This document shows positions 1-64,000 of a stretch of DNA of 64,000 nt, in pieces. This stretch comes from Lysinibacillus xylanilyticus (lineage in GTDB: Bacteria > Bacillota > Bacilli > Bacillales_A > Planococcaceae). The stretch's first letter is position 1. Each line of letters begins with the position of its first letter. The DNA is taken from contig NZ_MDDN01000006.1 in the NCBI RefSeq assembly GCF_001708185.1, positions 62,001 to 126,000 on the forward strand. Direction: 5' to 3'. The translations under genes and the position numbers were made by a program. The notes below the pieces were generated by a model. It was given only the letters and a program-made list of their open reading frames with translations. It made no database searches and was not told the origin of the DNA.

Positions 1-1
1 A

Positions 2-172
2 CGGTCAAAAGGTATGCCTGTGGTAAGTAAAAAGAATCGTTATCACTCGGGCTATCGTATAGCACGGACAAAAGTTGAGCTTGCATCTTATTTGCAGGAT
101 AAAGAGCTTTATATAGCTACGCATAAGAAAATCATTGAAGCCATGAGGGGAGCTGCAGAAACGATTTTTTAA
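2..172 (+). CDS. 3' end of an unidentified gene (56 residues)
   Basis: An open frame enters from the left edge and stops at TAA 170-172. The tail is basic and helical, ending in RGAAETIF. There is an internal ATG at 14, but no ribosome binding site is visible before it, so the frame is probably the end of a longer gene. I do not recognise the family. It precedes a phage-type replication gene in the same direction, so a small phage protein is the simplest guess. Confidence 0.45.
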   Translation, partial: RSKGMPVVSKKNRYHSGYRIARTKVELASYLQDKELYIATHKKIIEAMRGAAETIF

Positions 173-237
173 CCTCAATAATAACAAAGGTAGGAGGTGT
201 GTTTTATGACAGCTTCTAAGAATCGGGGTGAATAGTT

Positions 238-1087
238 TTGGAAATTGAAGGACGGCTAGTAGAAGGAGCATTTTTAGGTTTTTCACCTGTTTTAGCTAAA
301 ATAATCGGTTTGAATGAAGCCGTCTTTTTGAATCAACTTCACTATTGGAAGCAAAGATCGAAGAATGAGCGTGACGGTTTTGTATGGGTGTATAAGACGT
401 ATTTAGAGTGGCAACATGAGTTGCCATTTTGGTCTAATGCTACTATTCGCAGAGTAATTAGTAGTTTGGAAAAACAAGATTTATTGGTCAGTACGAGTGA
501 ATATAACAAGATGGGTATCGATAAAACAAAATGGTATCGGATTAATTACGAAAATCTAACAAATATCATGATTGCTCAAAATGAGCAATCCATGTATTCA
601 AGATGAGCAAACCAGTTGGTCAGAACGAGCAGACGAGTTGCTAACAATGAGCAATCAGACTGTTCAAATTGAGCACACCAATAACCATAGATTACTACAA
701 GATATTACTTCAGATAATACTACAGAGATTACGTCAAAAAATTTTAGAACAGAAAAGACAGACAGACAATCTTTTCACGCCCCTAGTATTACTAATAGCG
801 TAGATAGAGAAGAAAAGAAAAATAAAAAAACAGTCGTCGGTCAGTCTCTTTTTCGAAATGAGCAAATTGTAAGTATTGAAAAAGCAATACAATTCACATT
901 CGATAATGTTGACGAGCAAGTTTATAAAGAAATACCTGGATGGCTTGTATATTCTGATTACGATTCAATCATGACAGTATTGCAAGAAACTGCGCAGCTT
1001 GAAGAAATCCCTAAGAAGCTAAGTAGTCATATATTGAACATGTTGAATGAGAGGAAAAAGCAAGGTTCTACAGCAATGATTGGGTAA
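238..1087 (+). pseudogene. phage-type replication initiator, split by a frameshift
   Basis: The first frame (TTG 238, after GGGGTGA; stop 604-606) gives a winged-helix-like domain with LNQLHYWKQRSK and TIRRVISSLEKQDLL. This is the usual N-terminal half of Firmicute phage replication initiators. A second frame (opens at 572, stop 1087) carries the hydrophilic linker and a C-terminal domain. In relatives I know, the two halves form one protein, so a 1-base shift within 572-603 probably broke it. The second part could instead start by itself at ATG 581. The overlap coincides with a 22-bp iteron array (see separate entry), as in lambda O-type genes whose linker holds the origin. Family placement is from memory. 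Confidence 0.6.
582..676 (+). repeat. five 22-bp iterons inside the replication gene, probable origin
   Basis: The core TGAGCAA (with small variants) begins at 582, 604, 626, 648 and 670, exactly 22 bp apart. Variants are CGAGCAG at 626 and TGAGCAC at 670. Bases beyond the core are also partly conserved (TCAAGA, TCAGAA and TCAAAT near the unit ends). TTGCTCA-AAA-TGAGCAA at 572-588 makes a perfect inverted repeat at the left edge. An isolated TGAGCAA recurs at 859. Because 22 is not a multiple of 3, the repeat is not driven by protein sequence. Origin function is inference from the host gene. Confidence 0.7.
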
Positions 1088-1213
1088 AGTAGGTATAAAA
1101 GGTGTATAGCAAACTCGTAGAAGTGTTTTAGCTTTAAATTTGATAAGTGATAAAGATGAAAGTTAAAACTGCTTCTAGGGCTATTAAACGATGCTAGAAA
1201 GGGTGATAGGAAC

Positions 1214-1465
1214 ATGGGAGACGTAATAAATTTTCCTGATTTAGAAAACGTATGTATTCAAATTGAACGTACAGAGGCTTTTATACAGACTGCAAATGAA
1301 TTAAGCACATTCTTAAAAGCCTTACCTTTGAACAACGTTGATAACGATAAACTAGTGGAGTTAATGGTGAAACATGTGAAAGAAGCGGAAACAGGAGCAT
1401 TTTTACAAGGTTTTAGTATGGGCCATGAATTTAGCGAATATCAAGGGAATGAAGGTGATCTATAA
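1214..1465 (+). CDS. small phage-type hypothetical protein (83 aa)
   Basis: ATG 1214 follows AGGGTGATAG at a suitable distance. The product begins MGDVINFPDLENV and is acidic and helical, with no membrane segment or known motif that I can name. Its stop codon abuts the start of the ERCC4 nuclease gene, so the two are translated together. Short proteins beginning with a VINFP-like segment are common in Firmicute phage replication modules, but no function is known to me. Confidence 0.6.
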   Translation: MGDVINFPDLENVCIQIERTEAFIQTANELSTFLKALPLNNVDNDKLVELMVKHVKEAETGAFLQGFSMGHEFSEYQGNEGDL

Positions 1466-1987
1466 ATGATCACTAAATTCAAATACACAGACACGGAACT
1501 AAAAAAGCTCCTCTCGTCAATAGTGATACTCATTGATACGAGGGAGCAAGTGAATCAGCATATTATAAACTTTTTCCAAGTCAATAATATCCCATATACA
1601 GCTATAAAGCTAGATACAGGGGATTATAGTGCTATGATTCCGCAAAATTTCGAGCTGGGTATATACCGAGACACCTACTTTCCATTCACTGTGGAACGTA
1701 AGAACAGCATTGATGAATTGGCTAGTAGCATAAAAGAGGAGCGGTTTGAACATGAATTGATTCGCTCGCAAAAATCACACTTTACGCTTTTAGTTGAAGG
1801 TAGTTACTCGGACTTAGTGAATGGTAACTACAGAAGCCAATACAATCCGAAAGCATTACTCGCACGAATCAAAACATTTGAGGCACGTTACCGCTTCTCC
1901 ACAACCTTTTTGAATGATAGGCAATTAAGTGGTAACTGGATATACAACCATCTTTATTATCATGTTCGAGCAGCATTGAAAGGGTAG
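1466..1987 (+). CDS. ERCC4-type nuclease (173 aa)
   Basis: The product has the ERCC4/XPF nuclease pattern: ILIDTREQ (21-28), then TGDYSA (51-56) and VERKNSIDELA (76-86), which contains the catalytic ERKxxxD signature (E77-R78-K79, D83). These nucleases cut branched or single-stranded DNA junctions. A compact phage version next to a replication initiator suggests a role in phage replication or recombination. ATG 1466 follows the preceding TAA directly, with AAGGTGAT just upstream. Length and motifs look intact, unlike the initiator before it. Confidence 0.88.
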   Translation: MITKFKYTDTELKKLLSSIVILIDTREQVNQHIINFFQVNNIPYTAIKLDTGDYSAMIPQNFELGIYRDTYFPFTVERKNSIDELASSIKEERFEHELIRSQKSHFTLLVEGSYSDLVNGNYRSQYNPKALLARIKTFEARYRFSTTFLNDRQLSGNWIYNHLYYHVRAALKG

Positions 1988-2128
1988 AAAATTAGTGCTT
2001 TCCCGAAGGTGTGTCAAATTTGGCCTTCCTAAAAAGTAGTAATCGGACAAATCGGACATCATAAAAGATAAATCGTACTTTAGGAGCCCTTAAAAGAACC
2101 ATTCGGAGGCCATAAAAAGAAGAAACTA

Positions 2129-2407
2129 CTAAGAGTGTGGATGTTGTTTCAACCAATTTCTTAGAAATTCTTCTGTTTCTTTAGATGGCATAAGCCACTT
2201 AGTTCCAACTTTAAATTTAGGGAAATCCGGATGATAAAAGAATTGCTTGAGAACGAATGGTCTACTCATACATGTTCGACGGCATAACTCCTTTAAATCC
2301 CAGAACACTAACTCTGAATTGATTTCTTGAATATGCGCTTTGATTTCTTTTTGTACAAGACGTTCCATTTCAGCTTTGTCTATAGAAACAGTAATTATTG
2401 AGTTCAT
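2129..2407 (-). CDS. DUF771-family phage protein (92 aa)
   Basis: The C-terminal two thirds match the DUF771 pattern: WDLKELCRRTCMSRPFVLKQ, then HPDFPKF and GTKWLMPSKETEEFL. This looks like a small helix-turn-helix protein found in prophages. The start at 2407 (MNSIITV) is preferred over an upstream start because AAAGGAGAG lies 8 or so bases before it. It is transcribed against its neighbours, as expected for a regulatory or excision-related phage gene. The biochemical role of DUF771 is unknown. Confidence 0.75.
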   Translation of the reverse strand: MNSIITVSIDKAEMERLVQKEIKAHIQEINSELVFWDLKELCRRTCMSRPFVLKQFFYHPDFPKFKVGTKWLMPSKETEEFLRNWLKQHPHS

Positions 2408-2589
2408 AATTGTATCTCTCCTTTGGTAGAAAAAATTTATAGTTTTATTGTAGTACAACATAATTTCGCTGCATTACTTCAATAAAAGTTTGCGAAGTAT
2501 TGCAAAACGTTGCGATTATTACGGTTTCAATCGGCACGTAAAAAGTCAGGACATGGTTTTTATTCGTATTCGGCGAAGGGGGTTGTACT

Positions 2590-2886
2590 TTGAATCTTAA
2601 ATACGATTGGGATTGGATGAGGGAATATTATGCACGCTCTCAGATAAATAGCCGTCCATCGTTAAAGGACGTTTCTGAGCTCTTTGGTGTACCTTATCAA
2701 ACTGTTAGGAGAATAGCAGCGAAAGAAAACTGGATAGGCGATGTAGCAGTATGTCGATGCGCTGAATTGATCAAGTATTTTCACGATACTGAATACCAGG
2801 AACAATATTTGAAATTGGCGATACCGCTTGCACATCGAAATTATGAGAAATTGGAAGAAATGCAACGATTCGATGATTGGTTTTGA
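2590..2886 (+). CDS. helix-turn-helix protein, terminase-small-subunit-like N-terminus (98 aa)
   Basis: TTG 2590 follows GAAGGGGG. The segment SLKDVSELFGVPYQTVRRIA is a clear helix-turn-helix, followed by WIGDV, the arrangement seen at the N-terminus of some phage terminase small subunits. The protein ends soon after, at about half the usual length, so it is either a stand-alone DNA-binding protein or a truncated terminase gene. I cannot decide between these. Confidence 0.55.
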   Translation: MNLKYDWDWMREYYARSQINSRPSLKDVSELFGVPYQTVRRIAAKENWIGDVAVCRCAELIKYFHDTEYQEQYLKLAIPLAHRNYEKLEEMQRFDDWF

Positions 2887-3384
2887 AAGCTACAAATGAT
2901 GAGGTATTGATTGGTAACGTTACTAAATAGCGTTCCTTTTGAAAGCTACAAAAGCTCAGATAAATTACGTTTTCGATGCATTGGACATGTTGAGAAATGT
3001 TAAGGTTGCAACGATTCCAAAACGGAACTCAATTCACTTACCAAACGGAACACGACAGTAAGGAAACGTAAAGGTATTTGTGATGTTTGAGCCTTGCAAA
3101 ACCTAATATTTTACGGAGTACTCCATTGCAGTACTCCAAACATTTCGTTGTAGTACAAAATTGTATAACCATAGAAAAACAGCTACTTCATAGCGTTATT
3201 TTGAGAGTTGATTGGAACGTTCCAAAACAAAACACAAATACTTTTCCAAAACAAACAAACCCCAAGAAAACCCATGAATTAGAACAAAAAGTATGCATCC
3301 AAAAGTGTGCATATCCAAGAAAAAAGGATGCAACCTTTTCGTGCGATGGTTGCAATGTTTGAAAAATGAGAGGAGGAAAACATA
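2887..3384. other. 498-bp gap with short direct repeats, no convincing gene
   Basis: The 16-mer TTTTGAAAGCTACAAA occurs at 2881-2896 and again at 2937-2952. ATGTTGAGAAATGTTAAGGT at 2987-3006 has a close relative (ATGCTGAAAAATGCTAAGGT) at 4115-4134 and a shorter one near 4199-4216. A 91-codon frame at 3087-3362 has no ribosome binding site and an unnatural composition, so I did not call it. The repeats may be binding sites for a phage regulator (inference). Confidence 0.5.
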
Positions 3385-3993
3385 GTGGACATCAAAACAG
3401 AGAAATGGCTCGATTATGAAATTCGTTTTGTGGAAATTGAAGGTGAGTGGTGGGGAATTGCTAAAGATATAGCCGATGCCCTTTGTTACAGTAGTACAGC
3501 TGCTATGACAAGACACTTAAAAAGTAAATTTCTTACACATGTCAAATTGACTGGTATGAATCAGAAGTTTACAGCAATATCCGAACAAGGGATTTACAAA
3601 GCGATAACTCGATCACAAAGACCTGAAGCAGAAGCATTTGAAGATTGGCTATTTGAAGTAGTTAAAACACTTCGCCAGTCGTCAGGGTTAGAAGGTTTTC
3701 AAATCTTTAGGATGCTAGACAAAGTGCATCAAAAGGAAACGATGGCTAAGTTGCAACAATCATTGCTAGAACCAACAACGGTGAGCTTTATAAAAGCAAA
3801 CACAATTGCTAACAAAGCTGTTTCTAGTCGCCATGGACACGCGAAATCTCTAAAGAAAAATCAGATGACACCTGAGATGTTAATTGAACGAGAGCCGATC
3901 TTAGCTGATACAGTTGATTTAATGATCGCAAAAGAGAAATTCCGACTTGATTTGTCAGTTAGTAAGAAAGTGTATGAAAAGTATGTTCATTAA
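3385..3993 (+). CDS. BRO-N domain phage antirepressor-like protein (202 aa)
   Basis: GTG 3385 follows AGGAGG. Residues about 10-100 form a BRO-N domain: EGEWWGIAKDIADALCYS, a helix with TRHLKSKF, then ISEQGIYKAITRSQRPEAE, FEDWLFEVVKTLRQ. These features are typical of phage antirepressors and Rha-like regulators. The C-terminal half is helical and basic, and differs from the common ANT/KilA-C domains. It probably antagonises or replaces a phage repressor, but the target is unknown. The reading frame looks intact. Confidence 0.85.
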   Translation: MDIKTEKWLDYEIRFVEIEGEWWGIAKDIADALCYSSTAAMTRHLKSKFLTHVKLTGMNQKFTAISEQGIYKAITRSQRPEAEAFEDWLFEVVKTLRQSSGLEGFQIFRMLDKVHQKETMAKLQQSLLEPTTVSFIKANTIANKAVSSRHGHAKSLKKNQMTPEMLIEREPILADTVDLMIAKEKFRLDLSVSKKVYEKYVH

Positions 3994-4245
3994 CAAGCAG
4001 CAAAGCTTATTAATATGTGATTAAAAACAAACAAATACATGAATTCAAACAAAAATAGTGTGTATCTAGAATGCAACCATGCTAACTTTTGCTAACGTTT
4101 TTTTCGTATTAAGGATGCTGAAAAATGCTAAGGTATATCGCTTGTAGAAGGCTAATAACCGCTTCGAAGATGTTGGCTTTTGTTGGCAACCCACTAAAAT
4201 GTTGGAAAATGTAGGTGTACTGTATATACGGGATGGTGAAAGATA

Positions 4246-4677
4246 TTGACCCTAGACGAACTAAAACGACTTTTCAAAAAGCAAATACCAGCTGCTTATG
4301 AATCGCTAAAAGAAGCAGAAACAATGCCAGAAGGTGAGGTGAAGCGTTATAAAATATCGGCTGCTATCGAGGTGATTGAAAAGGCACAAGATTTACTGGC
4401 AAGTTGCTGGGATGAATTGAAATTTAAGGACGAGCTTATTTTAGCCCATAGACTTGATAATGTGCCAAGAGAGCGTACAGCTATGGTTTTCTACGACTAC
4501 GTTCAAACCGAGCCTACAAGGGCTATCAATAACTTAAAAGCATTAGAGGATTTAGCATACAAGAAACTGCATAAGCTTCTAAACTCTCAGGAAGTCCGTT
4601 CAGAAGATTTATCAAACACTACACAACAAAGTATGGTTGACCGCTTAAAAGCAAGAGAACAACGAATGAAAGGGTGA
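4246..4677 (+). CDS. hypothetical helical protein (143 aa)
   Basis: The frame starts at TTG 4246 after a weak GGTGAAAG and ends 4 bases before the next gene, so the two form a unit. The product is acidic and almost wholly helical (ISAAIEVIEKAQDLLASCW), with no signal peptide, membrane segment or motif I recognise. An ATGTTGGAAAATGTAGGT repeat lies at 4199-4216 just upstream. Its position in a phage-like cluster is the only clue to function. Confidence 0.55.
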   Translation: MTLDELKRLFKKQIPAAYESLKEAETMPEGEVKRYKISAAIEVIEKAQDLLASCWDELKFKDELILAHRLDNVPRERTAMVFYDYVQTEPTRAINNLKALEDLAYKKLHKLLNSQEVRSEDLSNTTQQSMVDRLKAREQRMKG

Positions 4678-4681
4678 TAGC

Positions 4682-5311
4682 ATGCTTACAGACAGCCAAT
4701 TTTGGGCGTACTTACATGCACAACAAGAATTAGAAGAAATCGAACGAGTATATCAAGTGGAGCGACAGGAAGCTTATGGAGGTATTGCTCCAACGATAAC
4801 AGGTTTCGATTATGGTAGCGGGCGCATTTACAAATTGGCGTGTCATGTTGAAGAGTATACTATTTATCTGGTGGAGCTTTATGAAAAACGAAATCAACGC
4901 ATGGAAAAAGTGAAAAAGCGTGTGGAAGTATTAGAAGAAGCGGTTTCCCTTCTCTATGATGACGAGCGAGCACAATATGAGACTTGGAAAGCAAATCCTG
5001 TTGAATTATACCCTGATGTATTAAAAACGCTTAGAGAGTGTGTGAGCTTTGTTTTAGAACGTGACCAAATAAAAGAAGAGGCTCATGAATTGTCGGTTAC
5101 TGAATGGGATGCTCAGGTAGAAAAAATGAAAGAAGATGAGTTGCTTTCAGATTACTGGGATCGTGATGGTTTATTTGACGAGGAGATTAAGAAGCGGCGA
5201 GAAAAAGAAAAACAGTATGGCCGAGTCGATTTATCTGAAAGAGCGTTACAAAACTTTGCTGATAAGTTTACGATCAAAGACCGCTTCCAAAAGGCAGCAG
5301 CGTGTTATTAG
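4682..5311 (+). CDS. hypothetical coiled-coil protein (209 aa)
   Basis: ATG 4682 lies 4 bases after the stop of the previous gene, with AGGGTGATAG overlapping that stop. The product is rich in charged residues, with a likely coiled coil around residues 65-95 (RMEKVKKRVEVLEEAVSLL). An aromatic/glycine patch (TGFDYGSGRIYK) lies near residue 42. It has no detectable enzyme motif. It is probably co-transcribed with the J-domain-like gene downstream. I do not recognise the family. Confidence 0.6.
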   Translation: MLTDSQFWAYLHAQQELEEIERVYQVERQEAYGGIAPTITGFDYGSGRIYKLACHVEEYTIYLVELYEKRNQRMEKVKKRVEVLEEAVSLLYDDERAQYETWKANPVELYPDVLKTLRECVSFVLERDQIKEEAHELSVTEWDAQVEKMKEDELLSDYWDRDGLFDEEIKKRREKEKQYGRVDLSERALQNFADKFTIKDRFQKAAACY

Positions 5312-5365
5312 TTGTGTAGGTACTCTATACATTTTGAAAGTAACTACATAGAAAGGAGAAGATAC

Positions 5366-6187
5366 ATGTTTTGTGTCATTCAGAAAATACAAAAGAAGAA
5401 GCAGGATCCGTATGGCACACGTAAAGAAATTATTGTTAGTGAGACAACATTTGGCTTTGCTGGCGAAGAACCTAAGACGTCATACGGTTACACATACAGC
5501 GATGAACGATTTGAAAGGCCTGTATTAGATGCCTATAAAATTAGTATACATCACAGCTACCGAGAGAATGGCAAAGTGAAAAAGAAACAATGGGTTATCT
5601 GCACAATGGGCTACTATGATTTCATAGATTTCTGGTATGGCGATCATTATATTAGTCGTGCTTTAGAGGAGAAATTAAATGAAATGGGTATTGATGAAGA
5701 TACCTTTCATGAAATGATTAACGCTAAGTTGGAACCACTAGTAGAACAAATTGAATTGGAGTTTCAACAGACAGAAGAGTATAGGGTTAAGAAAGAACAA
5801 GAAGCGATTCTTAGGGCACATAGAGAAGCAGAGGCAGCATTTGAAAGAGTATATGGTCAGGGCGAATACAGGTATTGCTATGACATATTTGGTACATTGC
5901 AAAATCCAGCTTACTTAGAGGAGCTAAAGGTTAAGAAAAAGGTACAAGAAGAATATAAAAGACGTAGTGAGGAAGCATTCGAGCGTAACTACGAAAAGTA
6001 TTATAGCGGAAGCGGTGGTGGTAGTAGTTACTCAGCCGCTTCATCTAGTAACTACAACGAAGATGAAAAGAAGATGCTACATGAAATCTATAGAATGGTA
6101 TCCAAGAAGTTTCATCCTGATGTATGCGGTGATGACGGTAGTAAGATGAAATTCTTAACAAAATTAAAAGAACAGTGGGGGCTGTGA
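5366..6187 (+). CDS. J-domain-like protein with C-terminal HPD motif (273 aa)
   Basis: ATG 5366 is chosen because AAAGGAG lies just upstream; an upstream in-frame start at 5312 lacks one. After a 200-residue domain of unknown type rich in charged residues and a Gly/Ser linker (SGSGGGSSYSAASSS), the C-terminus reads EIYRMVSKKFHPDVCGDD, with the HPD tripeptide near residue 251. That is the helix II-loop of a DnaJ J-domain, which stimulates Hsp70 ATPase. The usual J-domain sits N-terminally; here it is C-terminal and short, so activity is uncertain. A factor-independent terminator at 6291-6321 follows. Confidence 0.68.
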   Translation: MFCVIQKIQKKKQDPYGTRKEIIVSETTFGFAGEEPKTSYGYTYSDERFERPVLDAYKISIHHSYRENGKVKKKQWVICTMGYYDFIDFWYGDHYISRALEEKLNEMGIDEDTFHEMINAKLEPLVEQIELEFQQTEEYRVKKEQEAILRAHREAEAAFERVYGQGEYRYCYDIFGTLQNPAYLEELKVKKKVQEEYKRRSEEAFERNYEKYYSGSGGGSSYSAASSSNYNEDEKKMLHEIYRMVSKKFHPDVCGDDGSKMKFLTKLKEQWGL

Positions 6188-6290
6188 AGGAGGACGGAAT
6201 TTGTTCACTTTTTTACTTAAACAAACTAACAAAGGCTCTACCACGAGTCACAAATGAGCTCTCGAAAATTAAATATTACTGCAGTAGACG

Positions 6291-6321
6291 AGCCTTATCC
6301 CTAGCACGGTAAGGCTTTTTT
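6291..6321 (+). terminator. terminator after the J-domain-like gene
   Basis: AGCCTTA (6291-6297) pairs with TAAGGCT (6310-6316) and is followed by a run of T. Confidence 0.75.
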
Positions 6322-6488
6322 ATATCAAAATATTATTGAAGTTATTGCTATATATACAATAATTGGTTCGGAATTAAAGGGAATTCTACTGTTACATGGT
6401 ATAAAATACATATATTTGTTTTATAGGTATAACTATACAATTTTGTGTGGTAAAATATGTTTGTAGTATATTAAAGGAGGAATTTTTT

Positions 6489-6929
6489 ATGAAAAAAAGT
6501 TTATTTTTAGTCCCTGCTGTAGCATTTGGTATTTTTGCTGGAGTATCCAATGAAGCATCAGCTCAAGAAGTAGATCTTGAATCTCCAGGTGTTGATGTGC
6601 TTGATCAAGCGATTTCTGCTAGTAGTGTTTATGAGAATGCTCCTACGATTGAAAACGGAAAACATGTAAAGAGTCAAACAAGTAATACATACCCTGTTCA
6701 ACGTTACAAATTTTACTATGATGGAAGTGATGGATATGCAGCTATTTTATTCCATCCGGATGGGAATCAAAAATTAAACGTTTTAAATGGTAACTTAATA
6801 AAAGTTAATAATAGTTATGATACATCTGCTTCTAATTTAACTTATGGATGGAACTATGTAGAAATTATCCAAACGGCTCCAGGAAAAACATCTACTCAAC
6901 CATTTGAGTTTGCAATTGGTTGGAACTAA
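6489..6929 (+). CDS. secreted protein of unknown function (146 aa)
   Basis: ATG 6489 follows AAAGGAGGA. The N-terminus MKKSLFLVPAVAFGIFAG is a signal peptide with a probable cleavage after EASA (about residue 25). The mature part is small, with aromatic-rich segments (YKFYYDGSDGYAAILF and YGWNYVEI) suggesting a compact beta domain. No cysteines and no wall-anchor signal are present, so it is likely released. A strong terminator follows at once, so it is a single-gene unit, possibly a lysogenic-conversion cargo gene. The family is not recognised. Confidence 0.75.
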   Translation: MKKSLFLVPAVAFGIFAGVSNEASAQEVDLESPGVDVLDQAISASSVYENAPTIENGKHVKSQTSNTYPVQRYKFYYDGSDGYAAILFHPDGNQKLNVLNGNLIKVNNSYDTSASNLTYGWNYVEIIQTAPGKTSTQPFEFAIGWN

Positions 6930-6935
6930 TAATTT

Positions 6936-6961
6936 AAAGCACCTATTTTGGTGCTTTTTTC
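6936..6961 (+). terminator. terminator of the secreted-protein gene
   Basis: AAAGCACC (6936-6943), loop TATTTT, GGTGCTTTTTT (6950-6960). Confidence 0.9.
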
Positions 6962-7101
6962 TTTGAAAACTGCATCAAACAGCCAATTGGAGAATGTGCA
7001 AAATGCAAATAGAGGGCTGAGTTTAGTGTGTTTTTGAGAGCAAAAAGTCATTACATATATTTCATTTATTGGTTTATTATTAAAATGAAGGAGATGATAA
7101 T

Positions 7102-7680
7102 ATGAGTTTTATTTCAGTGGTTGCTATGGAGAATTTTGTTACGGTAGTGGCTGATAGTAGACAAATTAATTCAGAAACGAAAGAAGTAATAAGTGAAGAT
7201 TTCTTAAAAGTAAGAGGAATTAACGATAAACAATTTATCGCTTGTACTGGCAATGTAGGGGTTGCCGAAGCCCTTTTTAGTAAGTTTTCAGGCGATTTAT
7301 TTTATGATTTAAAAAATAACGCTGAGTTAATTCGTGATGAACTTGTTAAAAAAATAGATTTAAAAATTGCGAAATGCCAAGTAGTGTTAGGAGGCAGAAG
7401 CCATCTAAACGAAATTGTGCTTTACACATTTTCTAACGATCCGACTCTCACGGTTGTTGAATATAAGCCTAAAGCAAGTGATTTATCATATATCACGTTA
7501 TCTAGTGATGAATTGATGAATAAAGGTTTTGATGCAAATGATACATTTGAAAAGATCTATCGGGATAGAAACATACAATCTATAGAAGATGTAATCATGG
7601 TTCAAACGGAGTTAAATGATATTGTATCGGATCTAGATATATCAGTTAATAAAGAAAAAAATATTTTGAAAATAACGTAA
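7102..7680 (+). CDS. hypothetical protein with proteasome/HslV-like N-terminus (192 aa)
   Basis: ATG 7102 follows AAGGAGATGATA. The opening MSFISVVAMENFVTVVADSR, then KVRGINDKQFIACTGNVGVAEAL, has the strand-turn-strand layout of Ntn-hydrolase proteasome beta/HslV subunits (AVxxxxGVVxAxDSR, then a GxxG helix start). If Met1 is removed, Ser2 would sit where the catalytic N-terminal Thr/Ser lies. This is pattern recognition rather than proof; no function is known. It is flanked by terminators, so it is monocistronic. Confidence 0.6.
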   Translation: MSFISVVAMENFVTVVADSRQINSETKEVISEDFLKVRGINDKQFIACTGNVGVAEALFSKFSGDLFYDLKNNAELIRDELVKKIDLKIAKCQVVLGGRSHLNEIVLYTFSNDPTLTVVEYKPKASDLSYITLSSDELMNKGFDANDTFEKIYRDRNIQSIEDVIMVQTELNDIVSDLDISVNKEKNILKIT

Positions 7681-7706
7681 ACCACATTTTTGTATGTGGT
7701 TTTTTA
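7681..7706 (+). terminator. terminator
   Basis: ACCACAT (7681-7687) pairs with ATGTGGT (7694-7700), followed by a T-run. Confidence 0.88.
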
Positions 7707-7741
7707 TTTTGATTAAAATAAGCAACTAGCATAATGGGGTG

Positions 7742-8020
7742 ATGCCATTGATTGAACATAAACTGACAATTAAACAACAGAACTTTGCTGATTTCTATAT
7801 CGAGTTAGGGAATGCTACACAAGCTTATTTAAAGGCATGCCCAAACGTGAAGAAGGAGAGTACGGCGAAGGCAGCTGCAAGCATAATGTTAACTAATGTT
7901 AACCTGAAAGCTTATATAGATGACCGTATGGAGGAATTGAAGTCTGAACGTATATCTGAGACACCACTTCGAAATTTTCGAAGTTGTTTAGCTGTATTCT
8001 CAGAAATGGGGAGACCATAA
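7742..8020 (+). pseudogene. truncated phage terminase small subunit
   Basis: The first 70 or so residues follow the Terminase_2 (TerS) pattern: LTIKQQNFADFYIELGNATQ, AYLKACPN, then STAKAAASIMLTN and AYIDDRMEEL. The normal continuation that binds DNA packaging partners is replaced by an unrelated tail ending at 8020, so the gene looks cut by a deletion. The GTG 7739/ATG 7742 start has GGGGTGATG. A second, shorter TerS copy with the same upstream sequence (AAGCAACTAGCATAA) lies at 16597. No large terminase subunit is in the window. Confidence 0.72.
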
Positions 8021-8514
8021 GTTTGTGGGACAGGATGAAAGTTCAACTACGGACAAATCAACAGTAGTTGAAAAAGGGATTCATTAAATTGATGATTGTC
8101 TGACTTTAATAATATGTTCAATATTGTAGAAAAAAGTTATGAATTGTATATTAAAGTTGAAACTTAATTAAGTTATTTGGTAAAAAGCCATTAAGTACAA
8201 TTAAGCTACCGAGTGGTCTTTCTAGTTTCGCCACACAACATATTTTAATTAAAAGGTTTTAATTTTCTCGTTTTAGGGTATTTTTTTAATAGCTTTGGGT
8301 ATATTGCTACCGCCTGTGACAAAATAAATTAAATTTTTTCATTTTTTAATGATTAACATAAAAAAATAATGAAAAAAGTTTAAGGTGATGCTATATTAAA
8401 TTGAAAAATTAAAGAATGGAGTGAAAGTATGAATCCAGCTAAGGAGTTTGTTGGATATAGAAAATACTAAAATTGGATGCAAGGTTTATTTAACATTAAT
8501 AAGGAGGATTTAAC
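8021..8514. other. 494-bp gap, remnants only
   Basis: A short open tail (HKFVGQDESSTTDKS...) runs from 8018 to about 8087 and shares CATAAGTTTGTGG with 12243-12255, so both look like ends of lost phage genes. A 13-residue frame (MNPAKEFVGYRKY) with GGAGTGAAAGT begins at 8429; it may be a gene stub. Otherwise AT-rich sequence with no gene. Confidence 0.4.
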
Positions 8515-8826
8515 ATGTTGATCGTAACAACAGAAACTATTGTAAATAAAAGTATTGTAGAGGCAAAAGGACTAGTAACAAGTAGTGTAGTACAATCGCG
8601 TAACATTGGAAAAGATATTGTTGCTGGTTTAAAGTCAATTGTTGGCGGAGAATTAAAAAATTATACAGAAATGTTAGAAGATTCAAAGAAAATGGTAAAA
8701 GAACGCTTAATAAAACAGGCTGAGGAGCTAGGAGCAAACGCTATTGTTGGATTAAGGTTTGAACTTGCAGCAGGACAAGGTACTTCTGAATTAATTGGGT
8801 ATGGGACGGCTGTCTATTTTGAATAA
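8515..8826 (+). CDS. YbjQ family (UPF0145) protein (103 aa)
   Basis: ATG 8515 follows AAGGAGGA. The sequence fits the YbjQ/DUF74 family: GLVTSSVVQSRNIGKDI near residues 19-35, GGELKNYTEMLEDSKKMV, RLIKQAEELGANAIVGLRFE and a C-terminal YGTAVYFE. Length (about 105 aa) is normal. These pentamer-forming proteins are often annotated as putative heavy-metal binding, but no function is proven. It sits just left of an IS3-type insertion. Confidence 0.9.
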   Translation: MLIVTTETIVNKSIVEAKGLVTSSVVQSRNIGKDIVAGLKSIVGGELKNYTEMLEDSKKMVKERLIKQAEELGANAIVGLRFELAAGQGTSELIGYGTAVYFE

Positions 8827-9075
8827 TATCAGTTAGATTTTTAAATAACTTTAATACCCCCTTACCCATTGATTTGGTAGGATATTATTATCTTTTATCC
8901 GATAGAAGCAACAGCCCTTGATAAAAAGGTGAGTATAAAAATGATACTATGTCAAGAAAATGGACAGGGAAAATTGAGATTTTGCTTTAAATCTAAGCGC
9001 GCTATCGCTTGCTCGCCTCACAAACAATTTAAGGGGCGTAACCCTTAAATTATTTGTAAGGTTAAAGGGGTTTAA

Positions 9076-9989
9076 TTATATGACCTTAGTTTTCTGTGAA
9101 GTTTTGAAATATTGCTTTTCGTATGCAATGGGCGACATATAATTTGTAAAAGAATGGATACGTTTGTAGTTATAAAAACTAACGATGTATTCAATGATAC
9201 TTTTCTTGGCTTGATCTCTCGTTTTATACTTTTCATGAAAAACTAACTCTCTTTTGATGACGCTATGAAATGACTCGATACATGCATTATCGTAACAGTT
9301 TCCTTTTCTGCTCATACTTGTAATCATTTTGTTAGTTCGTAATACTTGTTGGTATTCCTTCGACGCATACTGGCTCCCACGATCTGAATGATGAATGAGC
9401 ACAGGCGTTGGAGTCTGAGTTCTGATTGCTCGTTTTAAGGCGAGGATCACTAATTCCTTTGTCATTCTCTCATCCATTGCCCAACCGATGATTCGTCTTG
9501 AAAACAACTCCATAATCGTTGCTAGATAGAGCCAACCTTCACTGGTCCATATATACGTAATGTCAGCTACCCACGCTTGTCCAGGGCGTTCTACTTTAAA
9601 TTGTTGGTCTAATAGATTTGGATATACCGGTAGATTATGTTTTGAATTCGTCGTCGCTTTGTATTTTTTCACTGTTTTTGAGCGAATGCCTTCTTCTTTC
9701 ATAATTCGCGATACTGTTTTTTGCGATACAGAGACTCCTTCTGAATTCTATTGTTTTGTGATTTTCGGACTACCATAATTTCTTCTTGAGTCCAAATACA
9801 CTCGTTTTATTTGACTCGTTAACTTTTCTTTCCGTTCTTTTTGATTACTCTTTGGTCGGTTCAACCACTCGTAGTAACCACTTCTTGAAACACCTAATAC
9901 TTCGCACATCTTTGCCACACGGAATTCATGTCGGTGTTGTTGAATAAAGTTGTAAACTACTTCCGGTCTTTTGCAAAGATGCCCATAGC
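9076..9989 (-). pseudogene. IS3-family transposase orfB, interrupted by an amber codon
   Basis: In the -1 frame relative to orfA, reached through an AAAAAAG slippery site at complement 9990-9996, the product reads through an HTH_21-like region and an rve integrase core. It has the DDE residues in WVADITY, HHSDRGSQY and ACIESFHS. One in-frame TAG at complement 9748-9750 separates about 75 N-terminal residues from the catalytic core. Relatives have Leu or similar there, and a single base change would explain it. The rest is intact, so the loss looks recent. Confidence 0.88.
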
Positions 9990-10247
9990 CTTTTTTAAGA
10001 TGGCATTTTCCTCTTCTAGGTCACGTATTCTTTTTTCTAATTCTTTATTTTCCTTATCCTCAGGCTTTAAATTCCCACTACCAACAAATGCAGCTTCGCC
10101 ATCTTTACTAAATTTCTTTACCCAATTGTGTAATGTCTGTTCTGCAAGATCCAGCTCACGTGCAACCTCGGCAACCCTCTTGCCACTTTCAACTAATTGT
10201 ACTGCCTCTAATTTAAATTCTTTGTCATAACTTTTTCGTTTTGTCAT
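9957..10247 (-). CDS. IS3-family transposase orfA (96 aa)
   Basis: ATG at 10247 (MTKRKSYDKEFKLEAVQL). An HTH_Tnp_1 domain includes VAEVARELDLAEQTLHNWVK, followed by a leucine-zipper-like end (LEKRIRDLEEENAILKKAM). OrfA binds the terminal repeats and is normally fused to orfB by -1 frameshifting at the A6G motif near its 3' end. This frame is intact. Confidence 0.92.
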   Translation of the reverse strand: MTKRKSYDKEFKLEAVQLVESGKRVAEVARELDLAEQTLHNWVKKFSKDGEAAFVGSGNLKPEDKENKELEKRIRDLEEENAILKKAMGIFAKDRK

Positions 10248-10330
10248 CTTAGACACTCCTAGTAAATTGTTAAGATTATTATACTTTATAAACTCCCAAT
10301 TCTCAGTGTCCATTATTTAGACTAACATCA

Positions 10331-10456
10331 AAATCTAATAAAAAATGGATTGCTATCGAAAAAATTTTAGATCCATATTATGAAGTAAATAAAGAAAATC
10401 TTAACTCAGCTTCTAAAGTAAAGATAAACGGTAAAGTTTATCTTCCAAATCATTAA
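10331..10456 (+). pseudogene. 3' fragment of an unknown gene cut by the IS
   Basis: Immediately right of the insertion an open frame continues for 41 codons (SNKKWIAIEKILDPYY, ending KVYLPNH) to TAA 10454-10456, and is followed by a terminator hairpin. The matching 5' part is not found left of the IS, so a deletion probably accompanied or followed insertion. The family is not recognised. Confidence 0.5.
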
Positions 10457-10471
10457 TAAATATAGGATTTC

Positions 10472-10506
10472 GGGTTAATCCCAAAAGAATAGGGATTAAC
10501 CCCCTT
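10472..10506 (+). terminator. terminator-like hairpin
   Basis: GGGTTAATCCC (10472-10482) pairs perfectly with GGGATTAACCC (10492-10502); the tail is CCTTTC, a weak U-tract. Confidence 0.65.
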
Positions 10507-10874
10507 TCTAATCTCCTTATAGAACTTGCAAAGGATGCTCTCTGTGTGCTTTGTTCTCCACGGAGGATGAATTAAATCTACATGCAATTGGATGACTAGA
10601 TAAGTAAAATCACCAATGTTGAAGTGGTCTTTTTATAGGTTATTTAACAACTTAAGCTCTCCATTAGTGTAATTAGTAACTCGGTTGCCACTCACTCCAA
10701 TAGTCGCGACGATGAGAGAAAAGAACTGAAGGCACTCAAGGGAGATGTGGTCTGACACGGTTGCAGAAATTGTCGAATAGTAACAGAAAGATATAGGATC
10801 GTTAACAGTATCAATTATCTTTGTAAATAAAGCCAAGTGCACAACGAAAGGATGAGGTAGTTATAGATAATTTT
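10507..10874. other. 368-bp gap without a gene
   Basis: No frame with both a start signal and natural composition was seen on either strand. A 69-codon minus-strand frame at 10633-10842 has no ribosome binding site and I treat it as chance. AAGGATGAGGTAG at 10849-10861 may serve the next gene. Confidence 0.4.
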
Positions 10875-12212
10875 TTGAGGGTTTTGAAAAATATCTCGAA
10901 TTTTTTAGTCGTCGTAATTATTACCGTAATCGCATTTTTACTAGCGTTATTAAGTTTCAGTTTACTGGTTTATCCAACAAATGAATATGTGAGTGTCATC
11001 ATTTCACTTGTATTAGTATTTGTCTTTACTTTCTACATGAATAAGCTGCGTAGAAAAGTATTTAAGTTGGAGAGTATTCATAAACCATTAAATGCTATCC
11101 TCACAACATTGCTTCTTGGAGTAGCGATGATTCTTGTTTTTTGGATTCCATCAAAAACATTTGAAAGCACAGGATCTGTTATTGAGAAATATGGGGTAAA
11201 TCCCGAGCTTATAACGATCCACACAGGAGATAAGGTTGCAGTTTATGTGCAAAAACCATCAACTCCAAATGGACAAGATCCAATTCTCTTTATTAGCGGC
11301 GGTCCAGGCGGGTACCCTTCCTCTGAATCCAAACTATTCTTTGATGAGTATGTGAATCTCGGTTATACCGTATATACTTACGATCCCATTGGATCAAGAG
11401 AATCTCCTTTGCCGAAGGATACCTCAGCTTATTCAATTGCTAATGAAGTAGAAGTCGTCAATGACATTCTGAAACATTATAAGATTAATAAAGTAAACTT
11501 GTCTGCACAATCATACGGAGGTGCTGTTGCTTCAAGATTTATCGAACAGCATCTGGAGAAAGTAAATGCTTACATGGCTTTGGACACTTCTCCACTTTAT
11601 ACCTTGAATATGAATTATCCGAATCAAGATCAAGATAAATCATTTATGAAAACAGTACAGCCTACCCGTGAAGACAAGTCTAGCAAAAAAACAAATTCAT
11701 CTCTACAAGATTACTTAAGATACTTCTCGATCAATCAATTGGCTCGCATAGGATACGGAATGTCTTTGATGCAGTTATTGGGAAAAGATGACATTCCTTA
11801 TGGCAGTTATGCAGAATATGATTATTTTATGTCTGTATTGATGAGCTTAGCAAAGGGGGATATGCCGAAGGATGGTAAAGTAGATACACGTTTAAACATC
11901 GTGGCTAATTCTCTGATTAATGCGTCATTAGCTCAATCTCCTGATTATACGAAAGACTTGAAACAGAAGGATACGCCTCCAATATTGGTTGTACATCCTG
12001 AATATGGCATAGTTCCGTGGCAAGTTCACTATCAATACAAGGAATTCTTTAAAAATATTCAGTTTGTGGCGGTTCCGGGTGCTGGCCATAGCGTTTATAA
12101 GACACCACTAGGCAAAGAAATTACAGTGCGTAATGGAGATGCATTTTTTAAAGGAAAACAACTTCCTGATGAATATACTTCTAGTGAGAATCCGTTCCCA
12201 CCAACTCAATAA
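10875..12212 (+). CDS. membrane-anchored alpha/beta hydrolase (445 aa)
   Basis: Residues about 8-75 contain two to three hydrophobic helices, and a further one spans about 90-110, so the N-terminus is membrane-embedded. The extracytoplasmic or C-terminal part is an alpha/beta hydrolase: FISGGPGGYP (oxyanion-loop HGGPG-type motif), nucleophile elbow SAQSYGGA and the catalytic His in PGAGHSVYK. This layout resembles proline iminopeptidase-type hydrolases with an added membrane module. The start is TTG 10875 or TTG 10884; neither has a close ribosome binding site, so the first residues are uncertain. It ends well before a terminator at 12350. Substrate unknown. Confidence 0.82.
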   Translation: MRVLKNISNFLVVVIITVIAFLLALLSFSLLVYPTNEYVSVIISLVLVFVFTFYMNKLRRKVFKLESIHKPLNAILTTLLLGVAMILVFWIPSKTFESTGSVIEKYGVNPELITIHTGDKVAVYVQKPSTPNGQDPILFISGGPGGYPSSESKLFFDEYVNLGYTVYTYDPIGSRESPLPKDTSAYSIANEVEVVNDILKHYKINKVNLSAQSYGGAVASRFIEQHLEKVNAYMALDTSPLYTLNMNYPNQDQDKSFMKTVQPTREDKSSKKTNSSLQDYLRYFSINQLARIGYGMSLMQLLGKDDIPYGSYAEYDYFMSVLMSLAKGDMPKDGKVDTRLNIVANSLINASLAQSPDYTKDLKQKDTPPILVVHPEYGIVPWQVHYQYKEFFKNIQFVAVPGAGHSVYKTPLGKEITVRNGDAFFKGKQLPDEYTSSENPFPPTQ

Positions 12213-12349
12213 ACTTGTAAGCATGCAGTTTGTCGTGAAGCCATAAGTTTGTGGAAACACAAAAGCCACACGAGAAGGATCTAGCAATAAACAAAACGTT
12301 TTGCGCTACATGGATGGTAACGGGGGCTTTAGTGAAATAAGGATATATG

Positions 12350-12388
12350 AGCATGTTTTGAACAAAGATTGATCAAAACATGCTTTTA
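12350..12388 (+). terminator. terminator
   Basis: AGCATGTTTTGA (12350-12361) pairs with TCAAAACATGCT (12373-12384), followed by TTTATATTT. Confidence 0.75.
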
Positions 12389-12691
12389 TATTTGTTCTCA
12401 TATCAAGGATAATTTAATCAAACTTTATCAAAAAGCTAAATTAAAGGGAGGACGAAATTCGCCCCTCTTTAAAGGACTTTACTAATGTGCAACTCCTTGA
12501 AAGGATGAGTAATATTTCACCAGTACTTTAAGGTTTCGCTAAAATTGGCGACTCTGCAATTTGCGTATTGGCTTATCAAAAAAGTGCTGCTGTTGATACA
12601 AGTTGTTTTCCAATATCAAGGTTGGTATTTGAAATACCGCTTCTATGGATCATTTCTATAGGACGCGACAACTTATAGTCCCCGTAAACAC

Positions 12692-12726
12692 AAAAAGCAT
12701 CCGCTCCAAAGAGTAGATGCTTTTTT
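12692..12726 (-). terminator. terminator of the minus-strand Xre gene
   Basis: AAAAAGCATC (12692-12701) pairs with GATGCTTTTTT (12716-12726). A closely similar hairpin plus GTGCTGTTATTA follows the broken Xre remnant at 19711-19746. Confidence 0.8.
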
Positions 12727-12735
12727 GTGCTGCTA

Positions 12736-12951
12736 TTAGATTTTGTCACCGTTTTTTAAGAAGAAAAAGCCTTCAAATTCAACCTCTAACACGTTAGCAA
12801 TTTTTCGTAAGTCATGTTCGCTGAAATTATCCTTCTTCAATTTCGTATTAATATTCTGTCTTGATTGCCCCAGTAGTTCGGCTAAATCTTGAACAGACAT
12901 ATCTTTTCGATTCAAAAGAACTTTAATTTTTTCTCCCATCGTTAAAGACAT
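12736..12951 (-). CDS. Xre-family helix-turn-helix repressor (71 aa)
   Basis: Start at 12951 (MSLTMGEKIK) with GGAGG upstream. A single HTH_3 domain: IKVLLNRKDMSVQDLAELLG, then QSRQNINTKLKKDN as recognition helix, then DLRKIANVLEVEFEGFF. The length is that of small phage or plasmid repressors. It is divergent from the small-gene cluster beginning at 13165, the usual place for a Cro/CI-type regulator. The 200-bp divergent region probably holds its operators. Confidence 0.85.
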   Translation of the reverse strand: MSLTMGEKIKVLLNRKDMSVQDLAELLGQSRQNINTKLKKDNFSEHDLRKIANVLEVEFEGFFFLKNGDKI

Positions 12952-13164
12952 TCTAACACCTCCTACCATATTATTATATCATTTATCATATTGCTTTTGA
13001 CAACTAAAACATTGTCATAAGCAATATTTATTTTTACAAAATGCTTGATTTAGACAATCTTATGATTTACAGTGGAAATATAAACTTTTACAAGTTGACT
13101 ATCAACAGTCAGTCGGTGAATGGACTAGAAATAGCCGACATGCAACATAAAGGTAGGTGAATGT

Positions 13165-13260
13165 ATGAAGGTACTATCATCACAAGAACGCCAGAAAATA
13201 ACACGAGCCATGCTAAAAGGCTATATGAAGTTGCTCGCACAGCAAATTAAAAGTGACTAA
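13165..13260 (+). CDS. small basic peptide (31 aa)
   Basis: ATG 13165 (MKVLSSQERQKITRAMLKGY, ending QQIKSD) lies 5-6 bases after AAGGTAGGTGA. An overlapping ATG at 13161 in another frame gives a less likely 30-residue peptide. The product is a short amphipathic helix. It opens a run of small genes (13165-14431) facing away from the Xre gene. No homology recalled. Confidence 0.45.
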   Translation: MKVLSSQERQKITRAMLKGYMKLLAQQIKSD

Positions 13261-13278
13261 GAAGAGAGGAGAAGCGAT

Positions 13279-13581
13279 ATGCGTTTACAAAACACACTTG
13301 ATTATCTCAAAGAACAATTCTATACAGCTGGAGCCGAATGGAAAGAGACGAAGGATAGTGAGTTGCTGACAGAGTTGAATGCGTTAGTAGCGGCTATCAA
13401 TGCGATTGAGGTTTATTTGTATGACCAGCGTATTACTGTAATTACCGATTGCGTATAAAAAGCACGTTGGAAAGTAAAATTGGATGGAAAAAGAATGGCT
13501 TGTTATGTCGGATCTCAAAAAGAAGTCACCTATGAAAATCAAGGGAGACATATAAAAGATATGTATTTTAATCTCATGTAA
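13279..13581 (+). CDS. small phage-type protein with an in-frame TAA (59 aa, or 100 with read-through)
   Basis: ATG 13279 after GAGAGGAGAAGCG. The first 59 codons encode a helical protein (MRLQNTLDYLKEQFY, ELNALVAAINAIEVYLYD) and end at TAA 13456-13458. The same frame then stays open for 40 more natural-looking codons (ARWKVKLDGKRMACYVGSQK) to TAA 13579. Either a nonsense mutation cut a 100-residue protein or two short genes lie in phase; the second part has no start signal, so I favour the first. Confidence 0.55.
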
Positions 13582-13694
13582 TAGATTTTTAGTTTTTTGG
13601 TCATAATGTTGAAAATGATAGATTTTAACTTTAGTAAATTTGAACTTACGAAAAGGTTGCTCTGAAAAATAAACAAAGAGATTAGGTGAGAGGC

Positions 13695-14024
13695 ATGGAA
13701 AGTAAATATTATGGTGATAGTTTCTTGATTTATAGTGATTACACAGCAGGTATTTTAACTTTGCAACTTATATACAAAACGGAAGATATTGTACTACATG
13801 TATGGAAAGAAGAAGTTAAGAGTGAACGTGAAGCCACTATATCTTTAGAGGCCTATAAACGCTTTATGTTTGAAGAGAACGGTGCTCTGGTATATACGGT
13901 GAAATATGCAGCTAATCTTTTTGAAATAGACTATAAGGGGAAAGGTTTAATCGAAGTTACTGAATTGATAAAACAAAAGTCAGCAGAGTTGAAAAAGAAG
14001 GAGGAAACGATATGTATTCTGTAA
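13695..14024 (+). CDS. hypothetical protein (109 aa)
   Basis: ATG 13695 (MESKYYGDSFLIYSDYTAGI) follows AGGTGAGAG. The product looks like an antiparallel beta domain followed by a helical lysine-rich end. No known motif. Its last 13 bases overlap the next gene, whose ribosome binding site (AAGGAGGAAACG) lies inside it, so translation is probably coupled. Confidence 0.6.
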   Translation: MESKYYGDSFLIYSDYTAGILTLQLIYKTEDIVLHVWKEEVKSEREATISLEAYKRFMFEENGALVYTVKYAANLFEIDYKGKGLIEVTELIKQKSAELKKKEETICIL

Positions 14025-14431
14025 CTGATCATCCACGTTTCAATGAATTGTGGGATGCGAAAGCAGCAGCTTATAACGCTATAACCGAAGTATTAGTTAC
14101 TAATGGGTTAGAAGAGGAAATTAGCAAAGTGATAGCATACCGGGAAGCACACAATGCACTAATAGAAGTTTATGAAGAAGTTGCCTATGATAATGGCGCG
14201 TTGGGTACCATCAATGACATTGAAGGAATTTTATTGGAAAACACTCGAAAAAGGGGAGTATGTGTAATGCGCGAATTTAAATTAGAAATATCGAATGACA
14301 ATAATTATTTAGGGCTATTAGATATTTTAGATATTGGAGATATATCTGACTTAGTTACAAAGTTTAAAATAAGCGATTTCTTCAGTGGAAGATACAAAAT
14401 AATCTTAAAGAAGGAGAAAATTAGCATCTAA
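14012..14431 (+). CDS. hypothetical protein, possible two-part fusion (139 aa)
   Basis: ATG 14012 after AAGGAGG. Residues 1-85 are helical and acidic (WDAKAAAYNAITEVLV, AYREAHNALIEVYEEVAYDNG). After RKRGVCVMREFKLEIS the character changes to a different acidic domain (LGLLDILDIGDISDLVTKF), and VMREF looks like a former start (ATG 14268 preceded by GGGGAG). So two small genes may have fused. A terminator follows at 14481. Confidence 0.55.
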   Translation: MYSVTDHPRFNELWDAKAAAYNAITEVLVTNGLEEEISKVIAYREAHNALIEVYEEVAYDNGALGTINDIEGILLENTRKRGVCVMREFKLEISNDNNYLGLLDILDIGDISDLVTKFKISDFFSGRYKIILKKEKISI

Positions 14432-14480
14432 TATTAACAGGTTCTGTTTTGAGGTGTAAAACAACAAATATAACAATTAG

Positions 14481-14512
14481 AGTCTGGTTTCAACACGGAA
14501 TCAGACTTTTTA
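14481..14512 (+). terminator. terminator of the small-gene cluster
   Basis: AGTCTGGTT (14481-14489) pairs with AATCAGACT (14499-14507), one G-U, followed by TTTTATTTTT. Confidence 0.85.
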
Positions 14513-14872
14513 TTTTTGTTGTAATATCAACGTTTGTGTTATATTCTCCCTCATTTTAGACGATGATTTAGACATACATTTTTTGAGGTACAGAAACTTA
14601 TGTACCATTAATATTTCCTATGATAAAACGGCTTCTTATTTGGTTGTTTTTAGGCGTTTGATTGAGATTAGTAAATTGAAACAATTAGCTAATCACACAG
14701 ATTCATAATAAAAATCATTATAAAAGGTACCCATTTTGAGTCTTTTTTCATTAAAGGAATCAATAGTTCAATAGACTCCAAAGAAAGCTAGAACAATCTT
14801 CTTAACATCTTACGGATGAGATATAATTTTAATATAAACAAAAAATACTATTGCTAAGGAGAGGTGTACATA
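14513..14872. other. 360-bp gap upstream of the GHKL gene
   Basis: No gene seen. GGTACAGAAACTTATGTACC near 14586-14605 forms a short hairpin. A TATAAT at 14822-14827 could be the -10 box of the next gene; I see no convincing -35. Confidence 0.4.
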
Positions 14873-16312
14873 ATGAAAAAGTTCGATTTGAATATCGAGA
14901 AAGTATTAGAGCACTGGACCATCCCCCACGCTTTAAGAGAAATCATTGCAAACGCATTGGATGAATCGAATTTAACAAATACCAAGGAACCACTTATTTT
15001 TAAAGATGAAGACAATAAATGGCATATCAAAGATTTTGGAAGAGGTCTTAAATATGAACATCTAACCCAAAACGAGAATATGGAAAAGACAAAGGACCCA
15101 GATAAAGTCATTGGCAAATTCGGAGTAGGTTTAAAAGATGCAATGGCGACATTCGATCGAAGAAACGTCGGAATCCTCATTCAATCAAAATATAGTGACA
15201 TTACAATAAAGAAGTTATCTAAGGGTGACTTTGATGATGTGGTAACTTTGCACGCCATTGTCAATGATCCAACTAATCCTAATATGTTAGGCACAGACTT
15301 TATGTTTACTGGTCTCAAAGATGATGATATCGAAAAAGCCAAAGATTTCTTCTTACTATATTCGGGAGAAAATGCGATTGAAAAAACGAAGTATGGGGAA
15401 CTCATTGAAAACAAAAAAAAACGTTCAAGAATTTACGTGAACGGAATTTGTGTAGCAGAGGAAGACAATTTACTCTTTTCTTATAACATCACTTCCACCA
15501 CTAAGAAACTTCGTCAATCTTTAAATCGGGAGCGGACTAATGTGGGAAGAAGTGCTTACACCGACAGGGTAAAGTCTATTCTCTTAGAATGTAACAGTCC
15601 AAAGTTTGCTGAAAAACTGGTGGATGATTTGCAAAAGATTCAAACAGGAAATTATCACGATGAATTACAATGGATCGATGTTCAGCTCCACGCTTGTAAA
15701 ATATTAAGTAGCCAGGAAAAAGTGATGTTTTTAACTGCTTATGATCTAATGGGTGGTGGTAAATACCTAAGTTACGCAAAAGAAGAAGAAATGCGTATCA
15801 TTACTGTTCCTGATTCACTAGCAAATAAACTGGAAACTAGTAAGGATCTGAATGGTAATAATTTCAGAAACTTGGAAACCTATGCGTTAGAATGGAATGA
15901 ACAATTCGAATTTGATATCGTAAACGTAAACCAATTAACAGTTAAAGAAAGAGAAATTTTCAATTACAAGGACACCATAGTAAGCTGGTTCCCAAAGAAG
16001 AGTAATCTCGTCAAGGATATTGTGATTTCAGATACAATGCGGCCAGACAATTATACGGGTTCTGATGCACTTGGATTATGGGAGCCCTCCACGAAACGAA
16101 TTATCATTAAACGTAGCCAACTTAAAAATATACAATCGTTCGCCGGTACACTTGTACACGAGTTGGTTCACGCTTATACCAATACCGATGATAACACCGT
16201 AGAATTTGAAGGAGAATTAACTGAAATGCTCGGGAAGTTGTCCACTCTTATCCTTGAAAGTTCAAATCCTGTAAAACCTAAAAGTATGCTAAAAAGATTA
16301 TTTAACAAATAG
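14873..16312 (+). CDS. GHKL ATPase fused to a C-terminal HEXXH metallopeptidase motif (479 aa)
   Basis: ATG 14873 has AAGGAGAGG upstream. The N-terminus shows all GHKL (Hsp90/MutL-type) nucleotide-binding boxes: LREIIANALDE (21-31; catalytic E23, N27), KDFGRGL (53-59) and GKFGVGLKDA (81-90). A middle region has FTGLKDDDIEKAKDFF and an arginine-rich NRERTNVGRS. The last 55 residues include TLVHELVHAY (HELVH at 429-433) and an EFEGELTEML segment with candidate third-ligand glutamates, as in gluzincins. An ATP-controlled protease or DNA/protein switch is plausible; MORC-like GHKL proteins occur in bacterial conflict systems. It stands alone between a terminator and remnants, in an accessory region. 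I know of no characterised homologue. Confidence 0.82.
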   Translation: MKKFDLNIEKVLEHWTIPHALREIIANALDESNLTNTKEPLIFKDEDNKWHIKDFGRGLKYEHLTQNENMEKTKDPDKVIGKFGVGLKDAMATFDRRNVGILIQSKYSDITIKKLSKGDFDDVVTLHAIVNDPTNPNMLGTDFMFTGLKDDDIEKAKDFFLLYSGENAIEKTKYGELIENKKKRSRIYVNGICVAEEDNLLFSYNITSTTKKLRQSLNRERTNVGRSAYTDRVKSILLECNSPKFAEKLVDDLQKIQTGNYHDELQWIDVQLHACKILSSQEKVMFLTAYDLMGGGKYLSYAKEEEMRIITVPDSLANKLETSKDLNGNNFRNLETYALEWNEQFEFDIVNVNQLTVKEREIFNYKDTIVSWFPKKSNLVKDIVISDTMRPDNYTGSDALGLWEPSTKRIIIKRSQLKNIQSFAGTLVHELVHAYTNTDDNTVEFEGELTEMLGKLSTLILESSNPVKPKSMLKRLFNK

Positions 16313-17123
16313 AATGTGTCAATTAAACTGAATTTTACCCAATTCATATAAAACAACAAGAAGTCGCTCATATTGTAGATGAGCGATTTCTCTTTTGATA
16401 TGTTTTCTTGCGAAAAAACGAATATAAAAACCTCGCATTTTAGTGTTTATTTAACTATAAAATCCCCAAGCTATTTAGGGTGTTAAAACCCTATAAAATT
16501 AAAAAGATTTTTAGGGTTGCGCATCCCAAAACAGTACCCGCTAATCTAATATAGATGCTTTTTTTATTTTACAAAGCAACTAGCATAAGTGTGGAGATGC
16601 AATTGATTGAACGAAAATTTAATCCAAAAAAGCAGACGTTTGTCGATTTTTATATTTAGTTGGGTAATGTGGCAGAGACCTATATTAAATCTGGTTACAA
16701 TAAAAAAACGGGTGCTGCATTAGCCCCGCTTCTCACTCACACATTCCTGTACACACGCTCGCCGTATTTTATTAGCCCCATTCTAGCCCCACTTAGCCCC
16801 AAAGCAAAGCTATTACATGCATTATCTTGCAATTACTGTTGATACTAGATTACCGTTAAACCGTTGATACATAAGGTTTTCTAACTGATGAATATACTAC
16901 CTTGCACCCTGAAAATAATAGAAATAGTATAGCATAATGTGGTTGGGGAATCCTGCTATAGCAATGGTCTCTGAGATTTTTTTATTAATGATTAACCCCA
17001 GTTTTATACAAGGACCGCGAGAGACATCAAGTGAAGATTATTGGCATTGAAAGAAGTTTCGAGGGCAAAGAAAAAAGCCGTAACGTTGGCAGGCGCTACA
17101 GCTTAAATCCATCCTTTATGTTA
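16313..17123. other. 811-bp remnant region
   Basis: CGCTCAT/ATGAGCG around 16363-16382 forms a hairpin behind the GHKL gene. The heptamer TAGCCCC occurs at 16721, 16773, 16784 and 16794; read on the minus strand this stretch resembles a repetitive protein tail (FGAKWG, NGANKIRRACV), possibly the end of a lost integrase, but stops interrupt it. Apart from the terminase remnant below, no gene. Confidence 0.35.
16597..16725 (+). pseudogene. second terminase small subunit remnant
   Basis: From ATG 16597 the frame reads MQLIERKFNPKKQTFVDFYI, then TAG 16657-16659, then LGNVAETYIKSGYNKKTGAA: a TerS N-terminus with an in-frame amber and no downstream half. The upstream AAGCAACTAGCATAA and the start region match those before the 7742 copy, so the two derive from related modules. 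Confidence 0.65.
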
Positions 17124-17498
17124 TTAAAATTTGTTGGTCATTCCATATATCATTCCAGATATATAAGGAATCAACCAAATGAACCATACTAATATACTAA
17201 ACGTATGGAATTTTACCATCATATTTGAGTCTTTTTTTACCAATACAATAGAAGCCCAAATTGCATGAAATAACATTAACAAGATTGCTAATAAACCTGT
17301 TATGCCATGAAAACTAAATAGAGACCCTTGTGAGGACATTTTTTCCATCATGGTAGTTCCGAGTGTATCGCAAAGTAAGCCTATCCAAAAAATAATCACA
17401 TGCCATAACTTTAATGTTTTTTGGAATTTTTCTGCCCATACTCCTACTGAATAAAAAATTAGTGCTGCTGTAATAAATATAGTAGCAATTATTAGCAT
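17124..17498 (-). CDS. TIGR03987/HsmA-type integral membrane protein (124 aa)
   Basis: Four hydrophobic helices: LIIATIFITAALIFYSVGVW, WHVIIFWIGLLCDTLGTTMM, ITGLLAILLMLFHAIWASIV and FSILVWFIWLIPYISGMIYG. Motifs such as YSVGVWAEK, CDTLGTT and GMIYGM fit the TIGR03987 (HsmA) family, whose role is poorly known. Start at 17498 (MLIIATIF) is preferred because GGGTGA precedes it by 6 bases; a start 6 codons upstream (17516) is possible. Confidence 0.75.
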   Translation of the reverse strand: MLIIATIFITAALIFYSVGVWAEKFQKTLKLWHVIIFWIGLLCDTLGTTMMEKMSSQGSLFSFHGITGLLAILLMLFHAIWASIVLVKKDSNMMVKFHTFSILVWFIWLIPYISGMIYGMTNKF

Positions 17499-17850
17499 TT
17501 CAATCACCCGATTCATAGCACTATTTAAATGTCTTTTTCCCTTAAAAGTAATACTTTATACGCTAAAAGAATATATACACCTATTGCTCGGCTTTATTAT
17601 AAAAAAGCAATATGAACAACAGATGAACAGCAACTGCTACATCAAAAGAGTTTCGGGATTCTATGCACTACTGCGCATCATAAAAATAATTAGAACATGA
17701 CCGTATACATCACTCTCGTGGATGCTTTTTGTGTTGTTTATAAGTGGCTAATTTTGTGCTTCTGCCACTTTTTTGACACGTTCTAAAAATTCAACGACTA
17801 CTTTGTCCGAAGCCAACAATAAAAATAATTTTACGAACCATTTTAACGGG
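17499..17850. other. 352-bp gap without a gene
   Basis: AT-rich, with no start-plus-RBS frame on either strand. GTGGATGCTTTTTGTG near 17720 resembles the tail of the terminators at 12692 and 19711, so this may be scar sequence. Confidence 0.35.
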
Positions 17851-18196
17851 TTATTTTGTTACAGTATAAGTAAAAGAAGTCTCTGTTTCATTTAGTTTAT
17901 TTAATTCATAGTAAGCCGTAATTTCAAACATATTAGCGAGTGTAAAGCCTACTTTCAATATTTTTTTATCAGGTATATTCGTATATTCAAATGTTTCTAC
18001 ATCGTACTCTTCGATAGGTTTTCCTTCTTTATATTTTTGGCGATAAACACTGCCAACCACTTCTTCCGTTATTTTCATAGGTTTGTTTTCAACTACTTGT
18101 GGCATACTCTTTTGCAAATCAGCTAAAGAACCATCACGTAATGTCCAAATTTTCTATGGGAGCATTTATGTTAATAGTCTTTGTCCATGTTTTCAT
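17851..18196 (-). pseudogene. frameshifted SRPBCC/START-like protein
   Basis: A start at 18196 with AGAGGTG gives MKTWTKTININAPIEN before running into stops. In another frame the rest is intact: WTLRDGSLADLQKSMPQVVE, VGSVYRQKYKEGKPIEEYDV, then MFEITAYYELNKL to 17851. A single indel near 18147-18155 (run of A/T) separates the halves. The family binds hydrophobic ligands in a helix-grip fold. A start at 18117 would give an 88-residue truncated product without the first strand. Confidence 0.72.
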
Positions 18197-18600
18197 CAAA
18201 AAACACCTCTACTTCCAACAATAAAATAATTGATTTTTTTATTGCATTCTATCCTTCAAATCTGTGCCTCAAACAGATATCTATTTGAGAGCTATTACTT
18301 TAAATAACATTTCACTTTGTTGATAAAATGATGAATCTAGTAAATGTTTAGTATTGTATTAATTTTGGTATTTTTTTGCTTAGTGCATACTTAGATTTTT
18401 ATTCGAAAACGAAGGGGGAACTCAGCATCGTTTTCTCCTTATGATGTTCAATGTTAAATATAATGCACATAAAATTTGGTAATTTTCTTTAAGGTTTTGA
18501 TGATATTTTCATTGTTTATCAAATATTTAACTTGACGCCGTTTATGAAAGTATGTAATATGAAATAAACTTCATGTGAAGTAAACTTCATATTTCGGAAG
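18197..18600. other. 404-bp gap, contains an operator at its right end
   Basis: AT-rich promoter region between a minus-strand pseudogene and the Xre/membrane cassette. Apart from the operator listed next, nothing recognised. Confidence 0.45.
18565..18590 (+). promoter_or_regulatory. palindromic operator before the Xre/membrane cassette
   Basis: ACTTCATGTGAAGT at 18568-18581 is a perfect 14-bp palindrome, and TAAACTTCAT is directly repeated at 18565-18574 and 18581-18590. The position, about 20 bp before the first start codon, suggests repression by the cassette's own Xre protein. Confidence 0.65.
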
Positions 18601-18611
18601 GGGTATTGGTA

Positions 18612-18998
18612 TTGAAACGAAAGTTATTTCAAAGATTATTAATGTCTTTCCTTGCAATAATGTTAGGTGTTATTAGTCTTTTGATGGATCCAGCAGACAA
18701 AATGTCAGCAATTTATCTTTTAATTGTTGGTAGCATTATTTTGATTTTCTCGATTACAATGTATTTAAGAAAATCAGAAAAAGAGGATGATTTATCGAAA
18801 GAATATGATGAAAGAGATGCTCTTATTGAAGGACAAGCTTCAAATATAACAATGCAATGTATAACGTCATTAATAATACTGTTGCTATTTTTGAGTAATT
18901 TTATTGTATTATCTGTAAAAGCGGTTCTTTTACTATTAATACTCGCTCTTTTCATCCTATATACTGTAACTAAGTTTTTCTATGAACGAGTCCTTTAA
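18612..18998 (+). CDS. four-helix membrane protein of an Xre cassette (128 aa)
   Basis: TTG 18612 (MKRKLFQRLLMSFLAIML) lies 8 bases after GGAAGGGG; TTG 18606 is the alternative. Four hydrophobic segments occur in two pairs, separated by a charged cytoplasmic loop (RKSEKEDDLSKEYDERDALIEGQAS). The DERD-containing loop is typical of DUF2178-like proteins encoded beside small Xre regulators. It is followed after 18 bp by such a regulator, so the two probably act as a sensor/regulator pair. Function unknown. Confidence 0.75.
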   Translation: MKRKLFQRLLMSFLAIMLGVISLLMDPADKMSAIYLLIVGSIILIFSITMYLRKSEKEDDLSKEYDERDALIEGQASNITMQCITSLIILLLFLSNFIVLSVKAVLLLLILALFILYTVTKFFYERVL

Positions 18999-19016
18999 TT
19001 CTGAAGGAGGACGAAT

Positions 19017-19220
19017 ATGGAAAATAGAGTGCGAGATTTAAGAAAACAGCATAATTTAACACAACAAGAATTGGCTGATCGTGTAAGTGTATCTTCAAGG
19101 ACGATTATTTCGCTTGAGAATCAGAAGTATAATCCTTCTGTATTACTTGCCTATAAAATTGCATCGATTTTTAATCAATCGATAGAGGAAGTTTTTATTT
19201 TTGATGAAAATGACAAATAA
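19017..19220 (+). CDS. YgzD-like Xre-family regulator (67 aa)
   Basis: ATG 19017 after GAAGGAGG. A single HTH_3 domain: MENRVRDLRKQHNLTQQELA, VSVSSRTIISLENQKYNPS, then IASIFNQSIEEVFIFDE. These short repressors regulate their own operon. The operator at 18565-18590 is the likely site. It is co-transcribed with membrane proteins on both sides. Confidence 0.93.
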   Translation: MENRVRDLRKQHNLTQQELADRVSVSSRTIISLENQKYNPSVLLAYKIASIFNQSIEEVFIFDENDK

Positions 19221-19234
19221 GGAGATTTTTTAAT

Positions 19235-19444
19235 ATGTTAGGTTTAATTGCTATCGTTTTTGGTATTGTTTTAACTGTTTGGGGAATTTATCGTATGAAA
19301 ACAGATGATGGTCTTTTTGGAAAGACTCAAAAAAGCAAAAATATTTTTAATCTGTTTTTAATGGGAGAGGCGTCTGGGATTGGTCAATTTTTAGGCGGAA
19401 TTGTTTGTGTAATTTTAGGAGTTGCTTATTTATTGTTCGGGTAA
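19235..19444 (+). CDS. small membrane protein (69 aa)
   Basis: ATG 19235 after AAGGAGA. Two hydrophobic helices (GLIAIVFGIVLTVWGIYRM and IGQFLGGIVCVILGVAYLLF) are joined by a polar loop. It is the third gene of the cassette, 14 bp after the Xre gene, and is followed by a terminator. No family recognised. Confidence 0.75.
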   Translation: MLGLIAIVFGIVLTVWGIYRMKTDDGLFGKTQKSKNIFNLFLMGEASGIGQFLGGIVCVILGVAYLLFG

Positions 19445-19483
19445 TCTAGAAAGCTACCAACCGATTAAGTTAATATATTTAGC

Positions 19484-19515
19484 AAAAGACCGGGACTTGT
19501 GATTCAGGTCTTTTT
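19484..19515 (+). terminator. terminator of the Xre cassette
   Basis: AAAAGACC (19484-19491) pairs with GGTCTTTTT (19507-19515). Confidence 0.75.
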
Positions 19516-19710
19516 GTGTTTATTCACTTTGCAATTCCTTTTATCGAGCTTCCATAATTTTATAAGGCTACAGGACAAGCATCACTAATAATAATAGATT
19601 TTTCCTCTCGATTCTTGCTGTAAGAGAGGTTAGAACAGGAGCACCTATAGTTACATCATATGTTGAAAATTTGAAACTTGAACATATAATCTATAGGATA
19701 ATCTCCAATC

Positions 19711-19746
19711 AAAAAAGCATCTGCTCTAAGAGAGTAGATGTTTTTT
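19711..19746 (-). terminator. terminator hairpin behind a broken Xre gene
   Basis: CATCTGCTCT pairs with AGAGTAGATG with one mismatch, flanked by A6 on one side and T6 on the other, so it could act in both directions. Nearly the same as 12692-12726. Confidence 0.7.
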
Positions 19747-19755
19747 GTGCTGTTA

Positions 19756-19848
19756 TTAACTCAGTACCTCAGCTATTTCTATAAGTTCTTTTAAGTTGTC
19801 ACGTTTGAATTTGTTATAAAGGTTTGAGGTATTCTGCCTAAAAGAATC
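19756..19848 (-). pseudogene. 3' remnant of an Xre-type gene
   Basis: Read on the minus strand the frame gives FRQNTSNLYNKFKRDN, then LKELIEIAEVLS and TAA at 19756-19758. This aligns with the C-terminal half of the Xre protein at 12736 (RQNINTKLKKDN, then DLRKIANVLEVEF). The shared downstream terminator supports common ancestry. The N-terminal half is missing; IS1380-like sequence joins it instead. Confidence 0.55.
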
Positions 19849-19849
19849 G

Positions 19850-20040
19850 TTCATATATGAAACAAGAGGTGATCGAAGGCAAAACCATTTTTCGCTTCTT
19901 TTATGAAATTTTCCATCGTGCCTCGTTTTCGATAAGACTGCACAATCACTTTGGGAGAGAAACGTTTGTTGAATTGGTCACGAAGAACGTTTGCGAAAAG
20001 AGTAATTTAAAGCTGGACGAACCGATTTCTAGTCTTATAT
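19850..20040 (-). pseudogene. IS1380-type transposase fragment
   Basis: On the minus strand the stretch reads QSYRKRGTMENFIKEAKNGF then AFDHL, the conserved YRxRGTMENFIKE signature near the C-terminal catalytic glutamate of IS1380-family transposases. Upstream, TFFVTNS matches the preceding strand in a shifted frame. Both ends are missing. A plus-strand frame at 19857-20096 is its antisense shadow. Confidence 0.65.
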
Positions 20041-20125
20041 TTTTACCTAAATGGGCATTTTGCATAGGTCGATTACTCAAATATACATATAGATAACAAG
20101 ACAATACTATTAGGAGGCTAAAGGA

Positions 20126-20686
20126 ATGAATAAAGATCTTCTGCTTACGTTAATGAATAAAGTTATAAGAGTGGATCGAGGAGGTCCTGAATCACGTATA
20201 GGGAAGTTAATGGCTGCTGAAGACGATCATTTTGTATTATTAACTGAAAAAGATGGGATTGTTTACTACAGAACGCAGCACATTAAAAGCATTTCTCTTA
20301 ACTCAAGAGATGGGATGGAATTTAGTGCTGAAGATCCAGCAGCAGGTTCGTACCTACTTGCACCTGATTTTAAAGCAGTAGTAAGCAGCCTACGACATCA
20401 TTGGGTTAAAGTGAATCGTGGGGGTCCAGAAATGTTAGAAGGAATAATGGATGAGGTTTCGGACGATTATATTACTATTTTTTCTAAAGAAGAGGTTATC
20501 CGTCTAGCAATGTATCATGTACGAAATATTAGTTTAGGAACAAAAGAAAAAACGAATGAAAAAAACAATAGTGAAGCAAAAGATAGCAATGAAAGCCCTA
20601 ATAATAAGACAGAAAACAGCAATAAACAAAAAAATGAAAACGCAGTGAATGATAGGGGAAGAAATGCGAGAAATAGAAGAAGGTAA
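20126..20686 (+). CDS. CotB-like spore coat protein (186 aa)
   Basis: ATG 20126 after TAGGAGGC. Two Sm-like repeats of about 50 residues, each opening with a glycine-rich motif (VIRVDRGGPESRIGKLM; WVKVNRGGPEMLEGIM) and closing with HIKSISL or HVRNISL, are the hallmark of CotB-type spore coat proteins. The tail is rich in N, K, E and S and ends in RGRNARNRRR, recalling the basic, modifiable tail of CotB, though shorter. It is probably expressed in the mother cell and deposited on the spore. Confidence 0.85.
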   Translation: MNKDLLLTLMNKVIRVDRGGPESRIGKLMAAEDDHFVLLTEKDGIVYYRTQHIKSISLNSRDGMEFSAEDPAAGSYLLAPDFKAVVSSLRHHWVKVNRGGPEMLEGIMDEVSDDYITIFSKEEVIRLAMYHVRNISLGTKEKTNEKNNSEAKDSNESPNNKTENSNKQKNENAVNDRGRNARNRRR

Positions 20687-21464
20687 TGATTTTGTATTAC
20701 GAAATAATTCGAGTCACGCATTGTCAGTTGAATATCCTTTTCAGCTGAATAGCGGAATCATTTCGTATTTCTATAAGCTCGTCAAAAGCTTCACTTGTAT
20801 ATCGTAGATCCTAAATCCTAAATCCGTATGTATACTTATCCCTAGTAGTGGATTTTGCGCTGCTACTGCGTTATCAAATGTTTCTAAAATGAGTTCAACC
20901 TCATACCATATACGCTAGCTTAGTTGATTGACCGTTGTCTCGAGCGATAAAGCTCGACTAAAATTTGTGATTTCTTAATTGTACTTTCTTAGACTCTTTT
21001 CGGACACGTCCTCTTGTATACTAAATTTTATTGATTGAACCGAGGCATGTCTATTCAACTATAAACATCCATTCAACAAATTTTCTTATATAATGTGATT
21101 TGAAGAGGCTGGGATAGAACTCGATTATTTTGAAAAATAGCGAAAACAGATAATAACTTTTTCGCTTCAATGAGTAGAGTGTTCCTTCCTAAATTAAAAA
21201 AATGTTAGACCAATTGCAATCGGTCTGACATTTTTTCTTTTTGTCCTAGCCTCTTCAAGTTGTTGAAAAACTAGTATGTCAATGAAATTAAGGTATCATA
21301 ATGATACGCCAAGGCGAAAATTGATATCAAAATATCGATAAACTATTCGCTAGTTTAGTGCAAAAACTGCAACAAAAAAGTGACAAACTTTCTTAAAACA
21401 TAACCCCTAGTTACTTTGATAAAAGGAAACAAAAAAATAACCTACATAACAAAATAGACGCACC
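20687..21464. other. 778-bp gap holding a MITE-like element
   Basis: Apart from the inverted-repeat element at 21100-21258 no gene or strong signal was seen. The sequence is AT-rich and lies between two convergent coat-type genes. Confidence 0.45.
21100..21258. repeat. 159-bp MITE-like element with 15-bp terminal inverted repeats
   Basis: TTGAAGAGGCTGGGA (21100-21114) faces TCCTAGCCTCTTCAA (21244-21258), one mismatch. Inside, AATGTTAGACC and GGTCTGACATT (about 21201-21233) form a terminator-like hairpin with a T-run. GAGGCTGGGA-type ends are a recurrent intergenic repeat in Bacillales as I recall. A piece of the same sequence (CTGGGACATAAC) occurs at 55942-55953. Confidence 0.65.
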
Positions 21465-22151
21465 TTACACTTGATGAACAGTTTGAATATGTGAAAGGTT
21501 AAAATACGTTGAATTAGATTTCCCGTTTTGTATCTCAATAATCTGACCTTTTACAGTTACTACTCTACCTATATGGGAAAATTCTTTTCCAAGATTTAAT
21601 ACAACAAATTGATTTCTAAGTTGGTCAATTTGAGACTCGAATGTATCGTTTAGTGACTGATTGTTAATAGACGACAGGCTTAAAAATTCATTTTCACTTA
21701 GTCCGTAAGGAAACTGATCCTTAGAATATGGAATGAGCCATTTTAAATGTTTTGTTGAAATGAGCATGGTTTTGTAAATAGGAGATTCAAATACAAAATA
21801 ATCATTCTTAACAGACGTTATAACTCCATGTAGTGCTTGGTTTTTTGTTACAAAAATCTCCACGTGTATTCCTTTTGCATATGAAAGTATATTTGTAAGG
21901 GTTAGGTCCTTATTAGACGACACTTGAGAATCAAATGCCGGTCTTTCTGAAGGTTGTTGAACATTATCTTCATTGTTATAATCTATTTCTAAAGTTTGAA
22001 TATGATCGATTGGTAAATAGACAAACATAATTCCATTATAAATCACGATAATGTCACTACTCGAATCAATCACTGAACCTTTTAATACCTTTCCACCCGT
22101 GAGTTCAATGACAACAATTTCTTTATTTAAATTTTGCAATAACAAAATCAA
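21465..22151 (-). CDS. DUF2642/CotB-like spore protein with three Sm-like units (228 aa)
   Basis: The best start is TTG at 22151, five bases after GGGAGG; longer starts would place that site inside the gene. Three Sm-like units are visible: VVIELTGGKVLKGSVIDSSS...LPIDHIQTLEI, then VEIFVTKNQALHGVITSVKN...ISTKHLKWLIPY, and FSHIGRVVTVKGQIIEIQNG...FNLSHIQTVHQV. This matches DUF2642-type proteins of spore formers. It is convergent with the 20126 CotB-like gene and likely also a sporulation product (inference). Confidence 0.75.
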   Translation of the reverse strand: MILLLQNLNKEIVVIELTGGKVLKGSVIDSSSDIIVIYNGIMFVYLPIDHIQTLEIDYNNEDNVQQPSERPAFDSQVSSNKDLTLTNILSYAKGIHVEIFVTKNQALHGVITSVKNDYFVFESPIYKTMLISTKHLKWLIPYSKDQFPYGLSENEFLSLSSINNQSLNDTFESQIDQLRNQFVVLNLGKEFSHIGRVVTVKGQIIEIQNGKSNSTYFNLSHIQTVHQV

Positions 22152-22997
22152 ATTTACCTCCCTTTCTATATAACTACTCAAACTACCCACAAATCCTAAC
22201 TGAATAAATTAATCAATAAGCTAATAGGGATGACTAAAATGCTACATTAAGCTATCCCTCCGTTAGATTAATAGTCTATGTTTTTTCTAATAAATATCCA
22301 TATTAGTGTTGCTTGGCTATCAATAGATGTCAATATGGCACTGATGCTCCTCAGGTACACTTGCCAGACTTGTAACTTGAAAAAGTAAGGTCTAATTCCT
22401 AATCCATAATCGCAATGTACCAATCATCACAACTTATTCATTTGAAATTGCTTTTATGTCAATATTTTTTATGGTTTTACGGTGCTAAAGCACATCACGA
22501 AGTTAGTATAAATGCTTTTCCAAACGCCCATAAACTAAATGTTTGCGATTGAATTAATTATTTCAATTTCAAGATGGTGATTACTTTATAGATTCTTTAA
22601 CAATAAAAAGAGAGTTCATCCTATTAGGAGGAACACCTCTGATGATTAAACGACCTATTTTTATTTGGTTGAGATTAAGGATCTAACACAATTTTAGACG
22701 TCTCTTTATCCTAAACTTAAAGAAATACATGGCATGAGTTCAGAATTTGCTTGAACACATGCCTTTTTATGTTTGCTTTAAATTAATGTAATTCTTTACG
22801 ACCTACTATTTTAATATTTAGGTAATTTAGTATGAATATTGGAGAAAGTAGGTATAAAACTAAGGGAGTTTTAACTTTTTACATATTTATACTAAGACAG
22901 CATCACTAACCTAATGTATGAGAGGGAGAGCCTATTATTTTAGTCTAAAAATAAGTTATTTTTTAGAATCAAAAAACTGCTTGAAGGTGAAAATACT
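22152..22997. other. 846-bp gap with a possible leader peptide and terminator
   Basis: ATG 22642 (14 codons, MIKRPIFIWLRLRI) follows TAGGAGGAACACC. Downstream, GGCATG...TTCA pairs with TGAA...ATGCC (about 22733-22764), followed by T5. This arrangement, 230 bp before an arsB-like gene, could be a leader/attenuator, but it may be chance. No other gene. Confidence 0.4.
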
Positions 22998-24341
22998 ATG
23001 CAAATATTTGAGGTAATAACAATACTTACATTTTTAGTTACTCTTGGTTTCATTTTTTGGAGACCTAGAAATATGAATGAAGCGATTCCTGCATTGGTTG
23101 GCGCGATTATTGTAATACTTTGCGGTAGTGTGACCATGACAGATCTCGTCACAATTTTACAAACCATCAGTGATGCTGCGATTACCATCATGGCTACAAT
23201 TGTCATGGCGATTGTATTAGAAAGCTTTGGGTTCTTTAACTGGGTTGCAGAGCTTCTTGCTGAAAAAGCAAATGGGTCTGGCATTCGATTATTCTGGTAT
23301 GTCAATCTCTTATGCTTTCTCATGACACTATTCGTTAATAATGACGGTAGTATTTTAATCGCAATACCAATATTAATAATGTTATTAAACAATATGGGAT
23401 TAGAAAATCATCAAAAGATTCCATATTTACTTTCTGGAGGTTTAATTGCAACAGCATCCAGTGCTCCAATCGGGGTAAGTAATATCGTAAATCTAATTGC
23501 ATTAAAAATTGTCGATATGACTTTGTATTCACATACAGCAATGATGTTTGTCCCTGCAACAATCGGTTTATTGCTACTAGTTGGCTTACTGTTTTTATAC
23601 TTCAAAAAGAACATACCTAAAACTGTTCCTATAAATGTAGCAGGGATGTCACTTCCTTCTTATCATCCACTCAAACAAATTGCTTTAGGACAATCGAGGC
23701 AAAAGCGTACTAGGTTTATGCTAAACGTACTTCTATTTGTATTTTGTGTTCGGTTAAGTCTGTTCTTCGCCTCGTTTTTAGGAATTCCAATTTCTATTAT
23801 GGCGGTGATTGGATCCCTCGTTCTTTTAGGGTGGAGATGGGCTTATTTAAAAATACCTCCAGGTGATATGCTGAAAAAAACACCTTGGTATATTATCGTT
23901 TTCGCATTTGGTATGTATGTCATCATCTATGGTCTCAATAATATTGGCTTAACGGAATGGTTAATTCAATTTATGCACCCACTGGTTTCAGAAAACCTAC
24001 TCAACACAAGCGTCTTAATGGGCGTACTACTTTCAGTACTTTCTAATATCTTTAATAACCATCCGGCACTTATGGTTGGAACGATTACGTTAACTAATAT
24101 GGGGCTAGACCCTATTTCCTTGAAAGTTGCATATTTAGCAAACATTATTGGAAGTGACATAGGTGCGCTGTTACTTCCTATGGGTACCCTTGCAACACTA
24201 ATGTGGATGCACATCTTAAGGAAAGGTAAGGTGAAAATCACATGGTGGGAATATATTAAAGTTACGATTATTGTGATTCCACCTACAGTCATCTTTACAT
24301 TAGTTATTTTATATTATTGGGTAACGTGGCTCTTTTATTAA
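22998..24341 (+). CDS. ArsB/NhaD-superfamily efflux permease (447 aa)
   Basis: ATG 22998 after GAAGGTG. About 11-12 membrane helices; the signatures NNDGSILIAIPILIMLL and GLIATASSAPIGVSNIVNLI belong to the ArsB/NhaD ion transporter superfamily, and FNNHPALMVGTI, IIGSDIGALLLPMGTLATL match the second half-repeat. It is close to B. subtilis YdfA-type arsenical pumps. It would export arsenite/antimonite using the membrane potential. No arsR or arsC is next to it, so true arsenic function and regulation are uncertain. Confidence 0.85.
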   Translation: MQIFEVITILTFLVTLGFIFWRPRNMNEAIPALVGAIIVILCGSVTMTDLVTILQTISDAAITIMATIVMAIVLESFGFFNWVAELLAEKANGSGIRLFWYVNLLCFLMTLFVNNDGSILIAIPILIMLLNNMGLENHQKIPYLLSGGLIATASSAPIGVSNIVNLIALKIVDMTLYSHTAMMFVPATIGLLLLVGLLFLYFKKNIPKTVPINVAGMSLPSYHPLKQIALGQSRQKRTRFMLNVLLFVFCVRLSLFFASFLGIPISIMAVIGSLVLLGWRWAYLKIPPGDMLKKTPWYIIVFAFGMYVIIYGLNNIGLTEWLIQFMHPLVSENLLNTSVLMGVLLSVLSNIFNNHPALMVGTITLTNMGLDPISLKVAYLANIIGSDIGALLLPMGTLATLMWMHILRKGKVKITWWEYIKVTIIVIPPTVIFTLVILYYWVTWLFY

Positions 24342-24563
24342 CACTGTGGAATAGATGACCTAAATTTAATAGAGGATTATCCGAGAAAATTGTTCTAACA
24401 TTACAATTTATTCGTTATTAATCGAAGATAATTTTTTTAATAGTTGAGAGAAATAGCCACTTTAATTTGTAAATCAACGGTTCTTTAGAATCAGCTTTTT
24501 AAGCTTATACAATTGTGGTAAAAAGGTGACTTTAACTCATGCGTTAGTTCTGAGTATTAATAG

Positions 24564-24593
24564 AGAGAGTCTACGATTTTCGTAGACTCTCTT
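24564..24593 (+). terminator. terminator after the permease gene
   Basis: AGAGAGTCTACG (24564-24575) pairs perfectly with CGTAGACTCTCT (24581-24592); the tail is short (TCTAC). Confidence 0.65.
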
Positions 24594-24751
24594 CTACATA
24601 GCGTCAACTCGTAATGTTTTGTGTAACCATTTGAAATGGATGGAAAAAATTTTTTTCATAGATTCAGGAAAGAACAAGGTGATGAAGGAAATTAATAAGG
24701 GCGTATTGGCGCCTCAGCTTTTACATAAAAAACATCCTATACAAAACGAAA

Positions 24752-24788
24752 AAGGATTAAGTCCGGTTCAACACCGAACTTAATCCTT
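24752..24788. terminator. hairpin, probable terminator
   Basis: AAGGATTAAGT (24752-24762) pairs with ACTTAATCCTT (24778-24788), with an inner CGGT/ACCG; T7 follows at 24794. Confidence 0.6.
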
Positions 24789-24808
24789 ACAGATTTTTTT
24801 AAAAGATA

Positions 24809-24837
24809 GGGGATCACTTCAAAATGAAGTGATCCCT
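24809..24837 (-). terminator. terminator of the chemoreceptor gene
   Basis: GGGATCACTTCA (24810-24821) pairs perfectly with TGAAGTGATCCC (24825-24836), loop AAA; on the minus strand CTATCTTTT follows. Confidence 0.8.
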
Positions 24838-24886
24838 AATCGTTAGTGACAAATTGTACAAAGAGGTACTGCATTTAGAAATCATA

Positions 24887-26593
24887 TTAAACACGGAATT
24901 GAGCTGCCAAGTCTCTTAGCTCTTCAGCCAAGCTTGCTAGTGAATAAGCAGATGATGAAATTTCCTCCATTGCTGCCATTTGTTCTTCGGACGAAGCAGA
25001 AATACTCTCAGTGCCAGCAGTAGTAGATCTAGTTATAGAGTGGATTGCATTCATACTACCAACAATTTCTTCAGTTCCTGCGGCCATTTGCTCAACCGCT
25101 GCAGATACTTCTTCTACCTGCATCGTAACATTTTGAATGGCATCTTGAATGGAAGCAAAAGTTGTACGTGTATTTTCTGTTGTTTTAATCCCTTCATTAA
25201 CTCCCGTTGTTACTAACTTCATTGATTCAACGGCCTTTTGAGTATCTTTCTGCGTCTCTGAAATCAACACTTCAATTTGGTTTGAAGAAATAGCGGACTG
25301 TTCTGCTAATTTTCTAACCTCATCTGCAACGACAGCGAAGCCCTTCCCATGCTCGCCAGCACGTGCGGCTTCAATTGCGGCGTTCAAGGCAAGGAGATTT
25401 GTTTGTTCAGCAATTGCTGTAATTGAATCAATAATTTGACCGATTTCATTTGAACGTTTTCCTAACACGTCGACAACTTCTGATAAGCCATTTACTCGTT
25501 CTGTGATGTCCATCATTTGTTGATTCATTTGATTCGCGGCATCTATACCATGTATTACTAGAGATAAAGAATCACCTGAAAGTTCGGTTACAGCTTGAGC
25601 ATTCCCAGCTACTTGTTGTACACCTGTTGAAAGCTCATTAACGGTATTGACGGTGTTAGAGACATTGTTTAGTTGCTCTACTGAACCATGAGCGATCGTT
25701 TCCATCGTATTTGCAACCATCTCTGTTGCTTTCGTAGTTTCAGCTGCATTAGCATTCAATTCTTCAGATGCTGCGGCTACATGATTAGCAGTTTCAGTCA
25801 CTTTTGTTACGGTAGTACGAATATTATTAAGCATCGAATTAAATGAAAGGGTTAATTGACCAATTTCATCTTTGGATGAATAGGTACCTTGTACAGTCAA
25901 ATCTCCATCGCCTGCTTTTAACATGTTAGCCTGCAACTCTTTAACCGGATTTACAATTAAACGGCTAATCCATGTTGCCAATGCAATAAAGAAAATAATG
26001 GCTATAACAGTGAGAATGGCAGAAATGAGCATAGTAGTGTATAGACTTTGTTCATTTGCTTTATTCAACTGTTCAGCATCATCAGAACATATAATCATTA
26101 GTTCACGTGCATCATTTGCCACTTTCTCACGAAAATCCTGTATAGATGTAGTGTATAAAGAATAAGCTTCCTCGTTTCGGTTTTTACTAGCCAAATCAAC
26201 GACCTCTGTCATAGTACTAAAATAACCGTCAAGATTAGATTGAATAGATTCTAACAGTTTTCGTTCATCTTCATTTCCGCTGTAAGAGTCTTTGAATTGT
26301 ACAATTGATTCTTCAATATTTTGAGATCTTTCTGTGACGTTCGCTTGTAGCTCGGTATTACGTTTAGTATCCATAGTAATCATAAGCTCTAAAACGAAAG
26401 AATCCATCGCACGAATGTCAGTTCGAATTTGACCGAGATATTGGATTGGCAAAAGTGACTCTTCGTACATATCCTTAGTTCTTTTTGCCATATCGTTAAT
26501 ATAATAAAAACCTCCACCCGAAATAATTAGCAAAAAAATAACAGCAGACGTAATAAGTGTTAGGATTTTCTGTTTAATTGAAAAGTTTTTCAT
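24887..26593 (-). CDS. methyl-accepting chemotaxis protein (568 aa)
   Basis: ATG at 26593 with GGGAGG. Order of parts: TM1 (about 10-30), a helical 4HB_MCP sensor domain outside the membrane (about 31-185), TM2 (about 186-208), HAMP (about 209-262), then the long signalling hairpin with the highly conserved tip [20 protein letters not shown] and [18 protein letters not shown]. The sensor controls CheA/CheW; the ligand is not predictable. No CheR/CheB tether motif at the C-terminus. It is a single-gene unit between terminators. Confidence 0.97.
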
Positions 26594-27936
26594 ATGTATT
26601 ACCTCCCTTGTCTCAACTATCTTCCAAATTCCTTATTATTATTGTGGTATATACTAATAACTTTGGATATATTGAGTAATTTAGATTATGTAATAATATA
26701 CTACATCTAAGCTATTAATAAGAGAAGAAAAAATTTAAAAAATATAAAATAAGTATTAATTATTTGAAAAAAAACCCTGATAGTAGTTTTTAAGTAGTGA
26801 ACATAAAGTGCTATGTTTGAAGTTAGTAAATTGTCATTTATAAGAAGTAGTATAGAAAACATACATATTTTGTTATGGAAAATTAAAGGAAATAAGTCCT
26901 GGGTAGTCTTTGTGATATTTATAATAGTCCCTTATTAGCGCGCTTTTTTAATTGAAAAGACTGTTTTGTGCAAGGGGTATATCTGTAACATTAAATTGTT
27001 TATTGAGTAATAGATTCGTGATGAGAGATGGGGGAGAAGATCATGAACAACCAGCGTCAATTGTAAATAATCGTTTAGGTATGTTGAGCTTTTTTTATCA
27101 TGGGGTGACCATTCCTTCCATTTATACAGCATTTTATGTTTTGTGCGGATTAAGGGAACAACAGACACAATAATTACGGACGACACCTATGTTTTTGTTA
27201 AATAAGAATGAAGTCAATGAATTAAAGTAAGAAGAGTTTATGCTGATAATAACTTCAAAAGTCAATGAATGGCCTACAAGCGCAAATCCAAGAACACCTT
27301 TAATAGGGTGTTCTTTTTATTTTAGCTAATGGATTCCATTGAGAAGATTAAATCCAAAAGAACGGAGGGTGTGAATTACTACATGTATTAAAGGAATGGT
27401 AGTGAGAATACACCTAGAGGACACTTTTGTAAATTGTTGTAATTAACATTGTGAAGGGAGTGTGGGCGTTGTTTTATTTATAAGAAAAAAATCTGTCGAA
27501 AAATATAATTTAATGTAAAAAAACTTTTGGCACAGTTTGTATTTATTGTAAAAGAAAAATATGGTTCTATTAACATTTTTTAATTCCTTAAAATGGATTT
27601 TATTAAGGTTTGCGAAATTAATAAAAATACTAGTTTCTAAATATTTTTTATAAAATGGTACTATAGTAATGTTTTGGGAATCCTTAAAATATTTTTCAAT
27701 TCTTTAGTCTTATGTTATATTACTTTAGGTGCTTTTTGGTTTATGTTATTGAGAGTTTACTCACCTACGAGATTTTGTTAGGTTCTATATCGATAGTAAA
27801 AAGGTCTGTAAAGTTATCCTTTCACTAAAATCCAAAGCAAGAAATTTTTACTGAAATAATATGAATCATATAAAGTTTAGCGATAATAGGGAATCTACAT
27901 ACGATACTCTGAAATTCAAACAGGAGGTTTATAAAC
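26594..27936. other. 1.34-kb AT-rich gap before the surface-protein gene
   Basis: Frames at 26935-27186 (minus) and 26952-27173 (plus) overlap each other and lack ribosome binding sites, so I did not call them. One terminator is at 27290-27319. The last 500 bases, very AT-rich, are the long promoter region of the LPXTG gene. Confidence 0.45.
27290..27319 (+). terminator. terminator without an evident upstream gene
   Basis: AGAACACC (27291-27298) pairs with GGTGTTCT (27307-27314), then TTTATTTT. Its presence hints at an uncalled small transcript upstream. Confidence 0.75.
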
Positions 27937-30540
27937 ATGCATGCCAAGAAATTATTTCCATTATTATTATGTTTTGTAGTCGTACTATTTCAAACAATAG
28001 TACCCAATGTAGGAAAAGCAGATGAACTAAACAATACAATGCTTATTGATAGTGCGCAAATTACAAAAACAGATTTAACATACGGAGAACAAACAGGAGT
28101 CCGTGTAACCTTTAGTGAAAAGCCTAATCTGAAATTAAAATCAGGCGATACAATTACGATGACATTACCACCTGAATTAAGAGGTTTTAATGCGAATATT
28201 AAACTAGATGATTACGGTTCGTGTAATGTGACTGGCGAACAAGTTGTGTGTACGTTCAATAGTAAAGTAGATGAACGTAAAAATATTAAAGGTTTCTTTG
28301 AATTTACTATTCAAGCAACAAACGTAGAATCTGGAAGTTCAAAAACGATTAATACGAACTTTGGTACAAGTTTAAGTAAGCAAGCTGTCAAAATTACGCA
28401 TCCAGCTAGTAGCGGTTCTTCGCCAGGAATCTTCTTCTATAAAACAGGAGATATTCAGCCAAATAATTCAGATGAAGTTCGTTGGTTCCTAAACTTCAAC
28501 TTAAAGAAGGAATATCTTGATAGTGATATCGTGTTACAAGATACTTCAAAAGGTGGTCAACAAATTCAGAAAGATAGTTTCTATATCCAAACAAGTGGTC
28601 ATTTAGGTGATCGTCAATTCACACCTGATGAGTTTTATAGGAATGGGCTTGGATATGTGAGTATTACGAGTGATAATTCATTTAATGTAGTAATTTATCG
28701 TGGGTATGCAAGTGGTTCTTCGTTCACTGTAGGTTATAAAACAACTATTACAGCTCAAGGGTTAAATGAAGAATATTTGAAGAATGGATATGATTTGAAT
28801 TACAAAGTTAACAATCAACAGCCAGTACACGAGCAAAAAGAGGCTCAAGTAAAAAACATTTCAGCTAATGGTGGGGCTGTAGGAGATTTACCAGCTAAAG
28901 GTACATTAAGAATACTGAAATATATAGATGATCATAAAGAACAAGTCATTCCAGGTGTTCAATTTAAAGTTTTCACATCAGGTGGTCAACAAATTGGCGA
29001 TTTTACAACCAATGACAAAGGAATTGTAGAAGTACCAAACTTGAAAGCTGGTGAGTACTATGTACAAGAAGTATCAGCTCCTGAATATGTAACATTTGAC
29101 GCGAGTAAGAAAATTCCATTTACAATAGACGAGGATGCTGCAAAAGGTATTGAATTACCGATTTCTAATAGTTTGAAAAAAACTTCGATTGAGGGAACGA
29201 AAACTTGGAGCAACGATCGTGAACAAGATCGCCCTTCAGAAATCAAAGTAGATTTACTCAAAGATGGAGAGGTTATTGTTACAAAAACCGTAACAGCAGA
29301 CAATGGTTGGAAATATCAATTCGATCAATTAGACCAATACACAGTAGAAGGTAAAGAAATCCAATATGCTGTAAAAGAGCAATCTGTAGAGGGATATGAG
29401 TCTAAAGTTAATGGTTATGATATTTTAAATACAAAAATAGAAAAACCAGTGGATCCAAGTGAAAAACCAGTGGATCCAAGTGAAAAACCGGTGGATCCAA
29501 GTGAAAAACCAGTGGATCCAAGTGAAAAACCAGTGGACCCAAGTGAAAAACCGGTGGACCCAAGTGAAAAACCAGTGGACCCAAGTGAAAAACCAGTGGA
29601 TTCAAGTGAAAAACCAGTGGACCCAAGTGAAAAACCAGTGGACCCAAGTGAAAAACCAGTGGAACCAAGTGAAAAACCAGTGGATCCAAGTGAAAAACCG
29701 GTAGAGCCGAGTGAAAAACCAGTGGACCCAAGTGAAAAACCAGTGGACCCAAGTGAAAAACCGGTAGAGCCGAGTGAAAAACCAGTGGAACCAAGTGAAA
29801 AACCAGTGGATCCAAGTGAAAAACCGGTAGAGCCGAGTGAAAAACCAGTGGACCCAAGTGAAAAACCGGTAGAGCCGAGTGAAAAACCAGTAGATCCAAG
29901 TGAAAAACCAGTAGATCCAAGTGAAAAACCAGTAGTTCCAAGTGAAAAACCAGTGGAGCCGAGTGAAAAACCAGTAGTTCCAAGTGAAAAACCAGTGGAG
30001 CCGAGTGAAAAACCAGTAGCTCCAAGTGAAAAACCGGTGGAGCCGAGTGAAAAACCGGTGGAGCCGAGTGAAAAACCAGTGGAGCCGAGTGAAAAACCAG
30101 TAGTTCCAAGTGAAAAACCAGTGGCCCCAAGTGAAAAAGTGGTAGAGCCAAGTGAAAAACCGATGGCTCCGGGTGAAAAACCGGTAGAGCCGAGTGAAAA
30201 ACCTGTGGAACAAAGTGAAAAAACGAAAGACTCTGAAGATGCAGGTAAGGTAGAAGAGGAACAAATAACTCCAGAGAAACCAGAACAATCGGTGGAACAG
30301 AGTAAAAAACCGAAAGACTCAGGAAATACGGCTAAGGAAGTAGAAAAGCCATCAGTAGAAGAGCATGTCAACAATGTTGTTCAAAATCAAAAAGTTGACC
30401 AAGAGGAGCAACAAACTCCAAATAAAGCTGAACGCTTACCTCAAACAGGGGAAAGTAACACAACTTTATATCAAGTACTTGGTTTAATCTTAGTAGCTTT
30501 AGCATGCTTGTTATTACGACGTAGCAGAAAAGAAATTTAA
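27937..30540 (+). CDS. LPXTG cell-wall anchored adhesin-like protein (867 aa)
   Basis: ATG 27937 after AGGAGG. Signal peptide (LFPLLLCFVVVLFQTIVPNV), then an N-terminal region (about 32-300) with the features of MSCRAMM/collagen-binding Ig-like domains (GEQTGVRVTFSE, SGDTITMTLPPELRG). A prealbumin-type domain (about 325-410; GTLRILKYIDD...GVQFKVF...LKAGEYYVQEVSAP) and a Cna_B domain (about 415-500; GTKTWSND...YAVKEQSVEGYES) follow. Then come 37 tandem PVDPSEK-type repeats (about 504-762) acting as a wall-spanning stalk, and LPQTGE (834-839), a membrane helix and RRSRKEI. A sortase A must attach it; none is in the window. The stalk length is probably variable. Terminator at 30546. Confidence 0.95.
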   Translation: MHAKKLFPLLLCFVVVLFQTIVPNVGKADELNNTMLIDSAQITKTDLTYGEQTGVRVTFSEKPNLKLKSGDTITMTLPPELRGFNANIKLDDYGSCNVTGEQVVCTFNSKVDERKNIKGFFEFTIQATNVESGSSKTINTNFGTSLSKQAVKITHPASSGSSPGIFFYKTGDIQPNNSDEVRWFLNFNLKKEYLDSDIVLQDTSKGGQQIQKDSFYIQTSGHLGDRQFTPDEFYRNGLGYVSITSDNSFNVVIYRGYASGSSFTVGYKTTITAQGLNEEYLKNGYDLNYKVNNQQPVHEQKEAQVKNISANGGAVGDLPAKGTLRILKYIDDHKEQVIPGVQFKVFTSGGQQIGDFTTNDKGIVEVPNLKAGEYYVQEVSAPEYVTFDASKKIPFTIDEDAAKGIELPISNSLKKTSIEGTKTWSNDREQDRPSEIKVDLLKDGEVIVTKTVTADNGWKYQFDQLDQYTVEGKEIQYAVKEQSVEGYESKVNGYDILNTKIEKPVDPSEKPVDPSEKPVDPSEKPVDPSEKPVDPSEKPVDPSEKPVDPSEKPVDSSEKPVDPSEKPVDPSEKPVEPSEKPVDPSEKPVEPSEKPVDPSEKPVDPSEKPVEPSEKPVEPSEKPVDPSEKPVEPSEKPVDPSEKPVEPSEKPVDPSEKPVDPSEKPVVPSEKPVEPSEKPVVPSEKPVEPSEKPVAPSEKPVEPSEKPVEPSEKPVEPSEKPVVPSEKPVAPSEKVVEPSEKPMAPGEKPVEPSEKPVEQSEKTKDSEDAGKVEEEQITPEKPEQSVEQSKKPKDSGNTAKEVEKPSVEEHVNNVVQNQKVDQEEQQTPNKAERLPQTGESNTTLYQVLGLILVALACLLLRRSRKEI
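29446..30222 (+). repeat. 37 tandem 21-bp units in the adhesin gene
   Basis: Every 21 bp encodes P-V-(D/E/V/A)-P-S-E-K. The first seven encoded units are identical; the third residue then alternates and the last four diverge (VVEPSEK, PMAPGEK, PVEPSEK, PVEQSEK). 37 x 21 = 777 bp fits the coordinates. Because the unit is 7 codons, length changes keep the frame. The repeat also opens long meaningless frames on both strands. Confidence 0.97.
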
Positions 30541-30545
30541 AATAT

Positions 30546-30577
30546 AAACCCCCTGTTTTGAACGAACAGGGGGTTTG
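30546..30577 (+). terminator. terminator of the adhesin gene
   Basis: AAACCCCCTGTT (30546-30557) pairs perfectly with AACAGGGGGTTT (30565-30576). Confidence 0.9.
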
Positions 30578-30986
30578 TTATGTCGAAAAAGTTCTTATTT
30601 GTGAATACTGTTTCGGGACCACCAGTTTAATATGAACGGACACTAGTGAGCGGATTTAGGGCAGCATCATCAGAGCAACCCGATTTAAATGATGGGAGGA
30701 ATCAAACGATAATCCTTCATTTATTTCCATAAATATCTGAATTTTTAGTTAGGTAATTTAAGTAAATACTATTGGGAATACAATAAAAAAGTAGCAGAGG
30801 AGGCGTGCTGAGTAGCTTTTCTTTGAGAAAGTAATATAGTAGTAAAACAATTTTTACGAATATTACAAGTGAAAGGATTTAAGCTTACACGATTGTAATG
30901 TAATTGAAAGCCAATACGATAGAGTGTAATACATTATTTTGCGAGAATGTGTATAGAAGCAAGAACAAGAAGCGGAGGAATACACA
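30578..30986. other. 409-bp promoter region of the ECF sigma gene
   Basis: No gene seen. AT-rich sequence between the adhesin terminator and the sigma-factor start; no promoter could be assigned with confidence. Confidence 0.4.
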
Positions 30987-31535
30987 ATGAATGAAAAATT
31001 AGAAGGCGTATATGAGGAATACAATCGTTATATATATCATTTATGTTTAAAACTTACTCGCAATAATATTGAAGCTGAAGATTTAATGCAAGAAGTATGG
31101 GTAAAAGTTGTGCGCTATGAGGATAGCGTTGCCGAGGTGGAGCATATTAAAGCTTGGCTAACAACAATTACAATGAATACATTTAGAGATCGCTATCGTA
31201 AAAAAGTACGACGTAGTAAATACATGATGAACCAACCTGAAACATTAGACGTACCGATTTTAGATTTGGTTCCCAATAATGATATTTCGACTGAAGAAAA
31301 AATTGAAAAAGATGTTGTTACTAAATTAGTACAGGATAAAATGGAGCAATTAGATGGGATCTATCGTAAAACATTATGGTATTTTTACATAGACCAATAC
31401 TCACTTGCTGAAATCTCATCTATAATGAAAGTTTCAATTGGTACTGTGAAATCTCGTTTATTCCGTGCTAAAGCTCGTTTGAAAGAAATGCTTATGGCTG
31501 ATGTTTCAATTGTAGAGTCTGTGCTACCAGCATGA
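30987..31535 (+). CDS. orphan ECF RNA polymerase sigma factor (182 aa)
   Basis: ATG 30987 after AGCGGAGGAA. Region sigma2 (about 8-80) contains AEDLMQEVWVKVVRYED and HIKAWLTTITMNTFRDRYRK. Region sigma4 (about 115-170) contains LDGIYRKTLWYFYIDQYSLA and EISSIMKVSIGTVKSRLFRAKARLKEM. The size is normal for group IV sigma factors. Usually a membrane anti-sigma gene follows; here the next gene is an unrelated regulator on the other strand, so it is an orphan. The adjacent LPXTG gene, same direction, is a candidate target (inference). Confidence 0.95.
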   Translation: MNEKLEGVYEEYNRYIYHLCLKLTRNNIEAEDLMQEVWVKVVRYEDSVAEVEHIKAWLTTITMNTFRDRYRKKVRRSKYMMNQPETLDVPILDLVPNNDISTEEKIEKDVVTKLVQDKMEQLDGIYRKTLWYFYIDQYSLAEISSIMKVSIGTVKSRLFRAKARLKEMLMADVSIVESVLPA

Positions 31536-31600
31536 TAACATGCATTGGTCGCACTAAACTAATTACTTAGACGGAAGTATATGTTCGACCAATCCGATAA

Positions 31601-31641
31601 AAGATGCATTGCAAAATTATGTTGCAATGCATCTTTTTTTG
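31601..31641 (+). terminator. terminator of the sigma gene
   Basis: AAGATGCATTGCAA (31601-31614) pairs perfectly with TTGCAATGCATCTT (31622-31635), followed by T-run. Confidence 0.93.
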
Positions 31642-31673
31642 AATTTTATTACCAGTAAAACGGGGTACATCGC

Positions 31674-31755
31674 TGATAAAAGTGCCGAAATCGCTGATAA
31701 ACTACCGAACATCGCTGATAAAAGTGCCGAAATCGCTGATAAACCACCGAACATC
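31674..31755 (+). repeat. 21-bp-period GATAAA repeat, copy 1
   Basis: TGATAAA begins at 31674, 31695, 31716 and 31737, exactly 21 bp apart, each preceded by ATCGC. Intervening sequences alternate (AGTGCCGAAATCGC and ACTACCGAACATCGC), so the true unit is 42 bp repeated twice. A second locus with the same period is at 48733. It sits in the gap between a terminator and the 3' end of the PucR-type gene. If translated it would read IADKSAE-IADKLPN, but no start signal is present. Confidence 0.8.
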
Positions 31756-31775
31756 GCCGGTGGAACCTCAAACTT

Positions 31776-33719
31776 TCACTCACTTAAATGCAGGGCTAAA
31801 TGAATCTCTAAATAATGTGCTGGATTGTGTAAATCACGATTTAACAATTGTTTAATTTTCTCAAGTCGGTGGTATAGCGTATTTTGATGAATGTGTAAGG
31901 TAGAAGCCGTTTTTGAAATAGAACGATTTTGATGAATATAACAACGAAGTGTTTTAAGTAAAGTTTCATCCTTTTGCTTGTATAACGGAGCTAATATATC
32001 ATGAACGAATTGTCCAAGCTCTTCTTCGCCTTGCTTGTTGAATAATCGATTAATACCTAGCTCTTCATAACAAATAATGGTTACCTCGTCTTCTTTGTTT
32101 GCTTGGCGCGTAGCTTGTTGAAGTGCTTGCTGACTTTCTTCGGCGCTCTGAGCAACATTTAACAAATGATCCTGTATAGCTCCTATGCCTATTGCCACCT
32201 GTTGATGATAAAACTGAACCCAACTAATAATAGCCTGCGTTAATTGTTGTTTTATTTTGTGACGAAATGCCGTATCTCCTTGTAATACCCAAACGATTGT
32301 TTCGCGTAGTGTAAATATAAAATGCTGCCCTTTAAAATATTGCTGTACATGTTGAATAAATTGCATACTATTTTTATGAGAAAATTGTTTCAGTCCAAAT
32401 TTTACGACGAATGTTGGTTTCTTAATATCGAGTCCTAATTCATCATAACGAGAATCAACTAGAGGGGCACGTCCAGAGATAAGCTGTTGAAAAAGCTCGA
32501 AACGTTCTTTAAAATTCGTTTGTCCTGTCGCTTGTATTTGTAGTGATTTTAAAGTTAAGCTCATCGCGGCGTTTTCAATAATCATACGTTGTTGGCTCGT
32601 CAATTTCTCCAACTGCTGAATAATTAAGTAACCGAAAATTTCTCTTTCATTTCGGATTGGGAAAATATAGCCTATATCCATTAATTGTTCCTCTTGAATT
32701 GTTGCTAGCTTGTTCATTTTTTCTAACTGTAAAAATGTTTTACGATCGGCTAAATTTACAAATTGTATGTCTAATTGTAATAATTCCTTCGTCGTTTGAA
32801 TGATTTTCATTTCTTGTACATTTTGCAAAGATAGTTTAATAAAGATTTGGTGAATTTCATGTTGCTTTATAAAATAAGCATTTAACCGTTCTATTTCTTC
32901 ATATGCCTCCGCATTTCTTATAGCAACGGCCGCCTGCGATGCGAAGCTTTCTAGAAGTCTTAGATCACTTTGTTGAAAAGCACGTTTATTTGTATATTGA
33001 TGAACAATCATCACACCGAGTTTTCTTTCGTGAAAGGTAATAGGAACAGCCATCGATGTATTATTCTCGATTCTTCCTAAATGTACAGCTTCCATTAATG
33101 CGTCTAGATTGAATTTTGTAACATTGCTCATAATCTCTAATGTTTCTTGATAGTTGTAAATGGCTGATACGCCTGTGTGGAATGTATAACCTGCCATTCC
33201 CTCGCCTAATTGGGGAGCGTAATCAAAGATGCGCTCTGTCACACCCGCACTTGCTACTGTATATAAACGCTCCATTTCAGGGTTGAATAACATTAAAAAT
33301 CCACGATCAATTACTGGAATAGCTAGAATGGAAAAATCCATGATGGTCTGCAACAGCGTTTTTATTTTCAAAGTTGAATTCATTACTCCTATAAGCTGCA
33401 TAATGGCTAATTTCTGCTCACGCTGCTGTATGAGAATTTTCTGATAAAAGGTCTTTTCTAGCTGCAAAACTAAAAATTGCTCATCATAACCAGTAAAGTC
33501 CCCAAAGATGATACCTTGTACAATGTACTCATTTGGCTCTGGTATGTATATCGTTGCACTAAAGCGTTGCTGTTGTTTATCCCAATGTACTCCTTTTAGA
33601 TTGGGGTTAATATCACAAGGTCGACCATAAAATAAAGACCATTCCTTTGTTGCGCTATAAATATAAAAGCTACAATTTTCATCGTTCAATACAATTTCTT
33701 CATGTTCCCCTAGAGACAT
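31776..33719 (-). CDS. GAF-domain PucR-type transcriptional regulator (647 aa)
   Basis: Start at 33719 (MSLGEHEEIV) after AAAGGAGT. A central GAF domain (about 110-270; DRGFLMLFNPEMERLYTVAS, GEGMAGYTFHTGVSAIYNY, FASQAAVAIRNAEAYEEIE) may bind a small ligand. The C-terminus has the PucR helix-turn-helix: ETLLKTLRCYIHQNRSISKT, ASTLHIHQNTLYHRLEKI. Such regulators activate catabolic genes. It is divergent from an MFS transporter and an AbgB-like hydrolase across 132 bp, so it probably controls uptake and cleavage of an acylated or amidated substrate. Confidence 0.9.
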   Translation of the reverse strand: MSLGEHEEIVLNDENCSFYIYSATKEWSLFYGRPCDINPNLKGVHWDKQQQRFSATIYIPEPNEYIVQGIIFGDFTGYDEQFLVLQLEKTFYQKILIQQREQKLAIMQLIGVMNSTLKIKTLLQTIMDFSILAIPVIDRGFLMLFNPEMERLYTVASAGVTERIFDYAPQLGEGMAGYTFHTGVSAIYNYQETLEIMSNVTKFNLDALMEAVHLGRIENNTSMAVPITFHERKLGVMIVHQYTNKRAFQQSDLRLLESFASQAAVAIRNAEAYEEIERLNAYFIKQHEIHQIFIKLSLQNVQEMKIIQTTKELLQLDIQFVNLADRKTFLQLEKMNKLATIQEEQLMDIGYIFPIRNEREIFGYLIIQQLEKLTSQQRMIIENAAMSLTLKSLQIQATGQTNFKERFELFQQLISGRAPLVDSRYDELGLDIKKPTFVVKFGLKQFSHKNSMQFIQHVQQYFKGQHFIFTLRETIVWVLQGDTAFRHKIKQQLTQAIISWVQFYHQQVAIGIGAIQDHLLNVAQSAEESQQALQQATRQANKEDEVTIICYEELGINRLFNKQGEEELGQFVHDILAPLYKQKDETLLKTLRCYIHQNRSISKTASTLHIHQNTLYHRLEKIKQLLNRDLHNPAHYLEIHLALHLSE

Positions 33720-33851
33720 CGTTATTTCGACTCCTTTCACTAAATTTCGGAATATATTCTAATGATCTTTTATAAACATTGTAAGATATTCTAATGATAT
33801 CGTCCTTTATTTATCTTAATATTTAGATAATTTAATGAAAGGAGTGGAGTT

Positions 33852-35078
33852 ATGAATGTCGAACTAAAAAACCGCAGTAATTTAATTTTAGGCGTTTTAT
33901 TCTTTGGATGGATGGTTTCATATATTGACAGAACTGCTATCAGCTTAGCTTTAATTAATATTGGTAATGACCTATCCTTAACAGCCACTGAACTAGGATT
34001 TGTTTTAAGTGCGTTCTTCTTTGGATATGCTGTGATGCAAATTCCTGGTGGATGGCTAACGGATAAGTACGGAGCGATTAAATTATTAATTGGTGCCGTT
34101 ATTTTTTGGTCAGTTTTCACTGCATTTACGGGATTGGCTTGGTCACTCACTTCACTACTCTTAATTCGGTTTTTATTTGGTATTGGAGAAGGCGGATATC
34201 CTGCTGCAAGTACAAAAGCAATCTCTATATATTTTCAGAAAGAACAACGTACAAAGGCTCAAGCGACAATGATGTCATCCAATATGATAGGTAGTGCTAT
34301 CGCTCCTATTATTTGTGCACCTCTATTATTGGTAATGGATTGGCGCAATGTATTTTTCTTAATTTCTGGTTTAGGACTTCTTTTTGTAATCGCTCTTTTG
34401 TGGAGTACGAAAAATGCACAAACATCTATATCAGAGGAGCGAAAGGAGAGCGAAGAGAAGGGCTCTTTTGGCAAAGTATTAAAAAATACTTATTTAATGC
34501 GTGTACTTCTTATTTTCTTCTTTATTAATATAGCAAACTGGGGATTGAGCTCATGGATGCCAACGTATTTAATGAAAGTGCATGGTCTTGATTTAAAAAA
34601 TGTCGGATTCATCGCCGCTATACCAGCCATTTTCGCAGCTATTGGAATGATTATAAGTGGGCGTATCATCTCAAAGATAGGAGGGCGCTCGAAATATGGC
34701 GTGATTTTCGGAGCGGTTGTGCTAGCTGTTTGTTTGTATCTCATGTCTACAGCCGCTTCTGCAGCACTAGCTATTACGTATCAATCAATCGCCTTTATAT
34801 TCGTATCTTTTATGTCCTCGTTTATATTTACAACACCACATCGTGTCGTCAATCAACAAAATGTTGGGACAGCTTTTGGCGTAGTAAATTTTGGTGGTCA
34901 AGCAGCCGGCATTATTTCGCCAATAATTATGGGTTATTTAATTAATGTATCAGGTGGTTCTTTTAAAACATCATTTATATTTTTAGCCATTATGTGTGTA
35001 ATTGCTGCTGTAATTGCTGTTACTTTACCAGTTAATCATCAGCAACAAACAAAAATAAAATCTGTGGAGGGATACTAA
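33852..35078 (+). CDS. MFS transporter, ACS-type (408 aa)
   Basis: ATG 33852 after AAAGGAG. Twelve membrane helices; DRTAISLALINIGNDLSL in TM1, GYAVMQIPGGWLTDKYG between TM2 and TM3, and FGIGEGGYPAASTKAISIYF in TM4 fit the anion:cation symporter (hexuronate/galactonate/phthalate) branch. It is followed 2 bp later by an AbgB-like amidohydrolase gene, so the likely cargo is the acylated carboxylate that enzyme hydrolyses. Probably controlled by the divergent PucR-type protein. Confidence 0.92.
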   Translation: MNVELKNRSNLILGVLFFGWMVSYIDRTAISLALINIGNDLSLTATELGFVLSAFFFGYAVMQIPGGWLTDKYGAIKLLIGAVIFWSVFTAFTGLAWSLTSLLLIRFLFGIGEGGYPAASTKAISIYFQKEQRTKAQATMMSSNMIGSAIAPIICAPLLLVMDWRNVFFLISGLGLLFVIALLWSTKNAQTSISEERKESEEKGSFGKVLKNTYLMRVLLIFFFINIANWGLSSWMPTYLMKVHGLDLKNVGFIAAIPAIFAAIGMIISGRIISKIGGRSKYGVIFGAVVLAVCLYLMSTAASAALAITYQSIAFIFVSFMSSFIFTTPHRVVNQQNVGTAFGVVNFGGQAAGIISPIIMGYLINVSGGSFKTSFIFLAIMCVIAAVIAVTLPVNHQQQTKIKSVEGY

Positions 35079-35080
35079 CT

Positions 35081-36463
35081 ATGAAACGGCATTTATTTGA
35101 TTGGATGCAACAACATGAAGAAACTTTCAGTCATATGGCAAAGCAAATTTGGGACAATCCTCAGCTAGGCTATGAAGAAACATTTGCTTCTGTACTGCAA
35201 CAAGATTTTTTGAGAAAAGAAGGATTTGATATTGTTACTCCGATTGGTGATGTAGAAACAGCCTTTTATGCACAGTGGGGATCAGGTAGTCCAATTATTG
35301 GAATTTTAGGAGAGTTTGATGCGCTTCCAGGATTATCGCAGCAAGTCAGTTCATTATATTCGCCTGTGGAGGAAGGGGCACCAGGGCATGGCTGTGGTCA
35401 CAATTTATTAGGAACGGCTGGAGTAGAAGTTGTAGTTGCCTTAAAAGAAGTGATGAAGCTTAACAATTTACAAGGAACGATTCGCTATTACGGATGCCCA
35501 GCAGAGGAATTGTTATCAGGAAAATCGTATATGGCACGGGCAGGTGTTTTTGATGATTTAGATGTAGTCTATACGTGGCATCCATTCACGTTTAACATGA
35601 CAGCGAATTTCTCTATGCAAGCACTCACTGCCATTGAATTTTATTTTTCAGGTAGGACTGCACATGCTGCTGGTGCACCACATCTAGGGAGAAGTGCACT
35701 TGATGCTGTTGAATTGACGAATGTCGGAGCCAATTATTTACGGGAGCACGTGCCAGACGGTTCTCGTATTCATTATCAAATTACAAATGGAGGCTTAGCA
35801 CCGAATATTGTTCCAGATAAAGCAAGTGTCTATTATTTCCTACGCGGAGCAAATCGTGATGCTGTTAAAGATTTAGAGCGCAGACTCATTAAGGTGGCAA
35901 AAGGGGCAGCGATGATGACAGAAACAGAAGTGCATTGGGGGATTAAGGCAGGGTGTTATGATACTTTACCAAATCTCACTTTAAATGAGCAAATGTTGGC
36001 ACAGTGGAACGAACTACAGCCATTATCTTTTACAGAGGATGAGCTTGCTTTTGCAAAGTCGTTACAGGCTTCATTAGATCCTTCTGTTCTTGCAGGTGCT
36101 GCCCAACAATCTTTTGTACCAAATGAAATAAGTAAAGAGGTATTGGTGGAGCAGGTATTTCATTTTCCACAAACGTTTCGCCAATCCATGCAAGGTTCTA
36201 GCGATTTAGGGGACGTTTCGTGGATTGCGCCCCTTGGTCAGGTATTTACAACCTGTGCTCCTCATGGGGTCCAAGTGCATACTTGGCAAGCGACTGCTGC
36301 TTTTGGATCTTCAATTGGCATGAAGGGGATGCATTATGCTGCAAAAGCAATGGCAGGAGCTGCGCTTGATTCCTTACTAAATCCTGCTGTTATTCAAAAA
36401 GCGAAAGAAGAATTTATGAATTTAAGAGCTGGGAAACAGTATGAATGTGGTATTCCGGAATAA
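35081..36463 (+). CDS. M20-family amidohydrolase, AbgB-like (460 aa)
   Basis: ATG 35081 with GGAGGG at the end of the transporter gene. Metal site and signature residues: ILGEFDALPGLSQQV, GAPGHGCGHNLLGTAG, YGCPAEELLSGKSYMARAG, YTWHPF. The dimerisation domain follows (SGRTAHAAGAPHLGRSALDA). The length and the GHGCGHN motif match the B subunit of p-aminobenzoyl-glutamate hydrolase and related enzymes, which split amide bonds. The AbgA partner is absent. With the MFS gene it forms a two-gene uptake/hydrolysis unit; the true substrate is unknown. Confidence 0.88.
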   Translation: MKRHLFDWMQQHEETFSHMAKQIWDNPQLGYEETFASVLQQDFLRKEGFDIVTPIGDVETAFYAQWGSGSPIIGILGEFDALPGLSQQVSSLYSPVEEGAPGHGCGHNLLGTAGVEVVVALKEVMKLNNLQGTIRYYGCPAEELLSGKSYMARAGVFDDLDVVYTWHPFTFNMTANFSMQALTAIEFYFSGRTAHAAGAPHLGRSALDAVELTNVGANYLREHVPDGSRIHYQITNGGLAPNIVPDKASVYYFLRGANRDAVKDLERRLIKVAKGAAMMTETEVHWGIKAGCYDTLPNLTLNEQMLAQWNELQPLSFTEDELAFAKSLQASLDPSVLAGAAQQSFVPNEISKEVLVEQVFHFPQTFRQSMQGSSDLGDVSWIAPLGQVFTTCAPHGVQVHTWQATAAFGSSIGMKGMHYAAKAMAGAALDSLLNPAVIQKAKEEFMNLRAGKQYECGIPE

Positions 36464-36546
36464 GTAAAAGCAAATTCTGGTTTAAAACTAAGCGTCTAGA
36501 AATAGTTGGGGTGGAGGGTAGTCACCCATAATTTGGCCAAATGAAA

Positions 36547-36590
36547 AACACCTTTAAAAGTTAGATATATGTCTAACTTTTAAAGGTGTT
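36547..36590. terminator. bidirectional terminator
   Basis: AACACCTTTAAAAGTTAGA (36547-36565) pairs perfectly with its complement at 36572-36590, loop TATATG. It serves the convergent amidohydrolase and MarR genes. Confidence 0.9.
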
Positions 36591-36594
36591 ACTC

Positions 36595-37032
36595 TTACCG
36601 AGTAGATTCATTGTTAAGTAATTTTGCAAAAATCTCACGTAATGTTTGTATTTCCTCAGCTGAGAGCATACCAAACATATTGTTGAGAATTTCGCTAACT
36701 TGTTGACGGGATTTTTCCAAAATGTCTTTGCCATCAGGTGTAATGATCAATTGAAATGCTCTTCGATCTGTGGCATGTTGTGTTTTTTCAATAAAGCCAG
36801 CATTAATGAGCTTACTTGTTAAAACAGTGACGCCACCTGTTGTAACCTTTAACCGATCAGCAATGGCAGAAGGGCGTTTTGGTCCCTCCTGCGATAGGTA
36901 GTCTAAAATTAAAATATGGGATTTTGAAAAGCCGAGTACATTTTGATTATTCCACTCGTTTGCCCACTTACGCTCAATAGAAGAAACTACTTCAAACAAC
37001 GAGGTAAGGGTTATTTGTTTTTCTTGATCCAT
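36595..37032 (-). CDS. MarR-family regulator (145 aa)
   Basis: Winged helix: HILILDYLSQEGPKRPSAIA, RLKVTTGGVTVLTSKLINAG, FIEKTQHATDRRAFQLIIT, then a helical dimer end. Start 37032 with GGAGA upstream. It is 23 bp downstream of an Spx-like gene and co-transcribed with it. Twin palindromes at 37506-37550 before that gene are probable MarR operators, so the unit is likely autoregulated and derepressed by a phenolic or oxidant signal (inference). Confidence 0.93.
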   Translation of the reverse strand: MDQEKQITLTSLFEVVSSIERKWANEWNNQNVLGFSKSHILILDYLSQEGPKRPSAIADRLKVTTGGVTVLTSKLINAGFIEKTQHATDRRAFQLIITPDGKDILEKSRQQVSEILNNMFGMLSAEEIQTLREIFAKLLNNESTR

Positions 37033-37055
37033 ATAAGGTCATCTCCAAAACTGTT

Positions 37056-37460
37056 TTAACTTTCTTGTGCCAATCTTGTCATCGCATTTAATTCAAAAGC
37101 ACGAACTTTACGTGGAATAAAACGACGAATGTCCATCTCATTGTACCCAACTTGAATACGTTTTTCATCAATTAAGATAGGGCTGCGTAGCATTCTCGGA
37201 TGAGCCTGGATGATTGCAAACAATTCTTGAATAGAGAGCTGATCAATATCAACATTTAAATTTTTAAAATCGTTTGAGTTTGTCGCAATAATTTCATCTG
37301 TTCCATCTTCTGTCATGCTTAATATTTCTTTAAATTCTGCAAGTGTAAGTGGGTGTGAAGTAATACGTTTTTCTTTATATTCGATGTTGTGATCTTTTAA
37401 CCATTTTAATGCTTTTCTGGATGAAGAACAGCTCGCTTGTGAATAAATAATAACTGTCAT
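37056..37460 (-). CDS. Spx/ArsC-family regulator with CxxS motif (134 aa)
   Basis: Start 37460 after GGGGAA. The family features are clear: SRKALKWLKDHNIEYKEK, SMTEDGTDEI, HPRMLRSPILIDEKRIQVGY and DIRRFIPRKVR, which in Spx contact the RNA polymerase alpha C-terminal domain. The N-terminal switch reads ASCSSSRKA, so the second cysteine of Spx's redox CXXC is serine (C11, S14). This makes it a paralogue rather than canonical Spx. It may still bind polymerase but cannot form the intramolecular disulphide. First gene of a two-gene unit with marR. Confidence 0.88.
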   Translation of the reverse strand: MTVIIYSQASCSSSRKALKWLKDHNIEYKEKRITSHPLTLAEFKEILSMTEDGTDEIIATNSNDFKNLNVDIDQLSIQELFAIIQAHPRMLRSPILIDEKRIQVGYNEMDIRRFIPRKVRAFELNAMTRLAQES

Positions 37461-37505
37461 TCTTCATTCCCCGCTTTCTTTTTTAGGATTATATTTTATA
37501 GATAT

Positions 37506-37550
37506 CTTATTAGTAAGTTAAGTAGGTTATACATATATCTTACTAGTAAG
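37506..37550 (-). promoter_or_regulatory. twin palindromic operators of the spx-like/marR unit
   Basis: CTTATTAGTAAG (37506-37517) and CTTACTAGTAAG (37539-37550; perfect palindrome) have centres 33 bp apart, about three helical turns. They lie 46-90 bp before the start of the Spx-like gene, where a MarR dimer pair could block the promoter. Confidence 0.7.
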
Positions 37551-37926
37551 TTATATGTAAATCAATAGCTATTTGAAAAAAAATTAAATAGAAATAATGT
37601 TTTTTTTTATACTAAAATATACGTTCAAAAGAGCAAAAAGTTCCGTAAATTCAGCTTACAATGATGTAAGTTTACTCAATATTAATAATAGATGCTTAAA
37701 GAATTTGAGAGTTGTCCTAAAATAGGGAGAAATAGTTTGATTTAATAGCGGTAGATATATTTGTTAATCCACTGATTATTATTATGATTAAATGTTGGGT
37801 TTTATGCATAGATGAAAAATTTTTTATTTGAGGCTAAGGAGAGAAGTGGTTTTCAAAAGCTCGGGTAGCTTGGAGAACCGCTCAGGTCCCACGATCCCCA
37901 CGCTCAATTTCCAGCTACTAAAAAGA

Positions 37927-37968
37927 GGGCAGTACCGAGTGATCCAAGAATCACTTCGGTAACTGCCC
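37927..37968 (-). terminator. terminator of the ABC-F gene
   Basis: GGGCAGTACCGAGTGAT (37927-37943) pairs with ATCACTTCGGTAACTGCCC (37950-37968) with small bulges; on the minus strand CTCTTTTT follows. Confidence 0.88.
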
Positions 37969-37983
37969 ACATTAATAATATTC

Positions 37984-39549
37984 CTAGCTTTGTTGCCCAG
38001 AAGTAAACCAGTCTTGGACATTCCAAACTTTTGTTGCTAAACCTTCATAGAAATCAGGTTCATGGCTTACTAACACGATTGTGCCTTTAAATTCTTTCAT
38101 GGCACGCTTTAGCTCATCTTTTGCATCGACATCTAAGTGATTTGTTGGTTCGTCAAATATGAGCCAGTTTGCCTCTTCCATCATTAACTTACATAAACGA
38201 ACCTTTGCTTGCTCACCACCAGATAAAGAATTAAGTGGGCGAGTAATATGCTCCGTTTTTAGTCCTGCACGTGCTAATGCTGCACGTACTTGTGCTTGCT
38301 CCATAGAAGGGAAGGCATTCCATACATCATCGATTGGTGTAATTTTGTCTGCCTTTACTTCTTGTTCGAAGTAAGATGGGTAAAGGTAGTCCCCACGAAT
38401 AACTTTTCCATCCAGTGGGTTTATTTTGCCTAGCATCGTTTTTAATAATGTTGATTTACCGACACCATTCATACCGACTAGAGCAATCTTTTCCCCACGT
38501 TCAATCTCAAAAGTAAGTGGTGGAAGTAACGGCTTGTCCTTATCATATCCAATGACTAAGTTTTCAGCCTCTACTACATAACGGCTTGAAGAACGTGCCT
38601 CTTTAAAGCCAAATTCAGGTTTTCCAGCTGTTTCAGGACGATCGATACGCTCTAAACGGTCAAGCTGCTTGGCGCGAGATTTTGCACGACCAGTAGTAGA
38701 GTAGCGAGCTTTATTTTTCGCGATAAAATCCTCTTGTTTTTTTATGAATTCCTGTTGTTTTTCATAGGCATCAATATGCTGACGTTTATTGATTTCAGCA
38801 AGCTCTAAAAACTTTTCATATGTTGCTGTATAGCGAGTTAATTTTGAAAACTCTAGTTGGAAAATAACGTCCACCGTTTCATTCATAAACTCCGTATCAT
38901 GCGAAATTAATAAGAAAGCATGTGGATAGTTCTTTAAATAGTTTTTCAACCATGTAATATGCTCTTCATCCAGATAGTTCGTTGGCTCATCGAGTAATAG
39001 TACTTTTGGTTTTTCAAGTAATAGTTTTGCTAGTAAAACCTTTGTACGTTGACCACCAGAAAGAGCAGCGACATCACGTTCCAAGCCGATTGCATCAAGA
39101 CCAAGACCTCGTGCAACCTCTTCAATTTTCATATCCAGAGAATAGAAATCCCCTGCATCCAGAGCATCCTGCACCTCGGCCATTTGATCTAGTAAAACTT
39201 CTAATTCTTCAGGTGTTGCTTCAGCCATTTTACCAGTAATTTCATTGAGTTCTTCTTCTTTTTTATATAAAGGAAGAAAGGCATCACGTAATGCATCTCG
39301 CATCGTTCGGCCAGCTGTTAATACAGTATGCTGATCTAAATAGCCGTAATGTGTTCCTGGAAGCCATTCAACCTTCCCAGTATCGTGGATTGCTTGGCCT
39401 GTAATAATGCTCATTAATGTGGACTTACCAACACCGTTTGCACCTACAAGACCAATATGATCACCTTCAACTAAACGAAAGGATACATCTTTAAAAAGTG
39501 TGCGGTCACCGAATGAATGACCTAAATTTTCAACTGTTAATACTGCCAT
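37984..39549 (-). CDS. ABC-F family ATPase, YkpA/YbiT-like (521 aa)
   Basis: Start 39549 after GGAGG. Two ABC domains without membrane segments: Walker A GLVGANGVGKST (about 34-45) and ALVGMNGVGKST (about 352-363), signatures ALSGGQRTKV and SLSGGEQAKV, Walker B KVLLLDEPTNYLD and WLIFDEPTNHLD. The linker between them is helical and charged (KKQEDFIAKNKARYSTTGRA). ABC-F proteins bind the ribosomal E site and adjust translation. The sequence resembles the housekeeping YbiT/YkpA branch rather than antibiotic-resistance types. Confidence 0.95.
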   Translation of the reverse strand: MAVLTVENLGHSFGDRTLFKDVSFRLVEGDHIGLVGANGVGKSTLMSIITGQAIHDTGKVEWLPGTHYGYLDQHTVLTAGRTMRDALRDAFLPLYKKEEELNEITGKMAEATPEELEVLLDQMAEVQDALDAGDFYSLDMKIEEVARGLGLDAIGLERDVAALSGGQRTKVLLAKLLLEKPKVLLLDEPTNYLDEEHITWLKNYLKNYPHAFLLISHDTEFMNETVDVIFQLEFSKLTRYTATYEKFLELAEINKRQHIDAYEKQQEFIKKQEDFIAKNKARYSTTGRAKSRAKQLDRLERIDRPETAGKPEFGFKEARSSSRYVVEAENLVIGYDKDKPLLPPLTFEIERGEKIALVGMNGVGKSTLLKTMLGKINPLDGKVIRGDYLYPSYFEQEVKADKITPIDDVWNAFPSMEQAQVRAALARAGLKTEHITRPLNSLSGGEQAKVRLCKLMMEEANWLIFDEPTNHLDVDAKDELKRAMKEFKGTIVLVSHEPDFYEGLATKVWNVQDWFTSGQQS

Positions 39550-39655
39550 ATATGTTCCTCCAAATTCAATTCATACATTTATGTGAAATAGTAGCCGTCT
39601 TTCTAAAGAGACAACTGTTTGTGAAGTGTTTTTATTTCGCTAGGCTTTTTCATTA

Positions 39656-39841
39656 TTATAGTTCTGCTAATTGTTTATTTAACTCCGCTAGCGTTGCTTC
39701 CATATTTGCAAGGCGTTGTTCTGCCTTTGCCACTTGATCATTATGGCCTGTAGATTCAAGTTTTTCGATGTCGCCTTGTAAATTCATATAATCCATTTTT
39801 AGCTCTCTAATTTGATATTCAATATCACTTTTTGATGGCAT
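39656..39841 (-). CDS. SE1832-family small coiled-coil protein (61 aa)
   Basis: Start 39841 after AAAAGGAGC. MPSKSDIEYQIRELKMDYMN, then a heptad-rich coiled coil (LEST, AEQRLANMEATLAELNKQLA). The pattern and length match the SE1832 family of Firmicutes, of unknown function. It is 107 bp upstream of the ABC-F gene in the same direction. Confidence 0.85.
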   Translation of the reverse strand: MPSKSDIEYQIRELKMDYMNLQGDIEKLESTGHNDQVAKAEQRLANMEATLAELNKQLAEL

Positions 39842-39892
39842 GATAATTGCTCCTTTTATGTGTTTATTTTATAACGAATGCGTATATCAATT

Positions 39893-40112
39893 ATGCCTCG
39901 GCATAATTGCGTCTGGAATCGGCTTTGTGTTTACACAAAGAACTCCTTTTCGATTCCATGACATCCGCCGGAGGCTTTAGGCCAACACGAAGTTGGTCAC
40001 TCAGTAGTTGCCACAGGACGTGGCGTTCTTAGACTGAGTTCCCCTATTTCAGCAAGTGTCTTTTGTACCGAAAGCGTAGCGACAGGTACAGGTGTCCAAA
40101 CACCTGCTGAAA
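39893..40112 (-). repeat. composite intergenic repeat, copy 1 (reverse orientation)
   Basis: Contains, in reverse order, the same blocks as the copies at 43512-44081 and 57156-57312: CGGCATAATTGCGTC-GGAATCGGC, CCGGAGGCTTTAGGCC, a CCACAGGACGTGGCG hairpin, CTTAGACTGAGTTCC, a short GAAAGCGTAGCGACAG unit and CAGGTGTCCAAACACCTGCTGAAA. It occupies the gap (39842-40266) between the SE1832 gene and a glycosyltransferase-like gene. No gene inside. Confidence 0.82.
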
Positions 40113-40266
40113 GAAGGTAAAAGCGATGGAGGTTTTTTGATCCCCCACCGCTCATTAGTTAATATCAATCGGGTACTTATGTTGCTTGAATTCACTTCTT
40201 ATAATGAAAGATAAGTGAAAGTGAAAAATTCTTCTATATTGTATCATATCCACCTTCAAAGAATCA

Positions 40267-41310
40267 CTAAGTAGAAGCGATATTGTGTCGATCGTAAGCG
40301 AAATCTAAAAGCAATGACTGTAATGCTTCATTGTTGCTTACTAAATTGAGCTGTCGTTGTTTTTTTACAGCTCGTTCGCTTCGGGCCTCATGTAATAAAA
40401 ATTCCATGACAGCGTTTTGAATTTGTGATTGCTTCATTTTGCGACCTAATCCAAGGTGAATAAAGCCGTTCTGTTCACGAGGGAAGGCGTGTAATAGTTC
40501 AGCCTCTGTTTGTGCAAGTGTAATACAAGGTACACCATAAGCGGCGATTTTATAAGGTGTATAATTAGAATTACAAATGATAACATCTGCTTTTGGTAAT
40601 AGTTTTAGGAGTGCGTTTTTATCACGAAGAATGGCAGTATTACGACGACTGAGCACCATCATTTGCAAATCATCCGTTGCATGTCGATAGCTATCATCAA
40701 TCATCACTGTAATTTGTAGTGGAATTTGTAGCTGCGTTAAGTGTCGAAGAGTACGGTAGGTTAAGTTATGCTCGTCCCCATCCTCGAAAGCAACAACAAT
40801 ATGAGGTGGGTTTTCAGGTATTTTACTATCTGGTCTATTTTCGAAATTCTGGTAAGCCTTCGGTAATGCAAAGTTGAAGTTACCCCCAATATAATGAGAT
40901 GGTAAATAATCTTTAACTTCTTGATAGAGTGCTAGCAAAACACAGTCACAGGCTTGACCACCCTCACCAAAGTCATCAAAATGAATGATTGTTTTGCAGA
41001 ATGGTCGTAAATTTTGTACTTGCCAGCTTTCGGAGTTATGACCATCTCTTACAATTAAATCCGGTTGAATACTTTTCATATGCTTCGGTAGCTCATCGAA
41101 ATGTTCAAATAAGATTGGGCCGAGATTTTCATTCATTAAAATTTGAATCTCATCATTTGAAGGGGTTTTTACAAATATGAAAACTTGTTCATTAGCAAGT
41201 AGCTTTGCCAGCGTTGCAACCCGTTCAAAAGGATACAGCCCTTTATCAATACAGCTTTCAATAATGAAAACAATCGTTTTTTTCAGTTCCATTTGAGTTT
41301 CGTTTTGCAA
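40267..41310 (-). CDS. PseG/SpsG-like glycosyltransferase-fold protein (347 aa)
   Basis: Start TTG 41310 after AAAGGA (10-base spacing); ATG at 41292 is the alternative. The N-terminal half has a Rossmann-like layout (VFIIESCIDKGLYPFERVAT, PDLIVRDGHNSESW, IIHFDDFGEGGQACDCVL). The C-terminal half resembles GT-B donor domains (ADVIICNSNYTPYKIAAYGV, PCITLAQTEAELLHAF, FIHLGLGRKM). This is the pattern of PseG/SpsG UDP-sugar hydrolases or transferases used for spore or flagellar glycans. Substrate unknown. Confidence 0.72.
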   Translation of the reverse strand: MQNETQMELKKTIVFIIESCIDKGLYPFERVATLAKLLANEQVFIFVKTPSNDEIQILMNENLGPILFEHFDELPKHMKSIQPDLIVRDGHNSESWQVQNLRPFCKTIIHFDDFGEGGQACDCVLLALYQEVKDYLPSHYIGGNFNFALPKAYQNFENRPDSKIPENPPHIVVAFEDGDEHNLTYRTLRHLTQLQIPLQITVMIDDSYRHATDDLQMMVLSRRNTAILRDKNALLKLLPKADVIICNSNYTPYKIAAYGVPCITLAQTEAELLHAFPREQNGFIHLGLGRKMKQSQIQNAVMEFLLHEARSERAVKKQRQLNLVSNNEALQSLLLDFAYDRHNIAST

Positions 41311-41615
41311 ATGTATCCCATCCTTTCATCTGTCTATTTAAACTATGGTGAATAATGGTCAAGTATGTGTAAAAAATTAGGATTAGATAAATTCTGACAT
41401 AATGTATACCGGGTTCGTTAACAGTATTGCTTATAAATGGTTTTTCGAAACTCCTAAAATTAAAAGAGTAAGAGTTTCTTCATTGTCCGATAAATAAAGT
41501 AGAGCTGTCGGGAATATACATACGATTGTTTTAGTTCATTACCAAAAATAAAATGTTACGTTCTTCCAGTAGTGCGACTTCTGGAGCGAACAGAGCACAG
41601 AAAGGGGTACAACCA
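41311..41615. other. 305-bp divergent promoter region
   Basis: Lies between a minus-strand glycosyltransferase-like gene and a plus-strand oxidoreductase gene. No gene or clear regulatory motif beyond AT-rich promoter-like sequence. Confidence 0.4.
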
Positions 41616-42467
41616 ATGGGAATGCGCGCAGCAATTGTTGTAGGGGCTACTGGATTAACAGGTACCTCTCTTGTCAAACAATTATGTGAGAATGATGAAT
41701 ATGTTTCGGTTACAGTAATTGCACGAAGAGAACTAGCATTTACGCATCCAAAGCTAGAAGTAAAAATTCGTAATTTTGATACTTTAGAAGAAAAAGATAT
41801 CGAATTGGCGCAAGAGGTCTATTGTTGTTTAGGAACAACAATTAAAAAAGCTGGATCGCGTGAGGAATTTGAGAAAGTTGATTTTGAATATCCGCTAACG
41901 ATAGCTTCGTTAGCAAAAAAACGAGGAATTCCACATATGCTTGTCATCACAGCGATGGGGGCAAATGAAAATTCTCCATTTTACTATAATCGAGTAAAAG
42001 GAAAGCTAGAGCATGATTTAATAGAGATAGGCTTACAGAGACTTTCTATTATTCGCCCATCGTTATTAGTTGGGGAGAGAGAGGAAGTTCGCTTAGGTGA
42101 AAAAGTAGGAGAGCAAGTTTTAAAGTTCGTAAAGCCGCTTTTAGTGGGGCCACTAAAACGCTCAAGGTCTATAGAAGCCTCCCAGGTTGCAAAGGCGATG
42201 ATCGTAATTGCTTTGCAGGAGCACGGTACTAAACAGCCTGTTACTGTTTATCAATCTCAGGAATTGGCTAAGTTAGATTTTCCTGAAACGCAGGATGAGG
42301 ATGTTTCAAGAGAGCAATTATTTAATTGGGATAAGCGCAAATTACCGGGTGCTAACGCTGAAGGAGATAAAGTAAATCGTGAAGTCGTGATGAATCGAGA
42401 TAAATATAAAATAGAGGAAACTGTTGTAGATAAAGAAGTAAATTTTCATCATCGTGAGAATAAATAA
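41616..42467 (+). CDS. atypical SDR NAD(P)-binding oxidoreductase (283 aa)
   Basis: ATG 41616 (MGMRAAIVVGATGLTGTSLV) lies 8 bases after AAAGGGG; the frame is open further upstream but without such a signal. GATGLTG is the nucleotide-binding glycine motif; CCLGTTIKKAGSREEFEKVD and VITAMGANENSPFYYNRVKG follow the HTATIP2/Fmp52-like branch of atypical SDRs. A 70-residue hydrophilic tail after the fold (DEDVSREQLFNWDKRKL...) is unusual. Physiological substrate unknown. Confidence 0.82.
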   Translation: MGMRAAIVVGATGLTGTSLVKQLCENDEYVSVTVIARRELAFTHPKLEVKIRNFDTLEEKDIELAQEVYCCLGTTIKKAGSREEFEKVDFEYPLTIASLAKKRGIPHMLVITAMGANENSPFYYNRVKGKLEHDLIEIGLQRLSIIRPSLLVGEREEVRLGEKVGEQVLKFVKPLLVGPLKRSRSIEASQVAKAMIVIALQEHGTKQPVTVYQSQELAKLDFPETQDEDVSREQLFNWDKRKLPGANAEGDKVNREVVMNRDKYKIEETVVDKEVNFHHRENK

Positions 42468-42894
42468 TAGGTTCATCGCTGAAATTGGGAATTATCTTTA
42501 TGCAGATTAGTGATGAGAGTGGAGGCTGGGCGACTCCTTGGGGCTCATCGGACGCCCCCAGGTAGCTTTGCTCTGTGCGAAAGCGCGCGACAGCGGCAAT
42601 GTTTTATCTGTGCGAAAGCGAAGCGTCAGCAACAATGTTTTATCTGTGCGAAAGCGAAGCGTCAGCAACAAAGCGCCCAGCCGGAACGGAAATCAACTCC
42701 ACGATATGAACCAAATATTATTTTAATAACAAGTAATCGCTGTATCGAAGTCCACTTTCTGTAGCAATAGTTCCTGTGTAGACTCCGTTCCGCCTAAAGA
42801 CTGAATTTATGGTTTTAACCACTACAATTCTTTCCGTGCCTCTTTTCATTTGTTACAATATTATTGTAGAAATGAATGTGGAGGCAAAGTGAAA
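42468..42894. other. 427-bp gap with composite-repeat units
   Basis: Most of the interval is filled by GCGAAAGCGAAGCG repeat units (listed next) and flanking GC-rich sequence. Overlapping frames such as CAKAKRQQQ are products of the repeat, not genes. The promoter of the FMN reductase probably lies after 42800. Confidence 0.6.
42570..42672 (+). repeat. GCGAAAGCGAAGCG repeat units, copy 2 (internal units only)
   Basis: CTGTGCGAAAGCGAAGCGTC followed by AGCAACAATGTTTTAT is repeated; complete units start near 42609 and 42648, with a diverged one (GTGCGAAAGCGCGCGACAGC) near 42577. Same family as 43570-43670 and 56958-57098. The conserved hairpin ends of the larger copies are missing here. Confidence 0.8.
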
Positions 42895-43449
42895 ATGAAA
42901 ATTTTACTCGTTGATGGCACGATGTTTGGTCGTAAAACTGGTGCTATTTTAGAGCAAGTGGAGCAATATATTAAAGAATTAGATGCAAGTTTCGAGTTAG
43001 AAATTATGCATTTTAGTCAATATAAGCATCAAATTGTAGACGGTTCACCGTTAAATGATGACATGAAGGAAATGATTCAAAAGTTCGAGGAAGCGGATGC
43101 GTATATTATCGCTACACCGATTTTCCAAGCATCAATTCCAGGCGTTTTAAAAAATGCATTTGATTTCTTGCATCCGAAAACAATGCGCTATAAGCCAGTA
43201 TCGATCGTGGCAAATGGTGGTACGTATCAGCACCATTTAGTAGTAGAAAATCAGTTGAAACCAATTTTAGACTACTTCCGTGCACTTGTAACGCCGAACT
43301 ATGTATACACACACACATCTCACTTTGATGCAGATAATAATATTGTCGACGAAGACGTTCATAATCGTTTACGTGAATTGGCTCGTGTTTTTGTGCAGTA
43401 TTGTGAAATGAGCAAAACATTGCCGAAAGAACCGATTGATCAACATTAA
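42895..43449 (+). CDS. NADPH-dependent FMN reductase family protein (184 aa)
   Basis: ATG 42895 (MKILLVDGTMFGRKTGAILE) lies 10 bases after GGAGG; GTG 42889 is possible. A flavodoxin-like fold: phosphate loop DGTMFGRKTG, FEEADAYIIATPIFQASIPG, VLKNAFDFLHP, then IVANGGTYQHHL. Related enzymes reduce FMN or quinones/azo dyes with NADPH. It is monocistronic with its own terminator. Composite repeats flank it on both sides. Confidence 0.88.
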   Translation: MKILLVDGTMFGRKTGAILEQVEQYIKELDASFELEIMHFSQYKHQIVDGSPLNDDMKEMIQKFEEADAYIIATPIFQASIPGVLKNAFDFLHPKTMRYKPVSIVANGGTYQHHLVVENQLKPILDYFRALVTPNYVYTHTSHFDADNNIVDEDVHNRLRELARVFVQYCEMSKTLPKEPIDQH

Positions 43450-43460
43450 AATAAAATTCA

Positions 43461-43505
43461 TCCCTTGTGCAGTGGAAGGAAATCACTGTGCAGGGGATTT
43501 TTCTT
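43461..43505 (+). terminator. terminator of the FMN reductase gene
   Basis: TCCCTTGTGCAGTG (43461-43474) pairs with CACTGTGCAGGGGA (43484-43497), then TTTTTC. Confidence 0.9.
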
Positions 43506-43511
43506 TTAATT

Positions 43512-44081
43512 TATTTCAGCGGGTGTCCAAACACTGCTGAAATATAGGAACTCAGTCTAAGAGCGCCACGTCCTGTGGCAATTTATCTGTGCGAAAGCGA
43601 AGCGACAGCAACAAGTTTTTATCTGTGCGAAAGCGAAGCGACAGCAACAACAACAACAACAACAACAGCAACACACGACTGAGTGACCAACATCATGTTG
43701 CTGACGCTACGTTAGCACTGCGCTTTCGTACAAAAAACATCATGCTGCTGACGCTACGTTAGCACTGCGCTTTCGCACAAAAAACATTATGCTGCTGACG
43801 CTACGTTAGCACTGCGCTTTCGCACAAAAAACATTATGTTGCTGACGCTACGTTAGCACTGCGCTTTCGCACAAAAAACATTATGTTGCTGACGCTACGT
43901 TAGCACTGCGCTTTCGCACAAAAAACATCATGTTGCTGACGCTACGTTAGCACTGCGCTTTCGCACAAAAAACATTATGCTGCTGACGCTGCGTTAGCAC
44001 TACGCTTTCGCGCAAAAAAACATTTGTTGGCCTAAAGCCTCCGGCCGATTCCCGACGCAATTATCCCGACGCATAATTGAT
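43512..44081 (+). repeat. composite intergenic repeat, copy 3 (largest)
   Basis: Starts with TTTCAGCGGGTGTCCAAACA then CTGCTGAAA (hairpin), GGAACTCAGTCTAAGAGCGC and CACGTCCTGTGGCA. Then come two plus-oriented GTGCGAAAGCGAAGCGACAG units, a CAA run (43646-43668), and seven 47-bp units in the opposite orientation (separate entry). It ends with GGCCTAAAGCCTCCGGCC, GATTCCCGACGCAATTAT and GACGCATAATTGA. It occupies the whole gap before the helicase gene. No protein-coding potential. Confidence 0.85.
43691..44020 (+). repeat. seven tandem 47-bp units
   Basis: Units begin with CATCATG/CATTATG at 43691, 43738, 43785, 43832, 43879, 43926 and 43973. Each contains GCTGACGCTACGTTAGC (imperfect palindrome) and ACTGCGCTTTCGCAC, then A6. 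Units differ at only one to a few bases. The reverse complement contains GTGCGAAAGCGCAGTGCTAA, the same core as the plus-oriented units. There are no spacers between units. Confidence 0.92.
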
Positions 44082-44139
44082 GTATCCTTTTACGATGTGA
44101 TAAAATTGAACTTTAGTGATTCGGAAGGGAGGGCTGCTC

Positions 44140-47100
44140 ATGCAGGACATAGCTTTACTAGAAAAACAACGCTGTAATCTCATTTTGACAAATAAAGCGA
44201 AGGAAGCGGTAGAGGAATGCTCAGCAAATGAGCATGCCTTTTTTGCGTTACAAAAAACTTTCACTGTTTACATCGAAAAACGTAAGGCAAAAACACTTGG
44301 TGAAACGTTTTTATCGATTTACTTTAATGCGGAGCAGAATGAAAAGTTAACGGATGTCTTGGCCGAGAAAACAGCCATTATGGATTGTGTGCTAAAGGTT
44401 GAGGGATTGCTAGCTACAAATCTTCGTTTTGTACATATGCGAGGCCCGATTAATACAAACCGACGTCTACCAGCAGCATTACAATTTGTCACAAGACCTA
44501 ATAATGGAGCAGGGATTCCGCTTGATCTTCATACAAAAATAAGAGAGTTACCAATAGCCGAGGAGCGCACGGAATATGTAAAAAAGCGTATCGGGAGCTG
44601 GGAAGGCTATTTAAAAATTCAAGAACGTGATGCGACTGTTGATGACATTCATACCGAATTTAAGCAAAGCTATTTTAATGAAGATTTTACTAGGCTGACA
44701 ATTGTCTGCCCTTATATAAAATCGAAGGAATGGAAGAAGCTTGAAGGGTTAAGTGTGAACATTCAAGGGGTACGCGGTGAAATTGGACAAGTATTAAAGG
44801 CTAATGCAGGGAAGCAGACAATAGAAATTGACTTAAAGCCTTTTGTGCAGGATTTAGCACGTAAAGATCAACTTAACCTTCGTTCTAAGCAAGCGAGCTT
44901 TAGTAATTTTGCGACATTGAGTCAAATTAGACGATTACGCAATGGTTTTACAAAGCTAGAAAAAGGTGAGGCCGTTAACCCTAATTTAGAGACAATACTA
45001 TTTGAAAAACGCCCAACTGTTCGAACAGCAAAGCTACGAGACGATATTGATTTTCACAATAATTTAAACGAATATCAGCGACGGGCCGTTTTAGGGGCAT
45101 TGTCTGTTGAAGATTTGTATGTGATTCAGGGACCTCCTGGCACAGGGAAGACCACCGTTATTTCTGAAATTTGTCAGCAAAATGTCAAGGCTGGTTTAAA
45201 AACACTTGTAGCTTCTCAATCAAATCTAGCCGTGGATAATGCATTGGGACGACTTCTTTCCAATCAAGAAATTCGAATTTTACGTTATGGTAGAACGGAA
45301 AGTATTGAAGAAGAGGGTAAAAAATTTATTGAAGAAAATGTTGCGCTTTATTGGCGTGAGCAAACTCTTGCAGCGATTGAAGAGGAAATCACAGCATTTA
45401 CTGAACGTGAGCAGGAACTGAAATCTAGTTTAATCAAAGCTAAGGAAGAGCAAGAAAAGCTTAAGGAATGGCTTGAGGACCTAACAAAAGAAATAGCTGC
45501 AAAAGAACAGGCTGCAATAGACGAGCCTATTTTACAGCAGGAAATCCAAGCGTTAAAAAAAGAATTGAAGGCTGCAAAAGCTGAACAGCAGGAGTGCGAG
45601 GCGCAAAAAGAGCATTACGAAAAACAGCTGGCGCAAATCGAGCCTGCTGTAAAGACACTGGAGCAGACCATTGCTGAAAACCCATCAATAGAGCAGCTAA
45701 AGCTTACTATAGAAGAAACTTCCCAAAAGATGGAGCAATTTGAAGCGGCTGCTCAATATAAGGAGCTGCAAGAACAAAAGCAGCATCTGACCCTGCAGTT
45801 CAAAGATATTCAATCGAAATATGAAGAGGAAAGTAACCGGCTTCGATTAATGAAGGAAGCGGAAAAATATATCGGCAATTTAACGTCCTATGAGCGAATC
45901 CAACGATTTTTACAGCACTATCAAGTTCGCCCTTCCTATGTGCTGACACAACAAATCAATCGGTTACAGCATTTAGAGGACGCCAAGGATTTAGAAGCAT
46001 GGTCAACAATTAATGGACGTCTACAAAAGGCTATCACAAAGCTTGAAGCATTAGTAGCATATGAAGAAAAGGAACGTGCCCTTGCTAAAAGTAGATTACA
46101 GCCAGTTCAATCGTTTTCGTTGCAAAATCTCACAGGTGTTTTTGCCAAGCTTAATAAAGCCTTTGAAGATGATCAAACCCCACCTGTTGAACAAATTGAG
46201 AGCTTCTTGCTCGGATTATATATGCGTCGTGACTTTGTCTGGCAAAAAGGTGTAGCTCTTAAACAACAACAAGAGCATAAAGATCAGGAGTTTGAGTCCT
46301 TACGTAAAAATATTGGTGGACTAATACATCAAGAGTGTGCAATTACAAGCTTCGACGTCCAAAGCTTACAGCGACAATTGCAGCCATTTTTACAGCATAC
46401 AGAACGACTTCAGCAGCTAGCTGAGGCATTCCAAATTGATGCTGAGCCAGAGGAATCTGTAGAGCATTTAAAAATACTCGTATCGCAATCAAAGACTTCT
46501 CTTCAAACAGCACGTCAACAGCTTGAGGCAGTTGAACTTGCTCATACACAGCTCCTACCAAAGAAAGCGGCCCTTCAAACAGCGCAGAATAGCTTACAAG
46601 AGATTGAACAGGAGCTTGCACAAGTAGAAGAACGTATAAAAGAAATTAATATAGCTGGATTGAAGAAGGAAAAGCAGCTCACAGCATGTACAAATCTCCT
46701 GCAATCAACACCAGAGCGCACTTTCGAGGAAGTAGAGGAAGCAATTGTATCCTCCGAAACAGTGCTAGAGGAATTACAGCGCAAGGAACAGCAGTTGCCT
46801 CTTCGAAAAAAATTACAAGAGCAATGGCGTGACAAGCTGCAAAACGCTACGGAATATGATTTAGATGAAATTCGTAAATTATATGTGCGCCACGCTAATG
46901 TCATCGGTACAACATGCGTTGCTTCAGCAAGTAAGGAATTTATGGAGAACTACCCGACATTTGATGTTGTCATTATTGATGAAGTATCAAAGGCAACACC
47001 ACCAGAGCTACTATTACCGATGCTTAAAGGTAAGAAAGTTATTTTAGTGGGCGATCACCATCAGCTACCTCCACTACTTGGAGATGACACGTTAGAGGAA

Positions 47101-47922
47101 ACGTTAAAGGCAATGTTAGATGAAAATCCAAACTTTGATGGCGCACAGGAATTGAAAAATTTATTGCGTGAATCACTATTTGAACGCTTATTTAATAATT
47201 TGCCGCAAACACATAAACAAATGCTGGCATTGCAATACCGTATGCATGAAAAAATTATGCATAGTATTACGCCATTTTACGCAAAAGAGGAAAATGGTCT
47301 GCAATGTGGTTTACCAGATTCCGATGCAGCGCGAGACCATAGCCTAGAAGGGCAATTTGTGAGCCGTGATGATCATTTAATGTGGATTGATATTCCTACC
47401 GAAAAACCTTTTCTAGAGGAGCAGGTGAAGGGAGGAACAAGTCGTTATAATGAGGGTGAATTACAAACAATTCGTCGTATTTTAATAGACTTAAATGATG
47501 CTGTTATCGCAGCAAAAGAGGCAGGTCGCATGCCACAAGATGCACAAAAAAGCGTTGGAGTTATTAGCTTCTATGGGGAGCAAGTAAAGAGAATTAATCG
47601 CCTTCTTCAACAGGAATTACAGTTACCACATCTTCAATTTAGAACAGGGACAGTCGATAAGTTCCAAGGTATGGAGATGGACGTCATATTAGTCAGTATG
47701 GTACGTAATACACCTAAAGGGGGAGACATTGGCTTTGCAAAAGATTATCGCCGCTTAAACGTTGCCTTATCTCGTGCCCGAGAGCTCTTACTACTTGTCG
47801 GAAGTGCGGAGATGTTTGCCAAACGTGCGAAACATCAAGATACACGTGAGATGTACAGTAATCTGTTAGATACCGTGAAATCCTATAACGGCTTGCGCAA
47901 TCATGAAGGACAGGTGATGTAG
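44140..47922 (+). CDS. large SF1 (Upf1/DNA2-type) helicase with central coiled coil (1260 aa)
   Basis: ATG 44140 after GGGAGG. Residues 1-300 form an N-terminal domain of unknown type. The motor is split: motif I IQGPPGTGKTTV (about 329-340) and SQSNLAVDNAL, then a coiled coil of some 500 residues (about 415-925, rich in E, Q, K), then motif II VVIIDEVSKATPPEL (D947, E948), motif III VGDHHQLPP, motif IV LQYRMHE (about 1032), motif V TVDKFQGMEMDVILVS and motif VI RRLNVALSRARELLLL. The long insert recalls a Rad50/SMC-like arm inside an Upf1-like helicase. The next gene starts 1 base after its stop, so both work together. Function unknown; nucleic-acid surveillance or defence is possible. Confidence 0.88.
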   Translation: MQDIALLEKQRCNLILTNKAKEAVEECSANEHAFFALQKTFTVYIEKRKAKTLGETFLSIYFNAEQNEKLTDVLAEKTAIMDCVLKVEGLLATNLRFVHMRGPINTNRRLPAALQFVTRPNNGAGIPLDLHTKIRELPIAEERTEYVKKRIGSWEGYLKIQERDATVDDIHTEFKQSYFNEDFTRLTIVCPYIKSKEWKKLEGLSVNIQGVRGEIGQVLKANAGKQTIEIDLKPFVQDLARKDQLNLRSKQASFSNFATLSQIRRLRNGFTKLEKGEAVNPNLETILFEKRPTVRTAKLRDDIDFHNNLNEYQRRAVLGALSVEDLYVIQGPPGTGKTTVISEICQQNVKAGLKTLVASQSNLAVDNALGRLLSNQEIRILRYGRTESIEEEGKKFIEENVALYWREQTLAAIEEEITAFTEREQELKSSLIKAKEEQEKLKEWLEDLTKEIAAKEQAAIDEPILQQEIQALKKELKAAKAEQQECEAQKEHYEKQLAQIEPAVKTLEQTIAENPSIEQLKLTIEETSQKMEQFEAAAQYKELQEQKQHLTLQFKDIQSKYEEESNRLRLMKEAEKYIGNLTSYERIQRFLQHYQVRPSYVLTQQINRLQHLEDAKDLEAWSTINGRLQKAITKLEALVAYEEKERALAKSRLQPVQSFSLQNLTGVFAKLNKAFEDDQTPPVEQIESFLLGLYMRRDFVWQKGVALKQQQEHKDQEFESLRKNIGGLIHQECAITSFDVQSLQRQLQPFLQHTERLQQLAEAFQIDAEPEESVEHLKILVSQSKTSLQTARQQLEAVELAHTQLLPKKAALQTAQNSLQEIEQELAQVEERIKEINIAGLKKEKQLTACTNLLQSTPERTFEEVEEAIVSSETVLEELQRKEQQLPLRKKLQEQWRDKLQNATEYDLDEIRKLYVRHANVIGTTCVASASKEFMENYPTFDVVIIDEVSKATPPELLLPMLKGKKVILVGDHHQLPPLLGDDTLEETLKAMLDENPNFDGAQELKNLLRESLFERLFNNLPQTHKQMLALQYRMHEKIMHSITPFYAKEENGLQCGLPDSDAARDHSLEGQFVSRDDHLMWIDIPTEKPFLEEQVKGGTSRYNEGELQTIRRILIDLNDAVIAAKEAGRMPQDAQKSVGVISFYGEQVKRINRLLQQELQLPHLQFRTGTVDKFQGMEMDVILVSMVRNTPKGGDIGFAKDYRRLNVALSRARELLLLVGSAEMFAKRAKHQDTREMYSNLLDTVKSYNGLRNHEGQVM

Positions 47923-47923
47923 A

Positions 47924-48676
47924 GTGTCAAAATTACAGCAGCGCTTAATGCGTGAACTGCAGCAAAATCGAAATATTAAAATTATCAAAACTGATGAATG
48001 GTGTATTCCGATTCGCACAGTAGAAGTGACCTATGAGCCAGTTCGCCGTTCCACTATGGATGTCTTAATGACGATGCTGTTATTAAGCATACAGGAAGCG
48101 GATTTTGCAAGTACACATGAATTAAGTGAGTTATTGCTAGTCGATCCGTTATTTATTGAGGATTTAGTATCATTAATGTCTCGAGCAAGTCTTATTGAGC
48201 AAAAGGAAAACTTCTATAGATTAACATCTAAAGGGCAGCAACAACTGGAACGCGGTATCTTTGAAGAGGAGCTAGATGTTGAAATGGCCAATCTTTACTA
48301 TAGCCCATGCCATCTTGCATTTCTTGCTGTCGATGAGGACAATGTGGAAGAATATGACGATCTACCAGAGCTATATCGCTATGTGGATGAAGAGGCTGAG
48401 AAGCAGGAGCATTTTGAAGAAGTGATGTTAATAGATGCATTGCAGCAAGAGGATGATGAACAAGCTGGAACCTCTCAAAAAATCATTTCAAAAATTGTTC
48501 AAACAGACGCTAAACAAATAAATGATATCCCATGTCTTGAATTTGTTCTTTACAATAAAGAACAGGATATTGTCTTTGTTCGTGTCTGGAATGCGTTGTT
48601 AAACCAATGGGATTCTTATTTAGAACAACAGCTCACAGAAAAAGAACAGCTACAATGGCGTGAAAAATACCTATAA
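47924..48676 (+). CDS. partner of the SF1 helicase, winged-helix-like (250 aa)
   Basis: GTG 47924, one base after the helicase stop (ATGTAGAGTG), with AAGGACAGGTG inside the helicase gene, so translation is coupled. Residues about 45-115 look like a winged helix (MLLLSIQEADFASTHELSEL, LVDPLFIEDLVSLMSRASLI, YRLTSKGQQQLERG). Then come a very acidic middle (DEDNVEEYDDLPEL, EEAEKQEHFEEVM) and a C-terminal beta part. I do not recognise the family; it probably loads or regulates the helicase. Confidence 0.7.
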   Translation: MSKLQQRLMRELQQNRNIKIIKTDEWCIPIRTVEVTYEPVRRSTMDVLMTMLLLSIQEADFASTHELSELLLVDPLFIEDLVSLMSRASLIEQKENFYRLTSKGQQQLERGIFEEELDVEMANLYYSPCHLAFLAVDEDNVEEYDDLPELYRYVDEEAEKQEHFEEVMLIDALQQEDDEQAGTSQKIISKIVQTDAKQINDIPCLEFVLYNKEQDIVFVRVWNALLNQWDSYLEQQLTEKEQLQWREKYL

Positions 48677-48683
48677 GTTGAAG

Positions 48684-48712
48684 AAACGAACGTGTATAGC
48701 GTTCGTTTTTTT
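48684..48712 (+). terminator. terminator of the helicase operon
   Basis: AAACGAACG (48684-48692) pairs with CGTTCGTTT (48700-48708), then T-run. Confidence 0.88.
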
Positions 48713-48732
48713 GTGCTTTTTGAGGTGGATGT

Positions 48733-48822
48733 CGATAAAACGGAAAAGTTGAGTGATAAATTCAAAAAGTTGAGCGATAAATAAAAAAGTTAGACGATAA
48801 AATGGAAAAATGCCTCGATAAA
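48733..48822 (+). repeat. 21-bp-period GATAAA repeat, copy 2
   Basis: (C/T)GATAAA begins at 48733, 48754, 48775, 48795 and 48816 (spacings 21, 21, 20, 21). Intervening sequence is A-rich (ACGGAAAAGTTGAG, TTCAAAAAGTTGAG). It lies directly behind a terminator, the same setting as copy 1 at 31674. Frames across it are interrupted by stops. Confidence 0.75.
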
Positions 48823-48865
48823 TTTTCAAGCTTGCATATATTAATACAAAAAAAGGAGGGGACAG

Positions 48866-49936
48866 ATGCTAACGATTAGTTTATGTATGATTGTCAAAAA
48901 TGAAGAATGTATTATTGAAAGATGCCTAGATTCCGTTCAACATTTAGTGGATGAAATCAATATTATTGATACAGGCTCAACTGATCGTACAAAAGATATC
49001 GTCCGAAGCTATACCTCTAGAATTTTTGACTTTACATGGTGTGATGATTTTTCCAAAGCCCGTAACTTTTCTTTCCAGCAAGCAACGAAAGATTATATTT
49101 TATGGCTCGATGCAGATGATGTGATGACAACAGAACATCAGCATAAGCTACTTCAGCTTAAGAAATCTCTCTATCCTAACGTCGATGCTGTTTCAATGGA
49201 ATATTATGTAACGCTAGATGCAGATGGCTGTGTAGAATCTAGTGAAAAAAGATTTCGTCTTGTCAAACGAGCAAGTAATTTTCAGTGGCAGGGTGCCGTC
49301 CATGAGTATTTAGATGTATCGGGCCAGCTCTATCATAGCGATATAGCGGTTATGCATTTGCCAAGAAAAAGTGATGTTCATCGTAATATTCGTATTTATG
49401 AGCGTTTAAAGAAAGAAGGGCACCCATTTTCAGCTAGAGATACATTTCATTATGCTAATGAACTCAAAAATCATCAGCGATTTTTAGAAGCTATTAATCA
49501 CTATAATAATTTCCTAGATTCCACACTAGGCTCTACTGATAATAATATTCAGGCTTGCTTAAATTTAGCGGATTGCCACCAACAACTACACGATGCAAAA
49601 CAAGCAACCCAAGCTGTTTTACAATCTTTATTGTATGATCGACCAAGACCCGAAACATGCTGTCGAATTGGTCATTTTTTTATGGAGCAATTGAAAAATA
49701 AAGAGGCGATTTATTGGTATTCACAAGCGTTACAGCAACCTATAGAACAGACAATGGCTATTCACAAGCACGCTTATTCTACATGGCTTCCACATTTACA
49801 GTTAAGCTTGTTATACAATCGTTTGCGTCTCTATGAAAATGCCCATCAACATAATGAGGAAGCACGGAAATATAAGCCAAAAGATCAGCGCATACTAGAC
49901 AACCGAAAATACTTGTTAAGTCAGTTAAAGAAGTAA
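48866..49936 (+). CDS. family 2 glycosyltransferase with TPR-like tail (356 aa)
   Basis: ATG 48866 after AAGGAGGGG. GT-A domain (about 1-200): LTISLCMIVKNEECIIERCL, INIIDTGSTDRTKDIV, KDYILWLDADDVMT (DxD metal site) and FQWQGAVHEYL. The rest is helical and resembles TPR repeats (FHYANELKNHQRFLEAINHY, CLNLADCHQQLHDAKQAT, LQLSLLYNRLRLYENAHQHN). This arrangement is shared with SunS-type peptide S-glycosyltransferases and general surface-glycan enzymes. No bacteriocin precursor lies nearby, so a glycan role is more likely. Confidence 0.9.
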   Translation: MLTISLCMIVKNEECIIERCLDSVQHLVDEINIIDTGSTDRTKDIVRSYTSRIFDFTWCDDFSKARNFSFQQATKDYILWLDADDVMTTEHQHKLLQLKKSLYPNVDAVSMEYYVTLDADGCVESSEKRFRLVKRASNFQWQGAVHEYLDVSGQLYHSDIAVMHLPRKSDVHRNIRIYERLKKEGHPFSARDTFHYANELKNHQRFLEAINHYNNFLDSTLGSTDNNIQACLNLADCHQQLHDAKQATQAVLQSLLYDRPRPETCCRIGHFFMEQLKNKEAIYWYSQALQQPIEQTMAIHKHAYSTWLPHLQLSLLYNRLRLYENAHQHNEEARKYKPKDQRILDNRKYLLSQLKK

Positions 49937-49941
49937 GGCCG

Positions 49942-50058
49942 TCATGGAAAGGGAACATCAATAAAATTGATATATATACCGTAACCAATTAACACCGATA
50001 CAAAAACAACAATCGTCATAAAAATCACATTCCGAGGTCTGAAAGTTCGAGCATCCAT
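49942..50058 (-). CDS. small single-pass membrane protein (38 aa)
   Basis: ATG at 50058 after GGGGATGG. The product MDARTFRPRNVIF is followed by one hydrophobic helix (MTIVVFVSVLIGYGIYI) and NFIDVPFP. Stop at 49942-49944. Too short for statistical support, but start signal, positive-inside N-terminus and clean helix are coherent. It is convergent with the glycosyltransferase gene; no family recognised. Confidence 0.5.
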   Translation of the reverse strand: MDARTFRPRNVIFMTIVVFVSVLIGYGIYINFIDVPFP

Positions 50059-50160
50059 TCATCCATCCCCTTTCGAATTTGTGAACATTCTGTTAACTCA
50101 ACATATGTTTTGAGAGTTAGAGTATGCAGTTGATATTTAATATTTTTATTTGAAGCATAG

Positions 50161-50200
50161 AAAAAGCGCAAATTCACAATTATCGTGAATTTGCTTTTTA
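50161..50200. terminator. hairpin, probable bidirectional terminator
   Basis: AAAAAGCGCAAATTCAC pairs with GTGAATTTGCTTTTT around ATTATC. It stands between the divergent small membrane gene and topB. Confidence 0.8.
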
Positions 50201-50349
50201 AATTAATCGTCTTACTCGATAGTTTTCCAGCAAGCCGATCAGTTCTCCCACAATGACCATTGTAAAGACTAAGTAGTGGCTCTACTCAATTTCCACCTCG
50301 AACTTATGGTATATTAGACATTACATAGTTAGTAAAGGAGTACGAATAT

Positions 50350-52542
50350 ATGGTTAAAAGTGTAGTTATTGCTGAAAAACCTTCAGTTGCACGTGATATA
50401 GCAAATGTATTGAAATGTAATAAAAAGGGGAACGGATTTTTAGAGGGTGACAAATATATTGTTACTTGGGCATTAGGGCATTTAGTAACATTAGCCGATC
50501 CAGAAGCCTACGATAATAAATACAAAACATGGAATTTAGAAGACCTTCCGATGTTACCAGAACGAATGAAGCTAGTCGTGATGAAGCAAACAGGTAAGCA
50601 ATTTAATGCGGTCAAATCACAATTAACACGTAATGATGTAAATGAAATCATTGTGGCTACTGATGCTGGACGTGAAGGGGAATTAGTTGCTCGATGGATT
50701 ATAGAAAAAACAAATGTGAAAAAGCCGATTAAACGTTTGTGGATTTCGTCTGTCACAGATAAAGCTATTAAAGAAGGATTTGCTAATTTAAAGCCGGGTA
50801 AAAACTATGAAAATTTATATGCTGCTGCTGTCGCTCGTTCTGAAGCAGATTGGTACATTGGCTTAAATGCAACACGTGCGCTAACAACAAGATTTAACGC
50901 ACAGCTGAACTGTGGTCGTGTACAAACCCCAACGGTTGCAATGATTGCCGCACGCGAAGATGAAATTAAAAACTTCAAACCACAAACGTACTATGGCATT
51001 GAAGCACAAACAGATTCGTTAAAGCTGACATGGCAAGATGCGAACGGAAATTCACGTAGCTTTAATAAAGAAAAAACAGACGGTATTGTAAAAGCATTAG
51101 GCAACCAAGATGCAAAAATTGTTGGAATTGACCGCAAGCCTAAAAAGTCATTTGCCCCAGGTCTTTATGACTTAACAGAATTACAACGTGATGCCAATAA
51201 ATTATTTGGCTATTCTGCAAAAGAAACATTAAATATCATGCAAAAGCTGTATGAATCTCATAAAGTACTGACATATCCTCGTACGGATTCACGTTATTTA
51301 TCGTCTGATATTGTAGGTACATTACCTGAGCGTCTAAAAGCATGTGGCATTGGCGAATATCGTACATTAACAAATAAGATCTTAACAAAGCCAATTAAAG
51401 CGAATAAATCATTTGTAGATGATAGTAAAGTATCCGATCACCATGCCATCATTCCAACTGAAGGCTATGTGAATTTATCGGCATTCAATGATAAAGAGCG
51501 TAAAATTTATGATTTAGTAGTAAAGCGATTTTTAGCTGTATTATTCCCAGCACAAGAATATGAGCAATTAACAGTACAAGCTCAAATTGGTCATGAGAAA
51601 TTTATTGCCAAAGGGAAAACCGTAATAAATGCTGGGTGGAAAGAAGTGTATCAAAATCGTTTTGACGATGAAGAGTCATCGGATGATGTGAAAGAGCAAA
51701 TGCTTCCTCGTTTAGAACAAGGACAAGTATTAAAAACAAAGCTAATCGCTCAAACATCTGGTCAAACAAAACCACCAGCACGCTTTACAGAGGCGACATT
51801 GCTATCAGCTATGGAAAATCCTACGAAGTATATGGAAACGAATGATAAGAAGCTTGTAGATACGTTGAAATCAACAGGTGGACTAGGGACAGTTGCAACA
51901 CGAGCAGATATTATCGAAAAGCTCTTTAATTCATTCTTAATCGAAAAACGCGGCGGTAAAGAAATCTATATTACTTCAAAAGGTCGTCAATTGCTTGATT
52001 TAGTACCTGAAGAATTACGTTCCCCTGCGACAACAGCTGAGTGGGAGCAAAAGCTAGAATTGATCGCTAAAGGCAAGCTTAAAAAAGAAGTATTTATTAA
52101 TGAAATGAAAAAGCATACGAAAGAAATAGTATCTGAAATTAAATCAAGTGATAAAAAATACAAACATGACAATGTCTCTACAAAGTCCTGTCCTGATTGT
52201 GGCAAGCCAATGCTTGAAGTCAATGGTAAAAAGGGCAAAATGCTTGTCTGCCAAGATCGAGAATGTGGTCATCGTAAAAACGTATCTCGTGTTACAAATG
52301 CACGATGCCCTCAATGTAAGAAAAAGCTAGAACTACGTGGTGAAGGTGATGGCCAAATCTTCGTATGTAAATGTGGCTATCGTGAAAAATTATCTGCATT
52401 TGAAGCCCGCCGTAAAAAAGAAGGCGGCGGTAAGGTAGATAAACGTAGCGTACAAAAATATATGAAGCAGCAAGAAAAAGAAGCAGAACCGATTAATAAT
52501 GCGTTTGCGGATTTATTAAAAGGGATGAAGTTTGATGAATAG
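50350..52542 (+). CDS. topB: DNA topoisomerase III (730 aa)
   Basis: ATG 50350 after AAAGGAG. Type IA topoisomerase: TOPRIM domain with VVIAEKPSVARDIANVLKC and the acidic EIIVATDAGREGELVARW. The active-site tyrosine lies in HKVLTYPRTDSRYL (near residue 311), with further signatures FARSEADWYIG-like ARSEADWYIGLNATRAL and DHHAIIPTEG. C-terminal four-cysteine zinc-like units (SCPDCGKPM, ARCPQCKKKL) precede a basic tail. Full family length. It decatenates DNA and resolves recombination intermediates with a RecQ helicase. Monocistronic. Confidence 0.97.
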   Translation: MVKSVVIAEKPSVARDIANVLKCNKKGNGFLEGDKYIVTWALGHLVTLADPEAYDNKYKTWNLEDLPMLPERMKLVVMKQTGKQFNAVKSQLTRNDVNEIIVATDAGREGELVARWIIEKTNVKKPIKRLWISSVTDKAIKEGFANLKPGKNYENLYAAAVARSEADWYIGLNATRALTTRFNAQLNCGRVQTPTVAMIAAREDEIKNFKPQTYYGIEAQTDSLKLTWQDANGNSRSFNKEKTDGIVKALGNQDAKIVGIDRKPKKSFAPGLYDLTELQRDANKLFGYSAKETLNIMQKLYESHKVLTYPRTDSRYLSSDIVGTLPERLKACGIGEYRTLTNKILTKPIKANKSFVDDSKVSDHHAIIPTEGYVNLSAFNDKERKIYDLVVKRFLAVLFPAQEYEQLTVQAQIGHEKFIAKGKTVINAGWKEVYQNRFDDEESSDDVKEQMLPRLEQGQVLKTKLIAQTSGQTKPPARFTEATLLSAMENPTKYMETNDKKLVDTLKSTGGLGTVATRADIIEKLFNSFLIEKRGGKEIYITSKGRQLLDLVPEELRSPATTAEWEQKLELIAKGKLKKEVFINEMKKHTKEIVSEIKSSDKKYKHDNVSTKSCPDCGKPMLEVNGKKGKMLVCQDRECGHRKNVSRVTNARCPQCKKKLELRGEGDGQIFVCKCGYREKLSAFEARRKKEGGGKVDKRSVQKYMKQQEKEAEPINNAFADLLKGMKFDE

Positions 52543-52545
52543 GCA

Positions 52546-52583
52546 AAAAATGTGCAAATCTAATTTTAGATTTGCACATTTTT
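52546..52583 (+). terminator. terminator of topB
   Basis: AAAAATGTGCAAATCTAA (52546-52563) pairs perfectly with its complement at 52566-52583. Confidence 0.93.
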
Positions 52584-52622
52584 ATTTTAACTATGGAAAA
52601 AATTTGATTTCACTGTAATTCT

Positions 52623-53681
52623 TTATTTTTCAAATTCCTCGATGACGATGTCGGGACAGTTTATTTCGGACAGCAATTCATCTATATTTGTTATTTCAAA
52701 AGGGGAAACTACACCTTTTACATTTTTTTGTTGAGCAATTTTTGCTAAGGAAGCAGTTGCCATGGCTGTTGTATGATAATCAGAAAAAGTTGATAAGGCT
52801 AACGTTTTTACCTTCTCTTTGTGATCGATTATTCCTTTTACCTCAACCGTAAGAAAAGCATGTTCATTTTTATGAGGCTTATGTTTTACTACCTTTGATA
52901 GAACATTCTTGTACTTATGAACGTTTTCTATGAATCCAACTTGTCTTAAAAAAGATACTAGTTTATTGAAAGGATTATCATTCCAAGAAGTCCAATAATT
53001 TATAGAGCCAATGCCCAACATGTCTTTTAAGATAGCTTTTTCTGAATGGTCTATACATCTCATCTCTTTTTCTTTAAGGTGATGAAGGAAATACATTTTT
53101 CTTTTATTAGTAAATCCAGAGATTACTTTGTTTTCAAACTTTACTGGTTGGGCAATTATATGTAACATATCTAAAATTCCAGAAATCCCAGCTTTAGCAT
53201 TTGTATTTTGCAATAATCCGACATTAACCTCTGTCACTTCTGAAAAATTGGAAATAGCCTTTTTGACCATTAATCCTGATAATCCAGGGAAAAACCCAGA
53301 CATTACAACTAAACCTACATCATGGTTTTCTGCATCTTCATTAAGCTCGTTAACTTTCTCTACAAAGTCATAAAATGGTGTGACATCTATACATAATATC
53401 TTATTTTCTATACATGCTTTTTGGATATATGGATTTTTCTGCTTTAATACAACAACTACCGTATCAATATTTTTTATTACCTGTTTTACATTGTCTTCAT
53501 CATTTGCATTTAAAAATTGGAATTGAGCATCCGTGTTAAAAGAGTTGGCTAATTTTTCTCCTCTTTCAGTTTTATAGTCTGTCACTATTAACCTTATTTG
53601 ATGATTATATATTCTTAGTAATTCATGGCAAACTAATTGACCAAGAACGCCAGATGCTCCTACAACCATAATCTTTTTCAT
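52623..53681 (-). CDS. saccharopine dehydrogenase-family NAD(P)-binding protein (352 aa)
   Basis: Start 53681 after GGGTGATT. Rossmann motif MVVGASGVLGQLVCHELL, then NANDEDNVKQVIKNIDTVVV and a SGFFPGLSGLMVKKAI segment in the substrate half, the arrangement of saccharopine-dehydrogenase-like proteins. Many members of this family have no proven reaction. The gene stands alone; base composition (more AT-rich than neighbours) may hint at transfer. Confidence 0.8.
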   Translation of the reverse strand: MKKIMVVGASGVLGQLVCHELLRIYNHQIRLIVTDYKTERGEKLANSFNTDAQFQFLNANDEDNVKQVIKNIDTVVVVLKQKNPYIQKACIENKILCIDVTPFYDFVEKVNELNEDAENHDVGLVVMSGFFPGLSGLMVKKAISNFSEVTEVNVGLLQNTNAKAGISGILDMLHIIAQPVKFENKVISGFTNKRKMYFLHHLKEKEMRCIDHSEKAILKDMLGIGSINYWTSWNDNPFNKLVSFLRQVGFIENVHKYKNVLSKVVKHKPHKNEHAFLTVEVKGIIDHKEKVKTLALSTFSDYHTTAMATASLAKIAQQKNVKGVVSPFEITNIDELLSEINCPDIVIEEFEK

Positions 53682-53914
53682 AATTCTACAATCACCCGTT
53701 TTATTTAATAAATAGTGTAATTTGTTTTCTTTTTATTATATACGAAATAGCAAATTTGGTATAAACAATCCAATATGGTTTTGGATTGAAAGGCTATTGA
53801 ATAGGATGGTAGCTTAAAAAACAACGCAAACTGAAATTTCAGAAAATATATTGGATTGCGGAAAAAACTATGCTAAGCTATGCACCATGTGGAATGAAGC
53901 TTAAACTTCAAAAA

Positions 53915-54785
53915 ATGGGAGACAATCAAACAATTCAACAAGCCATTCAACATAAATATCAGGAGCTTTCAAAAAGTCAGCAAAAGGTAGCGAGCTTTAT
54001 TCTCAAAAATTTACAGACTGTTGGTGTTCATTCAGCTGCATATGTTGGGGAAAAATCTGACGTAAGTGAAACGACGGTCATCCGCTTTTGCTATGCAATA
54101 GGATTATCGGGTTATGCTGAGTTGCAGCGATAGATAACGATGCATCTTTTCAATGAAGGCAATACGAGTAAGCTTGCAAAATTATTTGCAGTCAAAGCAA
54201 GCACTTTTCGAAACGCCGCGATTTTATGGAAAAACGATGGAGAAGGACGCCACGCGCATTTTAAATGTGGCTAAGAATATTAGCGAGGAAGATTTTAATC
54301 GTGCTTCGATGCTACTACATACAAAGAAAAAGATCTATATTGTTGGGAATGGTTCATCCCATTTAGCTGCACAATGGCTGTATTTTACGTTAAATATGTT
54401 ACGTCCTAACGTTGTGCTTTTAGATTTTGAAACTAGTGAAATCATTAGAGCTTTACAAGAAATTGATCAGGATAGTGTGGTAATTATTTTATCGTTCCAT
54501 CGTTATTCTAAAGAATCGATTCAATTTGCCGCTGAAATTCAAGAAAAAAATTGCGAGATTATTGGTATTACAGATTGTGAAATTGCACCAATTACGCAGT
54601 ATGCGACGATTACCTTTGTGAATGAACAACAAGAAATGTCTACGATTGACGCAATGCCAGCACTCATCTCATTTTTAAATACACTAATTGCAGGTATGAC
54701 AGCGCAAAATCACGACTATTATGAAAATCAGCGCGTAAAATATGATAATTTCCAAAACAGCTTTTTAGCAAATCGATGGAGTTGA
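53915..54785 (+). pseudogene. MurR/RpiR-family regulator, broken by a stop and a frameshift
   Basis: The HTH_6 half (IQHKYQELSKSQQKVASFIL, VSETTVIRFCYAIGLSGYAE) ends at TAG 54131-54133. The same frame continues MHLFNEGNTSKLAK, and then an indel near 54160-54175 moves the rest to another frame: NYLQSKQALFETPRFYGKT and the SIS sugar-phosphate domain (KKIYIVGNGSSHLAAQWLYF, DSVVIILSFHRYSKESIQFA). Two independent lesions argue for decay rather than a sequencing error. The natural start is probably ATG 53915, although the frame is open from 53870. It lies directly before amhX, which it may once have regulated. Confidence 0.85.
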
Positions 54786-54790
54786 AAAAA

Positions 54791-55906
54791 ATGAATCAAG
54801 TTTTACAAAATTTACAGCCAAGATTGGCTAATATATTTACACATTTACATGCGCATCCAGAAATCAGCTGGCAAGAGCATGAAACCACACAATATATTGC
54901 TGATATATTGCGAGAGGCACAAATGGAGCCTCATTTATTCGATGATATGACAGGACTTTATGTTGATATTGGTAAAGGGACACCAAAAGTTGGCTTTCGT
55001 ACTGATATAGATGCACTTTGGCAAGAGGTAGATGGTGTCTTTAAGGCAAATCATTCTTGTGGACATGACGGTCATATGACGATGGCTATTGGGACCGCAC
55101 TACTTTTAAAGGACATGGAGCACTTACTTTCTGGAGCGGTACGTATACTTTTTCAGCCCGCTGAAGAAAAGGGGCAAGGGGCGAGTGCATTTGTCGAGAA
55201 GGGGTTAATTGATAGTTTAGAATACTTATTTGGTGTCCATGTGCGTCCGTTAAAAGAATTGCAGGATGGAACGTACGCCCCGGCATTGTATCATGGTGCA
55301 GCAAAGCTTTTTACTGGGACTATTATTGGAGAAGAGGCACATGGCGCACGACCTGAACTTGGCATTAATGCGATTGAGGTAGGGACAGCGATTGTCGAAG
55401 GTCTACAAAAAATTTGGACTGACCCGAATGTCTCCGCGTCAGTCAAAATGACGCAATTTAATACAGGAGGTAACTCCGCGAATATTATTCCGGGGAAAGC
55501 AACATTTAGTATTGATGCACGGGCGCAAACAAATGAAATAATGCAAACGATCACAGAAGGTGTGGAACGTGTAAGAGCATCGATAGAAGTAATGTATGGT
55601 GCCAAAATTTCCTTAAATGTAGATGCACATATTGTTGCAGCATTAGTAAATGAAGAGGCATTACAGCATATGAATTCGGCTATTATTGACGTTGTTGGTG
55701 AAAAAGCATGTGCTTTACCAGTTGTCACTCCAGGAGGAGAGGATTTTCATTTTTATACGTATGGGCGTCCTAATCTTAAAGCAACAATGCTTGGCTTAGG
55801 TTGTGGTGTAACACCGGGATTACATCATCCGAAAATGACGTTTAATCGTGAGCGACTTATTACAGGTGTGAACATTATCACGAGAGCCATTTTACGAGCT
55901 TTATAA
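54791..55906 (+). CDS. amhX: M20 amidohydrolase, AmhX-like (371 aa)
   Basis: ATG 54791 with GGAG 10 bases upstream; ATG 54776 overlapping the regulator's end is possible. Metal-binding signatures: VGFRTDIDALWQEVDG, HSCGHDGHMTMAIGTALLL, FQPAEEKGQGASAFVE and VVTPGGEDFHFYTY. The length and EVDGVFKANHSCGHDGH pattern match B. subtilis AmhX, an N-acyl amino-acid amidohydrolase-like enzyme. It appears intact even though the adjacent RpiR regulator is broken, so its control may be lost. Confidence 0.88.
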   Translation: MNQVLQNLQPRLANIFTHLHAHPEISWQEHETTQYIADILREAQMEPHLFDDMTGLYVDIGKGTPKVGFRTDIDALWQEVDGVFKANHSCGHDGHMTMAIGTALLLKDMEHLLSGAVRILFQPAEEKGQGASAFVEKGLIDSLEYLFGVHVRPLKELQDGTYAPALYHGAAKLFTGTIIGEEAHGARPELGINAIEVGTAIVEGLQKIWTDPNVSASVKMTQFNTGGNSANIIPGKATFSIDARAQTNEIMQTITEGVERVRASIEVMYGAKISLNVDAHIVAALVNEEALQHMNSAIIDVVGEKACALPVVTPGGEDFHFYTYGRPNLKATMLGLGCGVTPGLHHPKMTFNRERLITGVNIITRAILRAL

Positions 55907-56281
55907 AGTGAAGGGGTTTAGGGTAGAGAAACAGACATCTCCTGGGACATAACGAGCTGATAGTAATGGGAAAGAGAAATCGAACATCATCGATTTCTCT
56001 TCTTTAATTTTTAGTTATAAAAACAAGGTGGAAATCATACAGTAAATGTGTGTTTGTTCATTTGTTTCGTGAAGTATAATTCTGTTTTATGTAAAATAAA
56101 TTCTCGTAAAATCTATTTTATTGCTAGACACTAAATTTTGTAAATGCTATATTGATATTGTCATAGTATTTTTATAATTTGGAAAAATGACGATTATAAA
56201 CGATTCATCATCAAAAATAAAGTAGAAATTTTTTCTGATTATAAAGAGTGATGGAGTAAAGAGCAATATGAAGGATGATAG
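55907..56281. other. 375-bp gap
   Basis: Contains the amhX terminator, a short stretch related to the MITE-like element ends (CTGGGACATAAC, 55942-55953) and the AT-rich promoter of the TetR gene. No gene seen. Confidence 0.45.
55973..56005 (+). terminator. terminator of amhX
   Basis: AGAGAAATCGA (55973-55983) pairs perfectly with TCGATTTCTCT (55990-56000), followed by TCTTTAATTTTT. Confidence 0.8.
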
Positions 56282-56905
56282 ATGCCTATGGTAAAGAAAA
56301 CGTTAAAACAACGCATTGTTGACGCTTCTGTAGTGCTGTTTCAGCAGGATGGCTATCACAATGTAACTGTTGATCGCATTGTTGAATATATTGGTGCATC
56401 AAAAGGTGGATTTTATCATAATTTTAAATCGAAAGATGAACTGTTATATGAAATTCATGATGTATTTATTTCTTATGTTATTAAACAGTCACAGGAGGCA
56501 TATGACAAATACGATACACCGATTACTCGTTTATGTGCAATGCTACAAACGCTGACACAAGTATTTGATATGTATCAAGCGCATATAACTGTTTTTTACG
56601 AGGAAAGTCGTTCATTGCCAGAAGAATATAGTGAAATTATTCATAAAAAGCGAGATCAATATCGGGATATTTTACAAAAAGTCATAGAGGAAGGCCAGCA
56701 AACAAAGGATTTTCGTACAGAACTACCTTGTACTATTGTAACGATGGCTATTGTTGGGATGATTAACTGGACATACAAATGGTTTAAACAAACAGGTCCA
56801 TTGACAATGGAGGAAATTACAGCTGTATTTACGGATATGGTATTGCGTGCGATTGTCACTGAACAAGCAATGAAAGAAGCAGTTCAATTTATGGTTAAGG
56901 GGTAG
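56282..56905 (+). CDS. TetR/AcrR-family regulator of the leucine-catabolic operon (207 aa)
   Basis: ATG 56282 after AAGGATG. TetR_N domain: LKQRIVDASVVLFQQDGYHN, VTVDRIVEYIGASKGGFYHN, FKSKDELLYEIHD. The C-terminal ligand domain is helical, with a size normal for regulators of acyl-CoA metabolism. A perfect palindrome at 57134-57147 between it and the yng-type operon is its likely operator, so it probably represses that operon until an acyl-CoA or leucine breakdown product binds. Repeats separate the two. Confidence 0.88.
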   Translation: MPMVKKTLKQRIVDASVVLFQQDGYHNVTVDRIVEYIGASKGGFYHNFKSKDELLYEIHDVFISYVIKQSQEAYDKYDTPITRLCAMLQTLTQVFDMYQAHITVFYEESRSLPEEYSEIIHKKRDQYRDILQKVIEEGQQTKDFRTELPCTIVTMAIVGMINWTYKWFKQTGPLTMEEITAVFTDMVLRAIVTEQAMKEAVQFMVKG

Positions 56906-56957
56906 CCAGCACAATGACTGGTTTTATCTCCATTCAGCAAAATGTTTTTGTAACGAA

Positions 56958-57118
56958 AGCGAAGCGACAGCAACAAAATGTTTTATCTGTGCGAAAGCGT
57001 AGTGCTAACGAAGCGACAGCAACAAAATGTTTTCTGTGCGAAAGCGAAGCGACAGCAACAAAATGTTTTCTGTGCGAAAGCGAAGCGACAGCAACAATTA
57101 CGCCAAGGCGAAATTAAT
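56958..57118 (+). repeat. GCGAAAGCGAAGCG repeat units, copy 4
   Basis: Four units: GAAAGCGAAGCGACAGCAAC (from about 56958), GTGCGAAAGCGTAGTGCTAA then CGAAGCGACAGCAAC (from about 56988), and two units starting near 57037 and 57074, each with AAAATGTTTTCT. The second carries the AGTGCTAACG insert seen in the 47-bp array. It ends with TTACGCCAAGGCGAAATTAA, resembling the right end of the composite repeat. Confidence 0.82.
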
Positions 57119-57133
57119 TAATCGTTCAAACAA

Positions 57134-57147
57134 ACCGACTAGTCGGT
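57134..57147. promoter_or_regulatory. palindromic TetR-type operator
   Basis: ACCGACTAGTCGGT is a perfect 14-bp palindrome of the kind bound by TetR-family dimers, located between the TetR gene and the catabolic operon, 229 bp before the latter's first start codon. Confidence 0.75.
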
Positions 57148-57155
57148 ATTAACCT

Positions 57156-57312
57156 ATTTCAACGGGTGTCCAAACACCCGTTGAAATAAAGGAACTCAGT
57201 CTAAGAACGCCGCGTCCTGTGGTATTACCGAAATGACCGACATCGTGTCGGCCCTCGTGCAGGCCTAGGCACAAAGCCGATTCCGGACGCAATTACGCCG
57301 AGGCATAATTGA
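57156..57312 (+). repeat. composite intergenic repeat, copy 5 (short form)
   Basis: Begins with TTTCAACGGGTGTCCAAACA then CCCGTTGAAAT (perfect hairpin), GGAACTCAGTCTAAGAACGC, a CGCGTCCTGTGG block, and GACATCGTGTCGG. It ends with GCCGATTCCGGACGCAATTA then CGCCGAGGCATAATTGA. Same end blocks as 43512-44081 but without the internal array. It lies in the leader of the yngJ-type gene, so it is probably transcribed. Confidence 0.85.
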
Positions 57313-57375
57313 TTTATTGCAACTGTTATCTGAACGAAATCTGCTATGGCAAATTTGAACTTAGGGGGACTAGGG

Positions 57376-58518
57376 ATGAACTTTGAGCTAACGAAAGAGC
57401 AAGAGATGATTCGAGACATGGTGCGTGATTTTGCAGAAAAAGAAATTGAACCGTATGCTCGTGAGGTTGACGAGACATCGACAATGAGAATAGAGAGCTT
57501 TGAAAAAATGGCGGAACTAGGGTTATTAGGTATTCCATTCCCTGAAGAATACGGCGGTTCTGGTGGGGATACAGTTTCCTACGCAATAGCTGTTGAAGAG
57601 ATTGGTCGTGCATGTGGGGGCACAGGTTTGAGCTATGCAGCAGCAGTTAGCCTAGGTGCTTCACCTATCTATAACTTTGGGACAGAGGAGCAAAAGCAGG
57701 AATGGCTTGTTCCGTTAGCGAAGGGTGAAACGTTAGGTTCATTTGGCTTAACAGAGCCCAATGCAGGTTCAGATGCCGGTGGGACACTTACAACAGCCGT
57801 AATTGATGGTGATGATTACATCATTAATGGTGAAAAATGCTGGATCACAAATGCTGGCCATGCACGTCAAATTATTGTGACAGCAGTGACAGGTAAACGT
57901 GAAGATGGTAAAAAAATTATCTCATCTATCATAGTACCAACCAATACTCCTGGCGTAACGATCAACTGCAATTACGACAAAATGGGCGTACGCGGCTCCA
58001 ATACGTGTGAAATTGTTTTGCAAAATGTGCGTGTACCAAGAGCTAATCTTTTAGGGGATGAGAAACGCGGATTTAGTCAATTTTTAAACACTTTAGATGG
58101 AGGACGTATTTCCATTGCTGCATTATCCGTAGGTATTGCTCAAGCTGCTTATGAGAAATCATTAAAATACGCAAAAGAACGTGAACAATTTGGTGCACCA
58201 ATATCCAAGCTACAGGCTATACAATTTAAATTAGCCGATATGGCGACGGAAATAGAGCTTGCGCGTACGTTAGTACATAAGGCGGCATGGCTTAAGGACC
58301 AAAAGAAACCATTTGGGAAGGAAGCAGCAATGGCAAAATTATTTGCTTCTGAAATGGGCTTCCGTACTTGTAATCAAGCAATTCAAATTCACGGTGGTTC
58401 AGGTTATATGAAAGAATACGATGTGGAGCGTCATCTGCGCGACATTAAGTTAATGGAAATCGGTGAGGGAACATCTGAAATTCAACGTCTCGTTATTTCT
58501 CGTCTAATTGGCTGTTAA
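57376..58518 (+). CDS. yngJ: acyl-CoA dehydrogenase, isovaleryl-CoA type (380 aa)
   Basis: ATG 57376 (MNFELTKEQEMIRDMV) after AGGGGG; an upstream ATG at 57346 lacks a binding site. FAD/acyl-CoA signatures: GSFGLTEPNAGSDAGG, CWITNAGHARQIIVTA, YAKEREQFGAPISKLQAIQF, IQIHGGSGYMKEYDVERHLR and GEGTSEIQRLVISR; the last includes the catalytic-loop glutamate region. First gene of the yngJ-I-H-HB-G-F-E order known from B. subtilis. It would oxidise isovaleryl-CoA (from leucine) to 3-methylcrotonyl-CoA. Symbol by synteny and motif. Confidence 0.92.
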   Translation: MNFELTKEQEMIRDMVRDFAEKEIEPYAREVDETSTMRIESFEKMAELGLLGIPFPEEYGGSGGDTVSYAIAVEEIGRACGGTGLSYAAAVSLGASPIYNFGTEEQKQEWLVPLAKGETLGSFGLTEPNAGSDAGGTLTTAVIDGDDYIINGEKCWITNAGHARQIIVTAVTGKREDGKKIISSIIVPTNTPGVTINCNYDKMGVRGSNTCEIVLQNVRVPRANLLGDEKRGFSQFLNTLDGGRISIAALSVGIAQAAYEKSLKYAKEREQFGAPISKLQAIQFKLADMATEIELARTLVHKAAWLKDQKKPFGKEAAMAKLFASEMGFRTCNQAIQIHGGSGYMKEYDVERHLRDIKLMEIGEGTSEIQRLVISRLIGC

Positions 58519-58539
58519 TCATAATTAAGGGGGATTTTC

Positions 58540-60174
58540 ATGGCAGAGCTTGTGTATCAAACTATTGGTCAATTGCTAGATGAACAATCGAAAAAGTATC
58601 CACAGCGCGAAGCATTAGTGTATGCAGATAGAGATTTACGTATGACATATGAGGAGCTAAATCGTCAAAGTCGCCTAGTAGCGAGGGGATTAATGGCTCT
58701 TGGAATAGAGAAGGGTGAACATATTGCAGTGTGGACGACGAATGTTCCTGAATGGGTACAACTGCAATTTGGGACAGGAAAAATGGGTGCCCCAATCGTT
58801 ACCGTAAATACTAATTACCGTGCAAGTGAGTTGGAATATTTACTAAAGCAATCCGATACGACAACGATATTTTTAATTGAAAATTATCGCGACCATTCAT
58901 TTATGAATACACTGCAAGAGTTATGTCCAGAGCTTGAACATTGTGAACCAGGTAATTTGCAATCAAAGCGACTACCTTTATTGAAAAATGTTATTTTAAT
59001 TGGCGAGACGAAATATCCCGGAGTGCTTAATTGGTCGGATGTTTTATCTGCTGCTGAGCAAGTAACAGAGGAGCAATTAGATCAGAGACAACAAGCACTT
59101 CATTATGATGATGTTATTAATATTCAATATACTTCGGGAACGACAGGTTTTCCGAAAGGGGTTATGTTAACGCATTACAACTTAGTCAATAATGCGATAA
59201 ATATTGCGGAATGTATGCGATTAACTTCTGAAGATCGTTTATGCATACCTGTACCATTTTTCCACTGTTTTGGCTGTGTGATTGGAACATTAGCGATTAC
59301 AACTTGTGGCGGAACGATGGTGCCTGTGCAGGAATTTTCACCTGCTGATGTGTTACGGACGGTTGAAAAAGAAAAATGTACCGCATTACATGGCGTGCCA
59401 ACGATGTTTATCAGTGAACTTAATTTACCGAATTTTTCGTCTTTTAACCTATCGACATTACGTACAGGTGTAATGGCTGGCTCAAACTGCCCTATAGAGG
59501 TGATGAAGGCTGTTATCGACAAAATGGGTATGAAAGATATTACGATCTGTTATGGGCAAACGGAAGCTTCACCTGTAATTACGCAAACGAGATCAGATGA
59601 CCCGCTATCTTTAAAAGTGGAAACAGTCGGTCGTGCATTGCCGAATCTAGAAGTGAAAATTGTCATTCCTGGTACAAACGAAGAAGCTGCGCCGAATGAA
59701 CAAGGGGAGCTATGTACGAGAGGTTACCACGTCATGAAAGGTTACTATAATAACCCAGAAGAAACGCTTCTTGCAATTAATGAAGACAACTGGCTGCATA
59801 CTGGGGATTTAGCAACAATGGATGAGGCTGGCTATATTCGTGTAACAGGGCGTTTAAAAGATATGATCATCCGTGGCGGTGAAAATTTATATCCTCGTGA
59901 AATTGAAGAATTCCTTTACACACATCCGAAAATTTCTGATGTGCAAGTTGCTGGTGTCCCTGATCCTATCTATGGGGAGGAAGCGGCAGCTTGGATTATT
60001 TTGCGGGAAGGCGAGGAAGCAACGGAGGAAGAGATTCGCGATTATTGTCGGGATAAAATTTCAAGACATAAAATCCCACGACATATTTTCTTTATCGATA
60101 ACTACCCGATGACTGCATCAGGGAAAGTTCAAAAATATAGATTGCGTGAGAATTTTGTTGCCGTAGTGAAGTAA
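58540..60174 (+). CDS. yngI: acyl-CoA synthetase (AMP-forming), YngI-like (544 aa)
   Basis: ATG 58540 after AAGGGGG. Adenylation motifs: A3-type IQYTSGTTGFPKGVMLTHYN, ICYGQTEASPV, LHTGDLATMDEAGYIRVTGR, GENLYPREIEEFL and C-terminal TASGKVQKYRLREN (catalytic lysine). It activates a short or branched carboxylic acid to its CoA thioester; in this operon candidates are isovalerate or acetoacetate. 21 bp after yngJ. Confidence 0.93.
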   Translation: MAELVYQTIGQLLDEQSKKYPQREALVYADRDLRMTYEELNRQSRLVARGLMALGIEKGEHIAVWTTNVPEWVQLQFGTGKMGAPIVTVNTNYRASELEYLLKQSDTTTIFLIENYRDHSFMNTLQELCPELEHCEPGNLQSKRLPLLKNVILIGETKYPGVLNWSDVLSAAEQVTEEQLDQRQQALHYDDVINIQYTSGTTGFPKGVMLTHYNLVNNAINIAECMRLTSEDRLCIPVPFFHCFGCVIGTLAITTCGGTMVPVQEFSPADVLRTVEKEKCTALHGVPTMFISELNLPNFSSFNLSTLRTGVMAGSNCPIEVMKAVIDKMGMKDITICYGQTEASPVITQTRSDDPLSLKVETVGRALPNLEVKIVIPGTNEEAAPNEQGELCTRGYHVMKGYYNNPEETLLAINEDNWLHTGDLATMDEAGYIRVTGRLKDMIIRGGENLYPREIEEFLYTHPKISDVQVAGVPDPIYGEEAAAWIILREGEEATEEEIRDYCRDKISRHKIPRHIFFIDNYPMTASGKVQKYRLRENFVAVVK

Positions 60175-60190
60175 GAAAGGGGCCAGTGTT

Positions 60191-61549
60191 ATGTTCAAGA
60201 AGGTTTTAATTGCAAATCGTGGAGAGATAGCAAGACGTATTATAAGAACATGCAAACGACTAAATGTTCAAACCGTTGCGGTGTATTCCGAGGCAGATGC
60301 TGCAAGCTTACATGTTAAAGATGCTGATGAGGCGTTTTGTATTGGGAAACCACCTGTTGCACAAAGCTATTTAAATATTGATCGTATTCTTGAAGTCGCT
60401 AAGGAAAGCGGTGCTGACGCTGTTCATCCCGGCTATGGCTTATTATCGGAGAACGCTGAGTTTGCTAAACGTTGTACTGAGGCGGGGTTAGTTTTTATTG
60501 GGCCAAGCGCCGCAGTTATTGCTTCAATGGGTAGTAAATTAGAAGCTCGTAAAACAATGAAGGCAGCGGGTGTCCCTATTGTTGAAGGTGTAGAGGCACC
60601 AGTGAAAGATGTAACAGAAGCTATTGAAATTGCTTCCCGTCTAGGTTATCCGATTATGTTGAAAGCCTCTGCTGGAGGTGGGGGTATCGGCATGCAGCTA
60701 GTTGAAAATGCTGAGGAATTAGCAAAAGCCTTTGAAGGGAATCAAAAGCGTGCACAGTCATTCTTTGGTGATGGCACGATGTATATGGAACGATTTATTG
60801 CTAACCCTCACCACGTCGAGGTACAAATTATTGCGGACCATGATGGTAATGTCGTACCGCTATTTGAACGTGAGTGCTCGATTCAGCGCAGAAACCAAAA
60901 AGTAGTTGAGGAAGCACCATCGCCATTCATTTCTGAAGAAACAAGATCGCGTATGCTAGATGCGTCAGTCAAGGCAGTTCAACATATTGGGTATGTAAAT
61001 GCCGGAACGATTGAGTATTTAGTAGATGAACATCAAAATTTTTATTTTTTAGAGATGAATACACGCTTACAGGTGGAGCATCCGGTGACTGAGGAAATTA
61101 CAAAGCTGGATCTGGTAGAAGAACAATTGAAGATAGCAGCAAAACAACCATTAGCATTTACACGTGATAGCATCCAAAAAAATGGGCATGCGATTGAAGT
61201 ACGCATATATGCTGAAAATCCTTCAACCTTTTTCCCTTCTCCGGGCACAATCACGACGCTTGAATTACCTACGGGTGACGGGATTCGCCATGAATGTGGT
61301 GTAGTGGCTGGTTCTACGGTAACGCCTTTTTATGATCCGATGATTAGCAAATTAGTCGTTTGGGGAGAAACACGTGCAATTGCGTGTGAAAGGCTTATTG
61401 AAGCACTTAAAGCATATAAAGTAGAAGGAATTCAAACTAATATTCCGATGCTTTTAAAAACAGTCACTCATGAACAATTTTTAAAGGGCTATACAACAAC
61501 TAAATTTGTGGATGAATATTATCTACCACAATTAGCAGAGACAAAATAA
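60191..61549 (+). CDS. yngH: biotin carboxylase subunit of a methylcrotonyl-CoA-type carboxylase (452 aa)
   Basis: ATG 60191 after AAAGGGG. N-terminal VLIANRGEIARRIIRTCKRL, ATP-grasp glycine loop MLKASAGGGGIGMQLVE, ERECSIQRRNQKVVEEAPSP, and the biotin/ATP site FLEMNTRLQVEHPVTEE. About 450 residues is the length of a stand-alone biotin carboxylase without carrier domain, which here is the separate next gene. It carboxylates biotin on that carrier. The operon context points to methylcrotonyl-CoA rather than acetyl-CoA carboxylation. Confidence 0.94.
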   Translation: MFKKVLIANRGEIARRIIRTCKRLNVQTVAVYSEADAASLHVKDADEAFCIGKPPVAQSYLNIDRILEVAKESGADAVHPGYGLLSENAEFAKRCTEAGLVFIGPSAAVIASMGSKLEARKTMKAAGVPIVEGVEAPVKDVTEAIEIASRLGYPIMLKASAGGGGIGMQLVENAEELAKAFEGNQKRAQSFFGDGTMYMERFIANPHHVEVQIIADHDGNVVPLFERECSIQRRNQKVVEEAPSPFISEETRSRMLDASVKAVQHIGYVNAGTIEYLVDEHQNFYFLEMNTRLQVEHPVTEEITKLDLVEEQLKIAAKQPLAFTRDSIQKNGHAIEVRIYAENPSTFFPSPGTITTLELPTGDGIRHECGVVAGSTVTPFYDPMISKLVVWGETRAIACERLIEALKAYKVEGIQTNIPMLLKTVTHEQFLKGYTTTKFVDEYYLPQLAETK

Positions 61550-61629
61550 AGACTGGGGCTGTCCATATAACTTTCGATTTGGAAGAGTATTTCAGACAGC
61601 CCTGCTACTAAATATTTGGAGGGGTCACA

Positions 61630-61842
61630 ATGGCAACAGTTAAAGCGAGTATGGCAGGAACAGTATGGAAAATCGTTGTAGCAGAAGGCGAGAAAGTGAC
61701 AGCAGGACAAGATGTGGCAATTTTAGAGTCGATGAAAATGGAGATTCCCATTGCAGCAGAGGAAGATGGTGTGGTAACAAAAATCATGGCGAGCGAAGGG
61801 GATTTCATTAACGTTGATGATGATATTTTAGAAATCGAATAA
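61630..61842 (+). CDS. yngHB: biotin carboxyl carrier protein (70 aa)
   Basis: ATG 61630 after GGAGGGG. A minimal biotinyl domain: TVKASMAGTVWKIVVAEGEK and the biotin-accepting lysine in LESMKMEIPI. It swings biotin between the carboxylase (upstream) and carboxyltransferase (downstream, 63616). A hairpin (GGGCTGTC/GACAGCCC, about 61557-61603) in the 80-bp spacer before it may set relative expression. Missed easily because of its length. Confidence 0.93.
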   Translation: MATVKASMAGTVWKIVVAEGEKVTAGQDVAILESMKMEIPIAAEEDGVVTKIMASEGDFINVDDDILEIE

Positions 61843-61854
61843 GGAGGCTTCTTG

Positions 61855-62772
61855 ATGCAGCTACCAAAGCATGTAACGTTAAAGGAAGTAGGTCCTCGTG
61901 ACGGTTTGCAAAATGAAAAGGCGCATATGGCAACTACCGATAAAGTACAGCTAGTGAATTTACTTAGTCAAACTGGCTTGAATTATATCGAGGTAACGTC
62001 CTTTGTGCATCCGAAGTGGATTCCACAGCTAGCAGATGCAGTGGAGGTACTACAAGCCATTAAACGCCAAAAAGATATAACGTATGCAGCACTAGTACCG
62101 AATATGCGTGGCTTAGAACGTGCATTACAGGCTGATGTGGATGAAGTGAGCGTTTTTATGTCGGCGAGTGAAAGCCATAATAAAAACAATATTAATAAAA
62201 CGATTAATGAAACATTTCCGATAGTAGAGGAAGTAGTTATAGGGGCAAAGGCAGCGCATAAAAAAGTGCGAGGTTATATTTCAACAGTGATTGGATGCCC
62301 ATATGAAGGCTACATACAACCAGAAAAGGTTTTGCGAGTAACAGAAAAATTATTAGAAATGGGCATCGATGAAATTTCACTTGGTGACACAATTGGTGTT
62401 GGCGTACCAACACAGGTGGAAAGGCTTTTAGAAGAATTACTAAAAAGATATCCTGTAGAAAATTTTGCGATGCATTTTCATGATACACGTGGCACGGCAC
62501 TAGCGAATATTGTGAAATCCTTAGAAATGGGGATTACCAAGTTTGATAGTGCACTTGGTGGGCTTGGGGGCTGTCCATATGCCAAGGGAGCATCAGGTAA
62601 TGTAGCTACGGAAGATTTATTGTATTTATTAGATGAAATGGGTATTAAAACAGGTGTAGAACTCAATAAAGTGCTAGAGGCGACGCATTTTATTGAACAG
62701 AAACTAGGGAAGGCAGTTACATCTAAACAAATGGCGATTGCCCGTAATGAAAGGAGTGCGAGTCAATTATGA
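61855..62772 (+). CDS. yngG: hydroxymethylglutaryl-CoA lyase (305 aa)
   Basis: ATG 61855 lies 6 bases after AAGGAGGC; TTG 61852 is less likely. HMGL-like TIM barrel: VTLKEVGPRDGLQNEKAHM (catalytic R and D, metal ligand), YIEVTSFVHPKWIPQLAD, ISLGDTIGVGVPTQVERLL, FAMHFHDTRGTALANI (metal-binding histidines) and GLGGCPYAKGASGNVATEDL (the active-site cysteine loop). It cleaves HMG-CoA to acetoacetate and acetyl-CoA, the last step of leucine breakdown. The stop overlaps the next start (ATGA). Confidence 0.95.
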   Translation: MQLPKHVTLKEVGPRDGLQNEKAHMATTDKVQLVNLLSQTGLNYIEVTSFVHPKWIPQLADAVEVLQAIKRQKDITYAALVPNMRGLERALQADVDEVSVFMSASESHNKNNINKTINETFPIVEEVVIGAKAAHKKVRGYISTVIGCPYEGYIQPEKVLRVTEKLLEMGIDEISLGDTIGVGVPTQVERLLEELLKRYPVENFAMHFHDTRGTALANIVKSLEMGITKFDSALGGLGGCPYAKGASGNVATEDLLYLLDEMGIKTGVELNKVLEATHFIEQKLGKAVTSKQMAIARNERSASQL

Positions 62773-63551
62773 CGCAACTCGTTCGTTTTGAATTATTAGA
62801 CGGCAGCATTGGACTTATTACACTTTCAAGGCCAGAAGCTGCAAATGCAATGTCTGTACAATTACTCCAAGAACTTAGTGCGACATTCGACAAAATTAAT
62901 GGCGATCCGGCAGTGCGAGTTGTCTTGCTAACAGGAGCAGGGGAAAAAGCTTTTTGTGCAGGTGCAGATTTAAAAGAACGGAAAGGAATGTCAGACCGAC
63001 AAGTTAAGCAAATTGTGCATTTAATCGGTGCAACAGTGGCAAAAGTAGAAGCACTCGCTCAGCCCGTTATTGCCGTATTAAATGGCGTTGCTTTTGGTGG
63101 TGGACTCGAACTAGCGTTAGCCTGTGATTTACGTATTGCAGCTTCCCGTGCAAAGATAGGCCTCACGGAAACATCTCTCGGGATTATTCCTGGAGCAGGA
63201 GGTACACAGCGACTTCCTCGGCTCATTGGTATTGGAAAAGCAAAAGAACTAATTTATACGGCCCGTCGATTAAATGCACAGGAAGCAAAAGACTACGGTA
63301 TTGTAGAGTATGTTTTTGAAGGACATGAAGTATTTGAAAAGGCTCAACAGCTAGCACTTGAAATGGCAAAAAATGCACCACTATCTTTAGTACAGGCGAA
63401 AATTGCTATTAATCAAGGGGGCGAGGTAGATTTAGCTACTGGTTTAAAAATCGAATCTCTCGCATATAGTGCTCTGATCCCTACGGAAGATCGTTTAGAG
63501 GGTTTGCTTGCCTTCCAAGAAAAGCGAGCACCACAATATTTAGGGAAATAA
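62769..63551 (+). CDS. yngF: enoyl-CoA hydratase family, methylglutaconyl-CoA hydratase-like (260 aa)
   Basis: ATG 62769 in a 4-base overlap with the lyase gene, so translation is coupled. Crotonase signatures: GAGEKAFCAGADLKERKGMS (oxyanion loop), AVLNGVAFGGGLELALACDL and TSLGIIPGAGGTQRLPRLIG with the catalytic glutamate region. In this operon it should hydrate 3-methylglutaconyl-CoA to HMG-CoA. Confidence 0.93.
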   Translation: MTQLVRFELLDGSIGLITLSRPEAANAMSVQLLQELSATFDKINGDPAVRVVLLTGAGEKAFCAGADLKERKGMSDRQVKQIVHLIGATVAKVEALAQPVIAVLNGVAFGGGLELALACDLRIAASRAKIGLTETSLGIIPGAGGTQRLPRLIGIGKAKELIYTARRLNAQEAKDYGIVEYVFEGHEVFEKAQQLALEMAKNAPLSLVQAKIAINQGGEVDLATGLKIESLAYSALIPTEDRLEGLLAFQEKRAPQYLGK

Positions 63552-63615
63552 GAAACGATATTATTAATTATTTATGCAAAGGCGTAACCGATTGGGCAAA
63601 AAGGAGGAATTAACT

Positions 63616-64000
63616 ATGAGCAATGTATCGACAGAAAATACGACTAAAGCAATGAAGGAACAAATTTTAGCAGGTGGTCTGCCAAAATATCACGATAAAA
63701 ATGCACAACAAGGGAAGCTATTTGTGCGTGAACGACTCGAATTATTATTAGATGATGGACTTCAATCAGAGGATGGTCTGTATGCAAACTGCTTAGCTGG
63801 CGATTTACCGGCAGATGGCGTAGTAACAGGAATCGGTAAAATCCATGGTCGTACTGTTTGTGTTTTAGCAAACGATTCGACGATTAAAGCTGGCTCTTGG
63901 GGTAAACGTACAGTAGAAAAAATGATTCGTATTCAAGAAACAGCAGAAAAGCTAAATTGCCCGTTATTGTATCTAGTCGATTCAGCAGGTGCACGTATTA
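63616..64000 (+). CDS. yngE: carboxyltransferase subunit of methylcrotonyl-CoA-type carboxylase, 5' part
   Basis: ATG 63616 after AAGGAGG; the frame runs off the window. The first 128 residues (MKEQILAGGLPKYHDKNAQQ, LFVRERLELLLDDG, VVTGIGKIHGRTVCVLANDS, KLNCPLLYLVDSAGARI) are the N-terminal crotonase-like part of a propionyl/methylcrotonyl-CoA carboxylase beta subunit. It transfers CO2 from biotin-carrier (yngHB) to the acyl-CoA. Confidence 0.93.
   Translation, partial: MSNVSTENTTKAMKEQILAGGLPKYHDKNAQQGKLFVRERLELLLDDGLQSEDGLYANCLAGDLPADGVVTGIGKIHGRTVCVLANDSTIKAGSWGKRTVEKMIRIQETAEKLNCPLLYLVDSAGARI

Follow-up and report, generated by a model that had tools for sequence, protein, structure and literature searches.

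The window analysed here, the whole 64,000-nucleotide stretch of Lysinibacillus xylanilyticus DNA, carries a gene for a 479-residue protein in which the nucleotide-binding boxes of a GHKL ATPase are followed, towards the C terminus, by the HExxH motif of a zincin-type metallopeptidase. An earlier note on this DNA had described such a protein, with three GHKL boxes and a C-terminal HELVH, and we found the gene, the boxes and the motif all to be present. The features of the locus are as follows.

14479..14509, + strand: terminator-like hairpin upstream of the gene, 13 pairs
14856..14864, + strand: probable ribosome-binding site AAGGAGAGG, 8 nt 5' of the ATG, read directly from the sequence
14873..16312, + strand: GHKL ATPase-zincin gene, 479 aa, coordinates including the stop (ATG at 14873, stop at 16310-16312)
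14873..15187, + strand: GHKL nucleotide-binding domain, residues 1-105 (Pfam HATPase_c_3; Foldseek Hsp90, GyrB)
14936..14962, + strand: N box, R22-E23...N27...D30 (E23-IIANAL-D30), from motif match and alignment
15032..15046, + strand: G1 box, D54FGRG58, from motif match and alignment
15113..15130, + strand: G2 box, G81KFGVG86, from motif match and alignment
15188..15658, + strand: transducer (S5-like) domain, residues 106-262 (GyrB and MORC2 match model residues 7-260)
15524..15535, + strand: NRER motif, residues 218-221, whose basic residues may sense the nucleotide
15659..15919, + strand: middle alpha/beta segment of the AlphaFold model, residues 263-349; its net charge is acidic in the 18 close-clade members examined
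15920..16267, + strand: predicted zincin domain, residues 350-465 (C-terminal model)
16157..16171, + strand: HELVH, residues 429-433, predicted to supply the catalytic Glu and two of the zinc ligands
16190..16192, + strand: D440, which may be the third zinc ligand or a structural Asp, invariant in an 18-row alignment
16205..16210, + strand: F445-E446, with E446 as the alternative candidate for third zinc ligand; both invariant in the same alignment
16359..16391, + strand: terminator-like hairpin downstream of the gene, 13 pairs

An alternative in-frame GTG lies 9 bases 5' of the ATG and would give a protein of 482 aa; we prefer the ATG because of the position of the probable ribosome-binding site and because L001 and L007, two close relatives, start at the same residue. 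The gene stands alone between the two hairpins, as the earlier note had claimed, and terminator-like hairpins exceed expectation (5 sites observed against 1.2 expected), but the promoter region of its own that was also proposed is only partly supported: promoter-like sites occur at chance level (9 observed against 9.3 expected) and none was found on the + strand from 14400 to the ATG. Phage genes and an IS transposase fill the left part of the window, in keeping with the prophage and IS remnants described earlier. In a scan against PHROGs, 7 of 10 neighbouring ORFs were matched (a DnaD-like loader, an ERCC4 nuclease, an anti-repressor, a terminase small subunit, a transposase, a repressor and an esterase/lipase), and a repressor-like XRE gene lies about 2 kb upstream. 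The suggestion that this is a defence island was not borne out, as no neighbour in the window was recognized as a defence gene when scanned within the pooled ORF set; the window is a prophage remnant, and a defence setting comes from some of the relatives instead. Just downstream of the gene, at 16600-16842, a piece resembles by eye the start of a terminase small subunit. No close DNA match of the gene was found in phage records, and in an empty-site test matches to the downstream flank were scattered in 23 of 32 genomes of the genus, with no clean empty site.

Domain structure and conservation

The AlphaFold model of the full-length protein, a check proposed in the earlier note, has a pLDDT of 87.7, and in Foldseek searches its GHKL-transducer half resembles Hsp90, MORC2 and GyrB. 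GyrB chains match it over residues ~7-260 with an rmsd of 3.9-4.2, so that a Bergerat fold and an S5 transducer are predicted to be present. The N, G1 and G2 boxes, with the catalytic Glu and Asn, place the protein in the GHKL superfamily, and N218, R219 and R221 of the NRER motif are invariant across the 18-row alignment. The Pfam and NCBIfam matches to this half fall below the family cut-offs: Pfam HATPase_c_3 scores 24 bits (E 4.3e-5) against a cut-off of 25, and an NCBIfam match to a sacsin-like N-terminal domain is below its cut-off. PHROG 6077, a 366-position phage family of unknown function, matches residues 6-254 (E 1.8e-21). An ordinary gyrase or kinase fragment was considered and rejected, the best PDB sequence matches being weak and the C terminus being a separate zincin-like domain.

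Since the matches of the full-length model were filled by GHKL proteins, the C-terminal domain was modelled separately (pLDDT 89.9). Its best solved-structure matches are the zincins Wss1 and Spartan, none reaching an E-value of 0.001 in Foldseek against the PDB, and the predicted fold is that of Wss1 (WLM), SprT and the minigluzincins. In the full-length model, helix 420-436 carries the HELVH at 429-433, which aligns to the HExxH of abylysin and Wss1. Sequence profiles again give weak matches over the C terminus: the zincin families M76, DUF6782, M91 and SprT-like in Pfam, all under curated cut-offs (SprT-like scores 12.6 bits against 25.6, and WLM is absent from the Pfam matches of the protein), Hvo_1808 in NCBIfam, also below cut-off, and PHROGs families, one of them named metallo-protease.

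Of 200 000 shuffles of the protein, 2,319 (1.2%) contained an HExxH and 557 contained all three GHKL patterns, whatever their order, so that the set of motifs is improbable by chance. Conservation is the more telling evidence, and it rules out a chance HExxH. Across the 18-row alignment, at identities down to 20%, neither the HExxH nor D440, F445 or E446 varies; this is a chosen set whose distant rows were picked among HExxH-bearing proteins and from which L014 (HExxH lost) and L008 were left out. The earlier note had named homologues lacking the HExxH residues throughout as a finding that would count against it; this is not the case, and most close-clade relatives keep them. Nei-Gojobori dN/dS is 0.074 for the whole gene and 0.096 for the zincin against L007, and 0.066 and 0.085, respectively, against L001; against L008 it was unobtainable for most parts because synonymous sites are saturated. 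Both the GHKL half and the zincin half are thus under purifying selection among the nearest relatives. Taken together, sequence, predicted fold and deep conservation support the design of a GHKL module joined to a metalloprotease.

Distribution and architecture of the family

A family profile matched 87 distinct proteins from 162 sources, 49 of them with an HExxH. The tree of the GHKL-transducer part, built on 83 rows after three truncated copies and one second reading of one gene had been dropped, splits into a close clade of 19 rows and a distant branch of 64. The close clade spans Bacilli, Croceicoccus, Euzebya, Salinibacter, haloarchaeal plasmids and viral contigs, and near-duplicates within it (L010/L011; L143/L144/L082) mean that its 19 rows represent fewer independent cases. 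The pattern HExxH...D...FE is present in 18 of these 19 full-length members, which were found by whole-protein searches and exclude L086, a copy truncated before the motif; the exception, from Halorussus (L014), has a degenerated C terminus that has lost the HExxH, with the GHKL half kept. In the distant branch the same motif occurs in 13 rows, another HExxH form in 15 and none in 36; the branch is mostly viral, but a viral collection was its source. The presence of the fusion on both sides of the tree suggests that it is old and has been lost or replaced more than once. Among 64 viral loci, 26 have an HExxH, 35 lack it and 3 end before that point. In some relatives (L041, L062, L074 and others) the motif takes a second form, HExxHDxGxDGxxxH, in which a His stands close to the Phe-Glu position of the window protein, and L036, L044, L051, L152 and others are short phage or bacterial relatives (~360 aa) without any HExxH.

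The distribution of the gene is sparse. At E-values up to 1e-12 the window gene is the sole copy among 261 genomes of its order, and strong matches occur in 7 of 398 Bacilli genomes; the other 104 of the 111 Bacilli matches are weak (E 6e-8 or worse), most of them GyrB-like as judged by length alone. The order of G483 has matches in 8 of 392 genomes (four full-length, two broken, and two short without the peptidase) and the class of G252 in 2 of 113. Three genomes, G638, G1290 and G1295, have broken copies. Tblastn matches occur in 29 phage records, and in one of them, a Moorella phage, the match spans 80% or more of the protein.

The arrangement of the two halves varies. On an Alkaliphilus plasmid (L124:5943-9257) a 1104-aa protein combines one zincin with a tandem of three GHKL modules, all of which have intact boxes; cas3 lies ~5 kb and cas6 ~8 kb from its gene. 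An Aneurinibacillus plasmid (L125:3112-9263) has the same layout, except that the reverse-transcriptase gene of a group II intron splits the first GHKL module. Several GHKL modules with a single zincin are as expected if the GHKL copies act on one protease. A viral contig, Mu-like by eye, encodes a TerD-GHKL-zincin fusion (L018:5404-7422; TerD E 2.7e-50), and a Citrobacter plasmid has a 115-aa zincin-like piece only.

Genomic neighbourhoods of relatives

The neighbourhood survey of homologues that the earlier note had proposed gave a divided answer: several relatives adjoin defence genes, but ORFs from control regions match defence models too. Many copies are carried by prophages or plasmids. 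In Salinibacter the gene sits between hsdS and hsdR. Downstream of the Natrinema copy, one gene on, is a gene for pAgo, and SIR2 is encoded 6.6 kb upstream; a SIR2-like gene lies 7.6 kb away in G671, and in G656 an M78 protease is encoded nearby and a caspase 4.5 kb away. L001 adjoins genes for a tyrosine integrase and an EndoU nuclease. L007 lies beyond the endolysin-holin end of a prophage and L019 also has a prophage setting, both judged by eye. No clear defence neighbour was evident by annotation in Euzebya or Croceicoccus, and the Priestia record is unannotated. A 666-aa protein without a Pfam or PADLOC match (L010:6822-8822) is encoded directly upstream of two haloarchaeal copies (L010, L011). 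A shared CoiA-like partner was considered, two neighbours being alike by eye, and dropped because the similarity was not significant.

Three genomes, G1314, G1190 and G483, have one site in common, as judged by their flanks. There, G1314 (L155) has a PDC-S37 gene next door, and G483 has a counterpart of it with the same Pfam domains and ~91% identical DNA. In G1190 (L156:3534-8422) this gene is replaced by Lamassu LmuA (E 1.7e-107) and LmuB (E 4.8e-178), beside which lies an unnamed 319-aa protein. When G1314 is compared with G1190, identity is 99.0% across the 1,954 bases of the gene region but 80-92% in the common flanks, a difference that we regard as the strongest sign of an exchangeable defence module.

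In PADLOC searches, the neighbour set (122 ORFs, 13 loci) gave matches to 287 models and the control set (132 ORFs, 14 regions) to 101, totals that are counts of redundant models rather than of genes and whose matches are not traceable to loci. The ORFs were called naively, omitting those of <100 aa or >1,500 aa; the neighbour set was made up without L007, L008, L011, L018-L020, L155 and L156, and 3 of 10 of one set of control regions were left out. Because the control ORFs, half of whose regions are plasmid, also match defence models (Cas3, Hma, GajB and HEC-05 among the matches listed), we do not claim that the neighbours are enriched in defence genes.

Known systems and proposed role

The window protein itself matches none of 5027 PADLOC models at E-values up to 1. 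The closest working precedent, by analogy, is VcSduA (Shedu type I-D, paraMORC3), a GHKL protein with a DUF4263 nuclease in which, according to the available parts of the sources, E27A and K557A each abolish defence, both active sites thus being needed (PMC12137116; PMC2292703). Like the window gene, it is a single stand-alone gene, and its N-terminal GHKL domain is thought to control the C-terminal effector (PMC12137116, in part); the effector of the window protein is, however, a predicted zincin and not a PD-(D/E)xK nuclease, and with no DUF4263 match in Pfam or PADLOC we do not assign it to Shedu. MORC and paraMORC proteins of restriction systems offer a similar likeness in their GHKL and S5 domains, patchy spread and, beside some copies, restriction genes (PMC2292703, in part). 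Membership of MORC was rejected, since the S5 motif GhXhhpXXRhl, as given in the portion of that paper available, occurs in 0 of 19 close-clade proteins; the paper's main text contains no words beginning protease, zincin or metallo.

From Hsp90 and TRAP1 the protein differs in its zincin-like C-terminal part, and of the five Pfam families matched at E up to 1 none is Hsp90. From Wss1, Spartan and the minigluzincins (abylysin, selecase) it differs in lying under curated Pfam cut-offs, in being fused to a GHKL module and in having only D440 or E446 as candidate third zinc ligand. CapP of CapH-CapP, an M78 protease, is likewise linked to defence operons (PMC13373217, in part), but the window protein has no M78 match in Pfam and no paired repressor was seen by eye. 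Phage rIIA is a phage GHKL protein with a variable C terminus (PMC7824862, in part) to which structural matches begin at E 3.9e-9; sequence matches to rIIA-annotated records, however, cover residues 20-99 only among the matches listed, and the part of PMC7824862 available mentions no zincin for rIIA. The match to PHROG 6077 also differs, ending before the zincin. The sources describe, in the parts available, GHKL modules that drive nucleases, kinases or chaperones, including members of conflict systems (PMC2292703; PMC12137116; PMC13373217). No GHKL-driven protease was found in the literature searched, among the matches listed. The parts are known, and no union of them was found there, in literature without preprints and most subscription journals; the earlier note likewise knew of no characterized protein of this design.

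GHKL proteins form dimers that close on ATP binding. Our current working hypothesis, to which we give an even chance, is that the window protein is a conflict protein encoded by a single mobile gene and directed most likely against phages or plasmids, acting as an ATP-controlled zinc protease that cuts a clamped substrate. ATP binding by the Hsp90/GyrB-type GHKL-transducer half would close the dimer on a substrate, and closure would position or switch on the C-terminal protease of Wss1/Spartan/minigluzincin type, which would then cut what is gripped: a protein of the invader, perhaps DNA-associated, or alternatively a host protein whose loss would stop the infected cell. The gene, its intact boxes, the predicted folds, the purifying selection on both halves and the location on mobile DNA, with defence genes adjoining several loci, are what the analysis shows; dimerization, ATP hydrolysis, zinc binding, proteolysis, the coupling of the halves, the target and the defence outcome are all features that we infer. 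Across 18 members, net charges range from -13 to +2 for the GHKL domain, -17 to +3 for S5, -13 to -5 for the middle segment and -18 to -1 for the zincin, so that outside a short, mostly basic tail the domains are near neutral to acidic and a DNA clamp is not favoured. Together with the fit to Hsp90, this leads us to lean towards a protein substrate, an argument tempered by the fact that proteins of halophiles are acidic anyway; the likeness to Wss1 and Spartan would still allow the substrate to be DNA-bound.

That likeness is also the starting point of an unlikely alternative, namely that the GHKL dimer closes round DNA, as in MORC2 and MutL, and the zincin degrades proteins stuck or bound there, aiding phage or plasmid replication or clearing host proteins. 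Among solved structures the zincin is matched best by Wss1 and Spartan, which are DNA-activated crosslink proteases, as reported in the parts of the sources available (PMC4559962, PMC5127644), and the matches of the GHKL half include MORC2 with DNA. In the Moorella phage, a helicase and SSB are encoded within ~4 kb of the gene, one plasmid copy lies near SbcCD genes, and the distant-branch rows, drawn from the viral collection searched, are mostly from viral contigs. Against this, the folds of Wss1 and the minigluzincins are close, so the match does not single out work on DNA, the MORC-specific S5 motif is missing in all 19 proteins, and the charges just described argue the other way, though a local basic patch could exist.

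Quite unlikely, in our view, is a regulatory protease of the mobile element that on a stress signal cleaves a repressor or regulator, as CapP does CapH, and so switches the prophage or neighbouring defence genes. CapP and the GHKL kinase CapK are described in the available part of PMC13373217 as DNA-damage-activated controllers of defence operons, the L018 and L019 copies come after phage regulatory genes by eye, and the XRE gene upstream in the window would suit such a role. However, no repressor gene is kept adjacent across the annotated loci or ORF lists, as judged by eye, and the window gene is set off by its hairpins. We consider it very unlikely that the protein is instead a phage counter-defence protein, kept on prophages and destroying host defence proteins: rIIA is discussed in that role (PMC7824862, in part) and the distant branch of viral origin would be in keeping with it, but close-clade copies are also found on plasmids and chromosomes, some adjoining defence genes, and the neighbours differ at the one common site. 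The least probable alternative, a zincin half that is structural or degenerate and without catalysis, could draw on the Halorussus protein and the 36 distant rows without HExxH, which indicate that GHKL can act without the protease and count against our preferred reading as well, but it is opposed by the motif kept in 18 of 19 close-clade members, the invariant D440 and E446 of the 18-row alignment and a zincin dN/dS of ~0.09.

Returning to the ATP-controlled protease, we put forward more tentatively, as a possibility we would sooner bet against than on, that these proteins form a new class of ATP-gated protease in which the ATPase is a clamp of Hsp90/GyrB type and not an AAA+ unfoldase, clamp closure activating a built-in minigluzincin-like protease, and which would serve as an immune effector encoded by a single gene, borne by bacterial and archaeal prophages, plasmids and islands and existing also in tandem-clamp and TerD-fused versions. 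If active, the window protein would add a protease effector to GHKL-based immunity and provide a compact model of how ATP can control a zinc protease, and it would identify a conserved mobile family that PADLOC and Pfam, as searched here, do not recognize as a unit.
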